Assembly (NCBI GenBank): GCA_040877935.1
Contig: JBBDNB010000033.1
Span: forward strand, 1 to 64,000
Reading direction: 5' to 3'
Length of the DNA stretch: 64,000 bases
From: Chitinophagales bacterium
GTDB lineage: Bacteria > Bacteroidota > Bacteroidia > Chitinophagales > CAIOSU01
Shown here: positions 1-64,000 of the stretch, piece by piece
Numbering within the stretch: position 1 is the stretch's first letter
Layout of the letters: each line of letters opens with the position of its first letter
Program-made: the position numbers and the translations under genes
The notes under the pieces: generated by a model
Seen by the model: the letters and a program-made list of their open reading frames with translations, nothing else
Told to the model about the DNA's origin: nothing
Database searches by the model: none

Positions 1-241
1 TTGAAAAATTAATGGAATCTTAGATTTATGGTGCTTTTCGACCAGACACTATGTATAGCTACCCATCTGCCAATCTTTTCAAGCATTTGCCATTCGGTCA
101 TTTGCCATACACTGGCTGGGCTACGATGCTTTCCAGGTTTGATTCCACAGGCTTTTAGTGGTCTGACGGCTGGAATAATTGACCGCTGGCAAAGCAGTAA
201 GGTTACATTCCAAAAGAGCAACAGTTGATTAGTGGGCTAAT
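1..241. other. No gene recognised at window start
   Basis: Short open frames exist on both strands here, but none shows a signal peptide, a known motif or neighbour support. I see no terminator or promoter with confidence. The stretch lies downstream of the minus-strand lipoprotein gene and may hold its transcript end or the remains of a gene that continues outside the window. Confidence 0.4.
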
Positions 242-646
242 TTATCTTTTTGTAAGCGTTCCTGTTCCCGATTCCTGATTTTCTATTGTGTATTCAAACT
301 GAATTGTTTGATTGTCGCTTTGAAGTGTCCCCGTTCCTGTTAAGTAATCTGGGTTTTTATTTATGACAAAATCTTTACCCACAACTTTTGCTGAATGCGT
401 GTTCCCATCATCTGCAATGTTCCTTATTGATATTTCGTCTTCTGTATTATTAGTTGGTTCTTCAATAAACAAAATATATTGTTCACTATTTGTTCCTGAA
501 ATACTTGTGACTGTCATGTCTGCATCATAACTACCTAAGAAATCTTTAATGACTGAGTTATCATTATCATCGTCTTTGTTGCATTGCGTCAGAATGAATA
601 AACTCAAAAAGACTAAACCTGCAATTATCAAAATTTTATTTTTCAT
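242..646 (-). CDS. Small predicted lipoprotein
   Basis: A 134-residue protein with a signal peptide (residues 1-22) ending in the lipobox LTQC, so Cys22 would be lipidated. The next residues are N-K-D-D-D, an Asp-rich run that in Bacteroidota often goes with surface export of lipoproteins. The mature part has no domain I recognise; its composition suggests a small beta-rich fold. Its start overlaps the end of the upstream exosortase-like gene by 11 bp on the same strand, so the two are probably co-transcribed. Whether the lipoprotein works with the exosortase-like protein is unknown. Confidence 0.75.
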   Translation of the reverse strand: MKNKILIIAGLVFLSLFILTQCNKDDDNDNSVIKDFLGSYDADMTVTSISGTNSEQYILFIEEPTNNTEDEISIRNIADDGNTHSAKVVGKDFVINKNPDYLTGTGTLQSDNQTIQFEYTIENQESGTGTLTKR

Positions 647-1190
647 TTAATTTTCTAAACATACTCAACATGGCTTTGTACAGCAATAAAATGATAATAA
701 ATACCACCAACCTAAAAGTGAAATAGTGGTTGAAATCCGTCCATGCAGAATTTTGCACCACCAAAACAGCCAGCACACTCATTCTAACAATATTTACAAA
801 CTGGATAAGCAATAATCCCCCAACAATAAAAACCAACTTCCTGGCCAGGGAAACCGAAGGGGTGAGAATAATCAATGATAGATAGAGGTACATCATTTCC
901 ATGCCCAGGCAATAATTCCCAACGCCTACCCCGCTGCTGTCGAGAATGGCAATATTGCGAATGGTAGGAGTAGCCGAATAACCCAACAGTTCAAGAAAAC
1001 GGGATGTCAATTGAACCAGTACATCTGCCATAAAAGCATTGAGCATTTCCCAGTAATAGGAAAGTGCAGGGAAAATCCGTTCATCAATAGGAGTGCTCTG
1101 CTCGCCCAGCACCCACATTAATATTCGCCAGGAAATATAGGCCAGTGCAAGATGGATTACAAAGCGCAGCGGTTTGTTGGAGGAAAGCAT
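636..1190 (-). CDS. Exosortase/archaeosortase-family membrane protein (XrtF-like)
   Basis: A 184-residue polytopic membrane protein. The three residues that define exosortases are present in order and spacing: Cys94 in GNYCLGMEM, Arg136 in NIVRMSVL and His155 in DFNHYFTFR, each next to a hydrophobic segment. Exosortases are membrane transpeptidases that recognise a C-terminal sorting signal, cut it and pass the protein to a carrier. The short length fits the small Bacteroidota subfamilies rather than the long EpsH type. No substrate with a PEP-CTERM-like tail is visible in the window. The gene overlaps the downstream lipoprotein gene by 11 bp. The family is well supported; the subfamily name is tentative. 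Confidence 0.8.
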   Translation of the reverse strand: MLSSNKPLRFVIHLALAYISWRILMWVLGEQSTPIDERIFPALSYYWEMLNAFMADVLVQLTSRFLELLGYSATPTIRNIAILDSSGVGVGNYCLGMEMMYLYLSLIILTPSVSLARKLVFIVGGLLLIQFVNIVRMSVLAVLVVQNSAWTDFNHYFTFRLVVFIIILLLYKAMLSMFRKLNEK

Positions 1191-1251
1191 GTGGCTAAAT
1201 TAGCGCAATCCTAAATGAAAATTCTATATTAGAAGCAGATTCCTTTGAATT

Positions 1252-2031
1252 ATGCAGCTATTGGATCAATGTGGATATACAGTGAGGTTGAAAGAAATGC
1301 CTAAACGCATTGTATCCCTAGTGCCCTCGCAAACAGAACTGCTTTTCGACCTGGGTTTGGGCGACAGGGTTAAAGGCATCACTAAATTCTGCATACATCC
1401 CCAACAATGGCAAAATGAAAAGAACATCATTGGCGGCACCAAAAACCTGAATATTCGCCAGATACTGGATTTAGAACCCGACCTGATCATTGCCAACAAA
1501 GAGGAAAACCGAAAAACCCAGGTAGAGAAACTCCAAGAATTTTGCCCGGTTTATATTTCTGATGTGCGCAATATTGCTGCTGCTTTGGAAATGATTACTG
1601 ACATTGGTCGGCTGACTCAAAAAGAAAGAGAGGCCAATAAAATTGCGCTGGATATTGAAGTGAAGTTTGCAAATTTCAAACCACAAAACCAGGAAGAAGA
1701 ACGTGTAGCCTATTTGATTTGGAAAGAACCCCTGATGGTAGTCGGAAATGATAATTTTATACACAGCCTGTTGGAATGGGCAGGCTGGATCAATGTTTTT
1801 GGCGATCAAGCCCGTTATCCAAGCATTACCGAATCAGAATTAAAAGCAGCAAAGCCGGATCAAATAATGCTTTCTACCGAACCTTATAATTTTTCCGAGA
1901 AAGATATTCCTTATTTCAAATCCCTCTTACCCATGGCAAAAGTGCAATTGGTAGATGGTGAGCGCTTTAGCTGGTACGGCAGCCGTATGAAACAAGCACC
2001 CGCCTATATTCATGCCATTCGCAATTCTTAA
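1252..2031 (+). CDS. BtuF-like helical-backbone metal-chelate binding protein
   Basis: A 259-residue protein of the ABC-transporter solute-binding family that includes BtuF and FepB. The start PKRIVSLVPSQTELLFDLGLGDRVKG is typical of the N-terminal lobe, and DLEPDLIIAN is the usual inner strand. There is no signal peptide or lipobox at this start, and none in frame upstream, so the protein looks cytoplasmic; signal-less members are common in Bacteroidota. No permease or ATPase genes lie beside it. Ligand choice (corrinoid, haem or siderophore) cannot be read from the sequence. It faces away from the exosortase-like gene, with about 60 bp between the starts. Confidence 0.8.
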   Translation: MQLLDQCGYTVRLKEMPKRIVSLVPSQTELLFDLGLGDRVKGITKFCIHPQQWQNEKNIIGGTKNLNIRQILDLEPDLIIANKEENRKTQVEKLQEFCPVYISDVRNIAAALEMITDIGRLTQKEREANKIALDIEVKFANFKPQNQEEERVAYLIWKEPLMVVGNDNFIHSLLEWAGWINVFGDQARYPSITESELKAAKPDQIMLSTEPYNFSEKDIPYFKSLLPMAKVQLVDGERFSWYGSRMKQAPAYIHAIRNS

Positions 2032-2111
2032 ATATCTCCACATCTACAGAAAAGAGTAACAATTTTAGAGTTTTGGGTCTTAAATAGGCCTTTTAGTCAA
2101 GATACATAGTT

Positions 2112-2119
2112 TAATTTTG
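2112..2119 (+). promoter_or_regulatory. Candidate -7 promoter element (TAnnTTTG)
   Basis: TAATTTTG matches the Bacteroidota -7 consensus TAnnTTTG and lies 27 bp before the lipoprotein start at 2147. A clear TTG -33 element at the usual spacing is missing; a T-rich stretch at 2091-2094 is the nearest match. Confidence 0.5.
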
Positions 2120-2146
2120 CACTATTAAATCACAAAAAACAAAATC

Positions 2147-2950
2147 ATGAAAAGTTTAAGTCTCAATTTTTTACTCCTCCTTTGTCTTTCATTAACTTTC
2201 ATTTCTTGCAATAAGGATGATAGCGATGACAATGATGATCAAACAACAACTCAACAAACTGCTCCAAACACTACACCCGATGCTCCTGGCGATGCCGATG
2301 GAGTTTTGGCGGCAGTCAACAGCATCCAAAGCATGGACATTTCCGAAGGTGTTCAAATTCCCGGTGCTCCCAGTACCCTTGATGTGGAATTCAACATTGC
2401 GGTTGCCGCTTTTTTTGAAAACAAAAACACTGAATCGTATGTAGCTGCCGGTGATGTAACTGTTAATACAGATAATACTTTGGAAATACAGGACAACAAT
2501 TCTTATGTTACTGCCTATGATGCAACATCTACAGATGGAATGGACTTGGGTTTCTCTGCCGGGTCAACTGTAGAATGGAAAGTAAGCGGCAGTGCTGATG
2601 TAGATGCATTTACATTCACCACTACCAAAAGAATGCCCGGGGATGTAACCTTAGAGGGAGATTATAAAGAAGTGGATATTTCTGCCAACCTTACCGTTAG
2701 CATTGATAAAGTTTCAACGAATGCTGACAGTGTACTGTTTTTTCTGGCAGGTGAAAACGACAAGTATGTTAAATTTACTGCTGCTGGAAATGCAACTTCC
2801 CACACTTTTACTTCTGCTGAATTAAGTGTACTTACAGGCACAGGAGTAGTGCAGGTAGTGCCTTTTACCATTGAACCTGAAGAGTTTGGAGGAAAAAATT
2901 TCTATTTTGTAAATGAAGTTGTGGTGACATCTTTTACCGAATTTAAATAA
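2147..2950 (+). CDS. Predicted lipoprotein with Asp-rich export stretch
   Basis: A 267-residue protein with a signal peptide ending in the lipobox FISC (Cys21), followed by N-K-D-D-S-D-D-N-D-D, an acidic run of the kind associated with outer-surface lipoprotein export in Bacteroidota. A Thr/Gln/Pro/Asp-rich linker covers roughly residues 30-50. The rest appears beta-rich and matches no family I know. The gene stands alone, with a candidate promoter at 2112-2119 and a strong terminator just after the stop. Function unknown. Confidence 0.75.
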   Translation: MKSLSLNFLLLLCLSLTFISCNKDDSDDNDDQTTTQQTAPNTTPDAPGDADGVLAAVNSIQSMDISEGVQIPGAPSTLDVEFNIAVAAFFENKNTESYVAAGDVTVNTDNTLEIQDNNSYVTAYDATSTDGMDLGFSAGSTVEWKVSGSADVDAFTFTTTKRMPGDVTLEGDYKEVDISANLTVSIDKVSTNADSVLFFLAGENDKYVKFTAAGNATSHTFTSAELSVLTGTGVVQVVPFTIEPEEFGGKNFYFVNEVVVTSFTEFK

Positions 2951-2973
2951 TCATTCATTCAAATGTTTTGGTG

Positions 2974-3006
2974 AGAGGCTTTCAGAAATAGAAGCCTCTT
3001 TTTTTT
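2974..3006 (+). terminator. Rho-independent terminator after lipoprotein gene
   Basis: An 8-bp stem (2974-2981 with 2992-2999) and a 10-nt loop are followed by an unbroken run of T to 3006, starting 24 bp after the lipoprotein stop codon. Confidence 0.85.
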
Positions 3007-3056
3007 GAGAGTAAAAGGAATATTCAATTGGGATTGTAACCCCTTGCTTATCCAGA

Positions 3057-3076
3057 TCGGGATTTTAAAATCCCGA
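3057..3076. repeat. Perfect 20-bp palindrome
   Basis: The 20 bases at 3057-3076 are identical to their reverse complement (centre TTTTAAAA, arms ending TCGGGA). It lies between the lipoprotein terminator and the end of the minus-strand PIN toxin gene. It could be a binding site or a dispersed intergenic palindrome; no T-run marks it as a terminator. Confidence 0.6.
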
Positions 3077-3101
3077 ACAGCGGCTTCGAGAATAATGAAT
3101 T

Positions 3102-3518
3102 CTATCTATCAATAATCTCTTCTGGCGTTTTTTTGTCAATTCCTTTTGCGTTGAAATCCTTATCGAATGTTACAATAGTCATCTCATATTTTTGAGAAAT
3201 TGTCAATTGATAAGCGTCATCAAAATCCAGGTTGTAATTCTTTACATTTTGCGTGAGATCAATAAAATCACCCGAATCCAATGTGACTTGTTCTATTTGT
3301 CCATTAATAAAAATATCCCGAACAAATTTATTCAATGTATCAAGTTTTTTTAGTTTCGTCAATATCACACCTATTGAATGAAGTGAGAAATCGGAAATGA
3401 AAATCTGATTTTTGGGAGTAGTATCTAAGAATTTACGAGCGATATTAGATTTCTTTTGATCAAGAAGTCTCTCAAGCCAGATATTGGTATCGACAAGATA
3501 TCTTACTTTTGTCTCCAA
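3102..3518 (-). CDS. PIN-domain ribonuclease toxin (VapC-like)
   Basis: A 138-residue PIN-domain protein. The first acidic residue is in YLVDTNIW (Asp10), the later ones in LDFDDAYQ (Asp100/101) and TFDKDF (Asp119). The second conserved acid, usually Glu in a helix near residue 40, is not obvious; the matching stretch reads ISDFSLHSIG, so the active site may be atypical. PIN toxins cleave RNA, often tRNA, in a Mg-dependent way. The start overlaps the end of the upstream antitoxin gene by 16 bp, which fits translational coupling in a type II TA pair. Confidence 0.8.
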   Translation of the reverse strand: METKVRYLVDTNIWLERLLDQKKSNIARKFLDTTPKNQIFISDFSLHSIGVILTKLKKLDTLNKFVRDIFINGQIEQVTLDSGDFIDLTQNVKNYNLDFDDAYQLTISQKYEMTIVTFDKDFNAKGIDKKTPEEIIDR

Positions 3519-3712
3519 TCAAGTGATTTTTTTTGTAATTCTTTAGAAGTATATCCTGTATCTTTCAAATCACCGGCCCAATCTTGTTTTAGCTCTCTTG
3601 ATTGGTTTGGTGTTTGTTTATTAATCAAATAATCCAAGTAGTGATCTAACTCCTCAATTAACCCGGGAGATAATTGGCTTATTTTTTTCTCTATGTTTTT
3701 TAATGCCTTCAT
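3503..3712 (-). CDS. Antitoxin partner of PIN toxin
   Basis: A 69-residue, highly charged protein encoded directly before the PIN gene with a 16-bp overlap. The N-terminal half looks helical and acidic (SPGLIEELDHYLDYL); the C-terminal half is Lys/Gln/Asp-rich and likely disordered until it wraps the toxin. This matches the small DUF2281-type antitoxins found with PIN toxins in Bacteroidota and cyanobacteria. No AbrB or ribbon-helix-helix motif is clear, so the DNA-binding mode is unknown. The call rests mostly on position, size and overlap. Confidence 0.7.
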   Translation of the reverse strand: MKALKNIEKKISQLSPGLIEELDHYLDYLINKQTPNQSRELKQDWAGDLKDTGYTSKELQKKSLDWRQK

Positions 3713-3719
3713 AACAATT

Positions 3720-3750
3720 CAAAAATAGTCAAATATTCGCTTGTTATCAA
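3720..3750 (-). promoter_or_regulatory. Promoter of the PIN toxin-antitoxin pair
   Basis: On the minus strand, TTG (3748-3750), a 20-bp spacer and TATTTTTG (3720-3727) match the Bacteroidota consensus exactly. The predicted transcription start is only a few bases before the antitoxin ATG at 3712, so the message would be nearly leaderless. Confidence 0.65.
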
Positions 3751-3903
3751 GCCTCCTCTGTACCTTGACCATCATCTATAACATGCAAGTTATACCTCTA
3801 TTGAATAATTCAAACCTTGTCCACAATGATTCTTTCGGATTTCCGAATCCCAAAGCAATATCTATCAATTCAAATTCGATTCATGCCTCTTTTTTATTAG
3901 CCA

Positions 3904-6387
3904 ATGAAATGGACTAATTTTATAGCCATGATTAAAGTCATTCCATTTTTACTTCTGTATTGTATTTTATCTTCTGGGCTTTTGGCAAATTCCTATAATT
4001 GCTCAAAGAAAAATCACGCCCACAATTCCAGTCAAAAATCTGCAGCTCCGGTCCAGCACTATTTAGATGTTTTGCACTACGAACTCAATTTGGATTTTAC
4101 TGAAAGACAACAATCCAAAATTTCTGGAAATGCAAGGCTTACCGCCCGTGTAAAGGAAAATCGCAGTGAAATCAGGCTCGACCTGCTGGGCTTAAATGTG
4201 GATTCCATTCTCTTTAATGGCAATACTGCAAACTTCATCCACAATAGCGATAGCCTACTCATTGACTTGAACACCACGGTAAACAGCTCCGACACTTTTG
4301 AAATTCAAGTTTTCTACCAAGGCACTCCACAGCAAGATGCTTCTGGATGGGGTGGTTTTTATTTCAGTGGCAATTATTCCTACAATCTGGGCGTGGGCTT
4401 TGAAGCCGATCCGCACAATTACGGGCGGGTGTGGTATCCCTGCGTGGATAATTTCACCGACAGAGCCACCTACGATTTCCATATCAAAACCGATACTTTC
4501 AGCAAGGCCATTTGCAATGGACTTTTGATCAACACCACCAATAATGGGGACGGAACACAAAACTGGCACTGGCAGCTCAATCAAAGCATTCCTACTTATC
4601 TGGTTTCCGTTGCGGTGGCCGATTACGAATTTGTAGAATACCAACACAATGGACTGCAAGGGAATATTCCCGTTTTGTTGGGCGCAAGACAGGCCGATAC
4701 AAGCAATTTGAAACAATCCTTCCGCCATCTGCCCGATGCCATTGATGCTTTTGAGGAAATGCTCGGCCCATACCTCTGGGATCGGGTCGGTTTTGTGCTT
4801 GTGCCTTTCAATAGCGGAGCCATGGAACATGCTACCAATATAGCCTACCCACGTGCAACGGCCAATGGAACACTACAATACGAAACCCTGATGAACCATG
4901 AATTTGTCCATCATTGGTGGGGCAATTTGGTCACTTGCGAAACAGCAGAAGACATGTGGATCAATGAGGGCTGGGCGTCCTATATGCCCATTCTTTTCGA
5001 TGAATATTTCTATGGAAAGCAGCGCTATCTGAATTCACATCGTGAAAAACACCGCGAAGTATTGCAGTGGTCGCATATCCGAGATGATGGATACAAAGCC
5101 ATTTCAGGCATTTCGCATGAATACACCTACGGCAGCCATGTCTATGACAAAGGAGCGGATGTGGCACATACGCTCAGGGCTTATCTCAAGGAAGATTATT
5201 TTCCCTGCCTGAAAGATTTAATGGAGCAAAAAGCTTTTCAAAATTTGAACTCTGGCGAATTTCGGGATATTCTTTCCCAGTGTTCGGGCAGAAATTTGGA
5301 TGATTTTTTCGACAATTGGGTCTTCAATCCCGGCTTTCCGCATTTCTCCATAGATTCCTTTAGGGCAAATGAAGAAAGTGGCAGCTATTCCGTAGAAATT
5401 GCCCTGCGCCAAAAAACAAAAGCTGCTCCTGCCCTATTTGAAAATGTTCCCGTAGAAATTTTAATTGGCAATAGCGATGAGGAGGAAATTTTCGAGGTGA
5501 ATATGCAAGGCTCATGTGGCACCTTCACCACTTCTGTAGATTTCAATCCTGAATTCGTAATTGTAGATCCCTGGCAAAAAATAGCCGATGCCACAACGGA
5601 TTATTGGATTTCGATTGACAGCTCTGGCACTTATGATTTGAACGATGCACTGGCGAAAATTAAAGTCATTCAAAATGGCACTGTTTCCAGTAAAATACTA
5701 GTGACCAAAAATTGGATTGCGCCAGATCCTTGGGCCGATGCACCACAAAACCTGCATCTTTCCCTTGAGGGCTATTGGTCCGTACAGGGATTCTTGGATG
5801 AAAATTTAGAAGCAAATTTGGAATTGATTTACGATGGCAGCAGCAGTGGCAATAATGCCCATATTGACACAGAACTTTTGAGCAATTCAGAGGACAGTTT
5901 GATTTTGCTTTACAGAAAAAATGCAAGATTCAACTGGGCTGTAGCTGATACTTTTAAACTTTTGACAGGAAATATAAACGACAAAAAAGGCAGAGTGAGG
6001 CTTCCCGAATTAAAAACCGGAGAATACACGCTGGCCATTTATGATGCGCAAAAAAGCGATTCAACGGTTCAATTTCTCACAACGCCTTGTCAAACCCTGA
6101 CCATTATTGGGGATACCCAATTGGAGCAAGAAAAAAAAAGTGAGAAGGATTTCAATGTATATCCCAATCCCAATAAAGGAAAATTCCAGATAGATTTGAG
6201 CGATTTGGATTTGAATGAAGTGGAAAAAATAAGCGTGTATAATCTTTCGGGCAATCTCATTTGGCAGAAATTAAATCCAGATTATTTGGAAGAAGTTTCC
6301 AGCAAAAAATGGTATTCTGCCTTTTATATGGTAAATGTGCACCTGAAAGACAATAGCACATTGAGTAAGAAAATATTTGTTCATTGA
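3904..6387 (+). CDS. Secreted M1-family zinc metallopeptidase with T9SS sorting domain
   Basis: An 827-residue protein. The signal peptide lies at residues 9-30 (or 1-22 if Met9 is the start). The M1 N-terminal beta domain follows, then the catalytic domain with HEFVH (His332, Glu333, His336) and the third zinc ligand Glu355 in NEGWASY, 18 residues on, as in aminopeptidase N. The exopeptidase motif GxMEN reads GAMEH (305-309), so the last residue differs from the usual Asn. The tail from about residue 748 holds YPNPNKGKF and a beta-sandwich ending in KKIFV, the type A T9SS sorting domain, so the enzyme is expected at the cell surface or outside. It probably trims peptides in nutrient digestion. 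The gene is monocistronic by spacing. Confidence 0.9.
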   Translation: MKWTNFIAMIKVIPFLLLYCILSSGLLANSYNCSKKNHAHNSSQKSAAPVQHYLDVLHYELNLDFTERQQSKISGNARLTARVKENRSEIRLDLLGLNVDSILFNGNTANFIHNSDSLLIDLNTTVNSSDTFEIQVFYQGTPQQDASGWGGFYFSGNYSYNLGVGFEADPHNYGRVWYPCVDNFTDRATYDFHIKTDTFSKAICNGLLINTTNNGDGTQNWHWQLNQSIPTYLVSVAVADYEFVEYQHNGLQGNIPVLLGARQADTSNLKQSFRHLPDAIDAFEEMLGPYLWDRVGFVLVPFNSGAMEHATNIAYPRATANGTLQYETLMNHEFVHHWWGNLVTCETAEDMWINEGWASYMPILFDEYFYGKQRYLNSHREKHREVLQWSHIRDDGYKAISGISHEYTYGSHVYDKGADVAHTLRAYLKEDYFPCLKDLMEQKAFQNLNSGEFRDILSQCSGRNLDDFFDNWVFNPGFPHFSIDSFRANEESGSYSVEIALRQKTKAAPALFENVPVEILIGNSDEEEIFEVNMQGSCGTFTTSVDFNPEFVIVDPWQKIADATTDYWISIDSSGTYDLNDALAKIKVIQNGTVSSKILVTKNWIAPDPWADAPQNLHLSLEGYWSVQGFLDENLEANLELIYDGSSSGNNAHIDTELLSNSEDSLILLYRKNARFNWAVADTFKLLTGNINDKKGRVRLPELKTGEYTLAIYDAQKSDSTVQFLTTPCQTLTIIGDTQLEQEKKSEKDFNVYPNPNKGKFQIDLSDLDLNEVEKISVYNLSGNLIWQKLNPDYLEEVSSKKWYSAFYMVNVHLKDNSTLSKKIFVH

Positions 6388-6462
6388 TGGAACACAGATG
6401 ACACAGATAGAGCTGCCTATCACTGATACACATAGATAAAAATCAGCAATATCAGCGTCATC

Positions 6463-6484
6463 CCTGCCTTTGCCGGCAGGCAGG
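6463..6484. repeat. Hairpin repeat of the CCTGCC/GGCAGG type
   Basis: CCTGCC (6463-6468) pairs with GGCAGG (6475-6480), followed by a further CAGG. Related hairpins occur at about 18146, 21250, 45470 and 53979, all outside genes. This copy is in the short gap before the hydroxyacyl-CoA dehydrogenase gene. Confidence 0.55.
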
Positions 6485-6507
6485 AGCGTTCCATAAAAAA
6501 ATTAGAA

Positions 6508-7395
6508 ATGAAAAAAGTAGCAGTAATTGGAGCAGGAACAATGGGAAATGGCATTGCACATGTATTTGCCATGAACGGATTTGAAGTCAACCTGATAGAT
6601 GTGAGTGAAAAAGCTTTGGAAAAGGCACTGGCCACCATCGAAAAAAACCTGGGGCGCATGGTCAAAAAAGAGCAGATAGACCAAGCTGCACTAGATGCCA
6701 CCCTCAAAAAAATCCATACCTTGAGCGATTTGAAAAAAGGCGTATCAGATGCGGAATTGGTGGTAGAAGCCGCTACCGAAAATGTAGAAATCAAGCTGAA
6801 TATTTTCAGGGATATGGATGCAAATGCTCCGGAAGGCACTATTTTGGCCACCAACACTTCTTCCATTTCCATTACCAAAATTGCAGCCGAAACCAGCCGC
6901 CCAGACAAGGTAATCGGGATGCACTTTATGAACCCCGTTCCGGTGATGAAATTGATAGAGGTGATTCGCGGCTATGCCACAAGCGATACCACTACCAATA
7001 GCATTATGGATTTGTCGCAAAAACTCAAAAAAGTACCGGTTGAGGTAAATGACTATCCCGGTTTTGTAGCCAATCGAATTTTGATGCCCATGATCAATGA
7101 AGCCATTATTACGCTGCACGAAGGCGTATCGGGCGTAGAGGAAATTGACACGGTAATGAAACTCGGCATGGCACACCCTATGGGACCATTGCAATTGGCA
7201 GATTTCATTGGTTTGGATGTATGCCTATCGATTATGAATGTATTGCACGAAGGCCTGGGCAACCCGAAATACGCCCCTTGTCCCCTACTGGTAAATATGG
7301 TAATGGCCGGAAAACTCGGTGCCAAAAGCGGTGAAGGATTTTACGATTGGAGCAATGGCCCAAAAGAATTGAAAGTGGCTGGGAATTTTGGATAA
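6508..7395 (+). CDS. hbd: 3-hydroxybutyryl-CoA (3-hydroxyacyl-CoA) dehydrogenase
   Basis: A 295-residue single-domain enzyme of the Hbd/PaaH type. It oxidises (S)-3-hydroxyacyl-CoA with NAD(P) or runs in reverse, in fatty-acid breakdown or butanoyl-CoA metabolism in the cytosol. The Rossmann motif GAGTMG is at 8-13, and the catalytic His139 in GMHFMNPVPVMKLIE pairs with Glu151. ATNTSS and NDYPGFVANRILMP are family signatures; the C-terminal dimerisation part contains MAHPMGPLQLADFIGLD. Length is normal for the stand-alone form, with no fused enoyl-CoA hydratase. The nearest genes are unrelated, so the pathway cannot be narrowed from context. Confidence 0.93.
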   Translation: MKKVAVIGAGTMGNGIAHVFAMNGFEVNLIDVSEKALEKALATIEKNLGRMVKKEQIDQAALDATLKKIHTLSDLKKGVSDAELVVEAATENVEIKLNIFRDMDANAPEGTILATNTSSISITKIAAETSRPDKVIGMHFMNPVPVMKLIEVIRGYATSDTTTNSIMDLSQKLKKVPVEVNDYPGFVANRILMPMINEAIITLHEGVSGVEEIDTVMKLGMAHPMGPLQLADFIGLDVCLSIMNVLHEGLGNPKYAPCPLLVNMVMAGKLGAKSGEGFYDWSNGPKELKVAGNFG

Positions 7396-7514
7396 GGAAA
7401 TTTTTCTAAATCTTTATTACTAGCTTAACCGATAACCATCATCTGTAAAATGAACAGTTTTTAAAATTTAAGTAAGAGTCCTAAAACCATAAAGGGACAA
7501 TTGAAAAATTACTT

Positions 7515-8552
7515 ATGGATAAAAAAGGATCTGCAATATTTGTTTTAGGTATTCCACCTCATTGGCCTTCTAAAAAGAAAGAAGTACTAATTTCATATAA
7601 AAAAGACAAAACCAAAGTATGTGTGGAAGGGGATGTTAATGGGTCTATTGTAGTAACCATAGGCAGTTTAAATTTTGTATCTCAAAAGATACAATTTATC
7701 AATACGCATGGTGTAATCTTAGGCGTATTTTGGGACATTGAAAAAAGCAATGACTTAGCAGTTTACATAAATAAAGATAAGCTGAACTCTATAGACATTC
7801 ATGAAACACTTTCAATCACTGGCAATTACAAACCAATAAATAAAGAAGAGACATTACCTCAAAAAGAAATATTGAAAGCATGTAAAAAATGGATGCAATG
7901 GAGAGATCATCATTATGGTAAAATTAAAGATAATCCAAAAAAAAACAGGGAACTGAAGCCTTTAATTGAACAAAGAAATGAACTTGAAGCTTCTATAAGA
8001 AGCTTGTGTTTTATTTTAAATAATCATTCATCTAATAAAACAATGCTAACAATTAACGCACTTCCTCTTCTGAGGTCTTTGCTTTTTTGGAGTGACGGAA
8101 AAGGTCCTTATAATCCTTTGTTATTTAGATTAGCAGCTAAATGCAAACTTCCTCTTCCAATTTTTGCACTAGAAAGTATAATTCCTGAAACAAAAACACA
8201 TCCACTTTTTAAAGATGCATATAGCCAAAAGGTTTATAATTATCCATCTATTAAAAAAAAGTTAAGGGATGAAAAATTAATGGACTTTCAAGAGTGGTTA
8301 AATTTAGAATTCACAAGAAATTCTAAAAAAGAAACATTTAGATGGAAAGATTTGATTTTCGATTGTGCTAATACTATGAGTGCAACTCATTTCGATGAAG
8401 ATAAACCTATATATTTAAAAGAAATTTCAGAAACTATTACATGGAATAAATCTGACCTTGTTAATTATATTGTGGCAATAACTGAAGTTACTATTGATGT
8501 TGCAAACAATGTTTTAAGAAGCATTGATAAAGAAATAAATAGCAATGTGTGA
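7515..8552 (+). CDS. Hypothetical protein, 345 residues
   Basis: I do not recognise this protein. It has no signal peptide or membrane segment. Residues 1-110 look beta-rich; residues 115-160 form a charged helical stretch (KACKKWMQWRDHHYGKI, then NRELKPLIEQRNELEASI) that may be a coiled coil; the rest is mainly helical, with WSDGKGPYNPLLFRLAAKC and KLRDEKLMDFQEWLNLEF as distinctive parts. Base composition is clearly more AT-rich than the neighbouring metabolic genes, with many AAA, ATT and TTT codons, which suggests acquisition by transfer. It sits at the left edge of a small accessory patch with a TA pair and hairpin repeats. Confidence 0.65.
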   Translation: MDKKGSAIFVLGIPPHWPSKKKEVLISYKKDKTKVCVEGDVNGSIVVTIGSLNFVSQKIQFINTHGVILGVFWDIEKSNDLAVYINKDKLNSIDIHETLSITGNYKPINKEETLPQKEILKACKKWMQWRDHHYGKIKDNPKKNRELKPLIEQRNELEASIRSLCFILNNHSSNKTMLTINALPLLRSLLFWSDGKGPYNPLLFRLAAKCKLPLPIFALESIIPETKTHPLFKDAYSQKVYNYPSIKKKLRDEKLMDFQEWLNLEFTRNSKKETFRWKDLIFDCANTMSATHFDEDKPIYLKEISETITWNKSDLVNYIVAITEVTIDVANNVLRSIDKEINSNV

Positions 8553-8663
8553 CTACTGCCAAAACCACCCCAAATCTGGCGCGCATTTGCAGCATAGCCA
8601 GTAGCATAGCGAATGCGTGCAGTGCATACCTAAGGAATCTGCTTGTATCAAGGACAAGGTTTA

Positions 8664-8702
8664 ATCCCCATAGCTGGCACCAAGCATTTTGCTTGTGCCT
8701 CT
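8664..8702 (+). repeat. Hairpin direct repeat, copy 1
   Basis: The segment starts ATCCCC and contains AGCTGGC, then the stem AAGCA/TGCTT and GTGCCTCT. The arms GGCAC-c-AAGCA and TGCTTGTGCC pair with one bulged C. A second copy with the same orientation and arms lies at 9340-9377. The pair encloses the small TA module at 8848-9305. Nothing else in 8553-8847 looks coding. Confidence 0.6.
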
Positions 8703-8847
8703 CCAAAAAACAACAATTCAATAAATGGGCAGAAGGAAAATAGAATGGACAGCTATTGCTCGCTACCAATAAAAAATCCATTAATAACCGGGCAGACTCA
8801 AATCTGCTATCTTTTCACTATTTTAGATGTAAAGCAAAACCGTGAAT

Positions 8848-9042
8848 ATGAAAAGCGCAATTATTACAAGCGATTCTAAAAAAGATCTGGAACTTTTAAT
8901 TGAGATAGCCCATAAATTTGGAATCAAAGCTAAAATATTAAGCGATGAACAAATGGAAGATCTGGGTATGGTAAAGGCCATTAAAACAGGAAGAACTGGT
9001 GAATTTATTGATACTGATAAATTTTTAAACAGCCTGAAGTGA
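8848..9042 (+). CDS. Small antitoxin of RelE/ParE-like pair
   Basis: A 64-residue charged protein (66 if the GTG at 8842 is used; ATG at 8848 is preferred). Residues such as SDSKKDLELLIEIAHKFGIKAKILSDEQMEDLGMVKAI resemble the small antitoxins of the DUF2683 type encoded before RelE-like toxins. Its stop codon TGA overlaps the GTG start of the following toxin gene (shared GTGA), typical of translational coupling. It probably binds and neutralises that toxin. No DNA-binding fold is evident. Confidence 0.75.
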   Translation: MKSAIITSDSKKDLELLIEIAHKFGIKAKILSDEQMEDLGMVKAIKTGRTGEFIDTDKFLNSLK

Positions 9043-9305
9043 TTGTTAAAATTGACAAAACACTTAATAAGGACCTGAAAAAAGTAAAAGATAAATCTGT
9101 AGCATCCAAACTTGCCGGCATAATAAAAATCATCAGAAATTCTACTTTGCTTACGGATGTCCCAAATATCAAAAAATTAAAGGGGACTAAAAATCTTTAT
9201 AGAATAAGGATAAGAGACTACAGGCTTGGTTTAGCAGTTGAAGGTGAATGCGTTGAATTAATCAGGCTGCTGCATAGAAAGGATATTTACAGGTATTTTC
9301 CTTGA
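9039..9305 (+). CDS. RelE/ParE-superfamily toxin
   Basis: An 88-residue basic protein with the compact toxin fold: an N-terminal strand (IVKIDKTLNKDLKKV), two helices, KKLKGTKNLYRIRIRDYRLGLAV and a terminal ELIRLLHRKDIYRYFP. The order K-L-x-G then Y-R-I-R-x-x-D-Y-R is the signature of RelE/ParE family toxins, and the closing His-Arg-Lys-Asp-Ile-Tyr stretch is also typical. RelE types cut mRNA on the ribosome and ParE types poison gyrase; this sequence looks closer to RelE. The start is GTG, sharing four bases with the antitoxin stop. Confidence 0.85.
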   Translation: MIVKIDKTLNKDLKKVKDKSVASKLAGIIKIIRNSTLLTDVPNIKKLKGTKNLYRIRIRDYRLGLAVEGECVELIRLLHRKDIYRYFP

Positions 9306-9339
9306 TGCAATATTGTACCTCTCGCTCCGCATGTGAGTC

Positions 9340-9377
9340 ATCCCCAAAGCTGGCGTAAGCATTTTGCTTGTGCCTCT
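9340..9377 (+). repeat. Hairpin direct repeat, copy 2
   Basis: Starts ATCCCC, contains AGCTGGC, then AAGCATTTTGCTTGTGCCTCT, shared with copy 1 at 8664-8702. The left arm reads GGCGT where copy 1 reads GGCAC-c, so a G-T wobble replaces a pair. It lies between the toxin stop and the convergent membrane-protein gene. Confidence 0.6.
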
Positions 9378-9429
9378 TCAGAATTTAGTTTGCGTCTCCC
9401 AAAATACAATACAGCCAGAGGCTTGCCAA

Positions 9430-10740
9430 TCAGCTCAACACCAAAAACAAAATATAGCCTGCTCCTGCCAGAAACAAAGGGATAAAGACAAAGCTTGTAT
9501 ATTTGCGCATATTGTTATTTCCAAAAAACAAACAAAGTGCGTATTTGAAAAATGTATTTACAAAAGCAGCTATCAATATGGCTACGGAAGCCACGGAAAT
9601 ATCAATATTATTTGCCGCATAATTAGTCATTGATATGGTTATGGCATCCACTTGAGTAAATCCAGAAATAGCAGCAGCAAAATAAACACCTAGCTGACCT
9701 AGATAGTCTTCTGCAAAACCAACCATCAACATTATCAGCACATACAAACCTCCAAATGCAAGCGCATCCTTAAAATTGATAGGATTACTGATCTCCCGTT
9801 CTTCAAATTCTTCATTGCCGAGGGATTTTTTACTGTAATAAAATCCAATGACAAAACCACCAATGCCAAACAGCAATACAGGCAACCACAATATTTTAAG
9901 CAATGCAGGACTCAACACAATCAACCACACCAATATGCGTGGGAACATGATTGATGATGCAAGCACAATAGCCGCAACATGGGTTATGCCACCTTTTTTA
10001 GTCTTTCCTCCCAATCTTGAAAAATACCATGCAGTAGCAGTGCTGGAAACAAAACCGCCAAGCACACCGGTAGTAATAATAGAATATCGTGTATCTATAA
10101 ATTTGTGCAGAAAATAGGCGACAAAATTCAGGGATATAAAAACGGTAACGACCAACCATATCCTAAAGGGATTAAAAACACCATAAATTCCCAAATCCTT
10201 ATTGGGCAATAGTGGCAAGATCAAAGCTGTAATCACAGCCAACACAATTATAGAATAAATATCGCGCTGAGAAAGTGCTTTAACTGCCTGATGTATATTG
10301 ACTTTTAAAGCCAATAAAGCAGTAATTAACAATGATAGGAAAACAGCTATCAAGTATTCTTGCAAATAGACCAGATTGCTCAGCAAAAAAACGGCAATCA
10401 AAGCAAACTCGGTAGTTGCCCCAGTTCTGCGCTCCATTCTACTAATAGAAAAAGCGGCTACTGCAAAAGCCGCAACAGCAAGCAGTGCCACAGGATAGAT
10501 CCATACAGTTATCATATTGCCCAGATATATTGACAGATAACCGATCAATGCAACAAGTGGGAATGTCCGAACTCCGGCAAACAATTCAAAGTTCTCAGCT
10601 TTCTGATTCTTTTTCTTGGAATATTCTCGCTCCAAACCACCTAATAATCCAATACCTAAAACAATGAGAACCTCCCTGAAAAAACGAATGATTTCAGGGG
10701 TCAGGTCAAGTGTTTCTGTAAAATCAAAATCCATACTCAA
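9430..10740 (-). CDS. MgtC/SapB-family membrane protein with DUF4010 domain
   Basis: A 436-residue integral membrane protein with about a dozen hydrophobic segments. The N-terminal part has LIVLGIGLLGGLEREY (about residues 26-41), the MgtC/SapB signature with conserved Gly and Glu-Arg. The C-terminal two thirds match the DUF4010 architecture, with GVLGGFVSSTATAWYF and GFTQVDAITISMTNYA as conserved elements. MgtC proteins are linked to magnesium stress and ATP-synthase control; the role of the long DUF4010 form is not established. It is convergent with the TA module and stands alone. Confidence 0.85.
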   Translation of the reverse strand: MSMDFDFTETLDLTPEIIRFFREVLIVLGIGLLGGLEREYSKKKNQKAENFELFAGVRTFPLVALIGYLSIYLGNMITVWIYPVALLAVAAFAVAAFSISRMERRTGATTEFALIAVFLLSNLVYLQEYLIAVFLSLLITALLALKVNIHQAVKALSQRDIYSIIVLAVITALILPLLPNKDLGIYGVFNPFRIWLVVTVFISLNFVAYFLHKFIDTRYSIITTGVLGGFVSSTATAWYFSRLGGKTKKGGITHVAAIVLASSIMFPRILVWLIVLSPALLKILWLPVLLFGIGGFVIGFYYSKKSLGNEEFEEREISNPINFKDALAFGGLYVLIMLMVGFAEDYLGQLGVYFAAAISGFTQVDAITISMTNYAANNIDISVASVAILIAAFVNTFFKYALCLFFGNNNMRKYTSFVFIPLFLAGAGYILFLVLS

Positions 10741-10845
10741 TAAATCCAGATAGGTAAACCGCTAATTTAACCCAGTTTTTTTTACAAAAGTGTTCATACT
10801 AAATATTATAGTTTTACATTTTGCTAAAATGAATAATGAATTAAA

Positions 10846-11643
10846 ATGAGTCAAAGCTTGATCAGGCAAAATAAAACGCACTACTTATTTTTTTTAAGTA
10901 ACATTATATTTTTCAGCTTATTGTTAGTTTTCCTTCCAAAAACTTACGATTACATTTCACGAGAAGATCATTTAATTGAAAATCTTACGGCACTTCTATT
11001 TATAATGACATCAGCATTTTTATTTTTAGCAACAAAAAACACATCACAAAATAAAGCAAAAAAGGCACTCTTATTTTTTACTGCACTTGCTTTCTGCTGG
11101 GCAGCCGGGGAGGAAATCAGTTGGGGACAAAGAATATTCAATATTGAAACACCTGAAAAGCTCAAGGAAATCAACGATCAAGGGGAACTGAATTTGCACA
11201 ATATCGATAAAAAGTTTTTTGACCGAATGGTGGATATCAGCACTTTGGCTATGACCATTGGAGCAGCCCTGCTTTTGCTTTTTAATGTGAGCAAAATTTT
11301 ACGGATTCCCCTTTTAAGCCCAATACTTATCCTGGTTTTTGCCCTTACATTGTTTTACAGGCAATACAATACCAGCTTTTTTGACATTCACCTCATCGCA
11401 ATACTGCCTTTGCTCTTGCTTTTATATTACGCCATAAAAGAGCGGAGCTATTTCTTAATAGCTGCTGTTCTATCGGGACCACTATTGGGCGTTGCTTTAT
11501 ATTATTTACACAGTGCTTTTCAGGAAAATTTTGCCCCCCATAACAATAGTGCCAATGAATATCGTGAATATTTATTTGCGCTGTGTTGTGCGGCTTATGC
11601 TTTTCAGATCAAAAGATTTCCGGAAATTGAAAAGTCGCTTTAA
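10846..11643 (+). CDS. Uncharacterised polytopic membrane protein with GEEISWGQR motif
   Basis: A 265-residue protein with about seven predicted membrane helices (near residues 13-30, 46-62, 74-88, 130-147, 155-170, 177-193 and 200-218). The conserved block is WAAGEEISWGQRIF at 85-98, then ELNLHN at 114-119; I know this combination from a widespread, uncharacterised bacterial membrane family. The Glu-Glu, Gln-Arg and His residues between helices would suit an active or binding site, but no function can be given. Its stop lies two bases from that of the convergent Rpn gene. Confidence 0.7.
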   Translation: MSQSLIRQNKTHYLFFLSNIIFFSLLLVFLPKTYDYISREDHLIENLTALLFIMTSAFLFLATKNTSQNKAKKALLFFTALAFCWAAGEEISWGQRIFNIETPEKLKEINDQGELNLHNIDKKFFDRMVDISTLAMTIGAALLLLFNVSKILRIPLLSPILILVFALTLFYRQYNTSFFDIHLIAILPLLLLLYYAIKERSYFLIAAVLSGPLLGVALYYLHSAFQENFAPHNNSANEYREYLFALCCAAYAFQIKRFPEIEKSL

Positions 11644-11645
11644 AA

Positions 11646-12551
11646 TCACTCTGGGTTGAGTCCTGCTTCCTTGAGGATACTTACCACTTCCGGTTTCTTT
11701 AGCCCGAAACTTGTAGCTATTACCTCTACCGAAACTCCATTTCTGTATAAACTAACAGTATTCTCTCTGCGGTTTTCTTCTATTCCTTTCTCTCTTCCTT
11801 CCAACATAAGCTGATCGTAAACACTTAGAGCTTTGCCTTTTACAGGTTCTGGCATGTCGCTTAATGTATCCATTACTTTTTCTTTTTGTTCAATCAAACT
11901 TAAGAAATAAACGATGAATTGTCTTATTATGTTCCCTTCTTCATCTTCTATTGCTGTAACAATAGCTCCGGCATTTTTCACCAGATAATCTTCATCACGG
12001 GCATATTTCAAAAGCAGCATACTACCCGACCACAGCTTTGCGCTTAGTGCCATAATCTCTCGGTCGGACCGTTTCTGCAAATTGTCAAAGATGTAATCAA
12101 ATTCCGGAACAAAACTCAATATTTCTGATCCAAAAGAATCATATAAAGAGCGATGGGTATGGTAATCCCATTTTTCCGCTCCGTGATAAAAAAGCACGGG
12201 AACAATCGGTGCTGGCTTTTTCTTTTCCCTGATTTGCTGTAAAAGTGCCGAAAAAATATAATGGCCAATCTGCACGGTCACATATCTGTCTTTTCGAGAT
12301 TTATGTTCAACAAGAACGGAGAGCCAGCAGCTTTCCTTTTTATCCTTTAGCCTGACTTTAAATAAAATATCAGAAAAGGTATTGTTGAGCTTTTCATCAA
12401 TAAAACTGCCCGATTGCACCTGGAGACTGTTCAGATCAATTTGCTTCAGCACATTTTCAGGCAAGCTATCTTCAAAATACTGCCGGGCCTTTTCCGGTTG
12501 ACTGAAAAGTGCTTTTACAAAACGGTCGTGCTTTTGAGCTTGAGTATTCAC
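11646..12551 (-). CDS. Rpn-family PD-(D/E)XK nuclease / transposase_31-like
   Basis: A 301-residue member of the Rpn (recombination-promoting nuclease, YhgA-like) family. The N-terminal HDRFVKALFSQPEKARQYFEDSLP is the family opener; the nuclease core has Asp in NTFSDILFKV and SVLVEHKSRKD (E-x-K), then IVPVLFYHGAEKW. The C-terminal tail carries a short helix-turn-helix-like segment (YRNGVSVEVIATSFGLKKPEVVSILKE), common in Bacteroidota copies. Rpn proteins promote RecA-independent recombination in E. coli, and some act as phage-defence effectors. The start is GTG. The family is often multicopy and strain-variable, in line with the accessory setting. Confidence 0.88.
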   Translation of the reverse strand: MNTQAQKHDRFVKALFSQPEKARQYFEDSLPENVLKQIDLNSLQVQSGSFIDEKLNNTFSDILFKVRLKDKKESCWLSVLVEHKSRKDRYVTVQIGHYIFSALLQQIREKKKPAPIVPVLFYHGAEKWDYHTHRSLYDSFGSEILSFVPEFDYIFDNLQKRSDREIMALSAKLWSGSMLLLKYARDEDYLVKNAGAIVTAIEDEEGNIIRQFIVYFLSLIEQKEKVMDTLSDMPEPVKGKALSVYDQLMLEGREKGIEENRRENTVSLYRNGVSVEVIATSFGLKKPEVVSILKEAGLNPE

Positions 12552-12555
12552 ATTT

Positions 12556-12563
12556 CAAATATA
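12556..12563 (-). promoter_or_regulatory. Candidate -7 element of the Rpn gene
   Basis: On the minus strand TATATTTG matches TAnnTTTG and ends five bases before the GTG start at 12551, implying a leaderless or almost leaderless transcript. The nearest upstream TTG is about 15 bp away, shorter than usual. Confidence 0.4.
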
Positions 12564-12614
12564 AAAAAAATAAGTTCACAAGAAATGTTTTTCAGAAATT
12601 CAAACATTGATTCC

Positions 12615-14294
12615 TCAATACATATACCGTCTGTATGGAATATTCATTCTAAAACCCGTACCGACAAAAAACTGATTGTTGCTCTGGGCAGTGATTTCAC
12701 TTTTTAGATTTCTGTAAACGATGCTGAGGTCAAAATAGATATTGTGTCGAATTTGATAGCTGAGCATAAAATCCAATAAAATTGTTTTGTGCAAAACGCC
12801 CTGTAGCATTTCATTGCCAAATTCGCTGTTGGTAATCAGTCGCCCATCTGCATCATTGGTGGGAATAAAAATATTGCTGCCAAAATTACTGCCCAATGTA
12901 TCCGTGCCTTGTTTGGCATACATCCATCGTAAGTTAGCAGTGAGTTTAGGAATGATCTGATAACGGATATTCCCGGTCAGCTCCCAGAAATTGGCTCCCA
13001 GCGGATGCGCCAGCGCCTGATTGTAATGGGTGTAGGTAATTTCTGGCGAACCTTGTGAATACATATATGGGCGCACCCAATTGTATTCCATCTGCAAATC
13101 CAGTTGATCCAAGCCAAAGGCATTGATGTATTTCAGGCCAGTTTGAATGGCAAATTTATTGGCCCACCAGCCATTTCCCGCCAATACATTTGAAAAATTG
13201 AATTCATCCAATACAAACTGTCCATACAATTGAAATCTTCTGGCAATATTGGCCTTGTAATCCAAGCCAAGCAACACATTGTCGGGACTTCCCAATCCCA
13301 ATTCCACAGATCGATAGAAAATAATGGGATTCAGGTATTGAAAATCATAGCCATTGTCGCGGGAAAAAATCACCGATTCAAACACCCCAATCTCCAACCA
13401 ATGGCTGATACTGGCATTCAAATGGTGCAGGGTCATGTACTTTTTGTCCAACAGTCGGTCGCCACCGCGATTGTATGTGGCAGTCATTTCCGTATATAAG
13501 TTGGTATAGCGAATCTTCCAGATACTGGTTTGCAGTTTCATGAAAAACTGATTGGCACCAAAATCAGAAAGTATTAGAGAACGCATTCCATTGCCAATAA
13601 AATTCTTATCGTGACCAAACTGCACATCAATATGATCGAGCAAATTGAAAGTGATATAGCCCCTTGCAGTAAAGAAATCCTGCGCATCGCCTCGGTACTC
13701 TTTCCAATATCCTTCACCGGGAATGGCCTGGTCTGATCGGATTTTGTCTTGCACAAAAGACATTCTGCGCATTTGGTTTTCGGCCAAAAAGAAATAGGCA
13801 CTAACTTTTTTCTTGATGTACATGCGCATTTCACCACCCCTGGAATTAAAAAATCGCAACTTGTCTGCTCCAAACTCCTTCCCTACTTCAAAGTGCAAAA
13901 CAGGGTTTATCCGCAATTTAAACGGTCCTTTATCTACAGATGCAAATGCCGCTGGCTCCGTATAGAAATATTTCAAAATGGGTTTTTCGCTTTTTACAAT
14001 GGTATCTTTCAGCCATTCGGTATTCTCGCGATACAGCCAAGCCAAATTATACTCAAAACGTGCATCTCCGCTAATATTCTGCGCATTGATCTCTTGGGCA
14101 TATTCCGCTACCCATTTTCTGCTATAGGGCTTAAAATTAGTGTGGATGGTCGGCTGCACCTTACTGTACTGAATGTCCATTCTATCTATCAGCATATAGG
14201 CATCGCTGCCAAGCGGAAGGAAAGTGCCCTGGGCAGAAATTTCTCCCATAAAAACAACTATTGTGAAAAGCAGGGCTATTGTATTCTTTATCAT
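12615..14294 (-). CDS. Outer-membrane beta-barrel protein, Wzi/RemB-like
   Basis: A 559-residue protein with a signal peptide (residues 1-21, ending ISAQ). The mature part is a run of amphipathic strands rich in aromatic residues with the terminal GTGFRMNIPYRRYMY, as for a large outer-membrane barrel. Segments such as PYSRKWVAEYAQEI near the start and FGHDKNFIGNGMRSLILSDFG in the middle resemble the capsule-assembly Wzi family and its gliding-associated relative RemB in Flavobacteriia. Wzi anchors capsule polysaccharide at the surface; here the ligand is unknown and no capsule genes are close. It is transcribed alone or with the Fic gene upstream. Confidence 0.75.
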   Translation of the reverse strand: MIKNTIALLFTIVVFMGEISAQGTFLPLGSDAYMLIDRMDIQYSKVQPTIHTNFKPYSRKWVAEYAQEINAQNISGDARFEYNLAWLYRENTEWLKDTIVKSEKPILKYFYTEPAAFASVDKGPFKLRINPVLHFEVGKEFGADKLRFFNSRGGEMRMYIKKKVSAYFFLAENQMRRMSFVQDKIRSDQAIPGEGYWKEYRGDAQDFFTARGYITFNLLDHIDVQFGHDKNFIGNGMRSLILSDFGANQFFMKLQTSIWKIRYTNLYTEMTATYNRGGDRLLDKKYMTLHHLNASISHWLEIGVFESVIFSRDNGYDFQYLNPIIFYRSVELGLGSPDNVLLGLDYKANIARRFQLYGQFVLDEFNFSNVLAGNGWWANKFAIQTGLKYINAFGLDQLDLQMEYNWVRPYMYSQGSPEITYTHYNQALAHPLGANFWELTGNIRYQIIPKLTANLRWMYAKQGTDTLGSNFGSNIFIPTNDADGRLITNSEFGNEMLQGVLHKTILLDFMLSYQIRHNIYFDLSIVYRNLKSEITAQSNNQFFVGTGFRMNIPYRRYMY

Positions 14295-14323
14295 CAGTTA
14301 TGTTTAAGTTTTCGAAGGTTCTG

Positions 14324-14367
14324 CCTGTTCTGACGGAGTCCGACACTCATCAGAGTCGTTTGACAGG
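14324..14367. repeat. Intergenic hairpin-forming repeat
   Basis: CCTGT (14324-14328) pairs with ACAGG (14363-14367), enclosing GACGGAGTC and the pair CGAC/GTCG. The structure lies in the gap between the barrel gene start and the Fic gene end. No other copy was seen in the window. Confidence 0.4.
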
Positions 14368-14445
14368 GAAAGACAGGGATTGTGCATATCCTTAAAATAA
14401 TATTAAGTAATTGAAGAGGCGATATGTGAATTAAATTTTCTTGCA

Positions 14446-15546
14446 TTATTTCTTAAGTATTTCAATCAAATCCTTGTTTATATATAATACCTCTCTTCCT
14501 GCTTTTTGGGATTCAACTATACCAATATCCTCTAATTCTTTCAAGTATCTTGATGCTGCCTTTCTTTCTACACCGAGCCTATTTACAACGAATTCAATTT
14601 TCGAATAGGGCTGCTCAAACAACAGCTCCACAAGCTCTTTCCTAAACAATTTAGGTGCTTTTTCCTGAACTTTAATTATTGTTGAGTCTAACTGGTCTCT
14701 TATATTTGTAATCTTTGTAATTGTGTCTTTTGAGGTGCTTTCAACTGCCCTGAGCATAAATAGTATCCATTCTTCCCATTTTCCAGTCCTATTTGTTTGG
14801 TTCAAAAGTCGATAATATTCTGGTTTATTTGCAATGATATAAGAACTCAAATATAGAATTGGCACATCTATCAATCCGTTTAGTATCAAATACAATATGT
14901 TTAAAATCCTACCGGTTCTTCCATTACCATCGTAAAAAGGGTGGATACTCTCAAACTGATAATGCAATATTGCCAGATTGATCAAAGGCGACAAATCATC
15001 CTGCCTGTTAAAATGACTAATAACGTCAGACAAAAGATCGAGTATTTCTGCTTTGTCTTGTGGTGGTGTGTAAACGATTTCCCCAGTTGTGTCATTCTTC
15101 AATACTGTACCGGGTGTGTTTCTTATTCCGGCTGTATTGGCAATTAATTTTTGTTGAATGCTTACTATGTCATTTACTCTTATAAAACCCTGGCTTTTTG
15201 CAAGATCAAATCCATGGAATATGGCTTTACGATAGTTTACAACTTCCTTCGTTTCTGCTGAAACATTGGTTTTATTTACTGTTAAAGCTTTGTAAAGTTC
15301 ATCCTGTGTTGTGATTATATTCTCAATCTCAGAACTGTCTTTTGCTTCTTGAAGAACTATCGCATTGACCAACATTGCCTGATTAGGAATGCTTTGTGCA
15401 ATCCCTTTTAGCTCAGCCAATGCTGCCGTTGATTTATTCGTTTGCCTAAGGATTTCAATGGTTTCCACTTTTTCTCTCTGAGGAGGAAGTTTTGCAAGCC
15501 TCCCTGCCGGACCTTCAGATTTATTATGTGGTGCATTTTGTCCCAT
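14446..15546 (-). CDS. Fic-domain AMP transferase with N-terminal inhibitory helix and C-terminal winged helix
   Basis: A 366-residue Fic protein. The active-site loop HPFYDGNGRTGR starts at His202, with the complete HxFx(D/E)GNGRxxR motif. An N-terminal inhibitory motif SSEIEN (71-76) matches (S/T)xxxE(G/N), so the enzyme is class II and self-inhibited by its own helix. The C-terminal 80 residues (KLFRKELVELLFEQPYSKIEFVVNRLGVERKAASRYLKELEDIGIV) look like a winged helix-turn-helix, giving the common Fic-wHTH build. Fic proteins AMPylate Tyr, Ser or Thr of targets; the target here is unknown. The flap sequence TPPQ (about 160-163) is present. It stands alone. Confidence 0.92.
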   Translation of the reverse strand: MGQNAPHNKSEGPAGRLAKLPPQREKVETIEILRQTNKSTAALAELKGIAQSIPNQAMLVNAIVLQEAKDSSEIENIITTQDELYKALTVNKTNVSAETKEVVNYRKAIFHGFDLAKSQGFIRVNDIVSIQQKLIANTAGIRNTPGTVLKNDTTGEIVYTPPQDKAEILDLLSDVISHFNRQDDLSPLINLAILHYQFESIHPFYDGNGRTGRILNILYLILNGLIDVPILYLSSYIIANKPEYYRLLNQTNRTGKWEEWILFMLRAVESTSKDTITKITNIRDQLDSTIIKVQEKAPKLFRKELVELLFEQPYSKIEFVVNRLGVERKAASRYLKELEDIGIVESQKAGREVLYINKDLIEILKK

Positions 15547-15650
15547 ATCTTTTTCATTTGCACCAAAAATAGAAAAAATGGTGCAAATACTCGCGGGTGT
15601 AATGTGTTTTTTGCATGGTCTTTAAAATAAGTTTCTACGACACATGCTTT

Positions 15651-16523
15651 CTACTTATTTGGCGGCAAATCCTTTTTATAAACAATAGTCCTGTACGGGA
15701 ATGGAATTTCTATGCCCTCCTTGTCAAATCGAGCTTTCACGCTTTTATTCAAATCCGTGCGCAAGTCAAATCCTTTCCCAAAATCCTGCGTCCATACATA
15801 GGCACGAATATTCACGGTGAAATCCCCGTAACTCATCACACGAGTTGCAATCTGTGGTACTCCATTGGCTTTGTCCTCCTCACTTCTACCATCTATAATA
15901 TTGGGGTGTTTCATAGCCTCTTCACAAATAATCTTAAAGGCCAAATCCACATCCGAATCATAGCTGATACCAAACTCAATGAAATTGCACATGCGCTCGT
16001 CCGTCAGGTTGGAATTGACAATAGTCTCTGAGCTAATGATAGAATTTGGAATAACAATCCGCCTGTTTTCAAAACTTTTGATCACCGTATGTCGAAGGGT
16101 AATATCCTCTACTGTACCAAAAACATCCACACCTATTTTTATCGTATCCCCTACCCTGAAAGGCTTGAAGAAGACAATAAAAATTCCGCTGATGATATTT
16201 GAAAAAGCCTGCTGGGAAGCAAAGCCCAAAATGGCCGCAAAAATACCGGCACTGGCAAAAAGCGTAACTCCAATGGAACGCAATGCCGGGATGCTGTAAA
16301 ATACGAGTGTGATTGCTCCGCTAAAAACAATAAAACTTGTGGCATTTTTAAAAAAATTGACCTTAGTTTGATCAGCATGAAAACGGTTGTCTGTACGCTG
16401 AAAATAGCGATTGACAATATAGCGCAAAAAACGACTGAACAGATAGGCCAGTACAAGAATAAACAATACCCGGAAACCGTAGCGCACATAGTTGTTCAGA
16501 AAATCTAAATTGATGTAAGTCAT
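15651..16523 (-). CDS. MscS-family mechanosensitive channel
   Basis: A 290-residue protein. An N-terminal membrane segment (about 14-33) is followed by two more hydrophobic helices (about 56-75 and 80-100), the third being glycine/alanine-rich (GVTLFASAGIFAAILGFASQQAFSNIISGIFI), as in the MscS pore helix. The soluble part has GDTIKIGVDVFGTVEDITLRHTVIKSFENRRIVIPNS, the MscS beta-domain signature. It should open on membrane tension and release solutes in hypo-osmotic shock. The start codon overlaps the stop of the upstream haem-lipoprotein gene by four bases, so the two form an operon. Confidence 0.92.
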   Translation of the reverse strand: MTYINLDFLNNYVRYGFRVLFILVLAYLFSRFLRYIVNRYFQRTDNRFHADQTKVNFFKNATSFIVFSGAITLVFYSIPALRSIGVTLFASAGIFAAILGFASQQAFSNIISGIFIVFFKPFRVGDTIKIGVDVFGTVEDITLRHTVIKSFENRRIVIPNSIISSETIVNSNLTDERMCNFIEFGISYDSDVDLAFKIICEEAMKHPNIIDGRSEEDKANGVPQIATRVMSYGDFTVNIRAYVWTQDFGKGFDLRTDLNKSVKARFDKEGIEIPFPYRTIVYKKDLPPNK

Positions 16524-17134
16524 AGCGCAGCTTTGTCAAAACGTATTTTCCACATGCCCCGTAAATCGCCCAGTGCAAAACCTGTGGCCTGATCTTCGGG
16601 ATAAAGCATTTGAATGGTAATAAAATCTTCTTCGGCAATGTCTTTTCCAGGTTCACCGTGGCACTTCAAACACAAATTTGCCGGAATCACAATAGGGCTG
16701 TAGTACAGAAAATGATTTTCCTTTTCCACCACCTGCGGCTTGGGCTCTGCATTCTGCGCCACTATATTTTGATAGTTTTTGATAATATTCATTTCCGCTT
16801 CATTAGCTCTATTTAATGGATTGCGGGGTTTGTGGCTCACGCGGGAAACTTTCACGCCTTGCTCTTCCCCAACGGATTGCGTTAAAGGCAAAGCCTCCAC
16901 AGAACAAAATTGCAGGGCATAAGCAACGCCACTGTCCTGAACGGCCTGCATCAGTTTTCCGGCCAATTTGCCTTGTGCCTGCCCACTTATTTGCATTCCT
17001 CTTTCCAAAATCAGTGAATCCTTCTTAATTTCAGCGGCATTGCTGTCAGTAGTTTTGTCCTTGTTTTGCTCAGATCCGGAATTACAGGCAAAATAAACAG
17101 CAGCTACAAACAATAGAATCAGTATCTTTTTCAT
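16520..17134 (-). CDS. DUF3365 (Tll0287-like) haem-binding lipoprotein
   Basis: A 204-residue protein if translation starts at Met 17134, which gives a clean signal peptide with lipobox YFAC (Cys17). The frame stays open upstream, but that extension has no signal character. The mature part carries a single c-type haem motif CLKCH (Cys155, Cys158, His159) within a DUF3365 domain, a PAS-like sensor fold that is usually periplasmic. It might sense redox state or gases, or pass electrons, at the membrane. It overlaps mscS by four bases. The start is only 13 bp from the divergent pfkA start, leaving no room for two normal promoters between them. Confidence 0.85.
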   Translation of the reverse strand: MKKILILLFVAAVYFACNSGSEQNKDKTTDSNAAEIKKDSLILERGMQISGQAQGKLAGKLMQAVQDSGVAYALQFCSVEALPLTQSVGEEQGVKVSRVSHKPRNPLNRANEAEMNIIKNYQNIVAQNAEPKPQVVEKENHFLYYSPIVIPANLCLKCHGEPGKDIAEEDFITIQMLYPEDQATGFALGDLRGMWKIRFDKAAL

Positions 17135-17147
17135 AAATCTTAATTGT

Positions 17148-18128
17148 ATGCCAAAAATAAAGAAAATTGCAGTGTTTACATCAGGTGGCGATTCGCCCGG
17201 AATGAATGCCTGTATCCGGTCAGTGGTAAGGGCCGGGGTAAGTTTCAATGTAGATGTTTACGGTATCTACAGAGGCTTCCAGGGTATGATAGAAGGCGAA
17301 ATCAAACTATTGGAATCGCGGGATGTCAGCAATATTATCCAAAAAGGCGGGACTATTTTAAAATCTGCCCGCAGCAAAGATTTTATGGAAAAGGAAGGCC
17401 GGGCCAAAGCGGCTGCACAATTGAGAAAAAACGAGATAGATGCGGTAATAGCCATTGGCGGGGACGGCACTTTTACCGGAGCCAAAATATTCCAGCAGGA
17501 ACACGATATTCCATTTATCGGTATTCCCGGCACCATTGACAACGACCTCTACGGCACCGACCGCACTATAGGTTATGATACAGCGCTGAACACGGTAGTA
17601 GATGCTGTGGACAAAATCAGGGATACGGCCGATTCCCACGACCGCCTGTTCTTTGTGGAGGTAATGGGCAAGGATGCAGGATTTATCGCGCTTAGGAGCG
17701 GTATTGCCTGTGGTGCCGAGGCCATTTTGATTCCCGAAAACAAAACGGATGTAAACGAACTCTTGCAAATTCTAAAGGATGGGAAAAAACGCAATAAAAA
17801 CAGCAGCATAGTAATTGTGGCCGAGGGCGATGATACGGGTGGAGCTATTGAAATTGCCAAGCAGGTGAAAGCCCGCAACAATGATTACGATACACGGGTG
17901 ACCATCCTGGGGCACATACAGCGCGGGGGCAGCCCGAGTTGCAGCGATCGGGTACTGGCCTCAAGACTGGGCGTGGCAGCAGTACAGGCATTGGCAGAAG
18001 GAAAAAATAAAGTAATGGTGGGCGAGGTCAATGGCCAAATGACCTTTACCGATTTTGAAAAATCCATCAAACACCACCAAAAAATAGAAAAGGGATTGGA
18101 AGAGTTGGCGAGGGTGTTGGCGCAGTAG
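17148..18128 (+). CDS. pfkA: ATP-dependent 6-phosphofructokinase
   Basis: A 326-residue glycolytic enzyme that phosphorylates fructose 6-phosphate. The ATP-site motifs TSGGDSPGMN (11-20) and GGDGT (104-108) carry the Gly residues expected for the ATP type rather than the pyrophosphate type. The catalytic Asp131 lies in PGTIDND. EVMGKDAGFIALRSGIA and ILGHIQRGGSPSCSDR are family signatures of the substrate site. Length equals that of E. coli PfkA. It is divergent from the haem-lipoprotein gene, with 13 bp between starts, so its promoter must lie within that gene's 5' end. Its last ~18 bases belong to a repeat seen again at 21.2 kb. Confidence 0.96.
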   Translation: MPKIKKIAVFTSGGDSPGMNACIRSVVRAGVSFNVDVYGIYRGFQGMIEGEIKLLESRDVSNIIQKGGTILKSARSKDFMEKEGRAKAAAQLRKNEIDAVIAIGGDGTFTGAKIFQQEHDIPFIGIPGTIDNDLYGTDRTIGYDTALNTVVDAVDKIRDTADSHDRLFFVEVMGKDAGFIALRSGIACGAEAILIPENKTDVNELLQILKDGKKRNKNSSIVIVAEGDDTGGAIEIAKQVKARNNDYDTRVTILGHIQRGGSPSCSDRVLASRLGVAAVQALAEGKNKVMVGEVNGQMTFTDFEKSIKHHQKIEKGLEELARVLAQ

Positions 18129-18232
18129 AAAATTGCCGCAAAACTTGCCTGACGGCAGTCAGGTGCACTAATTAATTTTTCTAAAATAGAGACTCATTGC
18201 TGAGCGATAGCTTTCAGCTAGTGTCTTTATTT
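18110..18232 (+). repeat. ~120-bp diverged direct repeat, left copy (overlaps pfkA 3' end)
   Basis: Starts within the last codons of pfkA (TGTTGGCGCAGT), then runs through a hairpin CTTGCCTGACGGCAGTCAGG, AATTAATTTTTCTAAAAT and CTTTCAGCTAGTGTCTT. A diverged copy in the same orientation lies at 21213-21335. The two bracket about 3.0 kb holding a lipoprotein gene and two TA pairs. Confidence 0.65.
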
Positions 18233-18262
18233 CGCTAAAAGCTGACATTAGCAGGGAAAGCA

Positions 18263-19555
18263 TTAATGCCTATTGTCACAAAGTATTCCAATTGAAGGTT
18301 CTTTCTCACTTACAAATTGAATGACTGGACACCCGAAAGAATAATTTTGAAATCGAAAAAAGGCAGGAGGCTTATCTTTGAAAATTCTTCCTATCCATTG
18401 TGCCTGATAATTTTCTTTGTTACTTTTTGTATTTATTGGAACTAAGCTAACACCTTCTGAAGAAGTAAAAAATAGCTCTTTAATTATTTTTTGTGATTTT
18501 GAATCTACAATTACTAGGTGACGCCTCGAATTAAGTAAGTAAAGTTCAAACCCATCATATAAAAAACTATATGAATTACCAGATAATTCATTGGAATCAA
18601 GTTCAAAAGGAAAATCACTGAGCTCAATTTCTTCCCATATAATTGCTTTTCTCGTTCCAGTTTGGAAGATATTTTTATTACCCAAATAGGCGAAATTCAT
18701 GCCGTCCACATCATAATTGCTTAACAGAAAGCCAATTTCATAATCGTGTTCAGATAAGTCGTTATCTCCTATCGAGTAGATATTAACAGGAGCAATGAGT
18801 TCTAAATCTTTTATTTTGTAAGTGAATATTGAGTCTAACTTAATATTATAGATATAAACTGTATCAGTTTCAGATACTTCCAATAAGCTTAGGAGTTTTT
18901 TCCTATAATTTTCACCTAATTTTATAGGATTTTTTCCTACATGTTGATTAGGAAATTCTGGTATGTCAATACCCTCGTAATCCTTGACCATTCTAGATAA
19001 ATAAACAAACTGTGATAAATTCAAAAAACCTGATATTGGCTTACCATCATTATCAGAATATCCTCCAGCAATATATATTCTTGGACGCTGGTAATACTGT
19101 AAAAACTCATTTGAATAAGTCACAAATGCACTTAATACATAAACAGTATCATTTTCGTTTCTCACACCTAACCATTCCCCAGACAAAGTATCTTCACTTT
19201 CAATAACAAAATCATTAACTCCGGTGTACTCTACAATTTCTAAACGATCCCCTAACGAAAAACTACCAAGCTTCTCTCCTTTAGGTGCATCTCTATAATT
19301 CAAACCAAATTTTGCTCTAACATACACATACTCAGGTCTTCTTTTGGTATTAGTTTCCTTTACTTGGGATTTTTCAGCCATAGAAGCATCCTCAGTTTCA
19401 GCAACAGGGTTCTCTATCTCTAAAGAATCCTTTTCTGTTTTGATTTGCTTCTGAGTGTTATTGGATTCGTTGCCATTACATCCTATAAGTATAACTAAGG
19501 AAAAGTAGGTTATGAGTTTCAATCCCTCTTTAAATATTTTAAAATTTTCAAACAT
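18263..19555 (-). CDS. Predicted lipoprotein with bacterial SH3-like domain
   Basis: A 430-residue protein starting at Met 19555; the frame is open further upstream, but this start gives a usable signal peptide ending ILIGC (Cys26). A Lys/Glu/Asn-rich linker follows (about 28-72). Residues about 76-145 (YVYVRAKFGLNYRDAPKGEKLG, then LEIVEYTG and GEWLGVR) form an SH3b-like domain of the type that binds peptidoglycan or protein partners. The remaining 280 residues look beta-rich and match no family I know. Coding is AT-rich, and the gene sits inside the repeat-bounded TA islet, so it may be acquired. Confidence 0.75.
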   Translation of the reverse strand: MFENFKIFKEGLKLITYFSLVILIGCNGNESNNTQKQIKTEKDSLEIENPVAETEDASMAEKSQVKETNTKRRPEYVYVRAKFGLNYRDAPKGEKLGSFSLGDRLEIVEYTGVNDFVIESEDTLSGEWLGVRNENDTVYVLSAFVTYSNEFLQYYQRPRIYIAGGYSDNDGKPISGFLNLSQFVYLSRMVKDYEGIDIPEFPNQHVGKNPIKLGENYRKKLLSLLEVSETDTVYIYNIKLDSIFTYKIKDLELIAPVNIYSIGDNDLSEHDYEIGFLLSNYDVDGMNFAYLGNKNIFQTGTRKAIIWEEIELSDFPFELDSNELSGNSYSFLYDGFELYLLNSRRHLVIVDSKSQKIIKELFFTSSEGVSLVPINTKSNKENYQAQWIGRIFKDKPPAFFRFQNYSFGCPVIQFVSEKEPSIGILCDNRH

Positions 19556-19615
19556 CCAGTTAAGGTAATAATTTTTTAAGCTTTGCTGCGCTATAGCTAC
19601 CTCCTCCATCAACTC

Positions 19616-19727
19616 TTACTTGCTTACCAGCACAGCCGAAGAAATATGTAAATAGCCTTCCAATGCCCGGATCATATCTGCGGTCAGTCTTTTCTTTTTG
19701 TTTGGTATTTTTGAAACCCTGCTTTTG
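19616..19727 (-). pseudogene. higA 3' fragment (degenerate copy 1)
   Basis: Reading the minus strand from about 19727 gives SRVSKIPNKKKRLTADMIR then ALEGYLHISSAVLVSK and an in-frame stop at 19616-19618, followed by ELM. This aligns with the end of the intact antitoxin at 20443-20811 (SRVSEILNKKKRLTIDMIR). There is no helix-turn-helix start upstream, so only the 3' end survives. Confidence 0.75.
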
Positions 19728-19792
19728 TATTTGTCCAAACACTGGTTTCAAATGAACTTAATAAATTAAAAAGGAATTTCTATTTTAGAATT

Positions 19793-20017
19793 ATGGAAAA
19801 ATTAGAAATCAGACAGGAAATATTAAGTGCATTGGATCAATTGAGCAAAAAACAATTGAAGCACTTATTGATTTTTATCAAATCATTATTGTACAGGAAA
19901 GCTGATAAAGAACACGGTATTATGCGTCTGGCCGGTACAATTGATAAAGAAGACCTGAAATTAATGGAGGCCGCTATTGAGGATGGCTGTGAACAAATCG
20001 ATTCCAATGAATGGTAA
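19793..20017 (+). CDS. Antitoxin partner of PIN toxin (second pair)
   Basis: A 74-residue charged, mostly helical protein (LDQLSKKQLKHLLIFIKSLLYRK) with an acidic C-terminal tail (EDLKLMEAAIEDGCEQID). It precedes a PIN-domain gene and overlaps it by 11 bp. The layout matches the PIN pair at 3.1-3.7 kb, although the two antitoxins share little sequence. It probably binds the toxin through its tail. The DNA-binding mode is unclear. Confidence 0.72.
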   Translation: MEKLEIRQEILSALDQLSKKQLKHLLIFIKSLLYRKADKEHGIMRLAGTIDKEDLKLMEAAIEDGCEQIDSNEW

Positions 20018-20396
20018 ATACGTGCTTGACACTACAATTGTAATTAAGGTATTTGCCAATGATGAGGGCATAATGAAGAGGGTAAAAGAATGCAGCCAAA
20101 TCTATATCCCCTCCATTGTAATAGGTGAATTGTACTATGGTGCCTATAACTCCACTAAAGTAAAAACTAATATTAAACGAATTGAGCAGTTGATTGAAAC
20201 ATGTCCAATACTGGATTGTGATGTGCTTGCTTCTGAAGAATATGGGAAAATCAAAAGGGAATTAAAACTAAAAGGTACTCCAATACCAGAGAATGATATT
20301 TGGATCGCAGCCATTTCCATCAAAAACAATATCCCTTTAGCCGGGCGGGATAGGCATTTCAGGTATATTGATGGTTTATCTTACCAGGAATGGTAA
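20007..20396 (+). CDS. PIN-domain ribonuclease toxin (VapC-like, second pair)
   Basis: A 129-residue PIN protein starting at Met 20007 (KYVLDTTIVIKVF follows); an upstream ATG at 19977 adds ten residues without PIN character. The acidic set is complete: Asp8 in VLDTTI, Glu in VIGELYYGA (about 41), Asp in IPENDIWIAA and Asp in GRDRHFRYIDGL. This is the standard VapC arrangement for Mg-dependent RNA cleavage. The preceding antitoxin gene overlaps by 11 bp. It lies in the repeat-bounded islet between a broken higA copy and the intact higBA pair. Confidence 0.85.
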   Translation: MNGKYVLDTTIVIKVFANDEGIMKRVKECSQIYIPSIVIGELYYGAYNSTKVKTNIKRIEQLIETCPILDCDVLASEEYGKIKRELKLKGTPIPENDIWIAAISIKNNIPLAGRDRHFRYIDGLSYQEW

Positions 20397-20442
20397 TGGC
20401 TGCCACACCTCTTCCACATTTGCTTATTGCATAATCAGCCAT

Positions 20443-20811
20443 TTACTTCATCAACTCATATTTGTTTACCAGCACAGAGGCAGATATATGCAAAAAGTTT
20501 TCCAATGACCGGATCATATCTATCGTCAGTCTTTTCTTTTTGTTTAGTATTTCCGAAACCCTGCTCTTGCTGCCAATTATTCCTACCAAATCTTTTTGCT
20601 TGAGGTTCAGCTCCTCCATCCTGATTTTTATCGCCTCAATAGGATCCGGTGCTTCAATCGGGTGGAATTGGTTCTCGTAATTTTCAATTAACAAAGTCAG
20701 GATTTCTGCTTCATCCCCTTCTTTGGAGTTGGGCGAGGCATCAAATATTACTTCAAGTCTATTTAAGGCTTGATCGTAATCTTTCTCTGATTTTATAGGT
20801 TGAATTTTCAT
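20443..20811 (-). CDS. higA: HigA-type antitoxin, Xre-like helix-turn-helix
   Basis: A 122-residue antitoxin. The N-terminal half (DYDQALNRLEVIFDASPNSKEGDEAEILTLLIENYE) is the usual HigA helical lead-in; the HTH runs over about 70-115 with LKQKDLVGIIGSKSRVSEIL and KKKRLTIDMIRSLENFL. It follows the toxin gene by 10 bp, the toxin-first order that marks HigBA. HigA both neutralises HigB and represses the operon, and a perfect inverted repeat before higB is a likely operator. Two 3' fragments of the same gene lie within 1 kb on either side. Confidence 0.88.
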   Translation of the reverse strand: MKIQPIKSEKDYDQALNRLEVIFDASPNSKEGDEAEILTLLIENYENQFHPIEAPDPIEAIKIRMEELNLKQKDLVGIIGSKSRVSEILNKKKRLTIDMIRSLENFLHISASVLVNKYELMK

Positions 20812-20821
20812 AGTACGCTAT

Positions 20822-21118
20822 TTATATGGTGTCAGCATTTATTTTGTCATACTCAGCGTGGGTTCCAATAAACCTTATAAAAGCCCATTGCCTTTCATAG
20901 TTGATCTTTACTACCAGTCTAAAGGAATTTCCTTTTATATTGAAAACCACACGGCTATCTTTTAAAACACTTGCATTGGCATAGGTACTTTTTACATCAG
21001 CAGGTGAATTCCAATTTGAAGCCTTTGCAGTTTCATACCATGTCTTTATATACTGTTCTGCAATAGGATGTTTTTGCCAAAATTCACGTAAAGTTCTTTT
21101 TGCAATAATTCTTTTCAT
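20822..21118 (-). CDS. higB: HigB-type mRNA interferase toxin
   Basis: A 98-residue toxin of the HigB branch of the RelE superfamily: RTLREFWQKHPIAEQYIKTWYE, then SPADVKSTYANASVLKDSRVVFNIKGNSFRLVVKINY and FIRFIGTHAEYDKI. The ending IGTHAEYDKI is diagnostic of this group. It cuts translated mRNA on the ribosome. It is the first gene of a two-gene operon with higA, 10 bp apart, preceded by a long inverted repeat at 21138-21172. Confidence 0.92.
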   Translation of the reverse strand: MKRIIAKRTLREFWQKHPIAEQYIKTWYETAKASNWNSPADVKSTYANASVLKDSRVVFNIKGNSFRLVVKINYERQWAFIRFIGTHAEYDKINADTI

Positions 21119-21137
21119 AGCCGAGAATAGATAAAGC

Positions 21138-21172
21138 TAAACAAAAGTTCTCTAAAAAAGAACTTTTGTTTA
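21138..21172 (-). promoter_or_regulatory. Candidate HigA operator: perfect 14-bp inverted repeat
   Basis: TAAACAAAAGTTCT (21138-21151) and its exact reverse complement (21159-21172) are separated by seven bases. The site lies 20 bp before the higB start, where HigA operators are expected to overlap the promoter. It could alternatively fold as an RNA hairpin. Confidence 0.65.
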
Positions 21173-21212
21173 TGCAATTTATGTTACGAGCCAAAGGCTT
21201 GCAGCAGCGGAG

Positions 21213-21335
21213 AGTAAGGTTTTGGCGCAGTGATGGATTGCCACGAAACTTGCCTGATGGCAGTCAGATGCACAAATTAATTTTTCTAAAATTTAGCCCA
21301 TTGCTGGCGCAATCTTTCAGCTCGTGTCTTGATTT
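21213..21335 (+). repeat. ~120-bp diverged direct repeat, right copy
   Basis: Matches 18110-18232: TTTTGGCGCAGT (shared with the pfkA end), the hairpin CTTGCCTGATGGCAGTCAG, AATTAATTTTTCTAAAAT and CTTTCAGCTCGTGTCTT. No gene end accompanies this copy, so it appears to be the duplicate, with the pfkA-side copy as the source. Confidence 0.65.
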
Positions 21336-21342
21336 ATTCTAT

Positions 21343-21468
21343 TTACTTCATCAACTCATATTTGTTTACCAGCACAGAGGCAGATATATGTAAAAAGTTT
21401 TCCAATGATCGGATCATATCCACAGTCAGTCTATTCTTTCTGTTTGGTATTTCTGAAATGCTGTTCAT
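21343..21468 (-). pseudogene. higA 3' fragment (copy 2)
   Basis: A 41-codon remnant starting MNSISEIPNRKNRLTVDMIR and ending SASVLVNKYELMK, nearly identical to the C-terminus of the intact antitoxin at 20443-20811. It is open from an ATG at 21468, but the first two thirds of the antitoxin, including the HTH recognition helix, are missing. It abuts the right repeat copy. Confidence 0.8.
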
Positions 21469-21507
21469 TTAAAGAATTAATATCTTTATTGAATTGTTTT
21501 AATTCAT

Positions 21508-22584
21508 TTGCAAAATCAGCACATCATCCAATCTACAAATCAAAAAATCAAACACCTCATTATTGGGCAGGGCATAGCAGGTACGCTTTTGAGTTTTCGG
21601 CTCATGCAGGCAGGTGAGGACTTTCTAATTATAGATAAAAACGAAAGCCATACCGCTTCGCACATTGCTGGGGCTCTGATCAATCCTGTTACGGGCAAGC
21701 GCATCGTAAAATCCTGGTTGATAGATGAATTGATTCCCGAGGCAAGGAAAATTTATCAGGATTTAGAAAAGTTGCTCGATATTCCAATTATAAAACCCGC
21801 AACAATCCATCGCTATTTTATCAATCCGGAGGATGTGCAATTTTATGAGGAACGAAAGGATTTCCCTGAACTACAGCCTTTTCTAAAACCATTGCCAGAA
21901 AATGAGGAAACCCTTTTCCTGAATGAGCGGGGCGGTATTTCCATTTCCAATGCCTATCGCATTGACAGTAAAAACCTGATCAATAAATACAGGGCTTATT
22001 TGCAGAAAATAGGAAAAATACATTTCACTGAATTTGATTACAGCAAATTGGAAATAAAAGATACGGGTATTCAGTATGAAGAAATTGAGGCAGAAAATAT
22101 CATTTTCTGTGAAGGAGCAGCGGCTGTTAAAAATCCATTCTTTAATTATGTGCCCTTCAACCTGAACAAAGGCGAGCGCATGTTGCTATCCATGCCCGAT
22201 TTGCCAAAAGACAAAGTCTATAAAAAAGGCTTGTTCATTTACCATTTGGAGAATGGCCAATATTATTTTGGCAGTGCCAATAGCTGGAATTTTGAAGATG
22301 ATAGCCCAAGCCAGCATACGTATGACATCTTCATGCAGAAAATCCAAAAGATGACAGCGCTGCCCTTTGAAATTATTGATCACAAAGGCGGCATCAAACC
22401 CAGTATCAAAGACCGCAGGCCTGTTCTGGGCGTTCATCCCAAATATTCCAATCTTTATATTTTCAACGGTATGGGCACCAAGGGCTTTTCCTTGGCACCT
22501 TATTTTAGCAAAATGATGTTTTCATTCCTACTAAAGGAAAAGGCCTTGATGAAAGAGGTGGATTTGGGGAGGTTTGAAAAGTAA
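21508..22584 (+). CDS. FAD-dependent oxidoreductase (DAO family)
   Basis: A 358-residue protein with the FAD-binding motif HLIIGQGIAGTLLSFRL (GxGxxG at 20-25) and a conserved C-terminal FAD contact, NLYIFNGMGTKGFSLAPYF. It belongs to the D-amino-acid oxidase/glycine oxidase superfamily, which oxidises C-N bonds of amines or amino acids. HIAGALINPVTGKRIVKSW is typical of a Bacteroidota subgroup whose substrate is unknown. No ATG precedes the motif in frame; TTG at 21508 is the most likely start. It is probably cytoplasmic. No operon partner is visible. Confidence 0.85.
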   Translation: MQNQHIIQSTNQKIKHLIIGQGIAGTLLSFRLMQAGEDFLIIDKNESHTASHIAGALINPVTGKRIVKSWLIDELIPEARKIYQDLEKLLDIPIIKPATIHRYFINPEDVQFYEERKDFPELQPFLKPLPENEETLFLNERGGISISNAYRIDSKNLINKYRAYLQKIGKIHFTEFDYSKLEIKDTGIQYEEIEAENIIFCEGAAAVKNPFFNYVPFNLNKGERMLLSMPDLPKDKVYKKGLFIYHLENGQYYFGSANSWNFEDDSPSQHTYDIFMQKIQKMTALPFEIIDHKGGIKPSIKDRRPVLGVHPKYSNLYIFNGMGTKGFSLAPYFSKMMFSFLLKEKALMKEVDLGRFEK

Positions 22585-22585
22585 C

Positions 22586-22617
22586 TTGACATCAAAAAAA
22601 CATAAACTCTACATTTA
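22586..22617 (+). promoter_or_regulatory. Candidate promoter of outer-membrane protein gene
   Basis: TTG (22586-22588), a 21-bp spacer and TACATTTA (22610-22617) match the Bacteroidota consensus except for the last base. It begins just after the oxidoreductase stop codon, and the next start codon is at 22649. Confidence 0.4.
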
Positions 22618-22648
22618 ATTTCAATTCAATTTGCCTTATCTTAGAATA

Positions 22649-23551
22649 ATGCTTGGCAATCTTAAACTCCTCTTTTTTATTCTCTCAATCACATTATTCT
22701 TTTCAAGGGATAGTGCTGCTGGAAATAAATATTATGCAGAAAGAAAGGGCAATTTATACATTACATCGCGACCGGTTTTTTACCTACCATCAAAAATAAA
22801 TTTAGACGCACCTTTAGCAAATGGACTGAACATCAAGACCCAAACTACAGCCTCTTACGAAATCAGGCTGATGTGGCGAAACAATTTCAATCAAAGACTT
22901 TCAATCAGCTTCGGTTTTGGTTATGGAAACAAAAAAGTGAAAAACAGAATAGATATCGATAAATCCATTTTTAAGGAATACTATCCAGTTTATGATTCAG
23001 AATATAATGACTATCACGATTTTCCACATGAAATAGAATCCGGTGCCTCAATACCACTTTACTTGGAATACAGGCCCTTGATCCTAAAGCAACATAGCCT
23101 TTCTTTGCGATTGGGAGGCGCACTTTACTGGACTGGAATCATTAATTATGGTAGCACAATATCTTATGACTTTCAAAACTCGACTACACCTGAGTTTATA
23201 GCCTATCAAGAAGAGATAATCGTAAACCCTGACAACAGGATTAAATTTGATGCTGAAATTGGCACTATGTATGAATTTGCATTTAAAAAATTTGGCTTTT
23301 TACAAATTGGCGCATTCTTCAAATTTGGTCTTTACAACAGGTATCAATACTACCAAGGAAATTTTCAATTTCTGCCAAATACTACAGACGAAACCCGTGG
23401 AACGATTACTCCAAGTACATTAGCGTTTGGTCTAGAGGCCAACTATATTTTTTCAAATCCATTTAGGGCAAGAGCAGAAAGAAGCAGTTCCAAAAGAATT
23501 CTAAAAAGAAGGAAGAGAAAGGATATGGAATTCCACAAATCGCTCTACTAA
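22649..23551 (+). CDS. Predicted outer-membrane beta-barrel protein
   Basis: A 300-residue protein starting at ATG 22649 (a TTG 18 bp earlier is less likely). The signal peptide is LGNLKLLFFILSITLFFSRDSAAG. The mature part alternates polar and aromatic residues in strands (YEIRLMWRNNFNQRLSISFGFGYG, then SLSLRLGGALYWTGI and FGLEANYIF), as in small outer-membrane barrels of Bacteroidota. The end, after FSNPF, is an unusual very basic tail (RARAERSSSKRILKRRKRK), which would be odd inside a barrel and may extend into the periplasm. Function unknown. Confidence 0.65.
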   Translation: MLGNLKLLFFILSITLFFSRDSAAGNKYYAERKGNLYITSRPVFYLPSKINLDAPLANGLNIKTQTTASYEIRLMWRNNFNQRLSISFGFGYGNKKVKNRIDIDKSIFKEYYPVYDSEYNDYHDFPHEIESGASIPLYLEYRPLILKQHSLSLRLGGALYWTGIINYGSTISYDFQNSTTPEFIAYQEEIIVNPDNRIKFDAEIGTMYEFAFKKFGFLQIGAFFKFGLYNRYQYYQGNFQFLPNTTDETRGTITPSTLAFGLEANYIFSNPFRARAERSSSKRILKRRKRKDMEFHKSLY

Positions 23552-24054
23552 CTCAAATAAACAGCCGTCTCGTCCTTATCAATCATCACCTCCACATGTT
23601 CTTTTAGGGTGGTTGAAAGACTCATGCCTACATAATCAGCGCGAATGGGAAAGGATTTGTGCTCGCGATCAATCAACACCGCAATCTGAATCTTTTTAAA
23701 ATTGTGGTCCATTAAAGTGGAAAGGGCATAAAAAATCGTTTTGCCAGTATTGGCCACATCATCTACCAGCACAATGGATTTGTTTTTGATCTCTGTTGGG
23801 TCAAAATCAAACTCGATTTCATTTTTATTGGGCTGCTTTTTGTCCAGCTTAATTTCAAAAAGCTGTACCTTGGTCGTTCTTATTTTCTCCAAAGTTTTTT
23901 TTAGCTTTTCTGCTACCAAGTAGCCTTTGTTCCGGATTCCTATCAACACAATTTCATTTTCCTTGTAATTGTCTTCTAATATCTGATAGGCAATACGCGT
24001 GATTTTCTGCTGTACGTTTTTTTTATCTATAATTAGTGATTGTTGCTTGCTCAT
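23548..24054 (-). CDS. Type I phosphoribosyltransferase, PyrR-like
   Basis: A 168-residue protein starting at Met 24054. It has the PRPP-binding loop IVLVDDVANTGKT (95-107), with the two Asp and the TGKT end typical of type I phosphoribosyltransferases, and GIRNKGYLVAEKL as the flexible-loop lead. It resembles PyrR/uracil-phosphoribosyltransferase-type proteins; in other bacteria PyrR regulates pyrimidine genes by binding RNA. No pyrimidine genes are near, so enzyme versus regulator is open. The start lies four bases after the stop of the upstream subtilase gene, suggesting co-transcription. Confidence 0.8.
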   Translation of the reverse strand: MSKQQSLIIDKKNVQQKITRIAYQILEDNYKENEIVLIGIRNKGYLVAEKLKKTLEKIRTTKVQLFEIKLDKKQPNKNEIEFDFDPTEIKNKSIVLVDDVANTGKTIFYALSTLMDHNFKKIQIAVLIDREHKSFPIRADYVGMSLSTTLKEHVEVMIDKDETAVYLS

Positions 24055-24058
24055 AGTC

Positions 24059-26428
24059 CTATTGAACACTGATTTTTCCCTGGTGAATTAATTGCTGTCC
24101 ATCATTAATGCTGTAAAAATACAGCGCATTTTGCAAAGCTGCCTTTTTTAATGAAATTCGATTGAGCTCATTTTGTAAAATTCTTTTAAGTACAATTTTT
24201 CCTGTCAAATCCATGATTTGAAAATTCAGTGGAAAATCTGCTTTGCCCTCAAATTTGAGCATTAACTCCTGATCGCCCGACACCGGATTTGGAAATACTT
24301 TTATACTCAATGCATTTTGACCTGCTATAGAAATATTTGTAGTATCATTTGGATCGGGTTGATAAAAACAACTGTCATTATCAGTATTTGCATCTTCATC
24401 ATAATTAATAGCGAAAGGATCGGTACAGCCATAGACTTTTGGAATACAAGAACCGTCATCGAAATCCAGGCCAGCCTGGTAGTTGAGTGCTGAAGTGTCT
24501 TTGCAGCCATAGGTGTAATTCAATTGAATGGCCTCAAAAGCATTCAATTTGCCATAGCCCCAGGTATTGTCGGGCAATTGATTGCCGGTATAAGTATCCT
24601 GCTTGGCTGAATTGATGATTACATCTTTTACTTCCCTGAAACATGCATCGGGATTTTTTTCAAAAAACAAAGCAGCAAAACCAGCCACTACAGGCGAGGC
24701 CATACTGGTACCTCCATTTCTAAAATGCTTGCCACCAATGGCTACTTTTTGGCGATCGCTATTTCCCAAAGAAATATTGATCTGTGCCTGATTGCCGGTG
24801 GCAATAGTAGTACTTCCAGTTGCCGAAATATCGGGCTTTGTCCTGCCGTCCCTTGTTGGGCCCAAGCTCGAAGTCGGATTTATTTGATTCACAAATGCGG
24901 CTTCACCGGTTATAACTAGGTTTGAATCCACATCCAGGTAATCAGTTCTGTTGGCATAATTCCCCACAGAAATCACTTTATCTGAAGCCTGTATGCTACT
25001 AACCATGCTCTTTTGATTGTCGGGAAACTTGTAGTTCACAATTTCAGGCATGTCATTTACAGAAGGGACATTTTGGACAATATTGGAATTGCCAATAAGC
25101 ACCTGACTTCCCCAACTGTCAAAAGAACCAGTTCCGGTAGTGCTCAATCGCCAGTAATGAGAAGAATTACTTGCCGCAATATTAAAATCAAGGTAATAAT
25201 AACCATCTTCTTTTAATTCTGCACGGATAACTACATTGCCAACTCCTACCAAGTTTTCACTGATGGTTTCGGTTAAATTTCCAGGCTCTAGATTAAAATC
25301 CTGCTTGATATTGAAAAAATCCGTAGCCGCCAATGTAGCAGGTGCTGAACCAGCTCCGGGATCATCAGCCGAAATCTGAAAATACACACTGTCGAAATCT
25401 GCTGTATCAGACCACAATTGTATTGAAACATTATTCAAAACATTAGTGTAGCTGTACCATGTAAAAGCCGTATCTGCCGTTACCTCATAGCCCAGGTGAT
25501 AATTAAATCCTCCGGCATTGCCATTGGCCATAACCACTGCTCTTCCACAACGCTCTTCCAACAATCCATCTACAATTTTAGAAGCCATATCCGTGCCGTC
25601 ACGTGAGCCAAAATAGGTGCCCAGGCTGCCGTTGATTACACAAGGTTTGCCCATAGCGTCCGCTTTCTTGAAAATATAATCTATACCATCAATAAGTCTG
25701 CTTAGAAATGTGGCTTCGAAATTAAATGCAACTACAATCAGATCAGATTCTGGAGCCATACCTTTGAATCGACCTGTGGCTCTGCCATTTCCTGCCGCAA
25801 TTCCTGAAACAGTAGTGCCATGTCCATTTGTCCCAACAGGTTGTTCAAAATGCGTACAATTGCCCTGATCAATATCTACCTGGTTCCACTGCTGTCCATA
25901 ATTATATGGTGCCGGGCTATTTACATTGCTCACCCTTTGGTCCCATATATATTTAATCCGAGTTTGGCCATTGGGTTTTATAAAATCTTCATGTTCAAAC
26001 CAAATGCCGAAATCCACTATTCCAACAATAACATCTTTTCCGGTATAGGCTTGGCTTAAAGGGGCTGCTCCCTGGTGAATGGGCAATATATTGTTCTTAA
26101 TGATGGCCGTATCTGCCAATGGAACTACCGGAATATCTGCATTCTCCACAGCAATGATGGCCGATTCATCCAGAAAAGGTTCTAATTGCGAAAGTGGAAT
26201 ATTGATGTGATGGTATTGGTCAACACCGTATTTGTAATATCCCCCGTGTTTTACTACTACTTTTTCAACAGCAGAAGTTTCGCCTTTTACAAAAAGATTA
26301 AGGTCGTTTTTCTGAAATTTCTCACTGTTGATCAGACTTCTGGAGAATAAGTCTAATTTGCTGTTTTGCTGAGCAAAAAGTAAAAAACTGCTATTGAGCA
26401 ATAAAAGAAAGATGCAATACCTGATCAT
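24059..26428 (-). CDS. Secreted S8 subtilisin-like serine protease with T9SS sorting domain
   Basis: A 789-residue protein with a signal peptide (1-19). The catalytic triad is Asp139 in VGIVDFGIWFEHEDF, His203 in GTNGHGTTVSGIAAG and Ser575 in NGGTSMASPVVAGF; the oxyanion Asn302 lies in VMANGNAGG. A roughly 150-residue insert (about 315-470) sits between His and Ser, as in fervidolysin-like and other Bacteroidota subtilases. After the protease come two short Cys-containing repeats of the form GC-x-D-x-x-A-x-NY...DDGSC (641-689), then a type A T9SS sorting domain (VFPNPVSGDQ onward, from about 710). It should be exported and anchored at the surface or released. Confidence 0.92.
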   Translation of the reverse strand: MIRYCIFLLLLNSSFLLFAQQNSKLDLFSRSLINSEKFQKNDLNLFVKGETSAVEKVVVKHGGYYKYGVDQYHHINIPLSQLEPFLDESAIIAVENADIPVVPLADTAIIKNNILPIHQGAAPLSQAYTGKDVIVGIVDFGIWFEHEDFIKPNGQTRIKYIWDQRVSNVNSPAPYNYGQQWNQVDIDQGNCTHFEQPVGTNGHGTTVSGIAAGNGRATGRFKGMAPESDLIVVAFNFEATFLSRLIDGIDYIFKKADAMGKPCVINGSLGTYFGSRDGTDMASKIVDGLLEERCGRAVVMANGNAGGFNYHLGYEVTADTAFTWYSYTNVLNNVSIQLWSDTADFDSVYFQISADDPGAGSAPATLAATDFFNIKQDFNLEPGNLTETISENLVGVGNVVIRAELKEDGYYYLDFNIAASNSSHYWRLSTTGTGSFDSWGSQVLIGNSNIVQNVPSVNDMPEIVNYKFPDNQKSMVSSIQASDKVISVGNYANRTDYLDVDSNLVITGEAAFVNQINPTSSLGPTRDGRTKPDISATGSTTIATGNQAQINISLGNSDRQKVAIGGKHFRNGGTSMASPVVAGFAALFFEKNPDACFREVKDVIINSAKQDTYTGNQLPDNTWGYGKLNAFEAIQLNYTYGCKDTSALNYQAGLDFDDGSCIPKVYGCTDPFAINYDEDANTDNDSCFYQPDPNDTTNISIAGQNALSIKVFPNPVSGDQELMLKFEGKADFPLNFQIMDLTGKIVLKRILQNELNRISLKKAALQNALYFYSINDGQQLIHQGKISVQ

Positions 26429-26675
26429 AAGACAATTTTGAGCTTTTACTATAAAATACTAATCAACATTTAAGGCAGTTTCAGAATCTTGAATTTTAGA
26501 CCTTAAACTTTGTCAACAAATCAAACTTATTGAATTTTATTATACTTTCACCGCGATTTATCAACAACACCACATCTTAATTGTATCAATTCTAAATTTA
26601 GCAAATAATACTGCATTTCTTTAAAAAGTGAATTAATACAAGTAATTTAGACCCTCTAAAAGCGCAGCAGAAAAT
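26429..26675. other. Divergent intergenic region
   Basis: This AT-rich 247-bp gap separates the divergent subtilase and Fe-S protein genes and must hold both promoters. I found no full TTG-N20-TAnnTTTG match; near matches such as TAAACTTTG about 26505 have the wrong spacing inside the -7 element. Confidence 0.4.
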
Positions 26676-28037
26676 ATGGAGTTAGTTCAGATTATCGTAT
26701 TTATACTTGTATTTGCATTGACACTTTTTCTCTTTTTCAAGGAGGCAAAGTTTATTTACCGAAACATCAAACTTGGCAGACCAAAGCAAATTGACGACAA
26801 CAAAAGCGAGCGGTTTAAAAGAATGCTGCTGATTGCTTTTGGGCAGAAAAAAATGTTCAAAAATCTAATTCCGGCTTTTCTGCATTTGGCCATTTACGTT
26901 GCGTTTTTGATTACCCAAATAGAGTTGATAGAAATTCTTATCGATGGATTTACCGGAAAACACCGCTTGTTTTTCAATTTGGTAGAAGGATCTGCAATAG
27001 GCGAAGGAATTTACATCGGCATCATTACTACAATTGAGGCCTTATCCATTTTGGCATTTATTGCAACCATTGCTTTCCTGGCAAGAAGAAATTTACTAAA
27101 AGTTCCCCGCTTAACCATGTCGGAAATGAATGGCTGGCCTAAGTTGGATGCCAATATCATCCTTTTTGTAGAGTTGTATTTAATCATTTGCATATTCTTG
27201 ATGAATGGTGCAGATATGGCTCGTGAAAAAGCTTTAACTGGCGAGGATTATGGTTTTCCAATCAGTGGTGCTTTAATGCCTTTGTTTGCGAATTTTAGCC
27301 CTGATACATTGAAAATTTTAGAGCGCATTGGCTGGTGGGGACACATCTTAGGGGTGTTTGCTTTTTTGGTTTACATTCCCCACTCAAAGCATTTGCATAT
27401 CATGCTGGCATTTCCAAATGTATATTTCAGCAGGCTATTTGAAAAAGGCAGACTGAACAATATGGAGGCTGTCACCAATGAAGTAAAATTGATGATGGAT
27501 CCCAATGCCGATCCTTATGCAGAACCTGAAGCTTCAGAGGGTGGAGAAGAAGAAGTTCCTGAAAAATTTGGAGCCAAAGATGTTCAAGACCTGAACTGGA
27601 AACACCTCTTGGATGCATACAGCTGTACCGAATGTGGAAGATGCAGTGCTGCATGCCCGGCCAGTCAGACCGGCAAAAAACTATCTCCCCGTAAAATAAT
27701 GATGGACACCCGTGATAGACTGGAAGAAGTGGGAAAAGGCATAGATGAGCACGGCCCTGATTTCACCGACAATAAATCTCTTCTTGGGGATTATATCACT
27801 ACTGAGGAATTAAGAGCATGTACAACATGCAATGCCTGTGTAGAAGAATGTCCGGTTTCTATCAATCCATTGGATATTATTTTTGAATTGCGCAGACATT
27901 TAATTATGGAAGATTCCAATTCTCCGGAAGAATGGAATCTAATGTTTAACAATATTGAAAATAACGGAGCTCCATGGCAGTTTTCTCCAACAGACAGATT
28001 GAAATGGGCTGATGAATTAGAAAAAGGAAAAGCGTAA
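26676..28037 (+). CDS. Membrane-bound iron-sulfur protein (HdrD/EtfD-like N-terminal part)
   Basis: A 453-residue protein with an N-terminal membrane domain of about five or six helices (roughly residues 3-22, 65-85, 110-132, 165-185 and 225-247) and His residues such as in WWGHILGVF and YIPHSKHLHI that could ligate haem as in NarI. A soluble C-terminal domain carries two [4Fe-4S] motifs: CTECGRCSAACP (Cys317, 320, 323, 327) and CTTCNACVEECP (Cys382, 385, 388, 392). This layout fits electron transfer between a soluble donor, perhaps an electron-transfer flavoprotein, and quinone. The CCG-domain subunit follows after 6 bp, so the usual single protein is split in two. Confidence 0.87.
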   Translation: MELVQIIVFILVFALTLFLFFKEAKFIYRNIKLGRPKQIDDNKSERFKRMLLIAFGQKKMFKNLIPAFLHLAIYVAFLITQIELIEILIDGFTGKHRLFFNLVEGSAIGEGIYIGIITTIEALSILAFIATIAFLARRNLLKVPRLTMSEMNGWPKLDANIILFVELYLIICIFLMNGADMAREKALTGEDYGFPISGALMPLFANFSPDTLKILERIGWWGHILGVFAFLVYIPHSKHLHIMLAFPNVYFSRLFEKGRLNNMEAVTNEVKLMMDPNADPYAEPEASEGGEEEVPEKFGAKDVQDLNWKHLLDAYSCTECGRCSAACPASQTGKKLSPRKIMMDTRDRLEEVGKGIDEHGPDFTDNKSLLGDYITTEELRACTTCNACVEECPVSINPLDIIFELRRHLIMEDSNSPEEWNLMFNNIENNGAPWQFSPTDRLKWADELEKGKA

Positions 28038-28043
28038 AAATAT

Positions 28044-28832
28044 ATGAGCAATACAGTTCCAACAATGGCCGATATGTCGGCCAAAGGTGAAGAACCTGAA
28101 GTATTATTCTGGGTAGGATGTGCCGGAAGCTTTGATCAAAGAGCACAATCCATTACCCAGGCATTTGTAAAAATCCTGAATCATGTGGGGATTAAATTTG
28201 CTGTGCTAGGCACCGAGGAATCCTGCACAGGCGATCCCGCCAAAAGAGCCGGTAATGAATTCCTGTTTCAAATGCAGGCCGTTACCAATATTGAAGTTCT
28301 GAACGGCTATAATGTTAAAAACATCGTTACTACCTGCCCGCATTGCTTCAATACATTGAAAAATGAATATCCTGCACTGGGTGGAAATTACAAAGTGATA
28401 CATCATTCGGCTTATCTCCAGCAACTGATAGATGAAGGCCGCATCAAACTAAAAGAAGGCGGATTTTTCAAAGGCAAGAAAATCACCTATCACGATTCCT
28501 GTTACCTGGGACGAGCCAATGACATTTATGAAGCACCAAGAAAAGTTCTGGAAGCATTGGATGCAGAATTGGTAGAAATGAAACGCTGCAGAACCAAAGG
28601 GCTTTGCTGTGGAGCCGGTGGCTCGCAAATGTTCAAGGAAGATGAAAAAGGAGACAAACGGATCAATCAGGAACGCACGGAAGATATGCTGGACAGTAAA
28701 TCAGAATATGTTGCGGCAGCTTGTCCTTTCTGCATGACCATGCTTGGAGATGGCATCAAAGAAAGAGACAAGCAAAATGAAGTTAAAGTTTTGGATTTGG
28801 CTGAACTAATGGCCAAAAGCGAGGGTTTGTAA
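28044..28832 (+). CDS. CCG-domain iron-sulfur protein (HdrB/HdrD-like)
   Basis: A 262-residue cytoplasmic protein with two cysteine-rich CCG-type domains. The first has WVGCAGSFD (Cys26), ESCTGD (Cys61) and TTCPHC (Cys98, Cys101), so the double-Cys position is modified. The second has HDSCYLGR (Cys153), LCCGAGG (Cys188, Cys189) and ACPFC (Cys227, Cys230), a full CCG site for a non-cubane [4Fe-4S] cluster as in heterodisulfide reductase HdrB. It forms an operon with the membrane Fe-S protein 6 bp upstream and probably completes its electron path. Substrate unknown. Confidence 0.87.
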   Translation: MSNTVPTMADMSAKGEEPEVLFWVGCAGSFDQRAQSITQAFVKILNHVGIKFAVLGTEESCTGDPAKRAGNEFLFQMQAVTNIEVLNGYNVKNIVTTCPHCFNTLKNEYPALGGNYKVIHHSAYLQQLIDEGRIKLKEGGFFKGKKITYHDSCYLGRANDIYEAPRKVLEALDAELVEMKRCRTKGLCCGAGGSQMFKEDEKGDKRINQERTEDMLDSKSEYVAAACPFCMTMLGDGIKERDKQNEVKVLDLAELMAKSEGL

Positions 28833-28843
28833 ACAAAAAATAA

Positions 28844-29338
28844 ATGGCAGTTTTTGAAAACATTCCCGACCACGCAAGAGTGTGGATTTACCAAAGCAAT
28901 CACAGATTAGAAGATCCACATGCCGAATGGCTGCAATCAGAAGCCAATGATTTTGTGGCCAATTGGGCAGCACATGGCAAAGGCTTAAAAGCCGAAGCTG
29001 CAGTATTACACAATTACTTTCTGATTTTTATGATTGATGAAGCACAGGCACAAGCTTCAGGATGCTCAATTGATGCATCTGTAAATTTTGTGCGTTCTGC
29101 TCAACTCACGCTCAAATGTGATTTCTTTCAGCGATTGCACATTACTTACCGAAAAGACAAAAACAGCCCTGTAGAATCTGCTGACCAGGAAACTTTTGAA
29201 AAAATGTTGGAATCTGGAGCAGTAAATGAGGATACAATAGTATTCAACAACCTGGTAAACAACAAAGCCGAATGGCTTGAAAAATGGGAGGTTCCGCTCT
29301 CCCAGAGCTGGCATGCAAAATTTTTCAGCAAAGTGTAA
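28844..29338 (+). CDS. Conserved Bacteroidota protein of unknown function
   Basis: A 164-residue cytoplasmic protein 11 bp after the CCG-domain gene. VWIYQSNHRL, then GKGLKAEAAVLHNYFLIFMIDE and SGCSIDASVNFVRSAQ, are well-kept parts of a family common in Bacteroidota. Database entries often label it an ABC transporter ATPase, but no Walker A or signature motif is present, so that label looks wrong. Its place in the Fe-S operon suggests a linked role. I cannot assign a function. Confidence 0.75.
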   Translation: MAVFENIPDHARVWIYQSNHRLEDPHAEWLQSEANDFVANWAAHGKGLKAEAAVLHNYFLIFMIDEAQAQASGCSIDASVNFVRSAQLTLKCDFFQRLHITYRKDKNSPVESADQETFEKMLESGAVNEDTIVFNNLVNNKAEWLEKWEVPLSQSWHAKFFSKV

Positions 29339-29388
29339 CCTTTTTTTATGGCTTTCGTAAAATGGGAAACAACCAAAAAACTATAGCC

Positions 29389-29541
29389 ATGAAAAATTCA
29401 GGAACCATGAAAAAGATAGGCCGATTTGTAGTAGCATTTACAATATTTGCACTATACACCAGCTTTTCCCCATCAGATGGAACCATTGAAGACCCTTCAA
29501 TAAGTTCTGCTGAGCAAACCCACACTGAACAACTTGCTTAA
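29389..29541 (+). CDS. Small exported or membrane-anchored protein
   Basis: A 50-residue protein from ATG 29389 (alternatives 29362 and 29407). A basic start (KNSGTMKKIGR) precedes a hydrophobic stretch (FVVAFTIFALYTSF) and an acidic/Ser tail (PSDGTIEDPSISSAEQ), so it is a short signal or anchor sequence with a ~25-residue tail. It follows the Fe-S operon by 50 bp and converges on the transporter gene with a 1-bp gap. Whether it is translated is uncertain. Confidence 0.4.
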   Translation: MKNSGTMKKIGRFVVAFTIFALYTSFSPSDGTIEDPSISSAEQTHTEQLA

Positions 29542-29542
29542 T

Positions 29543-30991
29543 TCAGGAAGTTAAGAGCATATAAATTGTTGTAATCAGTACACCTGTTAAATTGAGGTAT
29601 ATCCCCGTTTTTGCCATATCCTTTATTTGCAAATGACCCGATGCGAATATTATTGTATTGGGCGCAGTTGCTACCGGCAACATAAACGCAAATGAAGCAG
29701 AGATGGTAGCCGGGATCATCAATAATTCTGGAGAAATACCTGCCCCTACTGCTATTGCAGCAAGTAAGGGTAAAAACAATTGCGTAGTCGCCATATTAGA
29801 GGTCATTTCCGTTAAAAAAGTGAGACAAAAGCAAACCACCAAAATACTTACAAACACAGGCACTTCACTCACAAAGCTGATTTGCCCTGCCAGCCATTCG
29901 CTCAATCCGCTTTCCTGAAAACCAGCGGCCAGAGCAAAACCACCTCCAAAAAGCAAAATTACTTCCAGTGGCAATTTCTTAACATCTTCCCAGTGCAAAA
30001 GGCGTTTGCCTTTTCCTTCTTTACTAGGAATTAAAAAGAACAAAGTAGCAATCAAAACCGCAACAGTTCCATCTTTAAAATATTCAGGGTGTGCAAACAA
30101 TTCTGACCAACCAGGCAATTTGATAAAATTCAAATCCAAAGGTGCACGGGTAAACCACAATAATGCCATCAATGAAAACAGAAAAGACACCCATTTTTCT
30201 TCATACTTCATTCCACCCAGATTTTTGTACTCATTTCTGAATAATTGAAATTCTTCTTTTGGCAAAACTACCCCAGAGAAATACATGTACTTTATCAAAA
30301 AATAAGCAGCCCCCAGCATTAAAATACTTAATGGCAACATTCTTAAAAACCAGGCCAGAAAAGTAGGTGCCTGTTGATCGGGGAACAAGGTTTGAAACTG
30401 CGAAAGAAAAATCAAATTAGGGGGTGTACCGATGAGCGTAGCAATTCCGCCAATAGAAGCAGAATATGCTATTCCCAATAACAAGCCTATAGCTAACTTC
30501 TTAGCATGTGCGCTACAGGATTTATTTAATTGCGTTAAAACAGCAATTGCTGTGGGCAACATCATCATAGTAGTTGCAGTATTTGACATCCACATTGATA
30601 AAAACCATGAAGCCAACATCATGCCAAGCAATACCCCGCTGATATTACTGCCGGTCATCAATATTATTCTTAAAGCAATTCTGCGGTGCAAATTCCATTT
30701 TTCCATGGCAAAAGCCACCATAAAACCACCAATGAAAAGCCACAGCACATGGTGCATATATTGCGGAGCAACATCAGCAGTACTCATAATACCAAAAAGA
30801 GGAAACAAAAGTACCGGCAACATAGAAGTTATGGCAATCGGCACCACTTCAGTGATCCACCAAATGGCCATCCAGAGGACAACAAAAGTCATGTGCGCAA
30901 CTGTTGCATCCACACCCTGTTTTAGCAATAACAAATCCACAGCCATTCCCACAGCAGGACCAATCAAGCGCTTTAAAATGTCTATGAACAT
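29543..30991 (-). CDS. SLC13/DASS-family sodium:dicarboxylate-type transporter
   Basis: A 482-residue protein with about a dozen membrane segments. The first substrate/sodium motif SNTATTMMMLP is at 136-146 and the second reads TSNMATTQLFLP near 420, so the canonical second SNT has Met in place of Thr. ITEVVPIAITSMLPVLLFPLFGI and ASFAFMLPVATAPNTIIFASG are family signatures. Members import succinate and other C4-dicarboxylates, citrate or sulfate with Na+; the exact substrate is not readable. The gene stands alone, convergent with the Fe-S operon. Confidence 0.9.
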   Translation of the reverse strand: MFIDILKRLIGPAVGMAVDLLLLKQGVDATVAHMTFVVLWMAIWWITEVVPIAITSMLPVLLFPLFGIMSTADVAPQYMHHVLWLFIGGFMVAFAMEKWNLHRRIALRIILMTGSNISGVLLGMMLASWFLSMWMSNTATTMMMLPTAIAVLTQLNKSCSAHAKKLAIGLLLGIAYSASIGGIATLIGTPPNLIFLSQFQTLFPDQQAPTFLAWFLRMLPLSILMLGAAYFLIKYMYFSGVVLPKEEFQLFRNEYKNLGGMKYEEKWVSFLFSLMALLWFTRAPLDLNFIKLPGWSELFAHPEYFKDGTVAVLIATLFFLIPSKEGKGKRLLHWEDVKKLPLEVILLFGGGFALAAGFQESGLSEWLAGQISFVSEVPVFVSILVVCFCLTFLTEMTSNMATTQLFLPLLAAIAVGAGISPELLMIPATISASFAFMLPVATAPNTIIFASGHLQIKDMAKTGIYLNLTGVLITTIYMLLTS

Positions 30992-31091
30992 TAGGTAAGA
31001 AGATGATTTAAGGAAATGAAGTTAGGAATTTGTTTGGATGTGGGGAAAGAGTTAGGCTGTAGCATTCAAAACTAAAACTAATTTAGTGTCT

Positions 31092-31099
31092 TATTTTTG
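31092..31099 (+). promoter_or_regulatory. Candidate -7 element upstream of the gldL-gldM unit
   Basis: TATTTTTG matches TAnnTTTG, giving a leader of about 80 bases to the gldL start at 31185. No TTG is at the expected -33 spacing. Confidence 0.35.
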
Positions 31100-31184
31100 A
31101 TTTAAATGCACTACCTGTCTGTATAACTCTTTGAAAATATTGCTATATTAGCACACTTATAAAAAAGACCCTAATAAATTTTGA

Positions 31185-31709
31185 ATGCTTATGGCAACTA
31201 AAAAGAGAGAAAAGTTCAGTGCATTTAACCTGGCATATGGAATTGGAGCATCTATCGTATTGACAGGAGTACTTTTCAAGTTTTTACACTGGGAATATGC
31301 CAATGAAATGTTATTTGTAGGATTATCCACCGAGGCAATTCTGTTTTTCGTTTCTGCATGGGAAAAAGTGGACACCGGATACAAGTGGGAGAAAGTTTTC
31401 CCACAACTTTCCAAGGAAGGGGAAACCAGTGCCGAGCAATTGGAAAAAGCAGTGGAAAATGCCATTGAAAAAGCCAACATGGATCCCCAGGTAGTTGAAA
31501 AACTCAGCAAAAGCATGGAGTTGATGGAACAGAACATTACCAAGATGGCTGAAGCCTCCAAAGCCGCAAACCTGCAAGACCAAATCAGCCGTTTGCAATC
31601 TGCTACTGAAAATTTTGAACATGAAATTTCAAAATTGAATAAAAATGTGGCTGAAATGAATAAGTATTATGAAAAAATGCTTGCTGTAATGGGCAACCGT
31701 GAAGCATGA
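31185..31709 (+). CDS. gldL: GldL-family inner-membrane motor protein
   Basis: A 174-residue protein (172 from ATG 31191) with two membrane helices (about 16-34 and 40-59) separated by a short turn, then a cytoplasmic helical coiled-coil tail (about 75-170). The key charged residues of the GldL membrane motor are kept: Lys32 in GVLFKFLHW, with His35 next to it, and Glu50 in LSTEAILFF. GldL and GldM form a 5:2 proton-driven motor that powers type IX secretion and gliding. In this locus the gene begins a three-gene unit with gldM and an outer-membrane fusion protein, without gldK or gldN. Confidence 0.9.
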   Translation: MLMATKKREKFSAFNLAYGIGASIVLTGVLFKFLHWEYANEMLFVGLSTEAILFFVSAWEKVDTGYKWEKVFPQLSKEGETSAEQLEKAVENAIEKANMDPQVVEKLSKSMELMEQNITKMAEASKAANLQDQISRLQSATENFEHEISKLNKNVAEMNKYYEKMLAVMGNREA

Positions 31710-31770
31710 TCAAACACCCGGGCATACTTATTCCACTTTCTAATACAAAATATCATTAACCGCGAGGAGA

Positions 31771-33390
31771 ATGCAAAACAATCAATCACTACGACAGAAA
31801 ATGATCAATATGCTTTATTTGGTATTGATCGGAATGGTATTTATGAATCCGGTACTCGATTTCATTGAATTGTTTACTGATATGAACAAAACCCTAGAAA
31901 GGGCCAATTACAGAATTGAGCAGAAAAACAATCAAACACTAAAAACACTAAAAAGGGTTTTGGAAGCTGATTCTGCTAAATACCATGGTATATACAGCAA
32001 GCTTGAAAAAGCCCGGATGATCAGCGACACTACTATTAACTTTCTGGATTCCATAAAAAACAGTCTAATAATCGAATCGGGCGGATACAGAGGAATGCAC
32101 ATAAAATCTGCAAAAGATGCAACCATGTCTCACCGGAAAATGATTAAAGATGGTGTGGCCTTGGACATCAAAGAAAGATTGGAGACAGTCAAAAGCCAAC
32201 TGCTTAACCTTATGGACGAATCTGAAACTGCCATGCTCGACACTGTTCTTATTACCACAGATACTCTCAGAAAAATAGATGGAAATCTAATGGAATGGGA
32301 GAAATATTACTTCGATGAAGTCCCATTAAATGCTGTTATCGCTTTACTCACTAAATTTCAAAATGATATCCGACTCTCACAGTCAATGGTAATAAAAAAA
32401 TACTATGATATTACAGAAAGAGGTTTCGATGTTTCTATGACAACGCCTGAAGCCGTTGAACTCGACACCATTTTGTTAGAAAAAGGAGTACGCAAGTTTG
32501 ATGTATTTGACATTGGAGATGATGGTACCGCCCGGATAATTATACCCAATATTCCAAAACAATCACTCGGTGATGCAATGATTTATCAATATGATGATGC
32601 AGGAAATATAATCGATAGTTTTGCATTTAAAAACGGAGTAGGTGAAATAGAACTGAACACCAGTCAAATAGGTGAGTTTAAGGTAAAAGGAGTTGTTAAA
32701 TTCAGATATCCCGCTCCTAAAGACCCACAAGCCAAAGAATCAGGTAAAATCCAAGATGAAACCCTAACTCAAGAATACCCCTTTGAAATAAATTACGATG
32801 TAATTAATCCACAGCCACACATCAGTCAAAAAGATTTCAATGTTTTATATGTTGGAGTGAATAATCCTATTAAAGTAAACCACCCTGAGCACAATCGTGA
32901 GAAATACGAAGTCACTATTAGCCAGGGAGAAATAATAGATAATGGTGAAGAGTTTTTTGCTCGTGTAAACCGCACTGGATTTGCCTATGTCACATTAAAA
33001 ATACCGGATAAAAATGGTGCGATGAAAACCGTAAATACTGAGAAATTTATGGTCAAAGAACTACCTAAACCAACAGCTAAAGTTTACAATCGCGTAGGAG
33101 GTGACATGCCTTCAAAACTATTCAAACAGCAGAAAGGATTAAAAGTAGAATTGGACAACCTTCCTTATGATGCAAATTACAGGGTTGTAGAGTACAAAAT
33201 CACCTATATTAATTCCAATGGACTTGGAATATTTCGTGAAAAGGTAAAAGGTTCTTATTTTACAGGACGTGCCAAAGAATTAGTTGATCTGGCTCAACCT
33301 GGTGACATCTTTATTTTTGAAGAGATTTTTGTAAAAGGGCCAAACGGCAAAAATGAGGAAATTGAATCCTTAGTATTTAATATTAAATAA
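31771..33390 (+). CDS. gldM: GldM-family motor shaft protein
   Basis: A 539-residue protein with a single N-terminal membrane helix following the GldM signature LRQKMINMLYLVLIGMVFMN (7-26), then a long periplasmic part. Residues 40-235 correspond to the helical first domain (FDEVPLNAVIALLTKFQNDIR near 184-204); the remaining 300 residues are beta-rich, as in the D2-D4 domains that carry torque to the outer membrane, with ITYINSNG and IFEEIFVKGPNGK near the end. Size equals canonical GldM. It starts 61 bp after gldL and ends 8 bp before the outer-membrane gene, so all three should be one transcript. Confidence 0.9.
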   Translation: MQNNQSLRQKMINMLYLVLIGMVFMNPVLDFIELFTDMNKTLERANYRIEQKNNQTLKTLKRVLEADSAKYHGIYSKLEKARMISDTTINFLDSIKNSLIIESGGYRGMHIKSAKDATMSHRKMIKDGVALDIKERLETVKSQLLNLMDESETAMLDTVLITTDTLRKIDGNLMEWEKYYFDEVPLNAVIALLTKFQNDIRLSQSMVIKKYYDITERGFDVSMTTPEAVELDTILLEKGVRKFDVFDIGDDGTARIIIPNIPKQSLGDAMIYQYDDAGNIIDSFAFKNGVGEIELNTSQIGEFKVKGVVKFRYPAPKDPQAKESGKIQDETLTQEYPFEINYDVINPQPHISQKDFNVLYVGVNNPIKVNHPEHNREKYEVTISQGEIIDNGEEFFARVNRTGFAYVTLKIPDKNGAMKTVNTEKFMVKELPKPTAKVYNRVGGDMPSKLFKQQKGLKVELDNLPYDANYRVVEYKITYINSNGLGIFREKVKGSYFTGRAKELVDLAQPGDIFIFEEIFVKGPNGKNEEIESLVFNIK

Positions 33391-33398
33391 ACATCATC

Positions 33399-35951
33399 AT
33401 GTTCGATTTTAAAAAACTGGCAACCATCACTCTGATATTAGGGGTTTTTCAAATAATCAGCCCTCCTACTGTCTTCGCTCAATCAGAAGGAAGTAATGCA
33501 AATACTGACACAACAGTATTGGAAGGTTTTATTGAATCAGATCGCTCCTTGAGCTCAGGGAAAATTTATCTTGTACAGCACAATGTTAAAGTTGATAAAC
33601 AAGCTACTTTAAGCATTCCAGCCAATGTAACCATACTGTTTGACGAAAACACAACCATAGTAGTAGAGGGTGGATTAAATATAGAAGGCAGTCCAAATAA
33701 TTTTGTTGTATTGAGTTCTAAAAACCCTGAATTTCTTGGTGAAGGAATTACTGTAAGAGGTGAATCCGACAGCAAAAACATCAATATCAGCTATGCTACT
33801 TTCAACAAACTTACAATGCCTTTGCAATTTGACATGGATTGGTACAGACCATCTGTGAATATAGAAAACAATATTTTCAAAGGAATTAATACAGGTGAAT
33901 CTGCTATTTCCATATCCAGCCCTTTAGTTACATTTCAGAACACCGCGAATAAAAAAGTAGAATTCGTATTTTCTAAAAATAATTTCGTCAACAACTGGGC
34001 ATCAATTTTTATTGAAAATTTCCAGGACAATATTATGGATCTGAGATTTAGAAATAACCTGATCAGCAATAATGTAGTCTATGGATTAGATAAAGGTATT
34101 CCTTCAAATACCCCATTATTTGGAATTTATGATCAAGAAGATAAAAGATTTCAAGCCCAGATTACGGACAATTCAATATTTGGAAATTACCAGATCAATG
34201 CAAGCAATGATACTGTTATAAGAGAAATTAGTCTTGGAATACAAGGATCCGGAGAAAAATTCATGATAGAGAACAATTTCTTCAGATCCACTGATCCTGA
34301 TTATATTTCTTCAACTTTTGATCATTTTTATCAGAATAACTCTCTGCCATTAATGATTTCAAACAACACTAAAGACACCCCTTCTGCCAGTGCACATGGA
34401 CAAATATATAAAGTAGAAATTAATGGAGAAGCAGTTCCAGACTATGCGAAAATACCTGATGTGAGTTCAGCAGACGTTTCATTTACTGTTTATTTTAACA
34501 GACCGGTAAGAGAATTGGAAAATGAACATCTGAAATCCGTTTATTACGATACGATCAACAATCAAATAGTATCAAACGATGTTGGCATTAGCAATGCTTC
34601 ATTCAATGAGGACAATACGGTGTATGCTTTTAAACTGACCAATTCTTCCATATTAAAAAATGCACTGGGTTATCTCGTTCTAATGGGCTTTGAAGATCAG
34701 GAAGGCTTTGAAGTACCTGATTTTACAATTGGACAGCAAAATGCCATAAACCGCTACGGCAAAATGTATCAGGAAGGGCTTGCAAGCACTTATATCCCTC
34801 CTGCAGAGGTTATCAGCAACAGAGGTGGCTATGTTCCTGAAGAAACAGATCTTGAAACTTTAGAGTCATTGAATGAATTGGGAGACTTGAGTTATCTGGG
34901 TGCCTATACCTCTTTGGCCAAAACCTGGGAAGTTGGGGTTATGGCAGGTGCCTCAAACTATATGGGTGAAATGAGCTCAAAACTTATGGATAAAAATGAG
35001 TTCAATTTATCCCTCGGTGCCTATGCACAATATAATATTTCCAAATGGTTTTCAGCCCGATTAGGCTTTTTATATGCACGTATTTCAGGACTTGAAATTA
35101 ACGACCCGGAACAAATCAGGCAAAAAAGAAACGGAAACTTCAGGAATGATATTTTTGAAGGAAGTCTATTATTACACTTCCACGTTTTACAGTATGGTAT
35201 CTCAAAAGGAGAGAAATTCTCGCCCAGTATATTTGCAGGTATAAGTGCATTTTATCACAATCCTCAATCGAGGATTATGCTGGGCAGAAATGCCAATGAT
35301 GAGCCGGTCTATTATCAGATAGATGATAAAGATGTTTGGATCAATTTGAGAGAAGTAGGAACAGAAGGTCAGACTGTAGGAAGACCTGATTCAGATCCCA
35401 ATAGTGTTGCTATTAACGGAAGACAACCACCTGAAAAATATAGCAAAGTAGCTATTTCTGTCCCAATGGGAGTAGCCTTTGATTTTATTATACAAAAATC
35501 GTGGGTGATTGGTCTTGAAGCCGGCTTTAGACTTACATTTACTGATTATCTCGATGATGTTAGCGGATACTATTACGACAGGGCCAATTTGCACCAGGCC
35601 ATAGTTGATCAAAATTCAACCATAACAGGACAAACCGGTGGTGTATTTATAAAAGATGAAATTACTTTTAGTGACAATGCTGCTGATCCAAGTAGAAGCA
35701 CTACTGTTCAAACAGAAGGTGGAGAATGGCATATGGCTCAATTGGTAAGCAATCAATCGCTCTACAAATTACCCAATTCAGAAGAATCTGCTAGCTCTGG
35801 AGCTAATCATGCCACAGATTTTGGTTCAGGAAGAAGAGGTTCCATAAACAGAGACTGGTTCGCTTTCTTTGGTATTAAAGTCAGTAAAGTCTTTGGTTTT
35901 GACCGCTACAAGAAAAAGCAAGATAAAGAGCTTGCCGGAGAAGAATTATAA
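33399..35951 (+). CDS. Outer-membrane protein: beta-helix-like region fused to PorG-like barrel
   Basis: An 850-residue protein with a signal peptide (1-28, ending TVFAQ). Residues about 40-330 look like a right-handed parallel beta-helix: repeated short strands with Asn ladders such as SVNIENNIFKGI, FVFSKNNFVNNWASIFIENF, LRFRNNLISNNVVYGL and QITDNSIFG. Residues about 345-440 resemble an Ig-like domain (VSFTVYFNRPVRELE, YAFKLTNSSI). From about 500, WEVGVMAGASNYMGEMSSK and the strand pattern up to WFAFFGIKVSKVFGF match the DUF6089/PorG type barrel. PorG links to GldK/GldN in the type IX system. Here the barrel carries its own periplasmic or surface helix domain and is encoded 8 bp after gldM. 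Confidence 0.8.
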   Translation: MFDFKKLATITLILGVFQIISPPTVFAQSEGSNANTDTTVLEGFIESDRSLSSGKIYLVQHNVKVDKQATLSIPANVTILFDENTTIVVEGGLNIEGSPNNFVVLSSKNPEFLGEGITVRGESDSKNINISYATFNKLTMPLQFDMDWYRPSVNIENNIFKGINTGESAISISSPLVTFQNTANKKVEFVFSKNNFVNNWASIFIENFQDNIMDLRFRNNLISNNVVYGLDKGIPSNTPLFGIYDQEDKRFQAQITDNSIFGNYQINASNDTVIREISLGIQGSGEKFMIENNFFRSTDPDYISSTFDHFYQNNSLPLMISNNTKDTPSASAHGQIYKVEINGEAVPDYAKIPDVSSADVSFTVYFNRPVRELENEHLKSVYYDTINNQIVSNDVGISNASFNEDNTVYAFKLTNSSILKNALGYLVLMGFEDQEGFEVPDFTIGQQNAINRYGKMYQEGLASTYIPPAEVISNRGGYVPEETDLETLESLNELGDLSYLGAYTSLAKTWEVGVMAGASNYMGEMSSKLMDKNEFNLSLGAYAQYNISKWFSARLGFLYARISGLEINDPEQIRQKRNGNFRNDIFEGSLLLHFHVLQYGISKGEKFSPSIFAGISAFYHNPQSRIMLGRNANDEPVYYQIDDKDVWINLREVGTEGQTVGRPDSDPNSVAINGRQPPEKYSKVAISVPMGVAFDFIIQKSWVIGLEAGFRLTFTDYLDDVSGYYYDRANLHQAIVDQNSTITGQTGGVFIKDEITFSDNAADPSRSTTVQTEGGEWHMAQLVSNQSLYKLPNSEESASSGANHATDFGSGRRGSINRDWFAFFGIKVSKVFGFDRYKKKQDKELAGEEL

Positions 35952-35973
35952 TTCTAAATGCAGCACCTATATA

Positions 35974-36011
35974 AAAAAGCGGGCTGGAAAATTTTCCAGC
36001 CCGCTTTTTTG
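35974..36011. terminator. Bidirectional rho-independent terminator
   Basis: A perfect 38-bp palindrome with a GC-rich stem centred on AAAATTTT and flanked by A6 and T6. It serves both the gldLM unit (plus strand) and clpX (minus strand, whose stop is at 36034). Confidence 0.92.
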
Positions 36012-36033
36012 TCTGTACTCAACGAACAGCTTT

Positions 36034-37272
36034 TTAAGCTGCCCTCAATTTAGACAAGATATTCTTATCTAATTTCTGCTTGCAATGGGCTTCAGTAACT
36101 ATAAATTTATCTGTTTTCTGAGAAGGCAGGTCAAACATTGCATCTGTCATTATAGCCTCACAAATAGAACGTAAACCACGAGCACCAAGCTTGTATTCAA
36201 AAGCCTGATCTACTATATAATTCAATGCAGCCTCTTCAAACTCAAGCTCTATAGATTCAAGTCTGAAAAGCTTTTTATACTGTTTTACCAAAGCATTTTT
36301 GGGTTCAGTAAGAATGGCTCTTAATGCCTTTTTATCTAAAGGGTTCAAATAAGTAAGCACAGGCAAACGGCCAATCAATTCTGGAATCAATCCAAAAGAT
36401 TTTAAATCCTGCGGACTGATGTATTGCAAGAGATTTTCAGAATCAACACTGTCCTTGCGCTTTTGTGCATTAAACCCGATTGACTGCGTATTCAATCGCT
36501 TTTCGATATGCCTGTTCACGCCATCAAAGGCTCCACCACAAATAAACAGAATATTCGAAGTGTCAATCTTTACCATTTTCTGTTCGGGGTGTTTGCGCCC
36601 ACCTTGTGGAGGTACACTTACTTCAGTACCTTCCAGAAGTTTTAGCATAGATTGTTGCACACCTTCTCCCGAAACATCACGGGTAATAGAAGGATTGTCA
36701 CCCTTGCGTGCAACTTTATCAATCTCATCAATATAGATAATACCTTTTTCGGCCAATTTTACATTGTAATTGCAAACCTGCAACAAGCGTGCAAGAATAC
36801 TCTCGACATCCTCTCCCACATATCCAGCTTCAGTAAACACTGTAGCATCTACAATGCTAAAAGGGACATTCAAAAACTTAGATATCGATTTGGCCAATAA
36901 AGTTTTTCCAGTACCAGTTTCTCCTACAAGCAGTATATTGGATTTTTCAATTTCCACTCCATCCTGATCTTTCTTCTGATTCAAGCGCTTGTAGTGATTA
37001 TAAACAGCAACGGAAAGGTATTTTTTAGCCTCATCCTGACCAATTACATAATCATCCAAAAACTTAAAGATGTCTTTTGGTTTAATAGTTTTAGGCAGAT
37101 TGAAATGGAATTCATTTTCCTTCTGGTAAAGCTCTTCATCAATGATATCCTGAGCCTGAACAATACAGTTCTCACAAATATGTCCGTCAATTCCAGCTAC
37201 CAGAATTTTCACCTCCTCTTTTCGCCTTCCGCAAAAAGAGCATTTCAATCCTTTATCTTTTCCTCCTACCAT
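36034..37272 (-). CDS. clpX: ATP-dependent Clp protease ATPase subunit ClpX
   Basis: A 412-residue AAA+ unfoldase that feeds tagged proteins into ClpP. The N-terminal zinc finger has Cys11, Cys14, Cys33 and Cys36. Walker A GETGTGKT is at 117-124, Walker [10 protein letters not shown] follows, with AGYVGEDVE as the pore-1 loop and QSIGFNA as the ClpP-docking IGF loop. Sensor 2 is in KLGARGLR. Length and domains are standard. Its start shares one base with the stop of the upstream clpP gene (TAATG), giving the classic clpPX operon. Confidence 0.97.
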
Positions 37273-37958
37273 TACGATTTGTCCTCTTTCTTGGTACTTG
37301 TAAGTATTTCATCGATCATTCCGTATTCCAGGGCTTCATTCGATTTCATCCAATAATCCCTATCGGAATCGCGTTCAACATCTTCCATTTTTTTTCCGGT
37401 ATGCTCGCTGATAATTTCGTACAATTCTGTTTTTAACTTCAGGATTTCACGCGTTGTGATCTCTATATCACTGGCTTGTCCACCCGCGCCACCAAGCGGT
37501 TGGTGAATCATTACCCTGCTGTGGCGAAGTGCTGTTCTTTTTCCTTTGGCTCCGGCACATAAAAGTACTGCTGCCATTGAAGCAGCCATTCCTGTACAAA
37601 TAGTGGAAACATCAGGACTTATAATTTGCATGGTGTCGTAAATTCCAAGACCGGAATAAACCATTCCACCAGGACTGTTGATATACAATTGCACATCCCT
37701 TTTCGGATCTGAAGATTGCATAAATAGCAACTGCGCCTGAACTATACTGGCTACATAATCATCAACCGGGCTGGCAAGAAATATAATCCTGTCCATCATT
37801 AACCTTGAAAACACATCAAGTGCCTGTACATTCATCGGGCGTTCTTCTATAATGTATGGTGTGAGATTGGTGACAGTCGATGAGAAATAATTATCGAGGT
37901 GCATGCTACTAAAGCCTTTGTCTTTAACAGCGTATTTCTTAAATTCTTCGTAATTCAT
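37272..37958 (-). CDS. clpP: ATP-dependent Clp protease proteolytic subunit
   Basis: A 228-residue serine peptidase of family S14. The catalytic triad is Ser127 in [11 protein letters not shown], His152 in MIHQPLGG and Asp201 in DRDYWM. YINSPGG (92-98) and the handle region [17 protein letters not shown] are typical. The 14-mer barrel degrades proteins unfolded by ClpX. The first ~35 residues before YIIEERP are longer than in E. coli and may be a propeptide. The gene lies between tig (52 bp upstream) and clpX, an order (tig-clpP-clpX) kept in many bacteria. Confidence 0.97.
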
Positions 37959-38010
37959 TTATTTGTATTTATATCTGTTTTCTGTTAAAAACCCAAAAGC
38001 GGGAAATTGT

Positions 38011-39378
38011 TTACTCCACTAATTTTTTAAACTCCTCAAGTGAAATCTCTTTTTCTTTTGTTTTCACTTGATTTCGAATATAATCAAATAATTTTTCTTC
38101 ATTAAGTTGTTCGTATATCTTTTGTGTTTGTTCCTTGTTCTTTAATACAAGACTCTCTGCAAAAGAATTTAGTTGCTCCTCCCCCAACATGGATGCATTC
38201 ATTCCAAATTGCTGGGTTATCATTGCTTTAGCCTTTTCTCGAACTTCCTCTTCTGTAACTTTTATATCCTGCGCTTTGGCAATTTTATTACTAATCAAGC
38301 TCCATTTCAGGTTTTGAGCAAAATTATCGTATTCTTTTTCCAGTTGTTCATCAGAAATCGGTTGCTCATTGGAAAGCTTGATCCATTTTTTGAGGAATTC
38401 ATTCGGGAGCGATATTTCTGTTTTCTCAATCAGCAATTTGAAAATATCCTGATTTAATCTACTTATCGTTCCCTGTTCAAAGGCTTTATCAATCTCTCCT
38501 TTAATCTTTTCTTTTAATTCATCCACAGATTTCACTTCACCTTCACCGAACAACTTGTCAAATATTTCCTGATTTAATTCCGCTGGAATCTTTCTGTCAA
38601 TTCTATTTAAAGTCATTCTGAATTTAGAATTCATTCCTTCCGGAGCATCACCTTCTAACGCGAGATATGCTGAGTTGATTTCTTTTTGGTCTTTATCAAA
38701 GTCCTCATAAATATTTACATCAACGGTATCATTAAGTTTTAGATCAGCAAGCTCTTTTTTCAACTTGTCTGATTTCACATCGTCAAAGGCAAGATGTGCA
38801 GATTCATTTACTACGCCACTTTCTTTCACATTTCCATCAGCATCCAGTTCTTCTAATTTCACTTCCATTTCATCACCTGCTTTCAGACCGCTTTCCGGGT
38901 TTTCCGTTTCACCAAACTGCAACTTAATGCGATCAAGCTCCTCTTCTATCTGCTTGTCCTCAACTTTTATCTTGTACTTTTCAACTTCTGTATTGTCTTC
39001 TAATGCAGAGATTTCAAATTCAGGGCTCAAGCCCAATTCATAGACAAACTCCAAATCAATTGGGTTTTTCAAATTAATATCCTGAGGATTTTCATCAACT
39101 TTAGGGATAGGGTTTCCCAGAATATTGATCTCATTTTCCTTTAAATAAGTACCGATTTGCGTTTCAAGCATTTTATTGAGTTCTTCTGCCAGCACCTTGT
39201 CACCAAAACGTTTTTTCACAACGGAAACAGGCACGTTACCTTTTCTAAACCCTTTGATATCAACTTGCTTGCTTAATTTTTTTATGGATTGTTCTACCTC
39301 GGGTAAATAATCCTCTTTGGCAATATTTACTTTCAATAAAGCATTGAGTCCGTCTTTATCCTCCTTTACAATATTCAC
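38011..39378 (-). CDS. tig: Trigger factor, ribosome-bound chaperone/prolyl isomerase
   Basis: A 455-residue protein. GTG at 39378 is chosen because it begins N-I-V-K-E-D, the normal start in Bacteroidota; the frame stays open upstream only because it reads back through the tRNA-Leu gene. The ribosome-binding signature GFRKGNVP is at 43-50. A central isomerase-like domain (about 150-240) is poorly conserved, as is usual in this phylum, and the C-terminal helical arms follow (about 260-440). It binds nascent chains at the exit tunnel. It precedes clpP and clpX and may share their transcript. Confidence 0.93.
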   Translation of the reverse strand: MNIVKEDKDGLNALLKVNIAKEDYLPEVEQSIKKLSKQVDIKGFRKGNVPVSVVKKRFGDKVLAEELNKMLETQIGTYLKENEINILGNPIPKVDENPQDINLKNPIDLEFVYELGLSPEFEISALEDNTEVEKYKIKVEDKQIEEELDRIKLQFGETENPESGLKAGDEMEVKLEELDADGNVKESGVVNESAHLAFDDVKSDKLKKELADLKLNDTVDVNIYEDFDKDQKEINSAYLALEGDAPEGMNSKFRMTLNRIDRKIPAELNQEIFDKLFGEGEVKSVDELKEKIKGEIDKAFEQGTISRLNQDIFKLLIEKTEISLPNEFLKKWIKLSNEQPISDEQLEKEYDNFAQNLKWSLISNKIAKAQDIKVTEEEVREKAKAMITQQFGMNASMLGEEQLNSFAESLVLKNKEQTQKIYEQLNEEKLFDYIRNQVKTKEKEISLEEFKKLVE

Positions 39379-39402
39379 TTTATAATTTGATTTTAATGAA
39401 GT

Positions 39403-39435
39403 AAAAAAAAGCCCCATCCAATATGGAGGAGCTTT
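39403..39435 (-). terminator. Terminator between tRNA-Leu and trigger factor
   Basis: On the minus strand AAAGCTCC pairs with GGGGCTTT (one G-T), followed by T8, 13 bp after the tRNA 3' end. The T-run ends 24 bp before the tig GTG start, so tig either has its own promoter or is read through. Confidence 0.65.
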
Positions 39436-39447
39436 AACCTTATACAG

Positions 39448-39529
39448 TGCGGGTGGAGGGACTCGAACCCCCATGCCTCGCAGCACTAGATCCTAAGTCT
39501 AGCGTGTCTACCAATTTCACCACACCCGC
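39448..39529 (-). tRNA. tRNA-Leu (anticodon TAG)
   Basis: The minus strand shows acceptor arms GCGGGTG/CACCCGC, a D-loop GAAATTGGTAGA, anticodon stem CTAGA/TCTAG with loop CTTAGGA (anticodon TAG, reading CUA), a long class II variable arm (TGCTGCGAGGCA) and the T arm GGGGGTTCGAGTCCC. The discriminator base is A, as for leucine. The CCA end is not encoded. A consensus promoter precedes it and a terminator follows. Confidence 0.95.
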
Positions 39530-39540
39530 GAAAAGAGTCA

Positions 39541-39571
39541 CAAAAATAACCCAAATAAATGGAACAGCCAA
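39541..39571 (-). promoter_or_regulatory. Promoter of tRNA-Leu
   Basis: On the minus strand TTG (39569-39571), a 20-bp spacer and TATTTTTG (39541-39548) give an exact Bacteroidota consensus, with the predicted start about 5 bases before the mature tRNA 5' end. Confidence 0.75.
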
Positions 39572-39649
39572 CGCCTAAGTAAATTTATTGGTCTTAAACA
39601 GTGTTGGGAACACATAATCTCATAAATTTACTGCAAGAAGGCTAATAAC

Positions 39650-41866
39650 ATGACCGAACTATCTACTATAGAGCGACAGCAGGAAAATAAAGAAATCCTA
39701 AAGCAATACAGGCAGCTTCTGCGTGTAATTAAACCGCAATTGCAGAAAGGCGACAAGCAACTCATTCGCCAGGCTTTTGAAACTGCAATGGAGGCGCACA
39801 AAGAAATGCGCAGAAAATCAGGGGAGCCTTATATTATGCATCCTTTGGCTGTTGCACAGATCACCGCAGATGAAATAGGCTTAGGGCCAATTTCTGTAGT
39901 ATGCGCATTATTGCACGATGTAGTAGAGGACACAGAGCTCACCCTGGAAGACATACAAAGAGATTTCGGCTCAAATGTGGCCAAAATCATTGATGGGCTT
40001 ACTAAAATATCAGGAGTATTTGATCTGCAAACTTCTGCACAGGCAGAAAATTTCAGGAAATTGCTACTAACCCTTACCGATGATGTGCGCGTGATATTGA
40101 TAAAAATAGCTGATCGAACACACAATATGCGCACGATGGGAAGTATGCCCCGGCACAAGCAATTGAAAATCGCCTCTGAAACAGCATTCTTGTATGCTCC
40201 GCTTGCACACAGGCTGGGGTTGTATGCCATTAAATCGGAGTTGGAAGACCTCTCAATGAAATACACCGAAGCCGAGGTCTATAAAATGATTGCAAAAAAA
40301 CTAAACGAGACAAAGAGAGAAAGAAGCCGCTATATAAATGAATTTATTAAACCACTTAAAGCCCGCTTACAGGATTCAGGTTTAAAATTCGATATTGTTG
40401 GCAGACCCAAGTCCATCCATTCCATATGGTCAAAGATGAAAAAGAAGGGCGTAGAATTTGAGGAGGTTTATGACTTGTTTGCTGTAAGAATAATAATTGA
40501 CGTTCTACCAGAAAAAGAAAAATCCGAATGCTGGAGGGTTTATTCTTTGGTAACTGATACCTATCGTCCAAACCCGGGAAGATTAAGAGATTGGGTATCC
40601 ACACCCAAAGCAAATGGTTATGAGGCATTGCACATCACTGTAATGGGGCCTAAGGGAAAATGGGTAGAAGTACAGATTCGAACAGAACGTATGGATGAAA
40701 TTGCTGAAAAGGGTTATGCAGCACACTGGAAATACAAAGAAGATTCAGCAGACAATATGCTGGATGACTGGCTTACCCGTATTCGTGAATTGCTTCAAAA
40801 TCCAGAATCCAGTGCCCTTGATTTTGTGAATGATTTTAAACTCAACCTGTTTTCTGACGAAATATATGTTTTCACGCCTAAAGGCCAATTGCGAATTCTA
40901 CCTAAAGGTGCCACAAGCTTAGATTTTGCTTTTGATATTCATACAGATATTGGAGCAAAATGTATCGGAGCAAAAGTAAATCACAAACTTGTACCGCTGA
41001 GCTATAAACTCAGAAATGGCGACCAGGTAGAAATTATAACATCCAGGAAACAAAAACCTACTGAAGACTGGCTCAACCTTGTTGTCACAGGTAAGGCTAA
41101 AGCCAAAATAAAATCTTCGCTTAAAGATGAAAAAAGAGCAATTGCAGAAGATGGAAAAGAAATACTCAAAAGAAAACTCAAAGGACTGAAAGCACCCTGG
41201 TCGGAAACACTGGTGCACGAAATCACCTCTTTTTACAGCTATAAAACCAGCCTTGATCTGTTTTACAATATTGCGCAACAAAAAGTTGATCTAAGCAAAC
41301 TCAACAATGTGAAAATTGTAAAAGATCAAATCATTGACCAGAAGAAAAATGATGAAATTGTTTTAGAAGAAAAAGAAGAAAGTGTAGAAGACAGTATTCG
41401 AAACAAACTGCAAAAAAATGCAGAACTACTCATTTTTGATGAATCTGCCGATAATATTGATCACAAATTTGCACCTTGCTGCAACCCAATTCCTGGAGAT
41501 GATGTTTTTGGATTTATTACTGTCAATGAAGGCATTAAAATCCATAAAACAAGTTGCCCCAATGCCGTACAATTGATGTCCAATTACGGTTATCGTATCG
41601 TAAAAACCAAATGGACCAAACAACACGGCATTGCATTTTTGACAGAAGTAAAAGTCAGCGGATTGGATGATGTAGGCATTATGAACAAGATTACTACAAT
41701 TATTTCCGGAGAGCTTAAACTCAATATGCAAAGCCTTTCAATTGACGGAAAAGACGGTATCTTTGAAGGATTGATAAAAGTTTATGTTAACAATACAGAA
41801 GAACTGGACCAACTTATTAATAAACTTAAAAGTGTAGATGGAATTCTATCGGTTAACAGATTGTGA
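39650..41866 (+). CDS. Bifunctional (p)ppGpp synthetase/hydrolase (Rel/SpoT)
   Basis: A 738-residue stringent-response enzyme that makes and breaks (p)ppGpp. The N-terminal HD hydrolase is intact: HP at 64-65, HD at 89-90 (LLHDVVEDTE) and the later DRTHNMRTM. The synthetase domain follows (RPKSIHSIWSKMKKK, VYDLFAVRIII, and YEALHITVMGPKGKWVEVQIRT). TGS (EIYVFTPKGQLRILPKGATSLDFAF) and C-terminal ACT domains (ITTIISGELKLNMQSLSID) sense the ribosome and amino-acid state. As the only Rel homologue seen and with both catalytic sites intact, it is the long bifunctional type. A fur-like gene follows after 65 bp. Confidence 0.95.
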   Translation: MTELSTIERQQENKEILKQYRQLLRVIKPQLQKGDKQLIRQAFETAMEAHKEMRRKSGEPYIMHPLAVAQITADEIGLGPISVVCALLHDVVEDTELTLEDIQRDFGSNVAKIIDGLTKISGVFDLQTSAQAENFRKLLLTLTDDVRVILIKIADRTHNMRTMGSMPRHKQLKIASETAFLYAPLAHRLGLYAIKSELEDLSMKYTEAEVYKMIAKKLNETKRERSRYINEFIKPLKARLQDSGLKFDIVGRPKSIHSIWSKMKKKGVEFEEVYDLFAVRIIIDVLPEKEKSECWRVYSLVTDTYRPNPGRLRDWVSTPKANGYEALHITVMGPKGKWVEVQIRTERMDEIAEKGYAAHWKYKEDSADNMLDDWLTRIRELLQNPESSALDFVNDFKLNLFSDEIYVFTPKGQLRILPKGATSLDFAFDIHTDIGAKCIGAKVNHKLVPLSYKLRNGDQVEIITSRKQKPTEDWLNLVVTGKAKAKIKSSLKDEKRAIAEDGKEILKRKLKGLKAPWSETLVHEITSFYSYKTSLDLFYNIAQQKVDLSKLNNVKIVKDQIIDQKKNDEIVLEEKEESVEDSIRNKLQKNAELLIFDESADNIDHKFAPCCNPIPGDDVFGFITVNEGIKIHKTSCPNAVQLMSNYGYRIVKTKWTKQHGIAFLTEVKVSGLDDVGIMNKITTIISGELKLNMQSLSIDGKDGIFEGLIKVYVNNTEELDQLINKLKSVDGILSVNRL

Positions 41867-41931
41867 TCATTGAAAATTTACACCTACTCTTCAATGTTAG
41901 GAGATTTTAAAATTTTATTGTATAATTAGAT

Positions 41932-42402
41932 ATGGCTTTGATAAAAAATCAAAAAGAGCGCTTTGCAGAAATCAAAAGCATTTTTTCCAATTATTTGGAA
42001 AAAAACAAACAGAGGAAAACTCCTGAGCGCTTTACAATTTTAGAAGAAATATATATGCGCAGCGATCATTTTGATGCCGAGACGCTATATATTCAAATGA
42101 AAAACAAAAATTACAATGTTAGCCGTGCAACAGTTTACAATACCCTGGAACTGCTTGTGGCCAGCAATTTAGTCACCAAACATCAATTTGGCGACAACTC
42201 TGCCCAGTACGAAAAATCCTATGGGTACGGACAGCACGATCATATCATTCTCACCGACAAAGGACAAGTACTCGAGTTTTGCGACCCGCGTATTGAAAAT
42301 ATCAAAGCTACACTCGAAGAAGTCTACAATATTAAAATTCACAATCATTCCCTTAATTTTTACGCAACTACAACAGAAGAAAGTAAAAAAGACAATTCAT
42401 AA
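41932..42402 (+). CDS. Fur-family metal-responsive repressor
   Basis: A 156-residue regulator. The winged helix has KTPERFTILEEIYMRSDHFDAETLYIQMKNKNYNVSRATVYNTLELLVASNLV, the standard Fur DNA-binding region, with RATVYNTL as the recognition helix. Metal ligands include His in HFDAE, and GQHDHIILTDKGQVLEFCD supplies the HxH and a Cys. The C-terminal CxxC zinc site of some Fur proteins is absent; only one Cys is present. Whether it senses iron, zinc or peroxide is open. It lies between rel and a STAS gene. Confidence 0.9.
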   Translation: MALIKNQKERFAEIKSIFSNYLEKNKQRKTPERFTILEEIYMRSDHFDAETLYIQMKNKNYNVSRATVYNTLELLVASNLVTKHQFGDNSAQYEKSYGYGQHDHIILTDKGQVLEFCDPRIENIKATLEEVYNIKIHNHSLNFYATTTEESKKDNS

Positions 42403-42464
42403 GCATCAATGAACTTGGATGGGCTAAAATAGTTTCAGTATATTTACCATCAAAATACGGACAT

Positions 42465-42806
42465 ATGGAATACAGCATAGAATCAAGAGACAATGCCAGC
42501 ATTATCACCATGGAAGGCAGCCTTTTGGCAGATGTACAATCAAGAGATATCCTCCAAAAAGTAACAGAGCTCATTCAGAATGAACAAGTCAATTTTGTTA
42601 TGGAAATGAGCGAACTGAAATTCATAAACAGCTCCGGATTGGGCATGCTTTTAACTTGCCTTACCAAAGCCCGAAAAGCCGGTGGGGATGTAATTCTTGC
42701 CAATATGCCAGAGCAAGTCAGCAATTTGTTGGTCATCACCAAACTCAATTCAATTTTCAATACCGCAGATTCCTTAGAAGAAGGATTGGAAAAATTTAAT
42801 TCATAA
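42465..42806 (+). CDS. STAS-domain protein (anti-sigma-factor antagonist type)
   Basis: A 113-residue stand-alone STAS domain. The phosphorylatable Ser lies in FINSSGLGMLL (Ser56/Ser57), in the position used by SpoIIAA. Such proteins release sigma factors or other partners from a binding kinase when unphosphorylated. No serine kinase or phosphatase partner is encoded nearby, so the partner must be elsewhere. It starts 62 bp after the fur-like gene and 16 bp before purA, suggesting co-transcription with purA. Confidence 0.9.
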   Translation: MEYSIESRDNASIITMEGSLLADVQSRDILQKVTELIQNEQVNFVMEMSELKFINSSGLGMLLTCLTKARKAGGDVILANMPEQVSNLLVITKLNSIFNTADSLEEGLEKFNS

Positions 42807-42822
42807 GCCCGCTTTTAAACAG

Positions 42823-44106
42823 ATGCAAGTAGATATATTATTAGGACTGCAATGGGGAGACGAAGGCAAGGGCAAAATTGTAGACTACCTTGCCAGCAAT
42901 TATGATATTGTAGCCCGATTTCAGGGCGGTCCCAATGCAGGACATACTTTAAAAATCAACGGTAAAAGTTTTGTATTGCACACCATCCCATCTGGTGCAT
43001 TTCAAAAAAATGTGACCAATGTAATCGGAAATGGAGTAGTCATTGACCCTTTCACTTTAAAAAAAGAAGTGGATAACCTAAATTCTGTGGGCGTTGATAT
43101 CAGCAAAAACCTGCTGGTTTCCCAAAAAGCCCACCTGATACTACCTACACACAAAGTGCTGGATGCCGCTTCGGAACACAAAAAAGGACAGTCAAAAATA
43201 GGTTCTACACTGAGGGGAATTGGCCCTACCTATATGGACAAAACCGGTAGAAATGGGCTTCGCGTTGGCGATTTACTGAGCAGCAATTTCGATGAAAAAT
43301 ACCAGGCACTTAAAAATAAGCACCTCGATCTATTGGGCAATTACGATTTTGATTTTGATCTTGCGCAAGCAGAGCAAGAATGGGAAACCGGTATTGAGTT
43401 GCTCAGAAAACTACAACTGATTAATGTAGAATATTACCTGAATAATGCACTGGAGAAAAACAAACGCATTCTCGCAGAAGGTGCACAGGGCTCTATGTTG
43501 GATATTGATTTCGGAACCTACCCTTTCGTGACATCTTCCAACACCATCAGTGCTTCTGCCTGTAAAGGACTTGGAATTGCGCCCAATAAAATTGGCGAAA
43601 TATATGGTATCTCAAAGGCTTATTGCACCAGAGTTGGTTCTGGCCCTTTTCCCTCTGAATTGTTTGATGATGACGGTGAAAAACTGAGAAAAGTCGGCAA
43701 TGAATTTGGTGCCACCACAGGCCGCCCGAGAAGATGCGGGTGGATTGACCTGCCTGCCCTTAAATATTGCATTATGCTCAATGGGCTCACACAACTTATT
43801 CTAACTAAAATTGATGTGCTCAATAGCTTTAAAAGTATAAAAGCAGGAACTGCCTATCGATACGATGGCAAGGAAACACAGGAACTACCTTTTGATCTTG
43901 ATAATATAGATATTGAAGTGGTCTATCAGCGTTTTGAGGGATGGGATACTGAAATTTCAGGTGCCCAAAATTTTGAAACACTTCCACAAACATTAAAGCA
44001 ATACATTCTCTTCCTGGAAAAATACCTGAATGTGCCTATTACATTAATTTCCAATGGCCCGGAAAGAGAAGCGCTGATCTCAAAGTCAAGCGCCATTTAT
44101 GCCTGA
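42823..44106 (+). CDS. purA: Adenylosuccinate synthetase
   Basis: A 427-residue enzyme joining IMP and aspartate with GTP, the first step from IMP to AMP. The GTP-site loop WGDEGKGK is at 11-18, with NAGHT (about 38-42) completing the catalytic region; GSTLRGIGPTYMDK, AEGAQGSMLDIDFGTYPFVTSSN and TTGRPRRCGW are family signatures. Length is normal. It overlaps the pabB start by eight bases, so both belong to one transcript. Confidence 0.97.
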   Translation: MQVDILLGLQWGDEGKGKIVDYLASNYDIVARFQGGPNAGHTLKINGKSFVLHTIPSGAFQKNVTNVIGNGVVIDPFTLKKEVDNLNSVGVDISKNLLVSQKAHLILPTHKVLDAASEHKKGQSKIGSTLRGIGPTYMDKTGRNGLRVGDLLSSNFDEKYQALKNKHLDLLGNYDFDFDLAQAEQEWETGIELLRKLQLINVEYYLNNALEKNKRILAEGAQGSMLDIDFGTYPFVTSSNTISASACKGLGIAPNKIGEIYGISKAYCTRVGSGPFPSELFDDDGEKLRKVGNEFGATTGRPRRCGWIDLPALKYCIMLNGLTQLILTKIDVLNSFKSIKAGTAYRYDGKETQELPFDLDNIDIEVVYQRFEGWDTEISGAQNFETLPQTLKQYILFLEKYLNVPITLISNGPEREALISKSSAIYA

Positions 44107-45391
44107 GTCCTATTCTTTTGATTCGGAAGCTTCTTTTGAGCGCTTCTTTAAAAAAGCCCTTTTTTATGGCGATCAATTTGAATGCTTTTGCCTGCTCAAT
44201 GGCAATGATTACCAGAGCGGACTCTACCAGGCTTTCCCAATAAAACTGGCCATTGGTGCAATTTCAAAAATAGAAATTCCATACGGACAAAAAGATATGT
44301 CTGAGCTAAAAGAACGACTTAGAAACAATAAAAATGAATTGTTTTGCATTTTCTCTTACGAATTAAAAGATGCAATAGAAACAAGTCTTTCCTCTCAAAA
44401 CCCTGACCGGATAAAAGCACCGGCAGCTGTGTTTTTCACCCCAGCAATTCTGCTGGAATTCAACCAGAAAGAAATTTCCATAAGCTCAGATTCTGAAAAT
44501 GCAGATGCTGTTTACAATACGATTCAAAAAATAGAAATCCCCACTTCAGATAAGTACAATGGAAAAATCACTTCGAAAATCACAAGGGAGGATTACCTGG
44601 AAAAAATACGCAGCCTTCAAAAGCACATCAAACAGGGTGATATTTATGAAGTGAATTTTTGTATGGAATTTTTTGCCAAGGAAATTTCACTGAATCCAAT
44701 TGCCACTTATGATGCACTGAACAAGAGTTCTGCAAGTCCTTTTTCTGCCCTGTTTAAATGGAATGCACATTACCTCATATCAGCAAGCCCGGAACGCTTT
44801 TTACAAAAAAAGGGAAATAAGCTTTTATCGCAGCCTATAAAAGGTACGCGCAAACGCTCAGCAGACCCAGAAGAAGATAAAATGCTGGCAAAAGAACTCT
44901 TAAATGACCCGAAAGAACAGGCAGAAAATGTAATGATCGTTGACCTGGTGAGAAATGACCTTACACCTTTTGCAAAGACAGGCTCTATCAGAGTAGAGGA
45001 ATTGTTTGGCATTTACAGTTTTCCACATGTGCATCAAATGATCTCAACCGTATCTGCAGAATTAGAAAATGATAACAAATCCATTGATGCCCTTTTGAGG
45101 GCCTTTCCAATGGGATCGATGACGGGTGCGCCAAAGCTCAAAGCTATGGAATTGATAGAAAAATACGAGGAAAGCAAAAGAGGCTGGTACTCCGGTGCCC
45201 TGGGTTATTTTGATAAAAATGGGGATTTTGATCTCAGCGTAGTGATCAGAAGTATTGTTTATAATCGAAATACAAAAACAGCCTCTTTCCAGGCAGGCAG
45301 TGCCATCACCTATGATGCCATTCCCGAAAAAGAATATGAGGAATGTCTGCTAAAGGCCGAAGCCTTGAAAAATGCGCTTCGCTGTCAGTAA
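44099..45391 (+). CDS. pabB: Aminodeoxychorismate synthase component I
   Basis: A 430-residue chorismate-utilising enzyme. The motif PIKGT (246-250) has Lys248, which marks PabB; anthranilate synthases have Ala there. SASPERFL, ENVMIVDLVRNDL and GSMTGAPKLKAMELIEKYE are family signatures. It makes 4-amino-4-deoxychorismate for folate, using ammonia from a PabA-type glutaminase that is not encoded here. The first 150 residues are shorter and less conserved than in TrpE. Its start overlaps the purA end by 8 bp. Confidence 0.93.
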   Translation: MPESYSFDSEASFERFFKKALFYGDQFECFCLLNGNDYQSGLYQAFPIKLAIGAISKIEIPYGQKDMSELKERLRNNKNELFCIFSYELKDAIETSLSSQNPDRIKAPAAVFFTPAILLEFNQKEISISSDSENADAVYNTIQKIEIPTSDKYNGKITSKITREDYLEKIRSLQKHIKQGDIYEVNFCMEFFAKEISLNPIATYDALNKSSASPFSALFKWNAHYLISASPERFLQKKGNKLLSQPIKGTRKRSADPEEDKMLAKELLNDPKEQAENVMIVDLVRNDLTPFAKTGSIRVEELFGIYSFPHVHQMISTVSAELENDNKSIDALLRAFPMGSMTGAPKLKAMELIEKYEESKRGWYSGALGYFDKNGDFDLSVVIRSIVYNRNTKTASFQAGSAITYDAIPEKEYEECLLKAEALKNALRCQ

Positions 45392-45395
45392 ACAA

Positions 45396-45490
45396 CCTCG
45401 GGGCAAGCCCACGAGGCATTTATTTGGAAAAAATACTTTTGATTACGAGGCAAGCCTCGGAGCACCCGCCTGCTTAGTCGGGCAGGTTTA
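45396..45490. repeat. Cluster of three hairpins between pabB and dps
   Basis: CCTCG (45396-45400) pairs with CGAGG (45412-45416); CGAGGC (45446-45451) pairs perfectly with GCCTCG (45454-45459) over two bases; and a CCCGCCTGC...GGGCAGG hairpin spans about 45465-45487. All lie in the gap between the convergent genes and may end both transcripts, though clear T-runs are missing. Confidence 0.55.
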
Positions 45491-45517
45491 AATCTCGATT
45501 ATCGAGTAATTAGAGAT

Positions 45518-45985
45518 CTACTTCAAATAAGCACCCAACATCCAAACTACTTTTTCCTGTTTGGTAATATAGTCACTGATCAATGTGGCTGTACCTTCAT
45601 CATTGGTTTTTGAAGCGAGCTCCATGATTTCCCTTTCCTGCGCTATGATTGTCTGCAAAGCTTCAAGTGTGGCATTCACGGTAGATTTTCCATCTGAAAG
45701 GTCTTTTTGCTCTTCAATTTTAGTCACTTTCAAATAAGAACTGAAAGTGTGCAATGGCGTAACGCCAAGTGTCAATATTCGCTCAGCAATTTCATCAATT
45801 GAGGTTTGGGCATCTGTATATAGCTCTTCAAATTTTGCATGCAATTCAAAAAACTGATCGCCTTTTATATTCCAGTGAAAGCCTCTTAAATTCTGATAAT
45901 ACAATTGATAATTAGCCAAAAGCAAATTCAGCTCATTGGCAAGTTTTTCAGCATTTCCTTTGTCCAGTCCTATTAAATTTTTCAT
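45518..45985 (-). CDS. dps: Dps-family DNA-protecting ferritin-like protein
   Basis: A 155-residue protein of the Dps/ferritin family. NYQLYYQNLRGFHWNIKGDQFFELHAKFEELYTDAQTSIDEIAERI carries the conserved ferroxidase residues (His in FHW, Asp and Glu further on) shared between dodecamer subunits. It stores iron and uses peroxide to oxidise Fe(II), protecting DNA in stress. There is no long basic N-terminal tail, so DNA binding may be weak or indirect. It stands alone with a candidate promoter at 46008-46015. Confidence 0.93.
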   Translation of the reverse strand: MKNLIGLDKGNAEKLANELNLLLANYQLYYQNLRGFHWNIKGDQFFELHAKFEELYTDAQTSIDEIAERILTLGVTPLHTFSSYLKVTKIEEQKDLSDGKSTVNATLEALQTIIAQEREIMELASKTNDEGTATLISDYITKQEKVVWMLGAYLK

Positions 45986-46007
45986 AGTTTATCGTTTTTA
46001 TTTTGTT

Positions 46008-46015
46008 CAAATTTA
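46008..46015 (-). promoter_or_regulatory. Candidate -7 element of dps
   Basis: On the minus strand TAAATTTG matches TAnnTTTG and would give a leader of about 16 bases. The -33 region is AT-rich without a clear TTG. Confidence 0.4.
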
Positions 46016-46069
46016 CAAAAAACATCTTATAGTATTTATCTATATTTTTTATATTATCATAGTTTAAAG

Positions 46070-46813
46070 CTATACTTTCTGGATAATTCCTACCAAAGTA
46101 TCATTTTCAGTTTTGTATCTTGCTTTTATTAGAAATGCCGGTTTTTCCTGGTCCTTGAGTTTTATTGAAAGACTAAAGTCTTTTTTCTTTTCAATTGCTT
46201 CTTCTATTGATGTTCCCAATTTTTCAGATGAAGCTTTATCAAGCAAATTTTGAAGATTTTTCAATGCATAGTTGCGTTGTACCTTCAGGCCAAGCAATTC
46301 CTTCAAATAAGACGTCATCCACAATTCTTTACTTTGCAGGTCCAATTTCCAATAACCCAGTTCAGCTATTTCCTGGGTTTCGTGAAATTGCATGGAGTTT
46401 TCATCCAATTCACGGACTCTTTGTTTGAGTTGAGCACGTTCAAACGCATAGCGTATAGATGAAGTAAGTACTTTTCCGTCAAACTGACCTTTTACAAGAA
46501 AATCCTGCGCACCAAGCTTGACCGTTTGTACTCCTAATTCATTATCTGACAGTCCTGTCAGAACAATCACCACTGATTCACCTCCATTTTCCAGAATCTG
46601 CTGCACGGTTTCCACGCCTTTGCTGTCGGGCAAATTCAAATCGAGCAGGACTACATCAATTTTATTTTTGGATAAAATGTCAAGTGCTGTATTTAGGTAT
46701 TCGGCATGAATAAACTCTGCTGTTTTAAAAATAGATTCTTCCAGGTAAAACTTCACCAAAAACGCATCACCGGGATTGTCTTCTACCAGCAATATTTTTA
46801 AATTTTTCTCCAT
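46070..46813 (-). CDS. Response regulator: receiver domain plus PAS-like domain
   Basis: A 247-residue protein. A receiver domain (about 5-123) has acidic residues ED11-12, phospho-acceptor Asp58 in VVLLDLNLP and Lys in FLVKGQFDG. The remainder (about 135-245) resembles a PAS/PAC domain (ETQEIAELGYWKLDLQSKELWMTSYLKELLG) and has no DNA-binding or enzymatic output, so it probably relays or senses through protein contacts. It is the third gene of a unit with the 1232-residue kinase and a single-domain regulator, one base apart. Confidence 0.87.
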   Translation of the reverse strand: MEKNLKILLVEDNPGDAFLVKFYLEESIFKTAEFIHAEYLNTALDILSKNKIDVVLLDLNLPDSKGVETVQQILENGGESVVIVLTGLSDNELGVQTVKLGAQDFLVKGQFDGKVLTSSIRYAFERAQLKQRVRELDENSMQFHETQEIAELGYWKLDLQSKELWMTSYLKELLGLKVQRNYALKNLQNLLDKASSEKLGTSIEEAIEKKKDFSLSIKLKDQEKPAFLIKARYKTENDTLVGIIQKV

Positions 46814-46814
46814 A

Positions 46815-47276
46815 CTATCCTAAATTTTTTGACTTGGGCAAACTGGCAATATCAAACCAAAAATTTTCAATCATATTAATTGCTCTACAAAATTCATCAT
46901 AATCTACCGGCTTTGTAAGATAACAATTGGCTCTTTCGCGATAGACCGACAAAATATCATTTTGAGCCTCTGATGAAGTTAACATAATAACAGGAAGATG
47001 AACCATGTCTGAATTATTTTTAATATCCTTTAACAACTCCAAGCCATTTTTCTTAGGTAAATTCAAGTCGAGAATAATTATATCCGGCAAATACGCTTCT
47101 TTATCTGCTGTAGATTTATCTTTTAGATATAATAATGCTTCTTCTCCATCATAGCAAACTTCGATTGATACATCAAAAGCACTGTCTTTGAATACTTCCT
47201 GTGTGAGCCGTATATCTCCGGGGTTGTCTTCTACCAGCAGTATTTTTATTTGCTTCTTGTTTACTTTTTGTACCAT
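46815..47276 (-). CDS. Single-domain response regulator (Rcp1-like)
   Basis: A 153-residue receiver domain: ED17-18, phospho-acceptor Asp70 in DIIILDLNLPKKNG, Thr/Ser in LTSSEAQND and Lys in YLTKPVDYDEF. The insert between strand 2 and the Asp (SKDKSTADKEAYLPD region) is typical of Rcp1-type regulators, which pair with phytochrome-like kinases. It begins 3 bp after the kinase stop and is almost certainly its cognate partner or one member of a short phosphorelay. Confidence 0.9.
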   Translation of the reverse strand: MVQKVNKKQIKILLVEDNPGDIRLTQEVFKDSAFDVSIEVCYDGEEALLYLKDKSTADKEAYLPDIIILDLNLPKKNGLELLKDIKNNSDMVHLPVIMLTSSEAQNDILSVYRERANCYLTKPVDYDEFCRAINMIENFWFDIASLPKSKNLG

Positions 47277-47279
47277 AAA

Positions 47280-50200
47280 CTATTTTTTAAGGTTGAAATA
47301 AAAAGCAGAACCCTTTCCGGCTTTAGATTTCACCCATATTTTTCCTCCGTGCCTTTCTACAATCTTCTTGCAAATAGCAAGCCCTATGCCTGTCCCCGAA
47401 TAATTTGCTCTATTATTTAAACGCTGGAAAATTACAAAAATACGTTCTGAAAATCTATCATCTATACCAATTCCATTGTCTTTTACCCAAATATTGTAGC
47501 GGTCTTTGTATTCTTTATAACCAATTTCTACAACAGGTGGACTGTCTCCACGAAACTTTATGGCATTTTCAATTAAATTTTGAAAGAGACTGTGCAATTG
47601 TGATTTATCTCCTTTTACTTTTGGCATTTTGCCATATTCAATTGTGGCATTGGCATTTTTAATAGAGTTTTGCAGCATCGTTTCCTGTACTTGCAATAGC
47701 TCATGTAGATCAATCATTTCAAAATCCCTGCCTGCTCTATCAACTCTTGAGTATTCTAAAAGATCATTTACTAAATCTTGCATACGAGCAGCTCCATCTG
47801 TTGCAAAATCCATAAACTCGTGAATTTCCCCGTTTATTGAATTTCCCAATCTCCTTTTGATTAAATGCACATAGCTGCTTACCATACGCAGGGGTTCTTG
47901 CAAATCATGCGAGGCAGCATATGCAAATTGTTCCAGGTCTTCATTGGAGCGTCTTAGTTCATCGGTTTGTGTTTCGAGTTCTTTTTGAATTTCTTTCAGA
48001 TTGGTAATGTCAATGGCTACGACCATTCCCATATATATATGGCCATTCTGATTCCTTACAGGAAGAAAATGCATTAAAAAATAAGTTTGCCCTATTTTTT
48101 TCTCCAGGGTAGATTCTTTTCCTATCAATGCATTTTTACAATAAGGTTCAAAAATATCGGCAAGTTCTTTGGCCAGTACTTTTCTAAGGGTTTTTCCTTC
48201 AATTTTTTCTCTGCTCAGGCCTGCACTTGCTAGTCCATCACCTTCTGAAAGTTTGAAACGTAGATTTTTATCATACAAAAACACTGAAGAGTTCGGGATG
48301 TTCTTGGCCAGTGTTCTGTATATTTCTTCTTGCTCAATTAACGATTCTTCTACTTTTTTGCGCTCCAGCGCATTAGCAAATACCTGTCCTAGTATTTTCA
48401 AAAGTGATAAAACATCTTCACTCCAATACAATTGTGATTTTTCAGATGTAAAACCGAGTGCTCCATAAAACTTATCCTCATAAGAAATTGGAACTACCAG
48501 TAATGAGGTAATATTTAGCAGGCTCATAATTGCCCGTAGATCTGAAGCCATAGGCGGAAGTTCTGAAACTTTGTTTATAGCCAGAACATTTTGACCTCTG
48601 AGTTGCTTAAATTCCCAAACATGATTTTTAGATGGGATATTTTTCAAGTACTGACTGCTAATATTTTCATGTTTTACAGACCAGTGATGGCTTAAATTAA
48701 ATGATTTACCTTCTTGATTTTTGAGTATAACAAATGCCTGGTCTACATTCAGAAATTCACCAACATGTTGTAAGGATTTCTTGATTTCTGCATTGGTTCG
48801 GGTTGAATCAATATTTATAAATTTAGAAGAGAGATGCGTAATAATCTTTTCCAGCTCCATCCTTTTACTGAGCTTTTGCTCTGCATTTCTCCTTTCCATT
48901 GCATTGGAAAAAACCTGGGTTAAAATCCTGAACAACGCAATGGTATCGGGATTCCATTGTTTTGCTTTTCTTGTATTTTCCAAAGAAAAATAGGCTACAG
49001 GTTTACCTTTCGAGAACATGGGCAATATCAACAATGATTTGATATTTGCCTGTTGTAAGAGTTCGTAATTTTTCGGCTTCTTTTTATATATGGCTTCTGC
49101 ATCCTTCAGTAAAAAATATCCATATTCAGTGACAGGTTTTAGTATCCAGTTCATATCCGTGGGTTTCAGTTTTTCAAACTCCTGTTTTACCTTTTCCCAT
49201 TCTTCTGGATTGCTATGCGTCCAGTATTTTGAGATCTTAATTTCATCATTTTCTACTGTAGTAATAATGGTGCGATCTACCTTAATGAATTTGCCGACAA
49301 TGGCCAGCGATTCTTCTAGAACCCTATCTATTTCAGTCCAATGTAAATTAATGAATTGTGCAGAGAGAGTCGCAATCATTTCTTTTAGGTCTAACTGAAA
49401 TTTCAATTCTTCCTCTGTTAATTTCCTGTCTGTGATTTCTGTAGACACACTTAAAACCTGAATCTCACTGCCATCAGGGGATTTTATTGGTGTTTTAATA
49501 GTTTGGAACCATCTGATATTGTCGGAAGTACCAACCTTTAATTCAGGCAATACCTGAATCAAACCCGTATTCAATGTTTGCAAGTCATAATTAAAAAGTT
49601 GCACATAAGCCTCTTTTTTTGACCAGCTTTCTTTTTCGGGATTCTTATTTATAATTTTTTTAACAGTCCCCGGGAAAAGTTTACTACATGCTTTGTTGAT
49701 CATCTGAATCACTCCTTCAGAATCTCTGACATAAATGGCATTGGGGTTTGCGTCAATAATATCTCTGAGGTATTGTTGCTGTTGACTGATGGCCTCTTCG
49801 GCCAATTTCACTTTAGTAATATCCTGACCTACAGATTGATACTCAATAAATTTTCCGTTTTCATCATAAATGGCCCGATCTGTCCATAGTTGCCAACGGA
49901 AACTGCCATCACGCATTTTAATGCGCTCGTCATATGTTACTACTGGGTTTTCAAATGTTAGTTGCGACAGCCTTTTTTTAAATTCAATTAACTCATTGCG
50001 GGGAATATTACCAAACAGGTTTTTGCCAATTATCATTTTTCTATCCAGGCCAAAATATTCGCAATAAGCCTTATTTGCAAAAGTAATAGTACCATTAGGC
50101 AAAAATCTTGAAATAAACTCAGTTTGGTCATCAACTACCGCTCTGTATCTTCTTTCGCTTGATTTTAGCTCAATGCCGGAAAGTTTTTTGGTAGTAATAT

Positions 50201-50978
50201 CATTACCAAAAATATTCACATAATTGTATTCTTGAATAGGAGAAAGTAGCAGTTCAAATATTCTGTTCCCTGCCGTAAGTTCAAATTCTTTATTTTTCTC
50301 ATCCTGCAAGTTTTTGCGGATAATTCTCTTCCAGAGGTCAGGCATCATTTCTCCTTGTTTAACCTCCCATTTTTGCAAAAGCTTACTACTGGCTTTATTG
50401 GCATATTCCAGTACTCCTTCGCCAGAAATACGCATTACCGGAAATGGGTTTTCATCAGGAATACGTGCCAGAATGGCCATTTCTCTTTGCTTGGATTTCT
50501 GATCTGTAATATCCCGTGCAATACAGGCAAAAAACTCGAAATTTCCTTTATTGTCTTTTTGTGTCCACAACATCAGTGAAAAGGGAACTACGCGTTGATC
50601 TTTGCTTGTAATATTTACTTCTCCTGACCATTTGTTTTTCTTAAACAGGGCTGGTACCGTTTCACTGAGAATTGTATCCAAACTTTCCGGTGCAAAAAAC
50701 TTCATGAGCTCTGGTCGCTCCAGTGCTACCTGATTTTTTATTCCGGTAAAGGATTTAAAGGCTTCATTGGCATAATTGAGCTTACCTTTTCCATCTGTAA
50801 TAAGTACTAAGTCTGATGTATTGTTGGTGACATTGAGCAATTGCCTGTTTTCAAAAGTAACTTTACTACTTTGCCTGGCAAAACTGTCAACTTGATTTGC
50901 GAGTGCTTCTTTCAACTGCTTATTTTCCAGTTCTAAATCAGCAATTTTATCTTTTAATGATTTATTTTGAACAGCCAT
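47280..50978 (-). CDS. Multi-PAS/GAF hybrid-free sensor histidine kinase
   Basis: A 1232-residue soluble kinase with no membrane segments. A coiled start (1-45) is followed by about four PAS domains (roughly 48-165, 175-270, 285-395 and 405-520), two GAF domains (about 545-700 and 715-875) and another PAS (about 885-990). The HisKA domain has phospho-acceptor His1024 in AYAASHDLQEP, and the HATPase carries N-box ENAIKF, DNGIGI and GTGIGLAICKKI. The GAF domains have no bilin Cys that I can place, so light sensing is not shown. Two response regulators follow immediately in the same unit. Confidence 0.9.
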   Translation of the reverse strand: MAVQNKSLKDKIADLELENKQLKEALANQVDSFARQSSKVTFENRQLLNVTNNTSDLVLITDGKGKLNYANEAFKSFTGIKNQVALERPELMKFFAPESLDTILSETVPALFKKNKWSGEVNITSKDQRVVPFSLMLWTQKDNKGNFEFFACIARDITDQKSKQREMAILARIPDENPFPVMRISGEGVLEYANKASSKLLQKWEVKQGEMMPDLWKRIIRKNLQDEKNKEFELTAGNRIFELLLSPIQEYNYVNIFGNDITTKKLSGIELKSSERRYRAVVDDQTEFISRFLPNGTITFANKAYCEYFGLDRKMIIGKNLFGNIPRNELIEFKKRLSQLTFENPVVTYDERIKMRDGSFRWQLWTDRAIYDENGKFIEYQSVGQDITKVKLAEEAISQQQQYLRDIIDANPNAIYVRDSEGVIQMINKACSKLFPGTVKKIINKNPEKESWSKKEAYVQLFNYDLQTLNTGLIQVLPELKVGTSDNIRWFQTIKTPIKSPDGSEIQVLSVSTEITDRKLTEEELKFQLDLKEMIATLSAQFINLHWTEIDRVLEESLAIVGKFIKVDRTIITTVENDEIKISKYWTHSNPEEWEKVKQEFEKLKPTDMNWILKPVTEYGYFLLKDAEAIYKKKPKNYELLQQANIKSLLILPMFSKGKPVAYFSLENTRKAKQWNPDTIALFRILTQVFSNAMERRNAEQKLSKRMELEKIITHLSSKFINIDSTRTNAEIKKSLQHVGEFLNVDQAFVILKNQEGKSFNLSHHWSVKHENISSQYLKNIPSKNHVWEFKQLRGQNVLAINKVSELPPMASDLRAIMSLLNITSLLVVPISYEDKFYGALGFTSEKSQLYWSEDVLSLLKILGQVFANALERKKVEESLIEQEEIYRTLAKNIPNSSVFLYDKNLRFKLSEGDGLASAGLSREKIEGKTLRKVLAKELADIFEPYCKNALIGKESTLEKKIGQTYFLMHFLPVRNQNGHIYMGMVVAIDITNLKEIQKELETQTDELRRSNEDLEQFAYAASHDLQEPLRMVSSYVHLIKRRLGNSINGEIHEFMDFATDGAARMQDLVNDLLEYSRVDRAGRDFEMIDLHELLQVQETMLQNSIKNANATIEYGKMPKVKGDKSQLHSLFQNLIENAIKFRGDSPPVVEIGYKEYKDRYNIWVKDNGIGIDDRFSERIFVIFQRLNNRANYSGTGIGLAICKKIVERHGGKIWVKSKAGKGSAFYFNLKK

Positions 50979-51299
50979 TTTTACGACACATTGGTTAGGT
51001 GTTAATTCTCAAGAATAATAACCAATAATATAAACTTAATTAGTTGAAAGTAAAAAATTGATTATCCCTAAAAACATTGTAGTAAGTTCGAAAAATTACA
51101 GGCATTTTACTAATGAAATGCAAAAGAAATTATAAATAAACACCCTTATTGGATAAAAATCATGCAGAAAAATCAATAGAAATAAATCACAATAGACATG
51201 CAGGCGGTATTTACTCTATCGCCTGATCACTTCTAATGGATAAAACGCAAGTGGGGAGTTAATGGTCAGTGTATTGTGCAGCATCTGTATTGCTGCTTT
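50979..51299. other. Gene-free 321-bp stretch
   Basis: No credible gene. It holds the unseen promoter of the kinase unit on the minus strand. A hairpin CAGGCG/CGCCTG (51201-51206 with 51220-51225) and a GCAGC/GCTGC pair just after the ABC1 gene end may mark transcript ends. No consensus promoter was seen. Confidence 0.45.
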
Positions 51300-52607
51300 C
51301 TAAACAGGTTCAATTTCAAAGCTTGCATCTATTTCAGCATTTAGCCGGTGTAAAATATTGAAAAGTCCGTAATAGGTTCTGTTCAGGTACATGGCGTGTT
51401 GGGTACCCCTGGGTTTGCCCGAATCGCGCAATCTTTTGTTTTTGGCCATACGCTGCCCGTATTCAGTCAACTCTTCCAAATATGCTTTGTCTCCAAAATT
51501 AAAATGTCCGGCTCTAAAAGGTTTTGATATCAACGCTTGTGCACCCATAAATACTTCTGTATAAAATGCCTTGTCGTCAGTACTGTCTTGTTCCTCGGTG
51601 ATTTCCATATCCAACATCCACTGTTGCAGTTCTTCTGCTTCAAGCGAATTTTCAAAATCCATCAGGCGCAAAAACAAACGGTGGTGTTTATCGCTCAATT
51701 CTTTTATACAGCCAAAATCTATCACTCCGATTTGTCCCGATTCATTTATAATAAAATTACCCGGATGCGGATCGGCATGGAACCGTTTTAATTTATTGAT
51801 CTGAAAATTATAGAAATTCCACAATTGCTGACCAATATGGTTTCTTTTTTCCTGATCTTTTTCCTCTTGCATAAACTGGTCAAGCGTAATGCCTTCTATC
51901 CAGTCCATTGTAAGAATTTTGGGGCCGGACAAGTCCCTGTAATATTTCGGGAAAAAGATATGCTCCAAACTTTCACAATCATTTCTCAGTGCTTCTCCCT
52001 GTTCGAGCTCCAGTTCATAATCTGTTTCTTCATTTAGCTTGGCTGTAATTTCCTCTAAGTATTTGGCAATGTCTTTTTCTTTAACCTTCATTATTTTCAG
52101 TGCAAAAGGCTTGGCCATTCTAATATCAGACTGAATGCTGTCTCTTACTCCGGGATACTGAATTTTTATTGCCAGTTTTTTACCGTCTAAAGTTGCCTGA
52201 TGTACCTGCCCAATAGAAGCTGCATTTACTGCTTCTTTGGTAAAGGTGTCGTAAATCTCAAAGGGGCTTTTCCCGAACTGCTTTTTAAAAATGTTTTCTA
52301 CAGAGGGGTAAGAAAGTGCAGGTACGCTGTGCTGTGCCAATGCAAATTGGTTGGCAAATGCCTTGGGCAAAACACTGTTGTCCATGCTCATCATTTGCGC
52401 CATTTTCAATACACTGCCTTTCAATTCAGTTAGCGATTCAAAAATATCTTTGGCATTTTGTTTGTCCAGCTCCTCTCTGTCGAGTTTTCGATCTACGGCT
52501 TTTTTAGCAAAATGTTTGAGGTAATTCCCTCCTACTTTAGCTCCGGTTCTTAAAAACTTGCCCGTTCTTCCCATTCTGCCCGAAGGCATTTTATCGTATT
52601 CTTTCAT
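51300..52607 (-). CDS. ABC1/UbiB-family atypical kinase
   Basis: A 435-residue protein kinase-like protein of the UbiB/AarF/ADCK family. Conserved features are the A-rich loop AASIGQVHQA, the ion-pair Lys/Glu (KKLAIKIQYP), catalytic RFHADPHPGNF and metal-binding VIDFG. The N-terminal KxGQ motif, which folds over the active site in UbiB, reads KMAQ here (LKMAQMMS), replacing Gly with Ala. UbiB proteins support quinone synthesis or lipid handling at membranes; no C-terminal membrane helices are visible, so this may be soluble. A TetR-like gene lies 170 bp upstream on the same strand. Confidence 0.9.
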   Translation of the reverse strand: MKEYDKMPSGRMGRTGKFLRTGAKVGGNYLKHFAKKAVDRKLDREELDKQNAKDIFESLTELKGSVLKMAQMMSMDNSVLPKAFANQFALAQHSVPALSYPSVENIFKKQFGKSPFEIYDTFTKEAVNAASIGQVHQATLDGKKLAIKIQYPGVRDSIQSDIRMAKPFALKIMKVKEKDIAKYLEEITAKLNEETDYELELEQGEALRNDCESLEHIFFPKYYRDLSGPKILTMDWIEGITLDQFMQEEKDQEKRNHIGQQLWNFYNFQINKLKRFHADPHPGNFIINESGQIGVIDFGCIKELSDKHHRLFLRLMDFENSLEAEELQQWMLDMEITEEQDSTDDKAFYTEVFMGAQALISKPFRAGHFNFGDKAYLEELTEYGQRMAKNKRLRDSGKPRGTQHAMYLNRTYYGLFNILHRLNAEIDASFEIEPV

Positions 52608-52777
52608 TTTATTTTAAAGTGTTTTGCGCTTAATAATCAATTAACATTCTCAAAATGCCAATTTCTATTACAACCCAGAATACAGGATTATTGTTGCCTT
52701 GTTTTTCTCTAATTAACTTATGTTATCTATAGCAATAGATAGAGTGGAGTATTCTTATCCTATTCAGATCAGGTATT

Positions 52778-53404
52778 CTATCTATTAGACAATAAAAACT
52801 TACCCAAATCAAATGCTGAATCAATAGGCCCTTTGCTGACAAGATCGAAAGACAATTGTACCGATTTTTCTATAAACGCATCGGTCAATTCATTATCGGG
52901 ACTGCTGTCTTTTTTCCAGTAATTTAAAATGGCTAACAACTGCAACCAGAAAAATTTAGGATATTGGGCAAATATCAAAGGGCGATTTTTAATCTCTTCA
53001 GTTTCGGCTGCTTCCTCTAAAATATTTTCAGCAAAGCGGCAAAATGCTTTGCGCAATTTATCGGTATAATCTGATATGAAAGCAGTTTTACTCATACGCT
53101 GCAAATTGATTTTCACAAAATCTGCATCTTGTTTAACCAACTCCAAAAATGTGTAGTAAAATGCCAACAGCTTTTCCTGAGCAGAAAATTGCTCATATTC
53201 AGGAGCAGTACTAATGCGTTGAATACTTTCCAATGCAAACAATTCCCAAATGTCCCTTTCAATTCCAAAAAGCGATTTGTAATGGCTTTTGAAATCCTTG
53301 CGCTCAATTTTACTGAAAGTGCAAAACTCACGAACGGATTTTGGCCTGCGTTTTTTCTTACTGTAAAAAGTTTTATAGGTATCGAGGAGTAAATTTCGGT
53401 TCAT
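52778..53404 (-). CDS. TetR-like regulator linked to the ABC1 kinase
   Basis: A 208-residue mostly helical protein. The N-terminal region (TYKTFYSKKKRRPKSVREFCTFSKIERKDFKSHYKSLFGIERDIWELF) resembles a degenerate TetR helix-turn-helix, and the rest matches the TetR ligand-binding helical bundle as annotated in Bacteroidota. TetR proteins are dimeric repressors that leave DNA when a ligand binds. It lies immediately upstream of the ABC1 kinase gene on the same strand, an order I recall from other Bacteroidota, so it may act with it. DNA binding is less certain than the fold. Confidence 0.65.
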   Translation of the reverse strand: MNRNLLLDTYKTFYSKKKRRPKSVREFCTFSKIERKDFKSHYKSLFGIERDIWELFALESIQRISTAPEYEQFSAQEKLLAFYYTFLELVKQDADFVKINLQRMSKTAFISDYTDKLRKAFCRFAENILEEAAETEEIKNRPLIFAQYPKFFWLQLLAILNYWKKDSSPDNELTDAFIEKSVQLSFDLVSKGPIDSAFDLGKFLLSNR

Positions 53405-53447
53405 AGCTATTGGTTTATAGTGAATAAATTAAATTACATGTGTTCAT

Positions 53448-53765
53448 TCATAGGCCTAAACCCGGGATATTGGGCAATAGACCATCGGTGGCCTTTTTGG
53501 TTTCCACTTCCGCTACTTCATCGGCTTTTTCAAGTGCGCGATTTACAGCAATGGTCACAAGGTCTTCAATTTGCTCCCTGTCGCCTTCTTGAATCAATTC
53601 ATCGGCAATTTGAATATTGATCATTTCTTTTGCTGCACTGAATGTAGCTACAACTTGCTTGTTTTCAGCATCGCCTTGTACATGAATGGTTTTAAGCTGC
53701 GCTTTCACAGCTTCCATTTTTTGTTGTGCTTCCTGAATTTTCCCAAACATTGATCCAAAATCCAT
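53448..53765 (-). CDS. YbaB/EbfC nucleoid-associated protein
   Basis: A 105-residue protein of the YbaB family. MFGKIQEAQQKMEAVKAQLKTIHV gives the N-terminal helical start, the middle (VVATFSAAKEMINIQIADELIQ) the beta meander and the second helical region (DLVTIAVNRALEKADEVAEVE) the dimer tweezers. It binds DNA weakly and coats the nucleoid; in other bacteria it is often encoded with dnaX and recR, which are not here. A candidate promoter is at 53782-53789. Confidence 0.9.
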   Translation of the reverse strand: MDFGSMFGKIQEAQQKMEAVKAQLKTIHVQGDAENKQVVATFSAAKEMINIQIADELIQEGDREQIEDLVTIAVNRALEKADEVAEVETKKATDGLLPNIPGLGL

Positions 53766-53781
53766 AATTGTATTTTTATTT

Positions 53782-53789
53782 CAAAGTTA
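53782..53789 (-). promoter_or_regulatory. Candidate -7 element of the ybaB gene
   Basis: On the minus strand TAACTTTG matches TAnnTTTG, 17 bases before the start codon at 53765. No TTG is at the expected -33 distance. Confidence 0.45.
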
Positions 53790-53944
53790 GCAAATCTGTG
53801 TAGATATATCTGTGCTTGATTTTTCTGAACACTAAATATATCCTGTCAAAAAAAACCAATTTCAAACCGCTGGCTTTCCGATGCGTTTTTTGAATCTGAT
53901 TGAATTTCTCTCAATCCAGATTATGCATTGAAAGCAAAATAAAA

Positions 53945-54152
53945 TTTTAACCCGGATTGTGCATGGGGACTTTGTCATGCCCGCCTGAATGACTTTAGTC
54001 GGGCAGGAAGCTTGAAAGCACAATAAAATCAGGCTGTTTGGAAATTTTAGCATAGCATCGCTATGGTGAAATTGAAAACTGCAACGAAGTGTCTGATTTT
54101 GAAGTGATTTCATGCTACAATAGATTTCCTAATGCATATTCCGGGTTTAAAA
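53945..54152. mobile_element. MITE-like element with ~20-bp imperfect terminal inverted repeats
   Basis: The left end TTTTAACCCGGATTGTGCAT (53945-53964) is an imperfect inverted copy of the right end at 54132-54152. Between them is a long imperfect hairpin: AAAATCAG (54025-54032) pairs with CTGATTTT (54093-54100), and CATAGC/GCTATG (54051-54056 with 54060-54065) forms the centre. A CCGCCTG/CAGG-type hairpin (about 53979-54006) is nested inside. No transposase is encoded; the open frame across it has no recognisable protein. A partial extra end occurs at 53916-53929. The right end lies 13 bp from the tsaD stop. Confidence 0.6.
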
Positions 54153-54164
54153 GAATGTTCGGGA

Positions 54165-55172
54165 CTAAAGCCCATACCGCGCAGTAGGCCCAGTATCCCA
54201 TCCTGCAAAATCGTTTTCCAGGTATTTGAAATAGGCCGTTACGCCAATCATGGCAGCATTGTCTGTGCAGAATTCAAATTTTGGAATAAAAATCTGCCAG
54301 CCCTGTTCATTCCCAAGCCTTTCTAATTCACTTCTTAAATGGCTATTGGCCGAAACACCACCAGCAATGGCAATTTGATTGATATTGTATTTTTCAGCAG
54401 CCATTTTTAATTTGTAGAGCAAATAATCTACAATACGGTATTGTACAGAAGCACAAATGTCGTTTAGGTTTTTTTGAACAAAACCCGAATCCTTCTTTTC
54501 CTGCTTTTGCAAAAAGTAAAGTATGGCAGTTTTAAGACCACTAAAGCTAAAATCCAAATCCTTTACTTTGGGTCGAGGAAATTCAAAGGCTTTTGGGTTT
54601 CCCCCTTTGGCATATTTGTCAATCAATGGGCCTCCTGGATAAGGAATACCCAACATTTTGGCAGTTTTATCAAAAGCCTCACCAGCCGCATCATCTATGG
54701 TTGTGCCCACCACTTCCATATCCAAAGGAGCTTTTACAAGCACTATTTGCGTGTGCCCTCCACTTACAGTCAGACACAGAAAAGGAAATTCAGGCTCCGG
54801 TGCTTCTGCAAAATGCGCCAACACATGCGCTTGCATATGATTCACCTCAATAAAAGGGATTTCCAGAGACCAGGCCATGGATTTGGCAAAAGAAAGCCCC
54901 ACCATTAGTGAACCAATTAAGCCCGGGCCACGTGTACATGCTATAGCATTGAGCTGTTCGGGCACAATATTTGCTTTGCTTAATGCCTCGTGCACAACAG
55001 GTACAATGTTTTGCATATGTGCACGTGAAGCCAACTCAGGTACTACTCCACCAAAAGACTGATGTACAGACTGATCGGCAATTAGATTTGAAAGCACACG
55101 ATTGTTCTTTAAAACAGCAGCCGAAGTGTCGTCACAGGAAGATTCAATAGCAAGGATGTGGATATCAGACAT
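54165..55172 (-). CDS. tsaD: tRNA N6-adenosine threonylcarbamoyltransferase
   Basis: A 335-residue enzyme of the t6A pathway that attaches threonylcarbamoyl to A37 of ANN-decoding tRNAs, working with TsaB and TsaE. The ASKHA fold begins ILAIESSCDDTSAAV (6-20). The metal site is His112 and His116 in NHMQAH plus Asp near the end (CTDNAAMIG). GPGLIGSLMVGLSFAK and AIAGGVSANSHLR are family signatures. Length and domains are standard. It is divergent from the tamB-like gene with 72 bp between starts; the two promoters overlap in this gap. Confidence 0.96.
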   Translation of the reverse strand: MSDIHILAIESSCDDTSAAVLKNNRVLSNLIADQSVHQSFGGVVPELASRAHMQNIVPVVHEALSKANIVPEQLNAIACTRGPGLIGSLMVGLSFAKSMAWSLEIPFIEVNHMQAHVLAHFAEAPEPEFPFLCLTVSGGHTQIVLVKAPLDMEVVGTTIDDAAGEAFDKTAKMLGIPYPGGPLIDKYAKGGNPKAFEFPRPKVKDLDFSFSGLKTAILYFLQKQEKKDSGFVQKNLNDICASVQYRIVDYLLYKLKMAAEKYNINQIAIAGGVSANSHLRSELERLGNEQGWQIFIPKFEFCTDNAAMIGVTAYFKYLENDFAGWDTGPTARYGL

Positions 55173-55193
55173 GTACCGCGCTGAATTAATGAT

Positions 55194-55218
55194 TAATTTT
55201 GAATGCTGAACAAAAATA
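55194..55218. promoter_or_regulatory. Overlapping divergent -7 elements for tsaD and tamB-like gene
   Basis: The plus strand carries TAATTTTG (55194-55201) and the minus strand TATTTTTG (55211-55218), both matching TAnnTTTG. Predicted starts lie about 5 bases apart and face away, with leaders of about 35 bases each. Neither has a clear TTG at -33. Confidence 0.5.
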
Positions 55219-55244
55219 AAAGTTGAAGAGCAGAATAAAGATTC

Positions 55245-58200
55245 TTGAAGCGATTTAAAAAAATAGCACTGATATTACTGCTGCTTATTGCCGTAGTAAT
55301 CAACCTAATGTACTTTGTAGCCAATAGCAGCACTGTGCAAACTTTTATTGCCCAAAAAGCTACACAGATTCTATCTGCATCGCTTGGAGCAGAAATAAGC
55401 ATTGAGAAAGCAGAATTGCGCTTTTTCACAAAAGTGGTTTTACACAATGTATTGATCCTCGACCAGGAAAGTGATACGCTTTTATATGCAGGGCAAATTA
55501 ATACCCGTATCAATTTTATCAACCCGTTTAAAAACCGCTATTATCTCTCAGAACTCCGCATTGATCAATTGTATATTAATTTCAATAAAAAAGCTGGAGC
55601 AGAACAATACAACTATGAATTTCTTGGCATTACAAACAATTCCTCCAAAAAAGCAAAATCTGAAATACCCGATTTCAAACTCAAGCAACTTTATATTAAC
55701 AATTTAAAGTTTTCACAATACAATGCAGCAAAAAGACAAAAGCTATTCCTCAATAGCAATTTGGCATCAGTGAGTAGCAAGAATATAGACCTTCCCAACA
55801 AACAAGTACACATCAATGCACTAATATTAGAAAAAGCCTACGTAGAATATCAAAAATTTGGCCTGGTGGACAGTGCTCAGAAGGACCTAAGCACTGTTGC
55901 ATCTACTTCCTGGAATCCAGATAACTGGGATATCAGAATCGACCATACTATGCTGAGCAATTCCGAATTCCACTATCAAAAAACCGGATATCCATATGAA
56001 GGAGAGGGAATTGACTACAATAACATCAGTGTGAGCAGAATCAATTTGGATATTAAGAACACTTATTTTGATTGTGACTCAATTAAAACTGAAATTGACA
56101 ATTTAAATGCCAGGGAAAAAAGCGGTTTTCAAATTAACAATCTTCAGGCTATAGCAAAAATAGCCCCAGATGAAATGGTCTTTGAACAATTGCAGCTGCG
56201 TACTCCGAATAGCCATATCAATGATTATTATGCTATGCGCTACGACAATATCAATGATTTTAATGATTACGTAAACAAAGTCAGAATGGAGGGCCGTTTT
56301 CAAAATGCGAAAATAGCACTTCAGGATATCAATTATTTTGCAAAAGTGCTGAACAAAATAGAACACAACACCGTGTCATTAACTGGTAGTGTTTCCGGGC
56401 CGGTAAGTAAACTCAGAGGAAAAAATTTAAAAATTGATTTTGCCCGAAGCAGCCGTTTTGAAGGTGAAATAGCTATGACAGGATTGCCGGATTTTAAAGA
56501 AACATTTATTCGGCTTGACATCAACCGCAGCTCAGGTAATTTTAAAGAAGTCTTTGATTTCTATCCACACATCAATCCTGTATTGAAGAATATGGAAAAT
56601 TTGGGGAAGGTTAATTTTTACGGGAAATTTATTGGCTTCCCCAATGATTTTGTGGCAGAAGGAACACTGGTATCAGAAATCGGCAAGATAGAATCTGATA
56701 TCAATGTAAAATTACAGGAGCAAGATGTAAACTCTTCCTATTCCGGAAAATTAAGTGCTACGGATTTTGATCTTGGAAAATGGCTGGGGCAAGAAGATCA
56801 GCTGGGTAAGTTAAGTTTTACTACACAAGTTGAAGGTACAGGCCTGGAATTGGACAATATGGATGCGCGCCTTAATGGTGATATTGAAAAGTTAGGATTA
56901 TTGGGGTATGAGTACAGTGAAATCAATGTAGATGGTAGTCTGCAAAGACGATTGTTTGAAGGAAAACTCATTGCTGATGATCCTAATTTTAACCTGGAAT
57001 TTGATGGCCTGGTAGATTTTATGGACTCCGTTCCAAAACTTTCATTCAAAGCATTGGTACACAAAGCAGATCTTCAGGCATTAAACATCACCGATTCAGT
57101 TTTTACTTTCAATTCAAACATGCGTTTAGATTTAGTCGGTGATGACATTGACAATTTCAGTGGTACAGGAAGCTTGTACAACAATAAAATCATTACTTCG
57201 AATGACAGCTTTCTATTGGATACTTTAATAGTAAATGCCAGGCAAATTGATGAACAAAGCCGTTATATCGGCATCAATTCAGATTTGGCTGACGCAACAT
57301 TTAACGGATATTTTAGCTTCAGGACTCTACCAAAAGCCCTGAGTGATTTTGCACGATTCTACATTGTACAATACAGCAAAAGTGAAGAAGCCGAAAGTTT
57401 TATCAAGCAATCGGAACAGCTCTTTACATTTGATATTGACATTAAAGACAGTAAAAACTTTACAAAACTACTTTGGCCGGGACTGGAAAGTATTCAAAGC
57501 GGAGAAATGAAGGGCAGTTTCAGCAGTTTTAACAATACATTGATAATGAATTCTGAAATCAGGCACATTCATTTGCTTCAATCTGAAATCAGAAACTTCA
57601 AATTGAGAACTACCAGCAGTGGCAATAAATTTCAAATCAGATCAACAATTGACAGTGTTTTTTATAAAGACAGTCTGGTCAGCGAGTGGATTGAGTTCAA
57701 TTCGGATATGAAAGAAGACAGCATTCATTTTTATGCCGGCATACAAAAAACCGGAGATCCCAATTACATGAAGCTTAATGGCTATTTTCAAAGCGATTTA
57801 AAAAGTCTGCGCGGTGGTTTTAAAAACAGTGAAATTGTTTTACTCAATGAATCCTGGGTATTCAGCGAACCAAATCTTATTGCATTAAATAAAAATTTTC
57901 TAAACATTGAAAACCTAAAGCTCAGTAATAAAGACCATGTCTTAAAAATTAATACACAAACAACAAAAGACAGTCTGGTCAATTTAAACGTGGAATTAGA
58001 ACAATTTCCTTTGAGCGAAGTATCAGATATCCTTAGAAATTTCACCCATTTTAGTATAAATGGTATGGCTGTAGGCAATTTCAAAGTCGAAGACCTTTTT
58101 GGCAAGCAGCAGTTGCGTTCATCTCTTGATGTCAAGAATTTAGAAATCAATGATTATCCAATGGGTGAATTGACTTCAAGGATAGTTTATGGACACAACT

Positions 58201-60056
58201 CTGATTTAATGAATATTGAAGGCACTTTACTGGGGCAGGGTAACGATGTTCTGCTTTCCGGTCATTACGACCTCGGTAATGTTACTGACAAACTTAACCT
58301 GATATTTAGAGTCCGGAAATTCAATCTCGTCAACACAGCGCCCTTCTTTCAAGATGTTGTTACACGTCCTACAGGCAATATGAGTGGTAATATATTCATT
58401 TATGGTTCTCCGCAAAAACCAATTTTAAGTGGCAAACTAAAAGCTGAAAATCTTTCGGCAAAAGTCAATTATCTCAATACCCGGTATAGCATACCTACAC
58501 TAACTGCGGAGCTAAAGGATGACCGTATTAATTTCAGCGATTTCCAGGTATTCGACAATGAAAACAACCTTGCGCTGGGAGAAGGAAAAATCAGGCACGA
58601 TTATTTGAAAAATTTCTTCCTGGATTTTAATATCAATACAGAAGCTCTAAAGTTTTTAGACACCAAATCTTCCCATAATCAATCATTTTATGGAACTGCA
58701 TATGGAAAAGGTTACGTGATGATTGCAGGAGATTTGAATAATATAGATTTCTACATCAATGCCACCACACTTAAAAATAGTGAGCTTGCTGTTTCCGTTT
58801 CTGAATCAAAAGAAGTAGAACAGTACAATTTCTATCGTTTTGTAAAATCTGACAACGAGAAAGCCGATGAAAAGAAAAAAGATTTCATTGTAAAACGCTC
58901 GCCTATTTCTGTAAATATGGATTTAAGATTTACTGAAGCAACCCAATTGAGCTTAATTCTTGATTATGAAGAAGGGGATGTGATCAGGGGAAATGGCAAT
59001 GGCAAATTAAAAATCAGCCTGGATAATTTCAACGAGTTAAATATTTCAGGAAAATACATAATTGAAGAAGGCGATTATCTCTTCAGCCTGCAAAACCTTA
59101 TCAGCAAAAAATTTAAAATGGAAAGTGGCAGTTCAATTACCTGGTTGGGAGACCCTACTGATGCCCGACTCGATATTAATGCAGTTTATAAATTGCGTAC
59201 TTCTCCCTATGATCTTATAGAAGATGCAGTAGTTGCCAATGCAGATTTAGAATCAGCTGCAAGAAGCAGGGTGCCCACCTACCTGTACTTACTTATAGGC
59301 GGAACACTTGATAATCCTCGAATCAATTTTGATATTAAAGTGCCGGATGCCGATCAGGCCATTAAAAGTACCCTGGATAATAAGCTACAATTGGTAAAAC
59401 TAGACCCCAATGAATTAAACAAGCAGGTAGTAGCATTGCTGGTACTAAATCGCTTTGTACCAGTTCACCCGCTTGGCAGCAATACCAATAATACAGTTTT
59501 AGAAGGCGTAAATAATACGGTAAGTGAATTTTTGTCCAATCAATTGTCCCTGTATCTCAGCGATTGGATATCACAATTTATTACAGAAGTACAATTGGAT
59601 GTGAATTTCAGAAATTATCAGACAGAATTGGGCAACAATGGAGGAGGTGGGGATATTTCCAATGAAGAAGATTTTCAAAACCGCAGGGAATTGCAACTTG
59701 CACTGACCAAATCCTTTTTAAACAACAGACTGATTATAGATATTGGCGGAAATTTTGATTTCGGTCAAGAAAATCAGACTGTCAACTCACAAAACAATGA
59801 TGCCACCAACGTAACCGGAGATTTTGAAATTCAATATGGGCTGACTAAAGACAATCGACTGCGCATGAAAGCTTTCAGAAAAAGTGAATACGATATTTTC
59901 AATGAAAGAAACCGCAACAAAACCGGACTGGGCGTACTCTACCAAAGGGAGTTTGACAATGTGATTGATCTATTACGCTTTATCAGGAGAAAAAAAGAGA
60001 AAAAGGCTGAATCAGAGCAAAACAAATCTGAAACAAACACAGAAAGCATTGATTAA
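55245..60056 (+). CDS. TamB-like (AsmA/DUF490) translocation and lipid-transport protein
   Basis: A 1603-residue protein. The start is TTG (KRFKKIALILLLLIAVVINLMYF follows) and gives one N-terminal membrane anchor (about 6-27). An AsmA-like start (LGAEISIEKAELRFFTKVVLHNVLI) is followed by a long repetitive beta-structure across the periplasm, and the C-terminal DUF490 region (about 1250-1560) has YIEEGDYLF-type strands, VPTYLYLLIGGTLDNPRINFDIKVPD and LVLNRFVP. TamB works with an Omp85 protein in outer-membrane assembly or phospholipid transport; no tamA is adjacent. The end is Lys/Glu-rich. It is divergent from tsaD. Confidence 0.9.
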   Translation: MKRFKKIALILLLLIAVVINLMYFVANSSTVQTFIAQKATQILSASLGAEISIEKAELRFFTKVVLHNVLILDQESDTLLYAGQINTRINFINPFKNRYYLSELRIDQLYINFNKKAGAEQYNYEFLGITNNSSKKAKSEIPDFKLKQLYINNLKFSQYNAAKRQKLFLNSNLASVSSKNIDLPNKQVHINALILEKAYVEYQKFGLVDSAQKDLSTVASTSWNPDNWDIRIDHTMLSNSEFHYQKTGYPYEGEGIDYNNISVSRINLDIKNTYFDCDSIKTEIDNLNAREKSGFQINNLQAIAKIAPDEMVFEQLQLRTPNSHINDYYAMRYDNINDFNDYVNKVRMEGRFQNAKIALQDINYFAKVLNKIEHNTVSLTGSVSGPVSKLRGKNLKIDFARSSRFEGEIAMTGLPDFKETFIRLDINRSSGNFKEVFDFYPHINPVLKNMENLGKVNFYGKFIGFPNDFVAEGTLVSEIGKIESDINVKLQEQDVNSSYSGKLSATDFDLGKWLGQEDQLGKLSFTTQVEGTGLELDNMDARLNGDIEKLGLLGYEYSEINVDGSLQRRLFEGKLIADDPNFNLEFDGLVDFMDSVPKLSFKALVHKADLQALNITDSVFTFNSNMRLDLVGDDIDNFSGTGSLYNNKIITSNDSFLLDTLIVNARQIDEQSRYIGINSDLADATFNGYFSFRTLPKALSDFARFYIVQYSKSEEAESFIKQSEQLFTFDIDIKDSKNFTKLLWPGLESIQSGEMKGSFSSFNNTLIMNSEIRHIHLLQSEIRNFKLRTTSSGNKFQIRSTIDSVFYKDSLVSEWIEFNSDMKEDSIHFYAGIQKTGDPNYMKLNGYFQSDLKSLRGGFKNSEIVLLNESWVFSEPNLIALNKNFLNIENLKLSNKDHVLKINTQTTKDSLVNLNVELEQFPLSEVSDILRNFTHFSINGMAVGNFKVEDLFGKQQLRSSLDVKNLEINDYPMGELTSRIVYGHNSDLMNIEGTLLGQGNDVLLSGHYDLGNVTDKLNLIFRVRKFNLVNTAPFFQDVVTRPTGNMSGNIFIYGSPQKPILSGKLKAENLSAKVNYLNTRYSIPTLTAELKDDRINFSDFQVFDNENNLALGEGKIRHDYLKNFFLDFNINTEALKFLDTKSSHNQSFYGTAYGKGYVMIAGDLNNIDFYINATTLKNSELAVSVSESKEVEQYNFYRFVKSDNEKADEKKKDFIVKRSPISVNMDLRFTEATQLSLILDYEEGDVIRGNGNGKLKISLDNFNELNISGKYIIEEGDYLFSLQNLISKKFKMESGSSITWLGDPTDARLDINAVYKLRTSPYDLIEDAVVANADLESAARSRVPTYLYLLIGGTLDNPRINFDIKVPDADQAIKSTLDNKLQLVKLDPNELNKQVVALLVLNRFVPVHPLGSNTNNTVLEGVNNTVSEFLSNQLSLYLSDWISQFITEVQLDVNFRNYQTELGNNGGGGDISNEEDFQNRRELQLALTKSFLNNRLIIDIGGNFDFGQENQTVNSQNNDATNVTGDFEIQYGLTKDNRLRMKAFRKSEYDIFNERNRNKTGLGVLYQREFDNVIDLLRFIRRKKEKKAESEQNKSETNTESID

Positions 60057-60271
60057 ATGGAACCCTTAAGAATTTAATTGCTGTTTTCTTAAAAGTGTTG
60101 TAATTTGTAAACAATTACATAAAAACACCCACTACCGAACTTTTGCAAAGTGTTAAATACTTTCATTAAAAGTTAAAATTCATTATTTTAGTAGGCTTTT
60201 AGAGTTTTTCATGAAAATTTCAGGTCAGAGTACTTTTGTGTAGATTGACCATAAACTTTATATTTTAAATT
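60057..60271 (+). other. Intergenic region before giant secreted protein
   Basis: A 215-bp gap. It contains the candidate promoter at 60231-60238 and AT-rich sequence; no small gene or strong terminator for the tamB-like gene was seen. Confidence 0.5.
60231..60238 (+). promoter_or_regulatory. Candidate -7 promoter element of the giant secreted protein
   Basis: TACTTTTG matches TAnnTTTG, with a predicted transcription start near 60245 and the ATG at 60272. The -33 region has TTTTTC instead of TTG. Confidence 0.5.
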
Positions 60272-63200
60272 ATGCGCGGTACTATACTTTTTGTTTTGTT
60301 TGTTTTTATGGCATTCTATGTTAATGCCCAATGCGTTACCAATGTAAACTTTAATTCAGGGTGGGATGTAGCTGGTCGAAAAACTGGGTTGAGTCCAAAC
60401 CCAGATTGGAATCCAGCAGGTGCTGTAGTAACTCAAGATAAAAATGTAGATAAACCAACTTTTTTTGTTACGGATGATAACATGATGAATGTAAGAATTA
60501 CAGGATCTTTTAGAAGTGATGATGGCACATTAGGTATTATGGGTGATGATGACTGGATGGGTTTTGTATTTAGCTTTCTAAATCCTATTCCAGAAATTGA
60601 TAGCTTTGATTGTTGGTTGTTTGACTGGAAAGCGAGGCAACAAGGTTCTTCTCCTCAAGGAATGTCTTTGTGTGAAGTTAATGGTTATATCCCTCTAGGA
60701 CAACAAGGTACTCATTTTAAAGCGCATCAAAATGGCCCGGCATTTACAGTTGCTCAAGACAATTTTGGTGGTCCAGGTTGGGATTATGATGAAACCTATA
60801 CTTTTGAGCTACGGCTTACTTATACCAGGGCATTGATATATATTGATGGGAGCTTAATTTTTGACCAAACAGGCTGTTTTAAGCCAGGTAGGTTTGGTTT
60901 TTATAATCTTTCTCAACCTGAAGTATTTTATGGTAATTTTCAATATGATTTGTTTGTTGACTTTTTTGTTGATAATAATGGTAGAGCTTGTCTAGGTGAG
61001 GATATGAGTTTTGAGTTCGTTAACCCTTGTTTGAACAATGTTGATTTAAGTCAATATCAGTCAATTGTTTGGGATTTTGGTGATGGAACACCTCCAGTGG
61101 TTAATAATAACCCCACATTTGCTAATGCTAATGTAACTCACACTTATCCTTCAGCAGGTACATATACTGCATCATTAACAGTAACTGATATCCTAAATTG
61201 TACTGAAACTGCAACAAAATTAATTGAAATTGCAGATCCAATTGTCCTAAACCCCACCTTAACCGAGCCTACTTGTAATGGTGCCCAGAATGGTGAAATC
61301 AGTTTGAACCCAACAGGCGGTTTCGGGAATTATTTGTATTACTGGAATGGTGGTGTCAACAACCAACAAACATGGGTTGGCCGTAGTGCGGGAACTTATA
61401 CGGTAGTGGTAACCGACAGCATCTGTTCTACTTCAGGGCAGTTTACATTGGATCAACCAACCCCTTTAACTGCAAGTGTCACCTCTACGGATGCAACATG
61501 TAACGCCAATGATGGTACAGCGAGTATCAGTATTTCGGGAGGTACTCCACCTTATCAGAATATTTCATGGGCCGGAATTCCCGGAGCTACTCGCACAGGG
61601 CTTTATCCGGGAACCTATATTGCAGATTTTGAAGATGCCAATGGCTGTTCAGCTGTTTTACAATATACTGCCACTATCAACAGTTTACCCTGTGGAATCA
61701 CTGCAAGCACCTCTACCAGTGATGTGAGTTGCTTAAATGGAAATGATGGCAGCGCTACTCTTACAGTTACCGGAAGTACTCCTCCTGTAAACATTTCCTG
61801 GTCAAATGGCGATACCGGTCCAACAGCAGTCAACCTGACAGCCGGTACTTATACCTATACATACACCGATAATGATCCTAATCACGATTTCAACGGAACA
61901 GTAACCATACAGGAACCAACAGACTCTTTGGAACTTGATCTTCAAACAATTGGTATTTCCTGTCCCGGAGCAAATGATGGACAAGCTATTGCTTCTGTAA
62001 TATCCGGGGGAAATCCACCTTATAATTACAACTGGAGTGGCGGGCAAGCAAACGATCCGGTAGCATCAAATCTTGCACCCGGAACAATCAGTGTCACTGT
62101 TACCGATATACTTGGTTGTGGAAATATTGCCAGTGCTACTATTTCAAGTGTTCCCACTTTAAGTAGTAGTATCACCACTGTTATAGATAGTTGCTATAGA
62201 GCAGGAAAAGGAAGCGCAACAGTTGCTGCTACAGGCGGAACCCCACCATACAACTATGAGTGGAGCGATTTCAGTACTAATCGTATCAATGATAACCTGA
62301 GGGCAGATACCTATTACGTGACAATAACAGACGATAATGGCTGTTCAATTATTGACACCGCAATTGTTGGTGGCCCTTCAGACCCACTTTCTTATACTTA
62401 TATTAAGGAAGATGTAGAATGTGCTGGAGATAGTACAGGAAGCTTTGATATAAATGTGACAGGAGGAACTCCCGGCTACATTTTTGACTGGGATTCAAGT
62501 TTTGTCTCTGGCAATAATCCAACAGGTTTGCCTGCAGGAATATACAATTACAGCATTACAGACCTGTATGGTTGTGTAGTGTATGGTGGAGACACCATTT
62601 TTGAACCAGATACTGCATTAACAGTCTTAGCCTCAACAACTGATGTGACATGCCATGGCGCAGATGATGGAACACTTACGCTCGTTATATCAGGTGGCAC
62701 TCCCCCCTATTCTTACCAGGGAAATCCTTTGCCTGTAGATTCTGTAACCCTAACAAATTTGCCTCCGGGAAACTATACAGGTTCAGTAGAAGATTCAAAT
62801 GGATGTTCATTTACTGTGAATGAAACAATAACAGAACCCGGACCGCAAAGTTTAACTATTGGCAGCATTGACAATTTGTGCTTTGGTGAAAGTGAAGGGC
62901 TTGCTTTTGCTGAATTCATCAATGCTACTGGAGCGGTTAATTATTCATGGACTGGCGGATTGAACGGAGACACTATTACAAATCTTGCCTCAGGTACATA
63001 TACTGTTACTGCTACTGATCAGAACAATTGTCAGTTTATCGACAGTGTTGAAATCACAGAGCCTACTGAATTGACTTATAGTTCAAATACTACAGATATT
63101 GATTGTCACGGTAACAATACCGGTAGTATTGATATAACAGCGAGTGGTGGAACATCAGGCTATACTTATCAATGGGATTCTGCGTCAGTTTCAGGAAATA

Positions 63201-64000
63201 ATCCTACCGGGCTGTATGCCGGGATATATAGTTATACGATTACAGATGCCAATAACTGTGAAGTTTTGGGATCTGATACCCTAAACCAACCCGATGCAGC
63301 GCTAACATTGACTGTATCTGCAACGGATGTAAATTGCAATGGTGCAAATGATGGTACATTGACGATTGTAGTATCAGGAGGTACTCCTTCTTATTCCTAC
63401 CAGGGAAATCCCTTGCCAGTGGATTCAGTTACCTTAACAAACCTACCTCCAGGGAATTATTCCGGTGATGTGGAAGATGCAAGCGGATGCATTGCTTCTG
63501 TGAATGAAACAATAACGGAACCCGGACCACAAAGCTTAGATTTAAACGGAACCGACAATCCGTGTTTCGGTGCATCCCTGGGCAGTGCTGATGCCAATTT
63601 TGTGAATGCTACAGGCACAGTCAGCTATGACTGGACAGGTGGATTGAGCGGCAGCAGCATTTCAAACCTTAGTGCCGGAACCTATACAGTAACTGCTACT
63701 GATCAAAACAACTGTGTTCTTATTGATAGTATCATTATTTCAGAGCCAACACCAGATACTTTGACAGTAAATGTTACCGATGCAAGTTGCTTTGGAAAAG
63801 ACGGAAGTGCAACAGCAAATCCGGTTGGCGGAAATCCACCTTATACTTTCACATGGAGTGATGGCAGCAGTGGTCAGACTGTGGATTTACCCGCAGGAAA
63901 TTATACCGTGACAGCATTAGAAGATGCGACAGGTTGTGGAGAGTTTGGAACATTTAGTATAGACGAGCCCGATGAACTAATAATTGCTGCTCAGCTAACA
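60272..64000 (+). CDS. Giant secreted adhesin-like protein: lectin-like, PKD and SprB repeats (3' end outside window)
   Basis: The frame is open from ATG 60272 through the window end, at least 1243 codons. A signal peptide (1-20, ending VNAQ) is followed by a ~200-residue domain resembling the thrombospondin C-terminal L-type lectin fold (DDDWMGFVFSFLNP, then FELRLTYTRALIYIDGSL and GRFGFYNLSQPEVFYGNF). A PKD domain (SIVWDFGDGTPP, about 61066-61240) comes next. From about 61255 to the end there are SprB-type repeats (GGTPPYxYxW...LPAGTYTVTxTDxNGC...ITEP), about 70-75 residues each. SprB is a cell-surface gliding adhesin secreted by the T9SS. A sorting domain at the missing C-terminus is expected. 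Confidence 0.88.
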   Translation, partial: MRGTILFVLFVFMAFYVNAQCVTNVNFNSGWDVAGRKTGLSPNPDWNPAGAVVTQDKNVDKPTFFVTDDNMMNVRITGSFRSDDGTLGIMGDDDWMGFVFSFLNPIPEIDSFDCWLFDWKARQQGSSPQGMSLCEVNGYIPLGQQGTHFKAHQNGPAFTVAQDNFGGPGWDYDETYTFELRLTYTRALIYIDGSLIFDQTGCFKPGRFGFYNLSQPEVFYGNFQYDLFVDFFVDNNGRACLGEDMSFEFVNPCLNNVDLSQYQSIVWDFGDGTPPVVNNNPTFANANVTHTYPSAGTYTASLTVTDILNCTETATKLIEIADPIVLNPTLTEPTCNGAQNGEISLNPTGGFGNYLYYWNGGVNNQQTWVGRSAGTYTVVVTDSICSTSGQFTLDQPTPLTASVTSTDATCNANDGTASISISGGTPPYQNISWAGIPGATRTGLYPGTYIADFEDANGCSAVLQYTATINSLPCGITASTSTSDVSCLNGNDGSATLTVTGSTPPVNISWSNGDTGPTAVNLTAGTYTYTYTDNDPNHDFNGTVTIQEPTDSLELDLQTIGISCPGANDGQAIASVISGGNPPYNYNWSGGQANDPVASNLAPGTISVTVTDILGCGNIASATISSVPTLSSSITTVIDSCYRAGKGSATVAATGGTPPYNYEWSDFSTNRINDNLRADTYYVTITDDNGCSIIDTAIVGGPSDPLSYTYIKEDVECAGDSTGSFDINVTGGTPGYIFDWDSSFVSGNNPTGLPAGIYNYSITDLYGCVVYGGDTIFEPDTALTVLASTTDVTCHGADDGTLTLVISGGTPPYSYQGNPLPVDSVTLTNLPPGNYTGSVEDSNGCSFTVNETITEPGPQSLTIGSIDNLCFGESEGLAFAEFINATGAVNYSWTGGLNGDTITNLASGTYTVTATDQNNCQFIDSVEITEPTELTYSSNTTDIDCHGNNTGSIDITASGGTSGYTYQWDSASVSGNNPTGLYAGIYSYTITDANNCEVLGSDTLNQPDAALTLTVSATDVNCNGANDGTLTIVVSGGTPSYSYQGNPLPVDSVTLTNLPPGNYSGDVEDASGCIASVNETITEPGPQSLDLNGTDNPCFGASLGSADANFVNATGTVSYDWTGGLSGSSISNLSAGTYTVTATDQNNCVLIDSIIISEPTPDTLTVNVTDASCFGKDGSATANPVGGNPPYTFTWSDGSSGQTVDLPAGNYTVTALEDATGCGEFGTFSIDEPDELIIAAQLT
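62391..63758 (+). repeat. Higher-order tandem repeat: two copies of a three-module SprB block
   Basis: Two blocks of about 684 bp (228 residues each) share module order and long near-identical stretches. The block marks are SFDINVTGG, then QGNPLPVDSVTLTNLPPGNY (starting about 62717 and 63401) and TATDQNNC. The first block ends near 63074, the second near 63758. Each holds three different repeat modules, so the duplication copied a trio rather than a single module. Confidence 0.75.

Follow-up and report, generated by a model that had tools for sequence, protein, structure and literature searches.

Inner-membrane proton motors that pass force to the outer membrane include ExbB-ExbD-TonB and TolQ-TolR-TolA. 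The unit described here resembles them by analogy only; the protein families and partners differ. Few rotary proton motors are known; the GldLM motor of the type IX secretion system (T9SS) is one of them, and the route by which its motion is passed on to the outer membrane is still to be explained. In F. johnsoniae, Glu49 of GldL is essential and has a proton-harvesting role, and residue 59 is needed for gliding, but not for secretion (PMC8986121). PorG, an 8-strand barrel, is disulfide-linked to GldK (PorK) by a cysteine in its periplasmic C-terminal tail (PMC12635249). The AglR-AglQ-AglS motor of Myxococcus possesses two axle proteins, AglQ and AglS, which are MotB homologues (PMC9389320).

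A three-gene unit related to GldLM and PorG was analysed in DNA of a Chitinophagales bacterium (assembly GCA_040877935.1, contig JBBDNB010000033.1, positions 1-64,000 of the forward strand); this whole stretch of 64,000 nt is referred to as the window. The motor proteins of the unit are designated GldL2 and GldM2, and its features are as follows.

31191..31709 (alternative start 31185), plus strand: gldL2, a GldL-type motor subunit with two helices and a tail of short coiled coil; its length is 172 aa, or 174 aa with the alternative start
31771..33390, plus strand: gldM2, a GldM-type motor axle with periplasmic shaft; 539 aa
33399..35951, plus strand: third gene, after gldM2 in all units read; outer-membrane partner of 850 aa with signal peptide, beta-helix, Ig-like part and PorG-like barrel; DUF6089/PorG matches
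33507..34268, plus strand: parallel beta-helix domain of the third protein, residues about 37-290, from AF2 and VIA-align, with low model confidence from about residue 220
34401..34733, plus strand: Ig-like beta domain of the third protein, residues about 335-445, from the strand pattern and AF2 (block pLDDT 59-91)
34911..35897, plus strand: 8-strand PorG-like barrel of the third protein, residues about 505-833, from DUF6089, NF052316 and VIA-align; the motifs TEGQ and FTDYLDD are present, a C-tail cysteine is absent
35973..36010, no strand: perfect palindrome of 38 bp containing A and T tracts, AAAAAAGCGGGCTGGAAAATTTTCCAGCCCGCTTTTTT, read from the sequence, between the third gene and the convergent clpX

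The genes are separated by 61 bp (gldL2 to gldM2) and 8 bp (gldM2 to the third gene). The palindrome was absent from the list of the motif scan, though present in the sequence letters, and is likely a bidirectional terminator between the unit and clpX. Open reading frames, lengths, gaps and the palindrome at the unit's end had been reported in an earlier reading of the sequence alone (the sequence-only reading) and were all as claimed upon re-reading. With the canonical GldLM motor the unit shares the Lys/Glu pair in the transmembrane part of GldL, a GldM that has the domains D1, D3 and D4 in the periplasm besides its transmembrane helix, and the gldL-gldM order. It differs from it in the lack of gldK and gldN, in the beta-helix/PorG-like gene that always comes next and in a separate GldM clade.

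Neither gldK nor gldN adjoined the unit in the window or the other units checked for them; gldN was located at a distance of about 190 kb or on a different contig. The sequence-only reading had noted the lack of both genes and proposed a separate unit, unless the genome had no other gldL and gldM. A search for a canonical set revealed PorP/SprF, GldK, GldL, GldM and GldN in one locus on contig C45 of the same genome, all over their cut-offs; gldK and gldN thus sit beside a gldL and gldM of their own, and the claim of a separate unit held. The gldL and gldM of the window pass the T9SS models as well, as they would if the unit were the main T9SS motor with a split gene order, but this explanation is refuted because the genome contains the complete gldK-L-M-N set with the PorP/SprF gene on C45. 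Contig C27 encodes two PorG proteins side by side, both of which score over the cut-off. Among the carriers of the unit, GldN was over its cut-off in 21 of 23, the exceptions being G006 (90% complete) and G021 (57% complete). GldM was over its cut-off outside the unit in 15 of 16 carriers, again with the exception of G021, and a PorG-family protein in 20 of the 20 carriers tested.

GldM2 of the window exceeded the cut-off of NCBIfam TIGR03517 (188.8 vs 180 bits), whereas the copies in other families stayed below it. The Pfam domains GldM_1st, GldM_3rd and GldM_4th were recognised, and Arg8 was invariant in the 11 GldM2 rows aligned. Identity was 49-51% to the proteins of six other genomes of its family and about 25% to canonical GldM. 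In a maximum-likelihood tree, 14 GldM2 from six families stood opposite 36 canonical GldM across one branch with a support of 100/100, and GldM2 did not group with GldM of gldKLMN loci. Within the GldM2 clade, the rows of the window's order split off from the remaining ones. This tree, which had been suggested together with the sequence-only reading, supports a distinct motor. Its topology is consistent with an old duplication and later losses in scattered lineages; transfer may also have contributed to the distribution of GldM2. In genus g3, an extra GldM was observed that belongs to the canonical clade, is about 41% identical to the canonical one and has no adjoining gldL or gldN (L035 8323-9951; L036 7192-8820).

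GldL2 was also over its cut-off (NCBIfam TIGR03513, 111.3 vs 68.3 bits), matched GldL_N of Pfam (PF22827, E 5e-25) and was 49-57% identical to its counterparts elsewhere in the window's family. It is shorter than canonical GldL, with about 160-190 aa in most copies compared to 202-288 aa. Counted from the start at 31185, Lys32 and Glu50 are present as previously read from the letters, and both were invariant in 26 of 26 GldL copies of the unit as well as in 25 of 25 canonical GldLs with letters at these positions. Glu50 is the equivalent of Glu49 in F. johnsoniae. The kept residues are consistent with a proton-driven 5:2 rotary motor, in which two GldM are surrounded by five GldL. Where F. johnsoniae GldL has Glu59, canonical GldL of the window's genome (L003 7165-7893) has Leu and GldL2 (window 31185-31709) has Glu. 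Most genomes compared of the window's order follow this pattern; in other families it is mixed, and a link of residue 59 to the unit was dropped as evidence.

The third protein had been described by the sequence-only reading as a beta-helix with an Ig-like part and a PorG-like barrel, an idea that a predicted structure lacking the beta-helix would weaken. AF2 did give a beta-helix, and the whole architecture was supported by AF2, VIA-align and the DUF6089 and NF052316 matches. The full-length model reached a mean pLDDT of 54.8 with blocks of residues 41-160 at 83-91, and the N-terminal part alone a pTM of 0.70. Residues about 220-330 were poorly modelled despite high conservation. Eight long barrel strands were predicted at 509-832. 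In VIA-align, the barrel resembled OprF (Z 17.7) and OmpA (Z 16.7), and the beta-helix pectate/alginate lyases (PL3/PL6) and related beta-helices (Z 14-17). No solved structure akin by sequence was found at E<=1 and no enzyme family was matched in Pfam or NCBIfam. A polar stretch, NNVVYG..PSN..NYQ..IRE, is strongly conserved.

The C-terminal part matched DUF6089 (Pfam, E 1e-18) and PorG NF052316 (E 2.8e-30), the latter with 105.7 bits under the cut-off of 130 bits, which the barrel of G195 passed with 132.6 bits. Like PorG, the third protein has the DUF6089/PorG 8-strand barrel and, in most of 26 copies, the motifs TEGQ and F(T)DYLDD; from the way the strands are ordered in the model, these would lie in outer loops of the barrel. 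It differs from PorG in the beta-helix and Ig-like part added in front, in its place in a motor operon and in the lack of a C-tail cysteine. The window's copy contains no cysteine at all, and none is conserved in the last 60 residues of the 26 copies. The few cysteines seen are in added TSP3-like repeats of G001 and, once, near the end in G858. The top-scoring PorG of the window's genome carries Cys269 in its tail. Since one of the two over-cut-off PorG proteins of that genome (318 aa) is also free of cysteine, the loss is not unique to the unit. Still, a partner that has ceased to use the ring would be expected to lack this cysteine, and its absence while the PorG motifs are kept suggests that a PorG-type barrel was released from the ring and acquired a periplasmic domain of its own. 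Near bamA in the window's genome, two adjacent PorG genes were observed (L037 5212-7067), one with a C-tail cysteine and the other with none.

In total, 27 complete units were read from seven families of the class Bacteroidia (f1 6, f14 1, f32 8, f52 1, f56 1, f59 1, f74 9), in addition to partial ones at contig ends. The order was always gldL, gldM, in some cases a second gldM, and the third gene. This recurrence, for which a gene-order survey had been proposed along with the sequence-only reading, supports a conserved motor unit. The flanking genes vary among the families (BshC, a CN-hydrolase/acetyltransferase gene, clpX and others); the gene order being conserved against changing flanks is good evidence that the unit is functional. 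For the same variation, the neighbourhood gave no clue to function. An upstream gene of about 540 aa that was seen repeatedly was likewise discarded, as its product in the window's family is unrelated to those in the other families. GldM2 was present in all seven genomes of the window's family, and two further carriers were found in the order Chitinophagales (G019 and G021). The N-terminal domain of the third protein was matched in 15 of 395 sampled genomes of the class and, in two families, in 9 of 38 and 21 of 64 genomes, the latter being strong matches with E below 1e-20. Outside the class Bacteroidia, only weak, partial matches were obtained.

Several variants of the unit were detected. 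In f32, two tandem and strongly diverged GldM-like genes are located between gldL and the third gene (L099 6860-9630, L100 3315-6109, L101 6814-9595, L102 3346-6101, also L152-L154), which differs from the canonical motor. In the f32 copy scanned, neither was recognised by any Pfam model, but both were end-to-end GldM relatives in a profile comparison (probability 98.3 and 99.2). Only the second gene of the tandem has the N-terminal Arg, which is kept by GldM-B and missing in GldM-A. This pair suggests a heterodimeric motor axle. With one ring-type subunit and two axle-type genes, the f32 unit is similar to AglR-AglQ-AglS, though this is a resemblance only. G893, also of f32, has a single GldM. 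A protein of about 170 aa with signal-like start, coiled coil and transmembrane segment was observed directly upstream of gldL in f32 (L099 10132-10659, L101 10106-10618, L102 2304-2828, L100 2305-2805); these small proteins are interrelated, but no family was matched over its cut-off.

In the f52 unit (L091 6003-12351), the beta-helix protein stops short of the barrel and is followed by two PD40-OmpA genes of the PorE/CHU_0125 type, the first of which overlaps the beta-helix gene by 4 bp. G001 (L032 2989-9056) contains two tandem third genes; in each of them, TSP3-like (DxDxDG) repeats follow the barrel. In G307 of f74 (L098 5991-8196), the Ig-like part and the barrel are encoded in separate, overlapping reading frames, and this split of the third gene may reflect two proteins or a frameshift.

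The unit is, somewhat more probably than not in our estimation, a second and dedicated proton motor of the GldLM type that works with an outer-membrane partner of its own and bypasses the GldK/GldN ring. In favour of this are the constant gene order amid differing flanks, the separate GldM2 clade, the canonical gldM, gldN and PorG that carriers keep elsewhere (apart from the two incomplete genomes), the invariant Lys and Glu of GldL and the missing C-tail cysteine. GldL2 and GldM2 would assemble as an inner-membrane motor, in which the conserved GldL glutamate would harvest the proton gradient and move the GldM2 shaft, presumably by rotation and with a GldLM-like stoichiometry. The tip of GldM2 would contact the beta-helix/Ig part in the periplasm instead of the GldK/GldN ring, and force could then reach the fused PorG-like barrel directly. 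Such action of GldM on the beta-helix had been put forward in the sequence-only reading, where surface movement, polymer export or a dedicated substrate were named as tasks that the unit might serve. The beta-helix is probably on the periplasmic side: both ends of an 8-strand barrel are periplasmic, which would place it within reach of GldM2, and this position agrees with the f52 version, where the beta-helix protein is separate and barrel-free. The clients of the barrel are probably PorG-like, that is, T9SS-type outer-membrane machinery, because the PorG motifs are kept. The barrel-free third protein of f52 and the low AF2 confidence in parts count against such a direct drive. More tentatively, and with rather less confidence than for a dedicated motor as such, the unit may be an undescribed trans-envelope machine of Bacteroidota, in which a GldLM motor drives a PorG-like barrel via a beta-helix independently of the GldKN ring/track, the axle in one family being an obligate pair of GldM proteins of which one has the N-terminal Arg.

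The chief rival explanation is that GldL2 and GldM2 are extra motors of the ordinary T9SS that drive the canonical GldK/GldN ring, with the third protein as a PorG variant there. Both proteins pass the equivalog cut-offs of T9SS motors, nearly all carriers tested also possess GldN, the barrel keeps TEGQ and FTDYLDD, and GldM2 may contact the canonical GldN ring since its D3-D4 tip, which contacts the ring in PorM, is present. This explanation is nevertheless unlikely given the separate clade of GldM2 with about 25% identity to canonical GldM, the distance of the unit from gldK and gldN, the lack of a conserved C-tail cysteine for the link to GldK and a linked partner that is always a beta-helix protein.

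Two further explanations concern the beta-helix itself. It could be a glycan-binding or -processing module, the unit powering export, display or remodelling of surface or periplasmic polysaccharide. The top fold matches (polysaccharide lyases, periplasmic alginate epimerase and tailspike depolymerases, Z 14-17) and the conserved polar stretch would fit such a role, but a common beta-helix fold is no proof of function, an enzyme match is missing in Pfam and NCBIfam, and no recurrent polysaccharide genes were seen by the unit, its flanks being partly annotated; this function is regarded as quite improbable. Export of an autotransporter-like third protein, energised by the motor and with the beta-helix displayed outside the cell, is a very remote prospect. 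An N-terminal beta-helix with a C-terminal barrel recalls type V secretion, and AaaA and EstA were among the Foldseek matches. However, the barrel is of the 8-strand OmpA/OmpW type and PorG-related, not 12-stranded, and the f52 beta-helix occurs without a barrel.

In the open-licence papers searched, a second gldL-gldM pair accompanied by a PorG-like partner was not found to be described. The parts of the unit are of known kinds; their combination and its conservation were not found there. Because current models label the two motor genes as T9SS GldL and GldM, annotation conceals the unit, which also affects how many T9SS motors are counted per genome. A second motor beside the secretion/gliding motor in many Bacteroidota points to an undescribed machine for energy transfer from the inner to the outer membrane. 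If this holds true, a simpler motor with one partner would isolate energy transfer from the large GldKN ring/track and should be easier to reconstitute, and the version with two GldM is a natural test of whether the two subunits of the axle differ in their role.

Elsewhere in the window (46070-50978, minus strand), a PAS/GAF histidine kinase of 1232 aa is encoded together with two single response-regulator genes.
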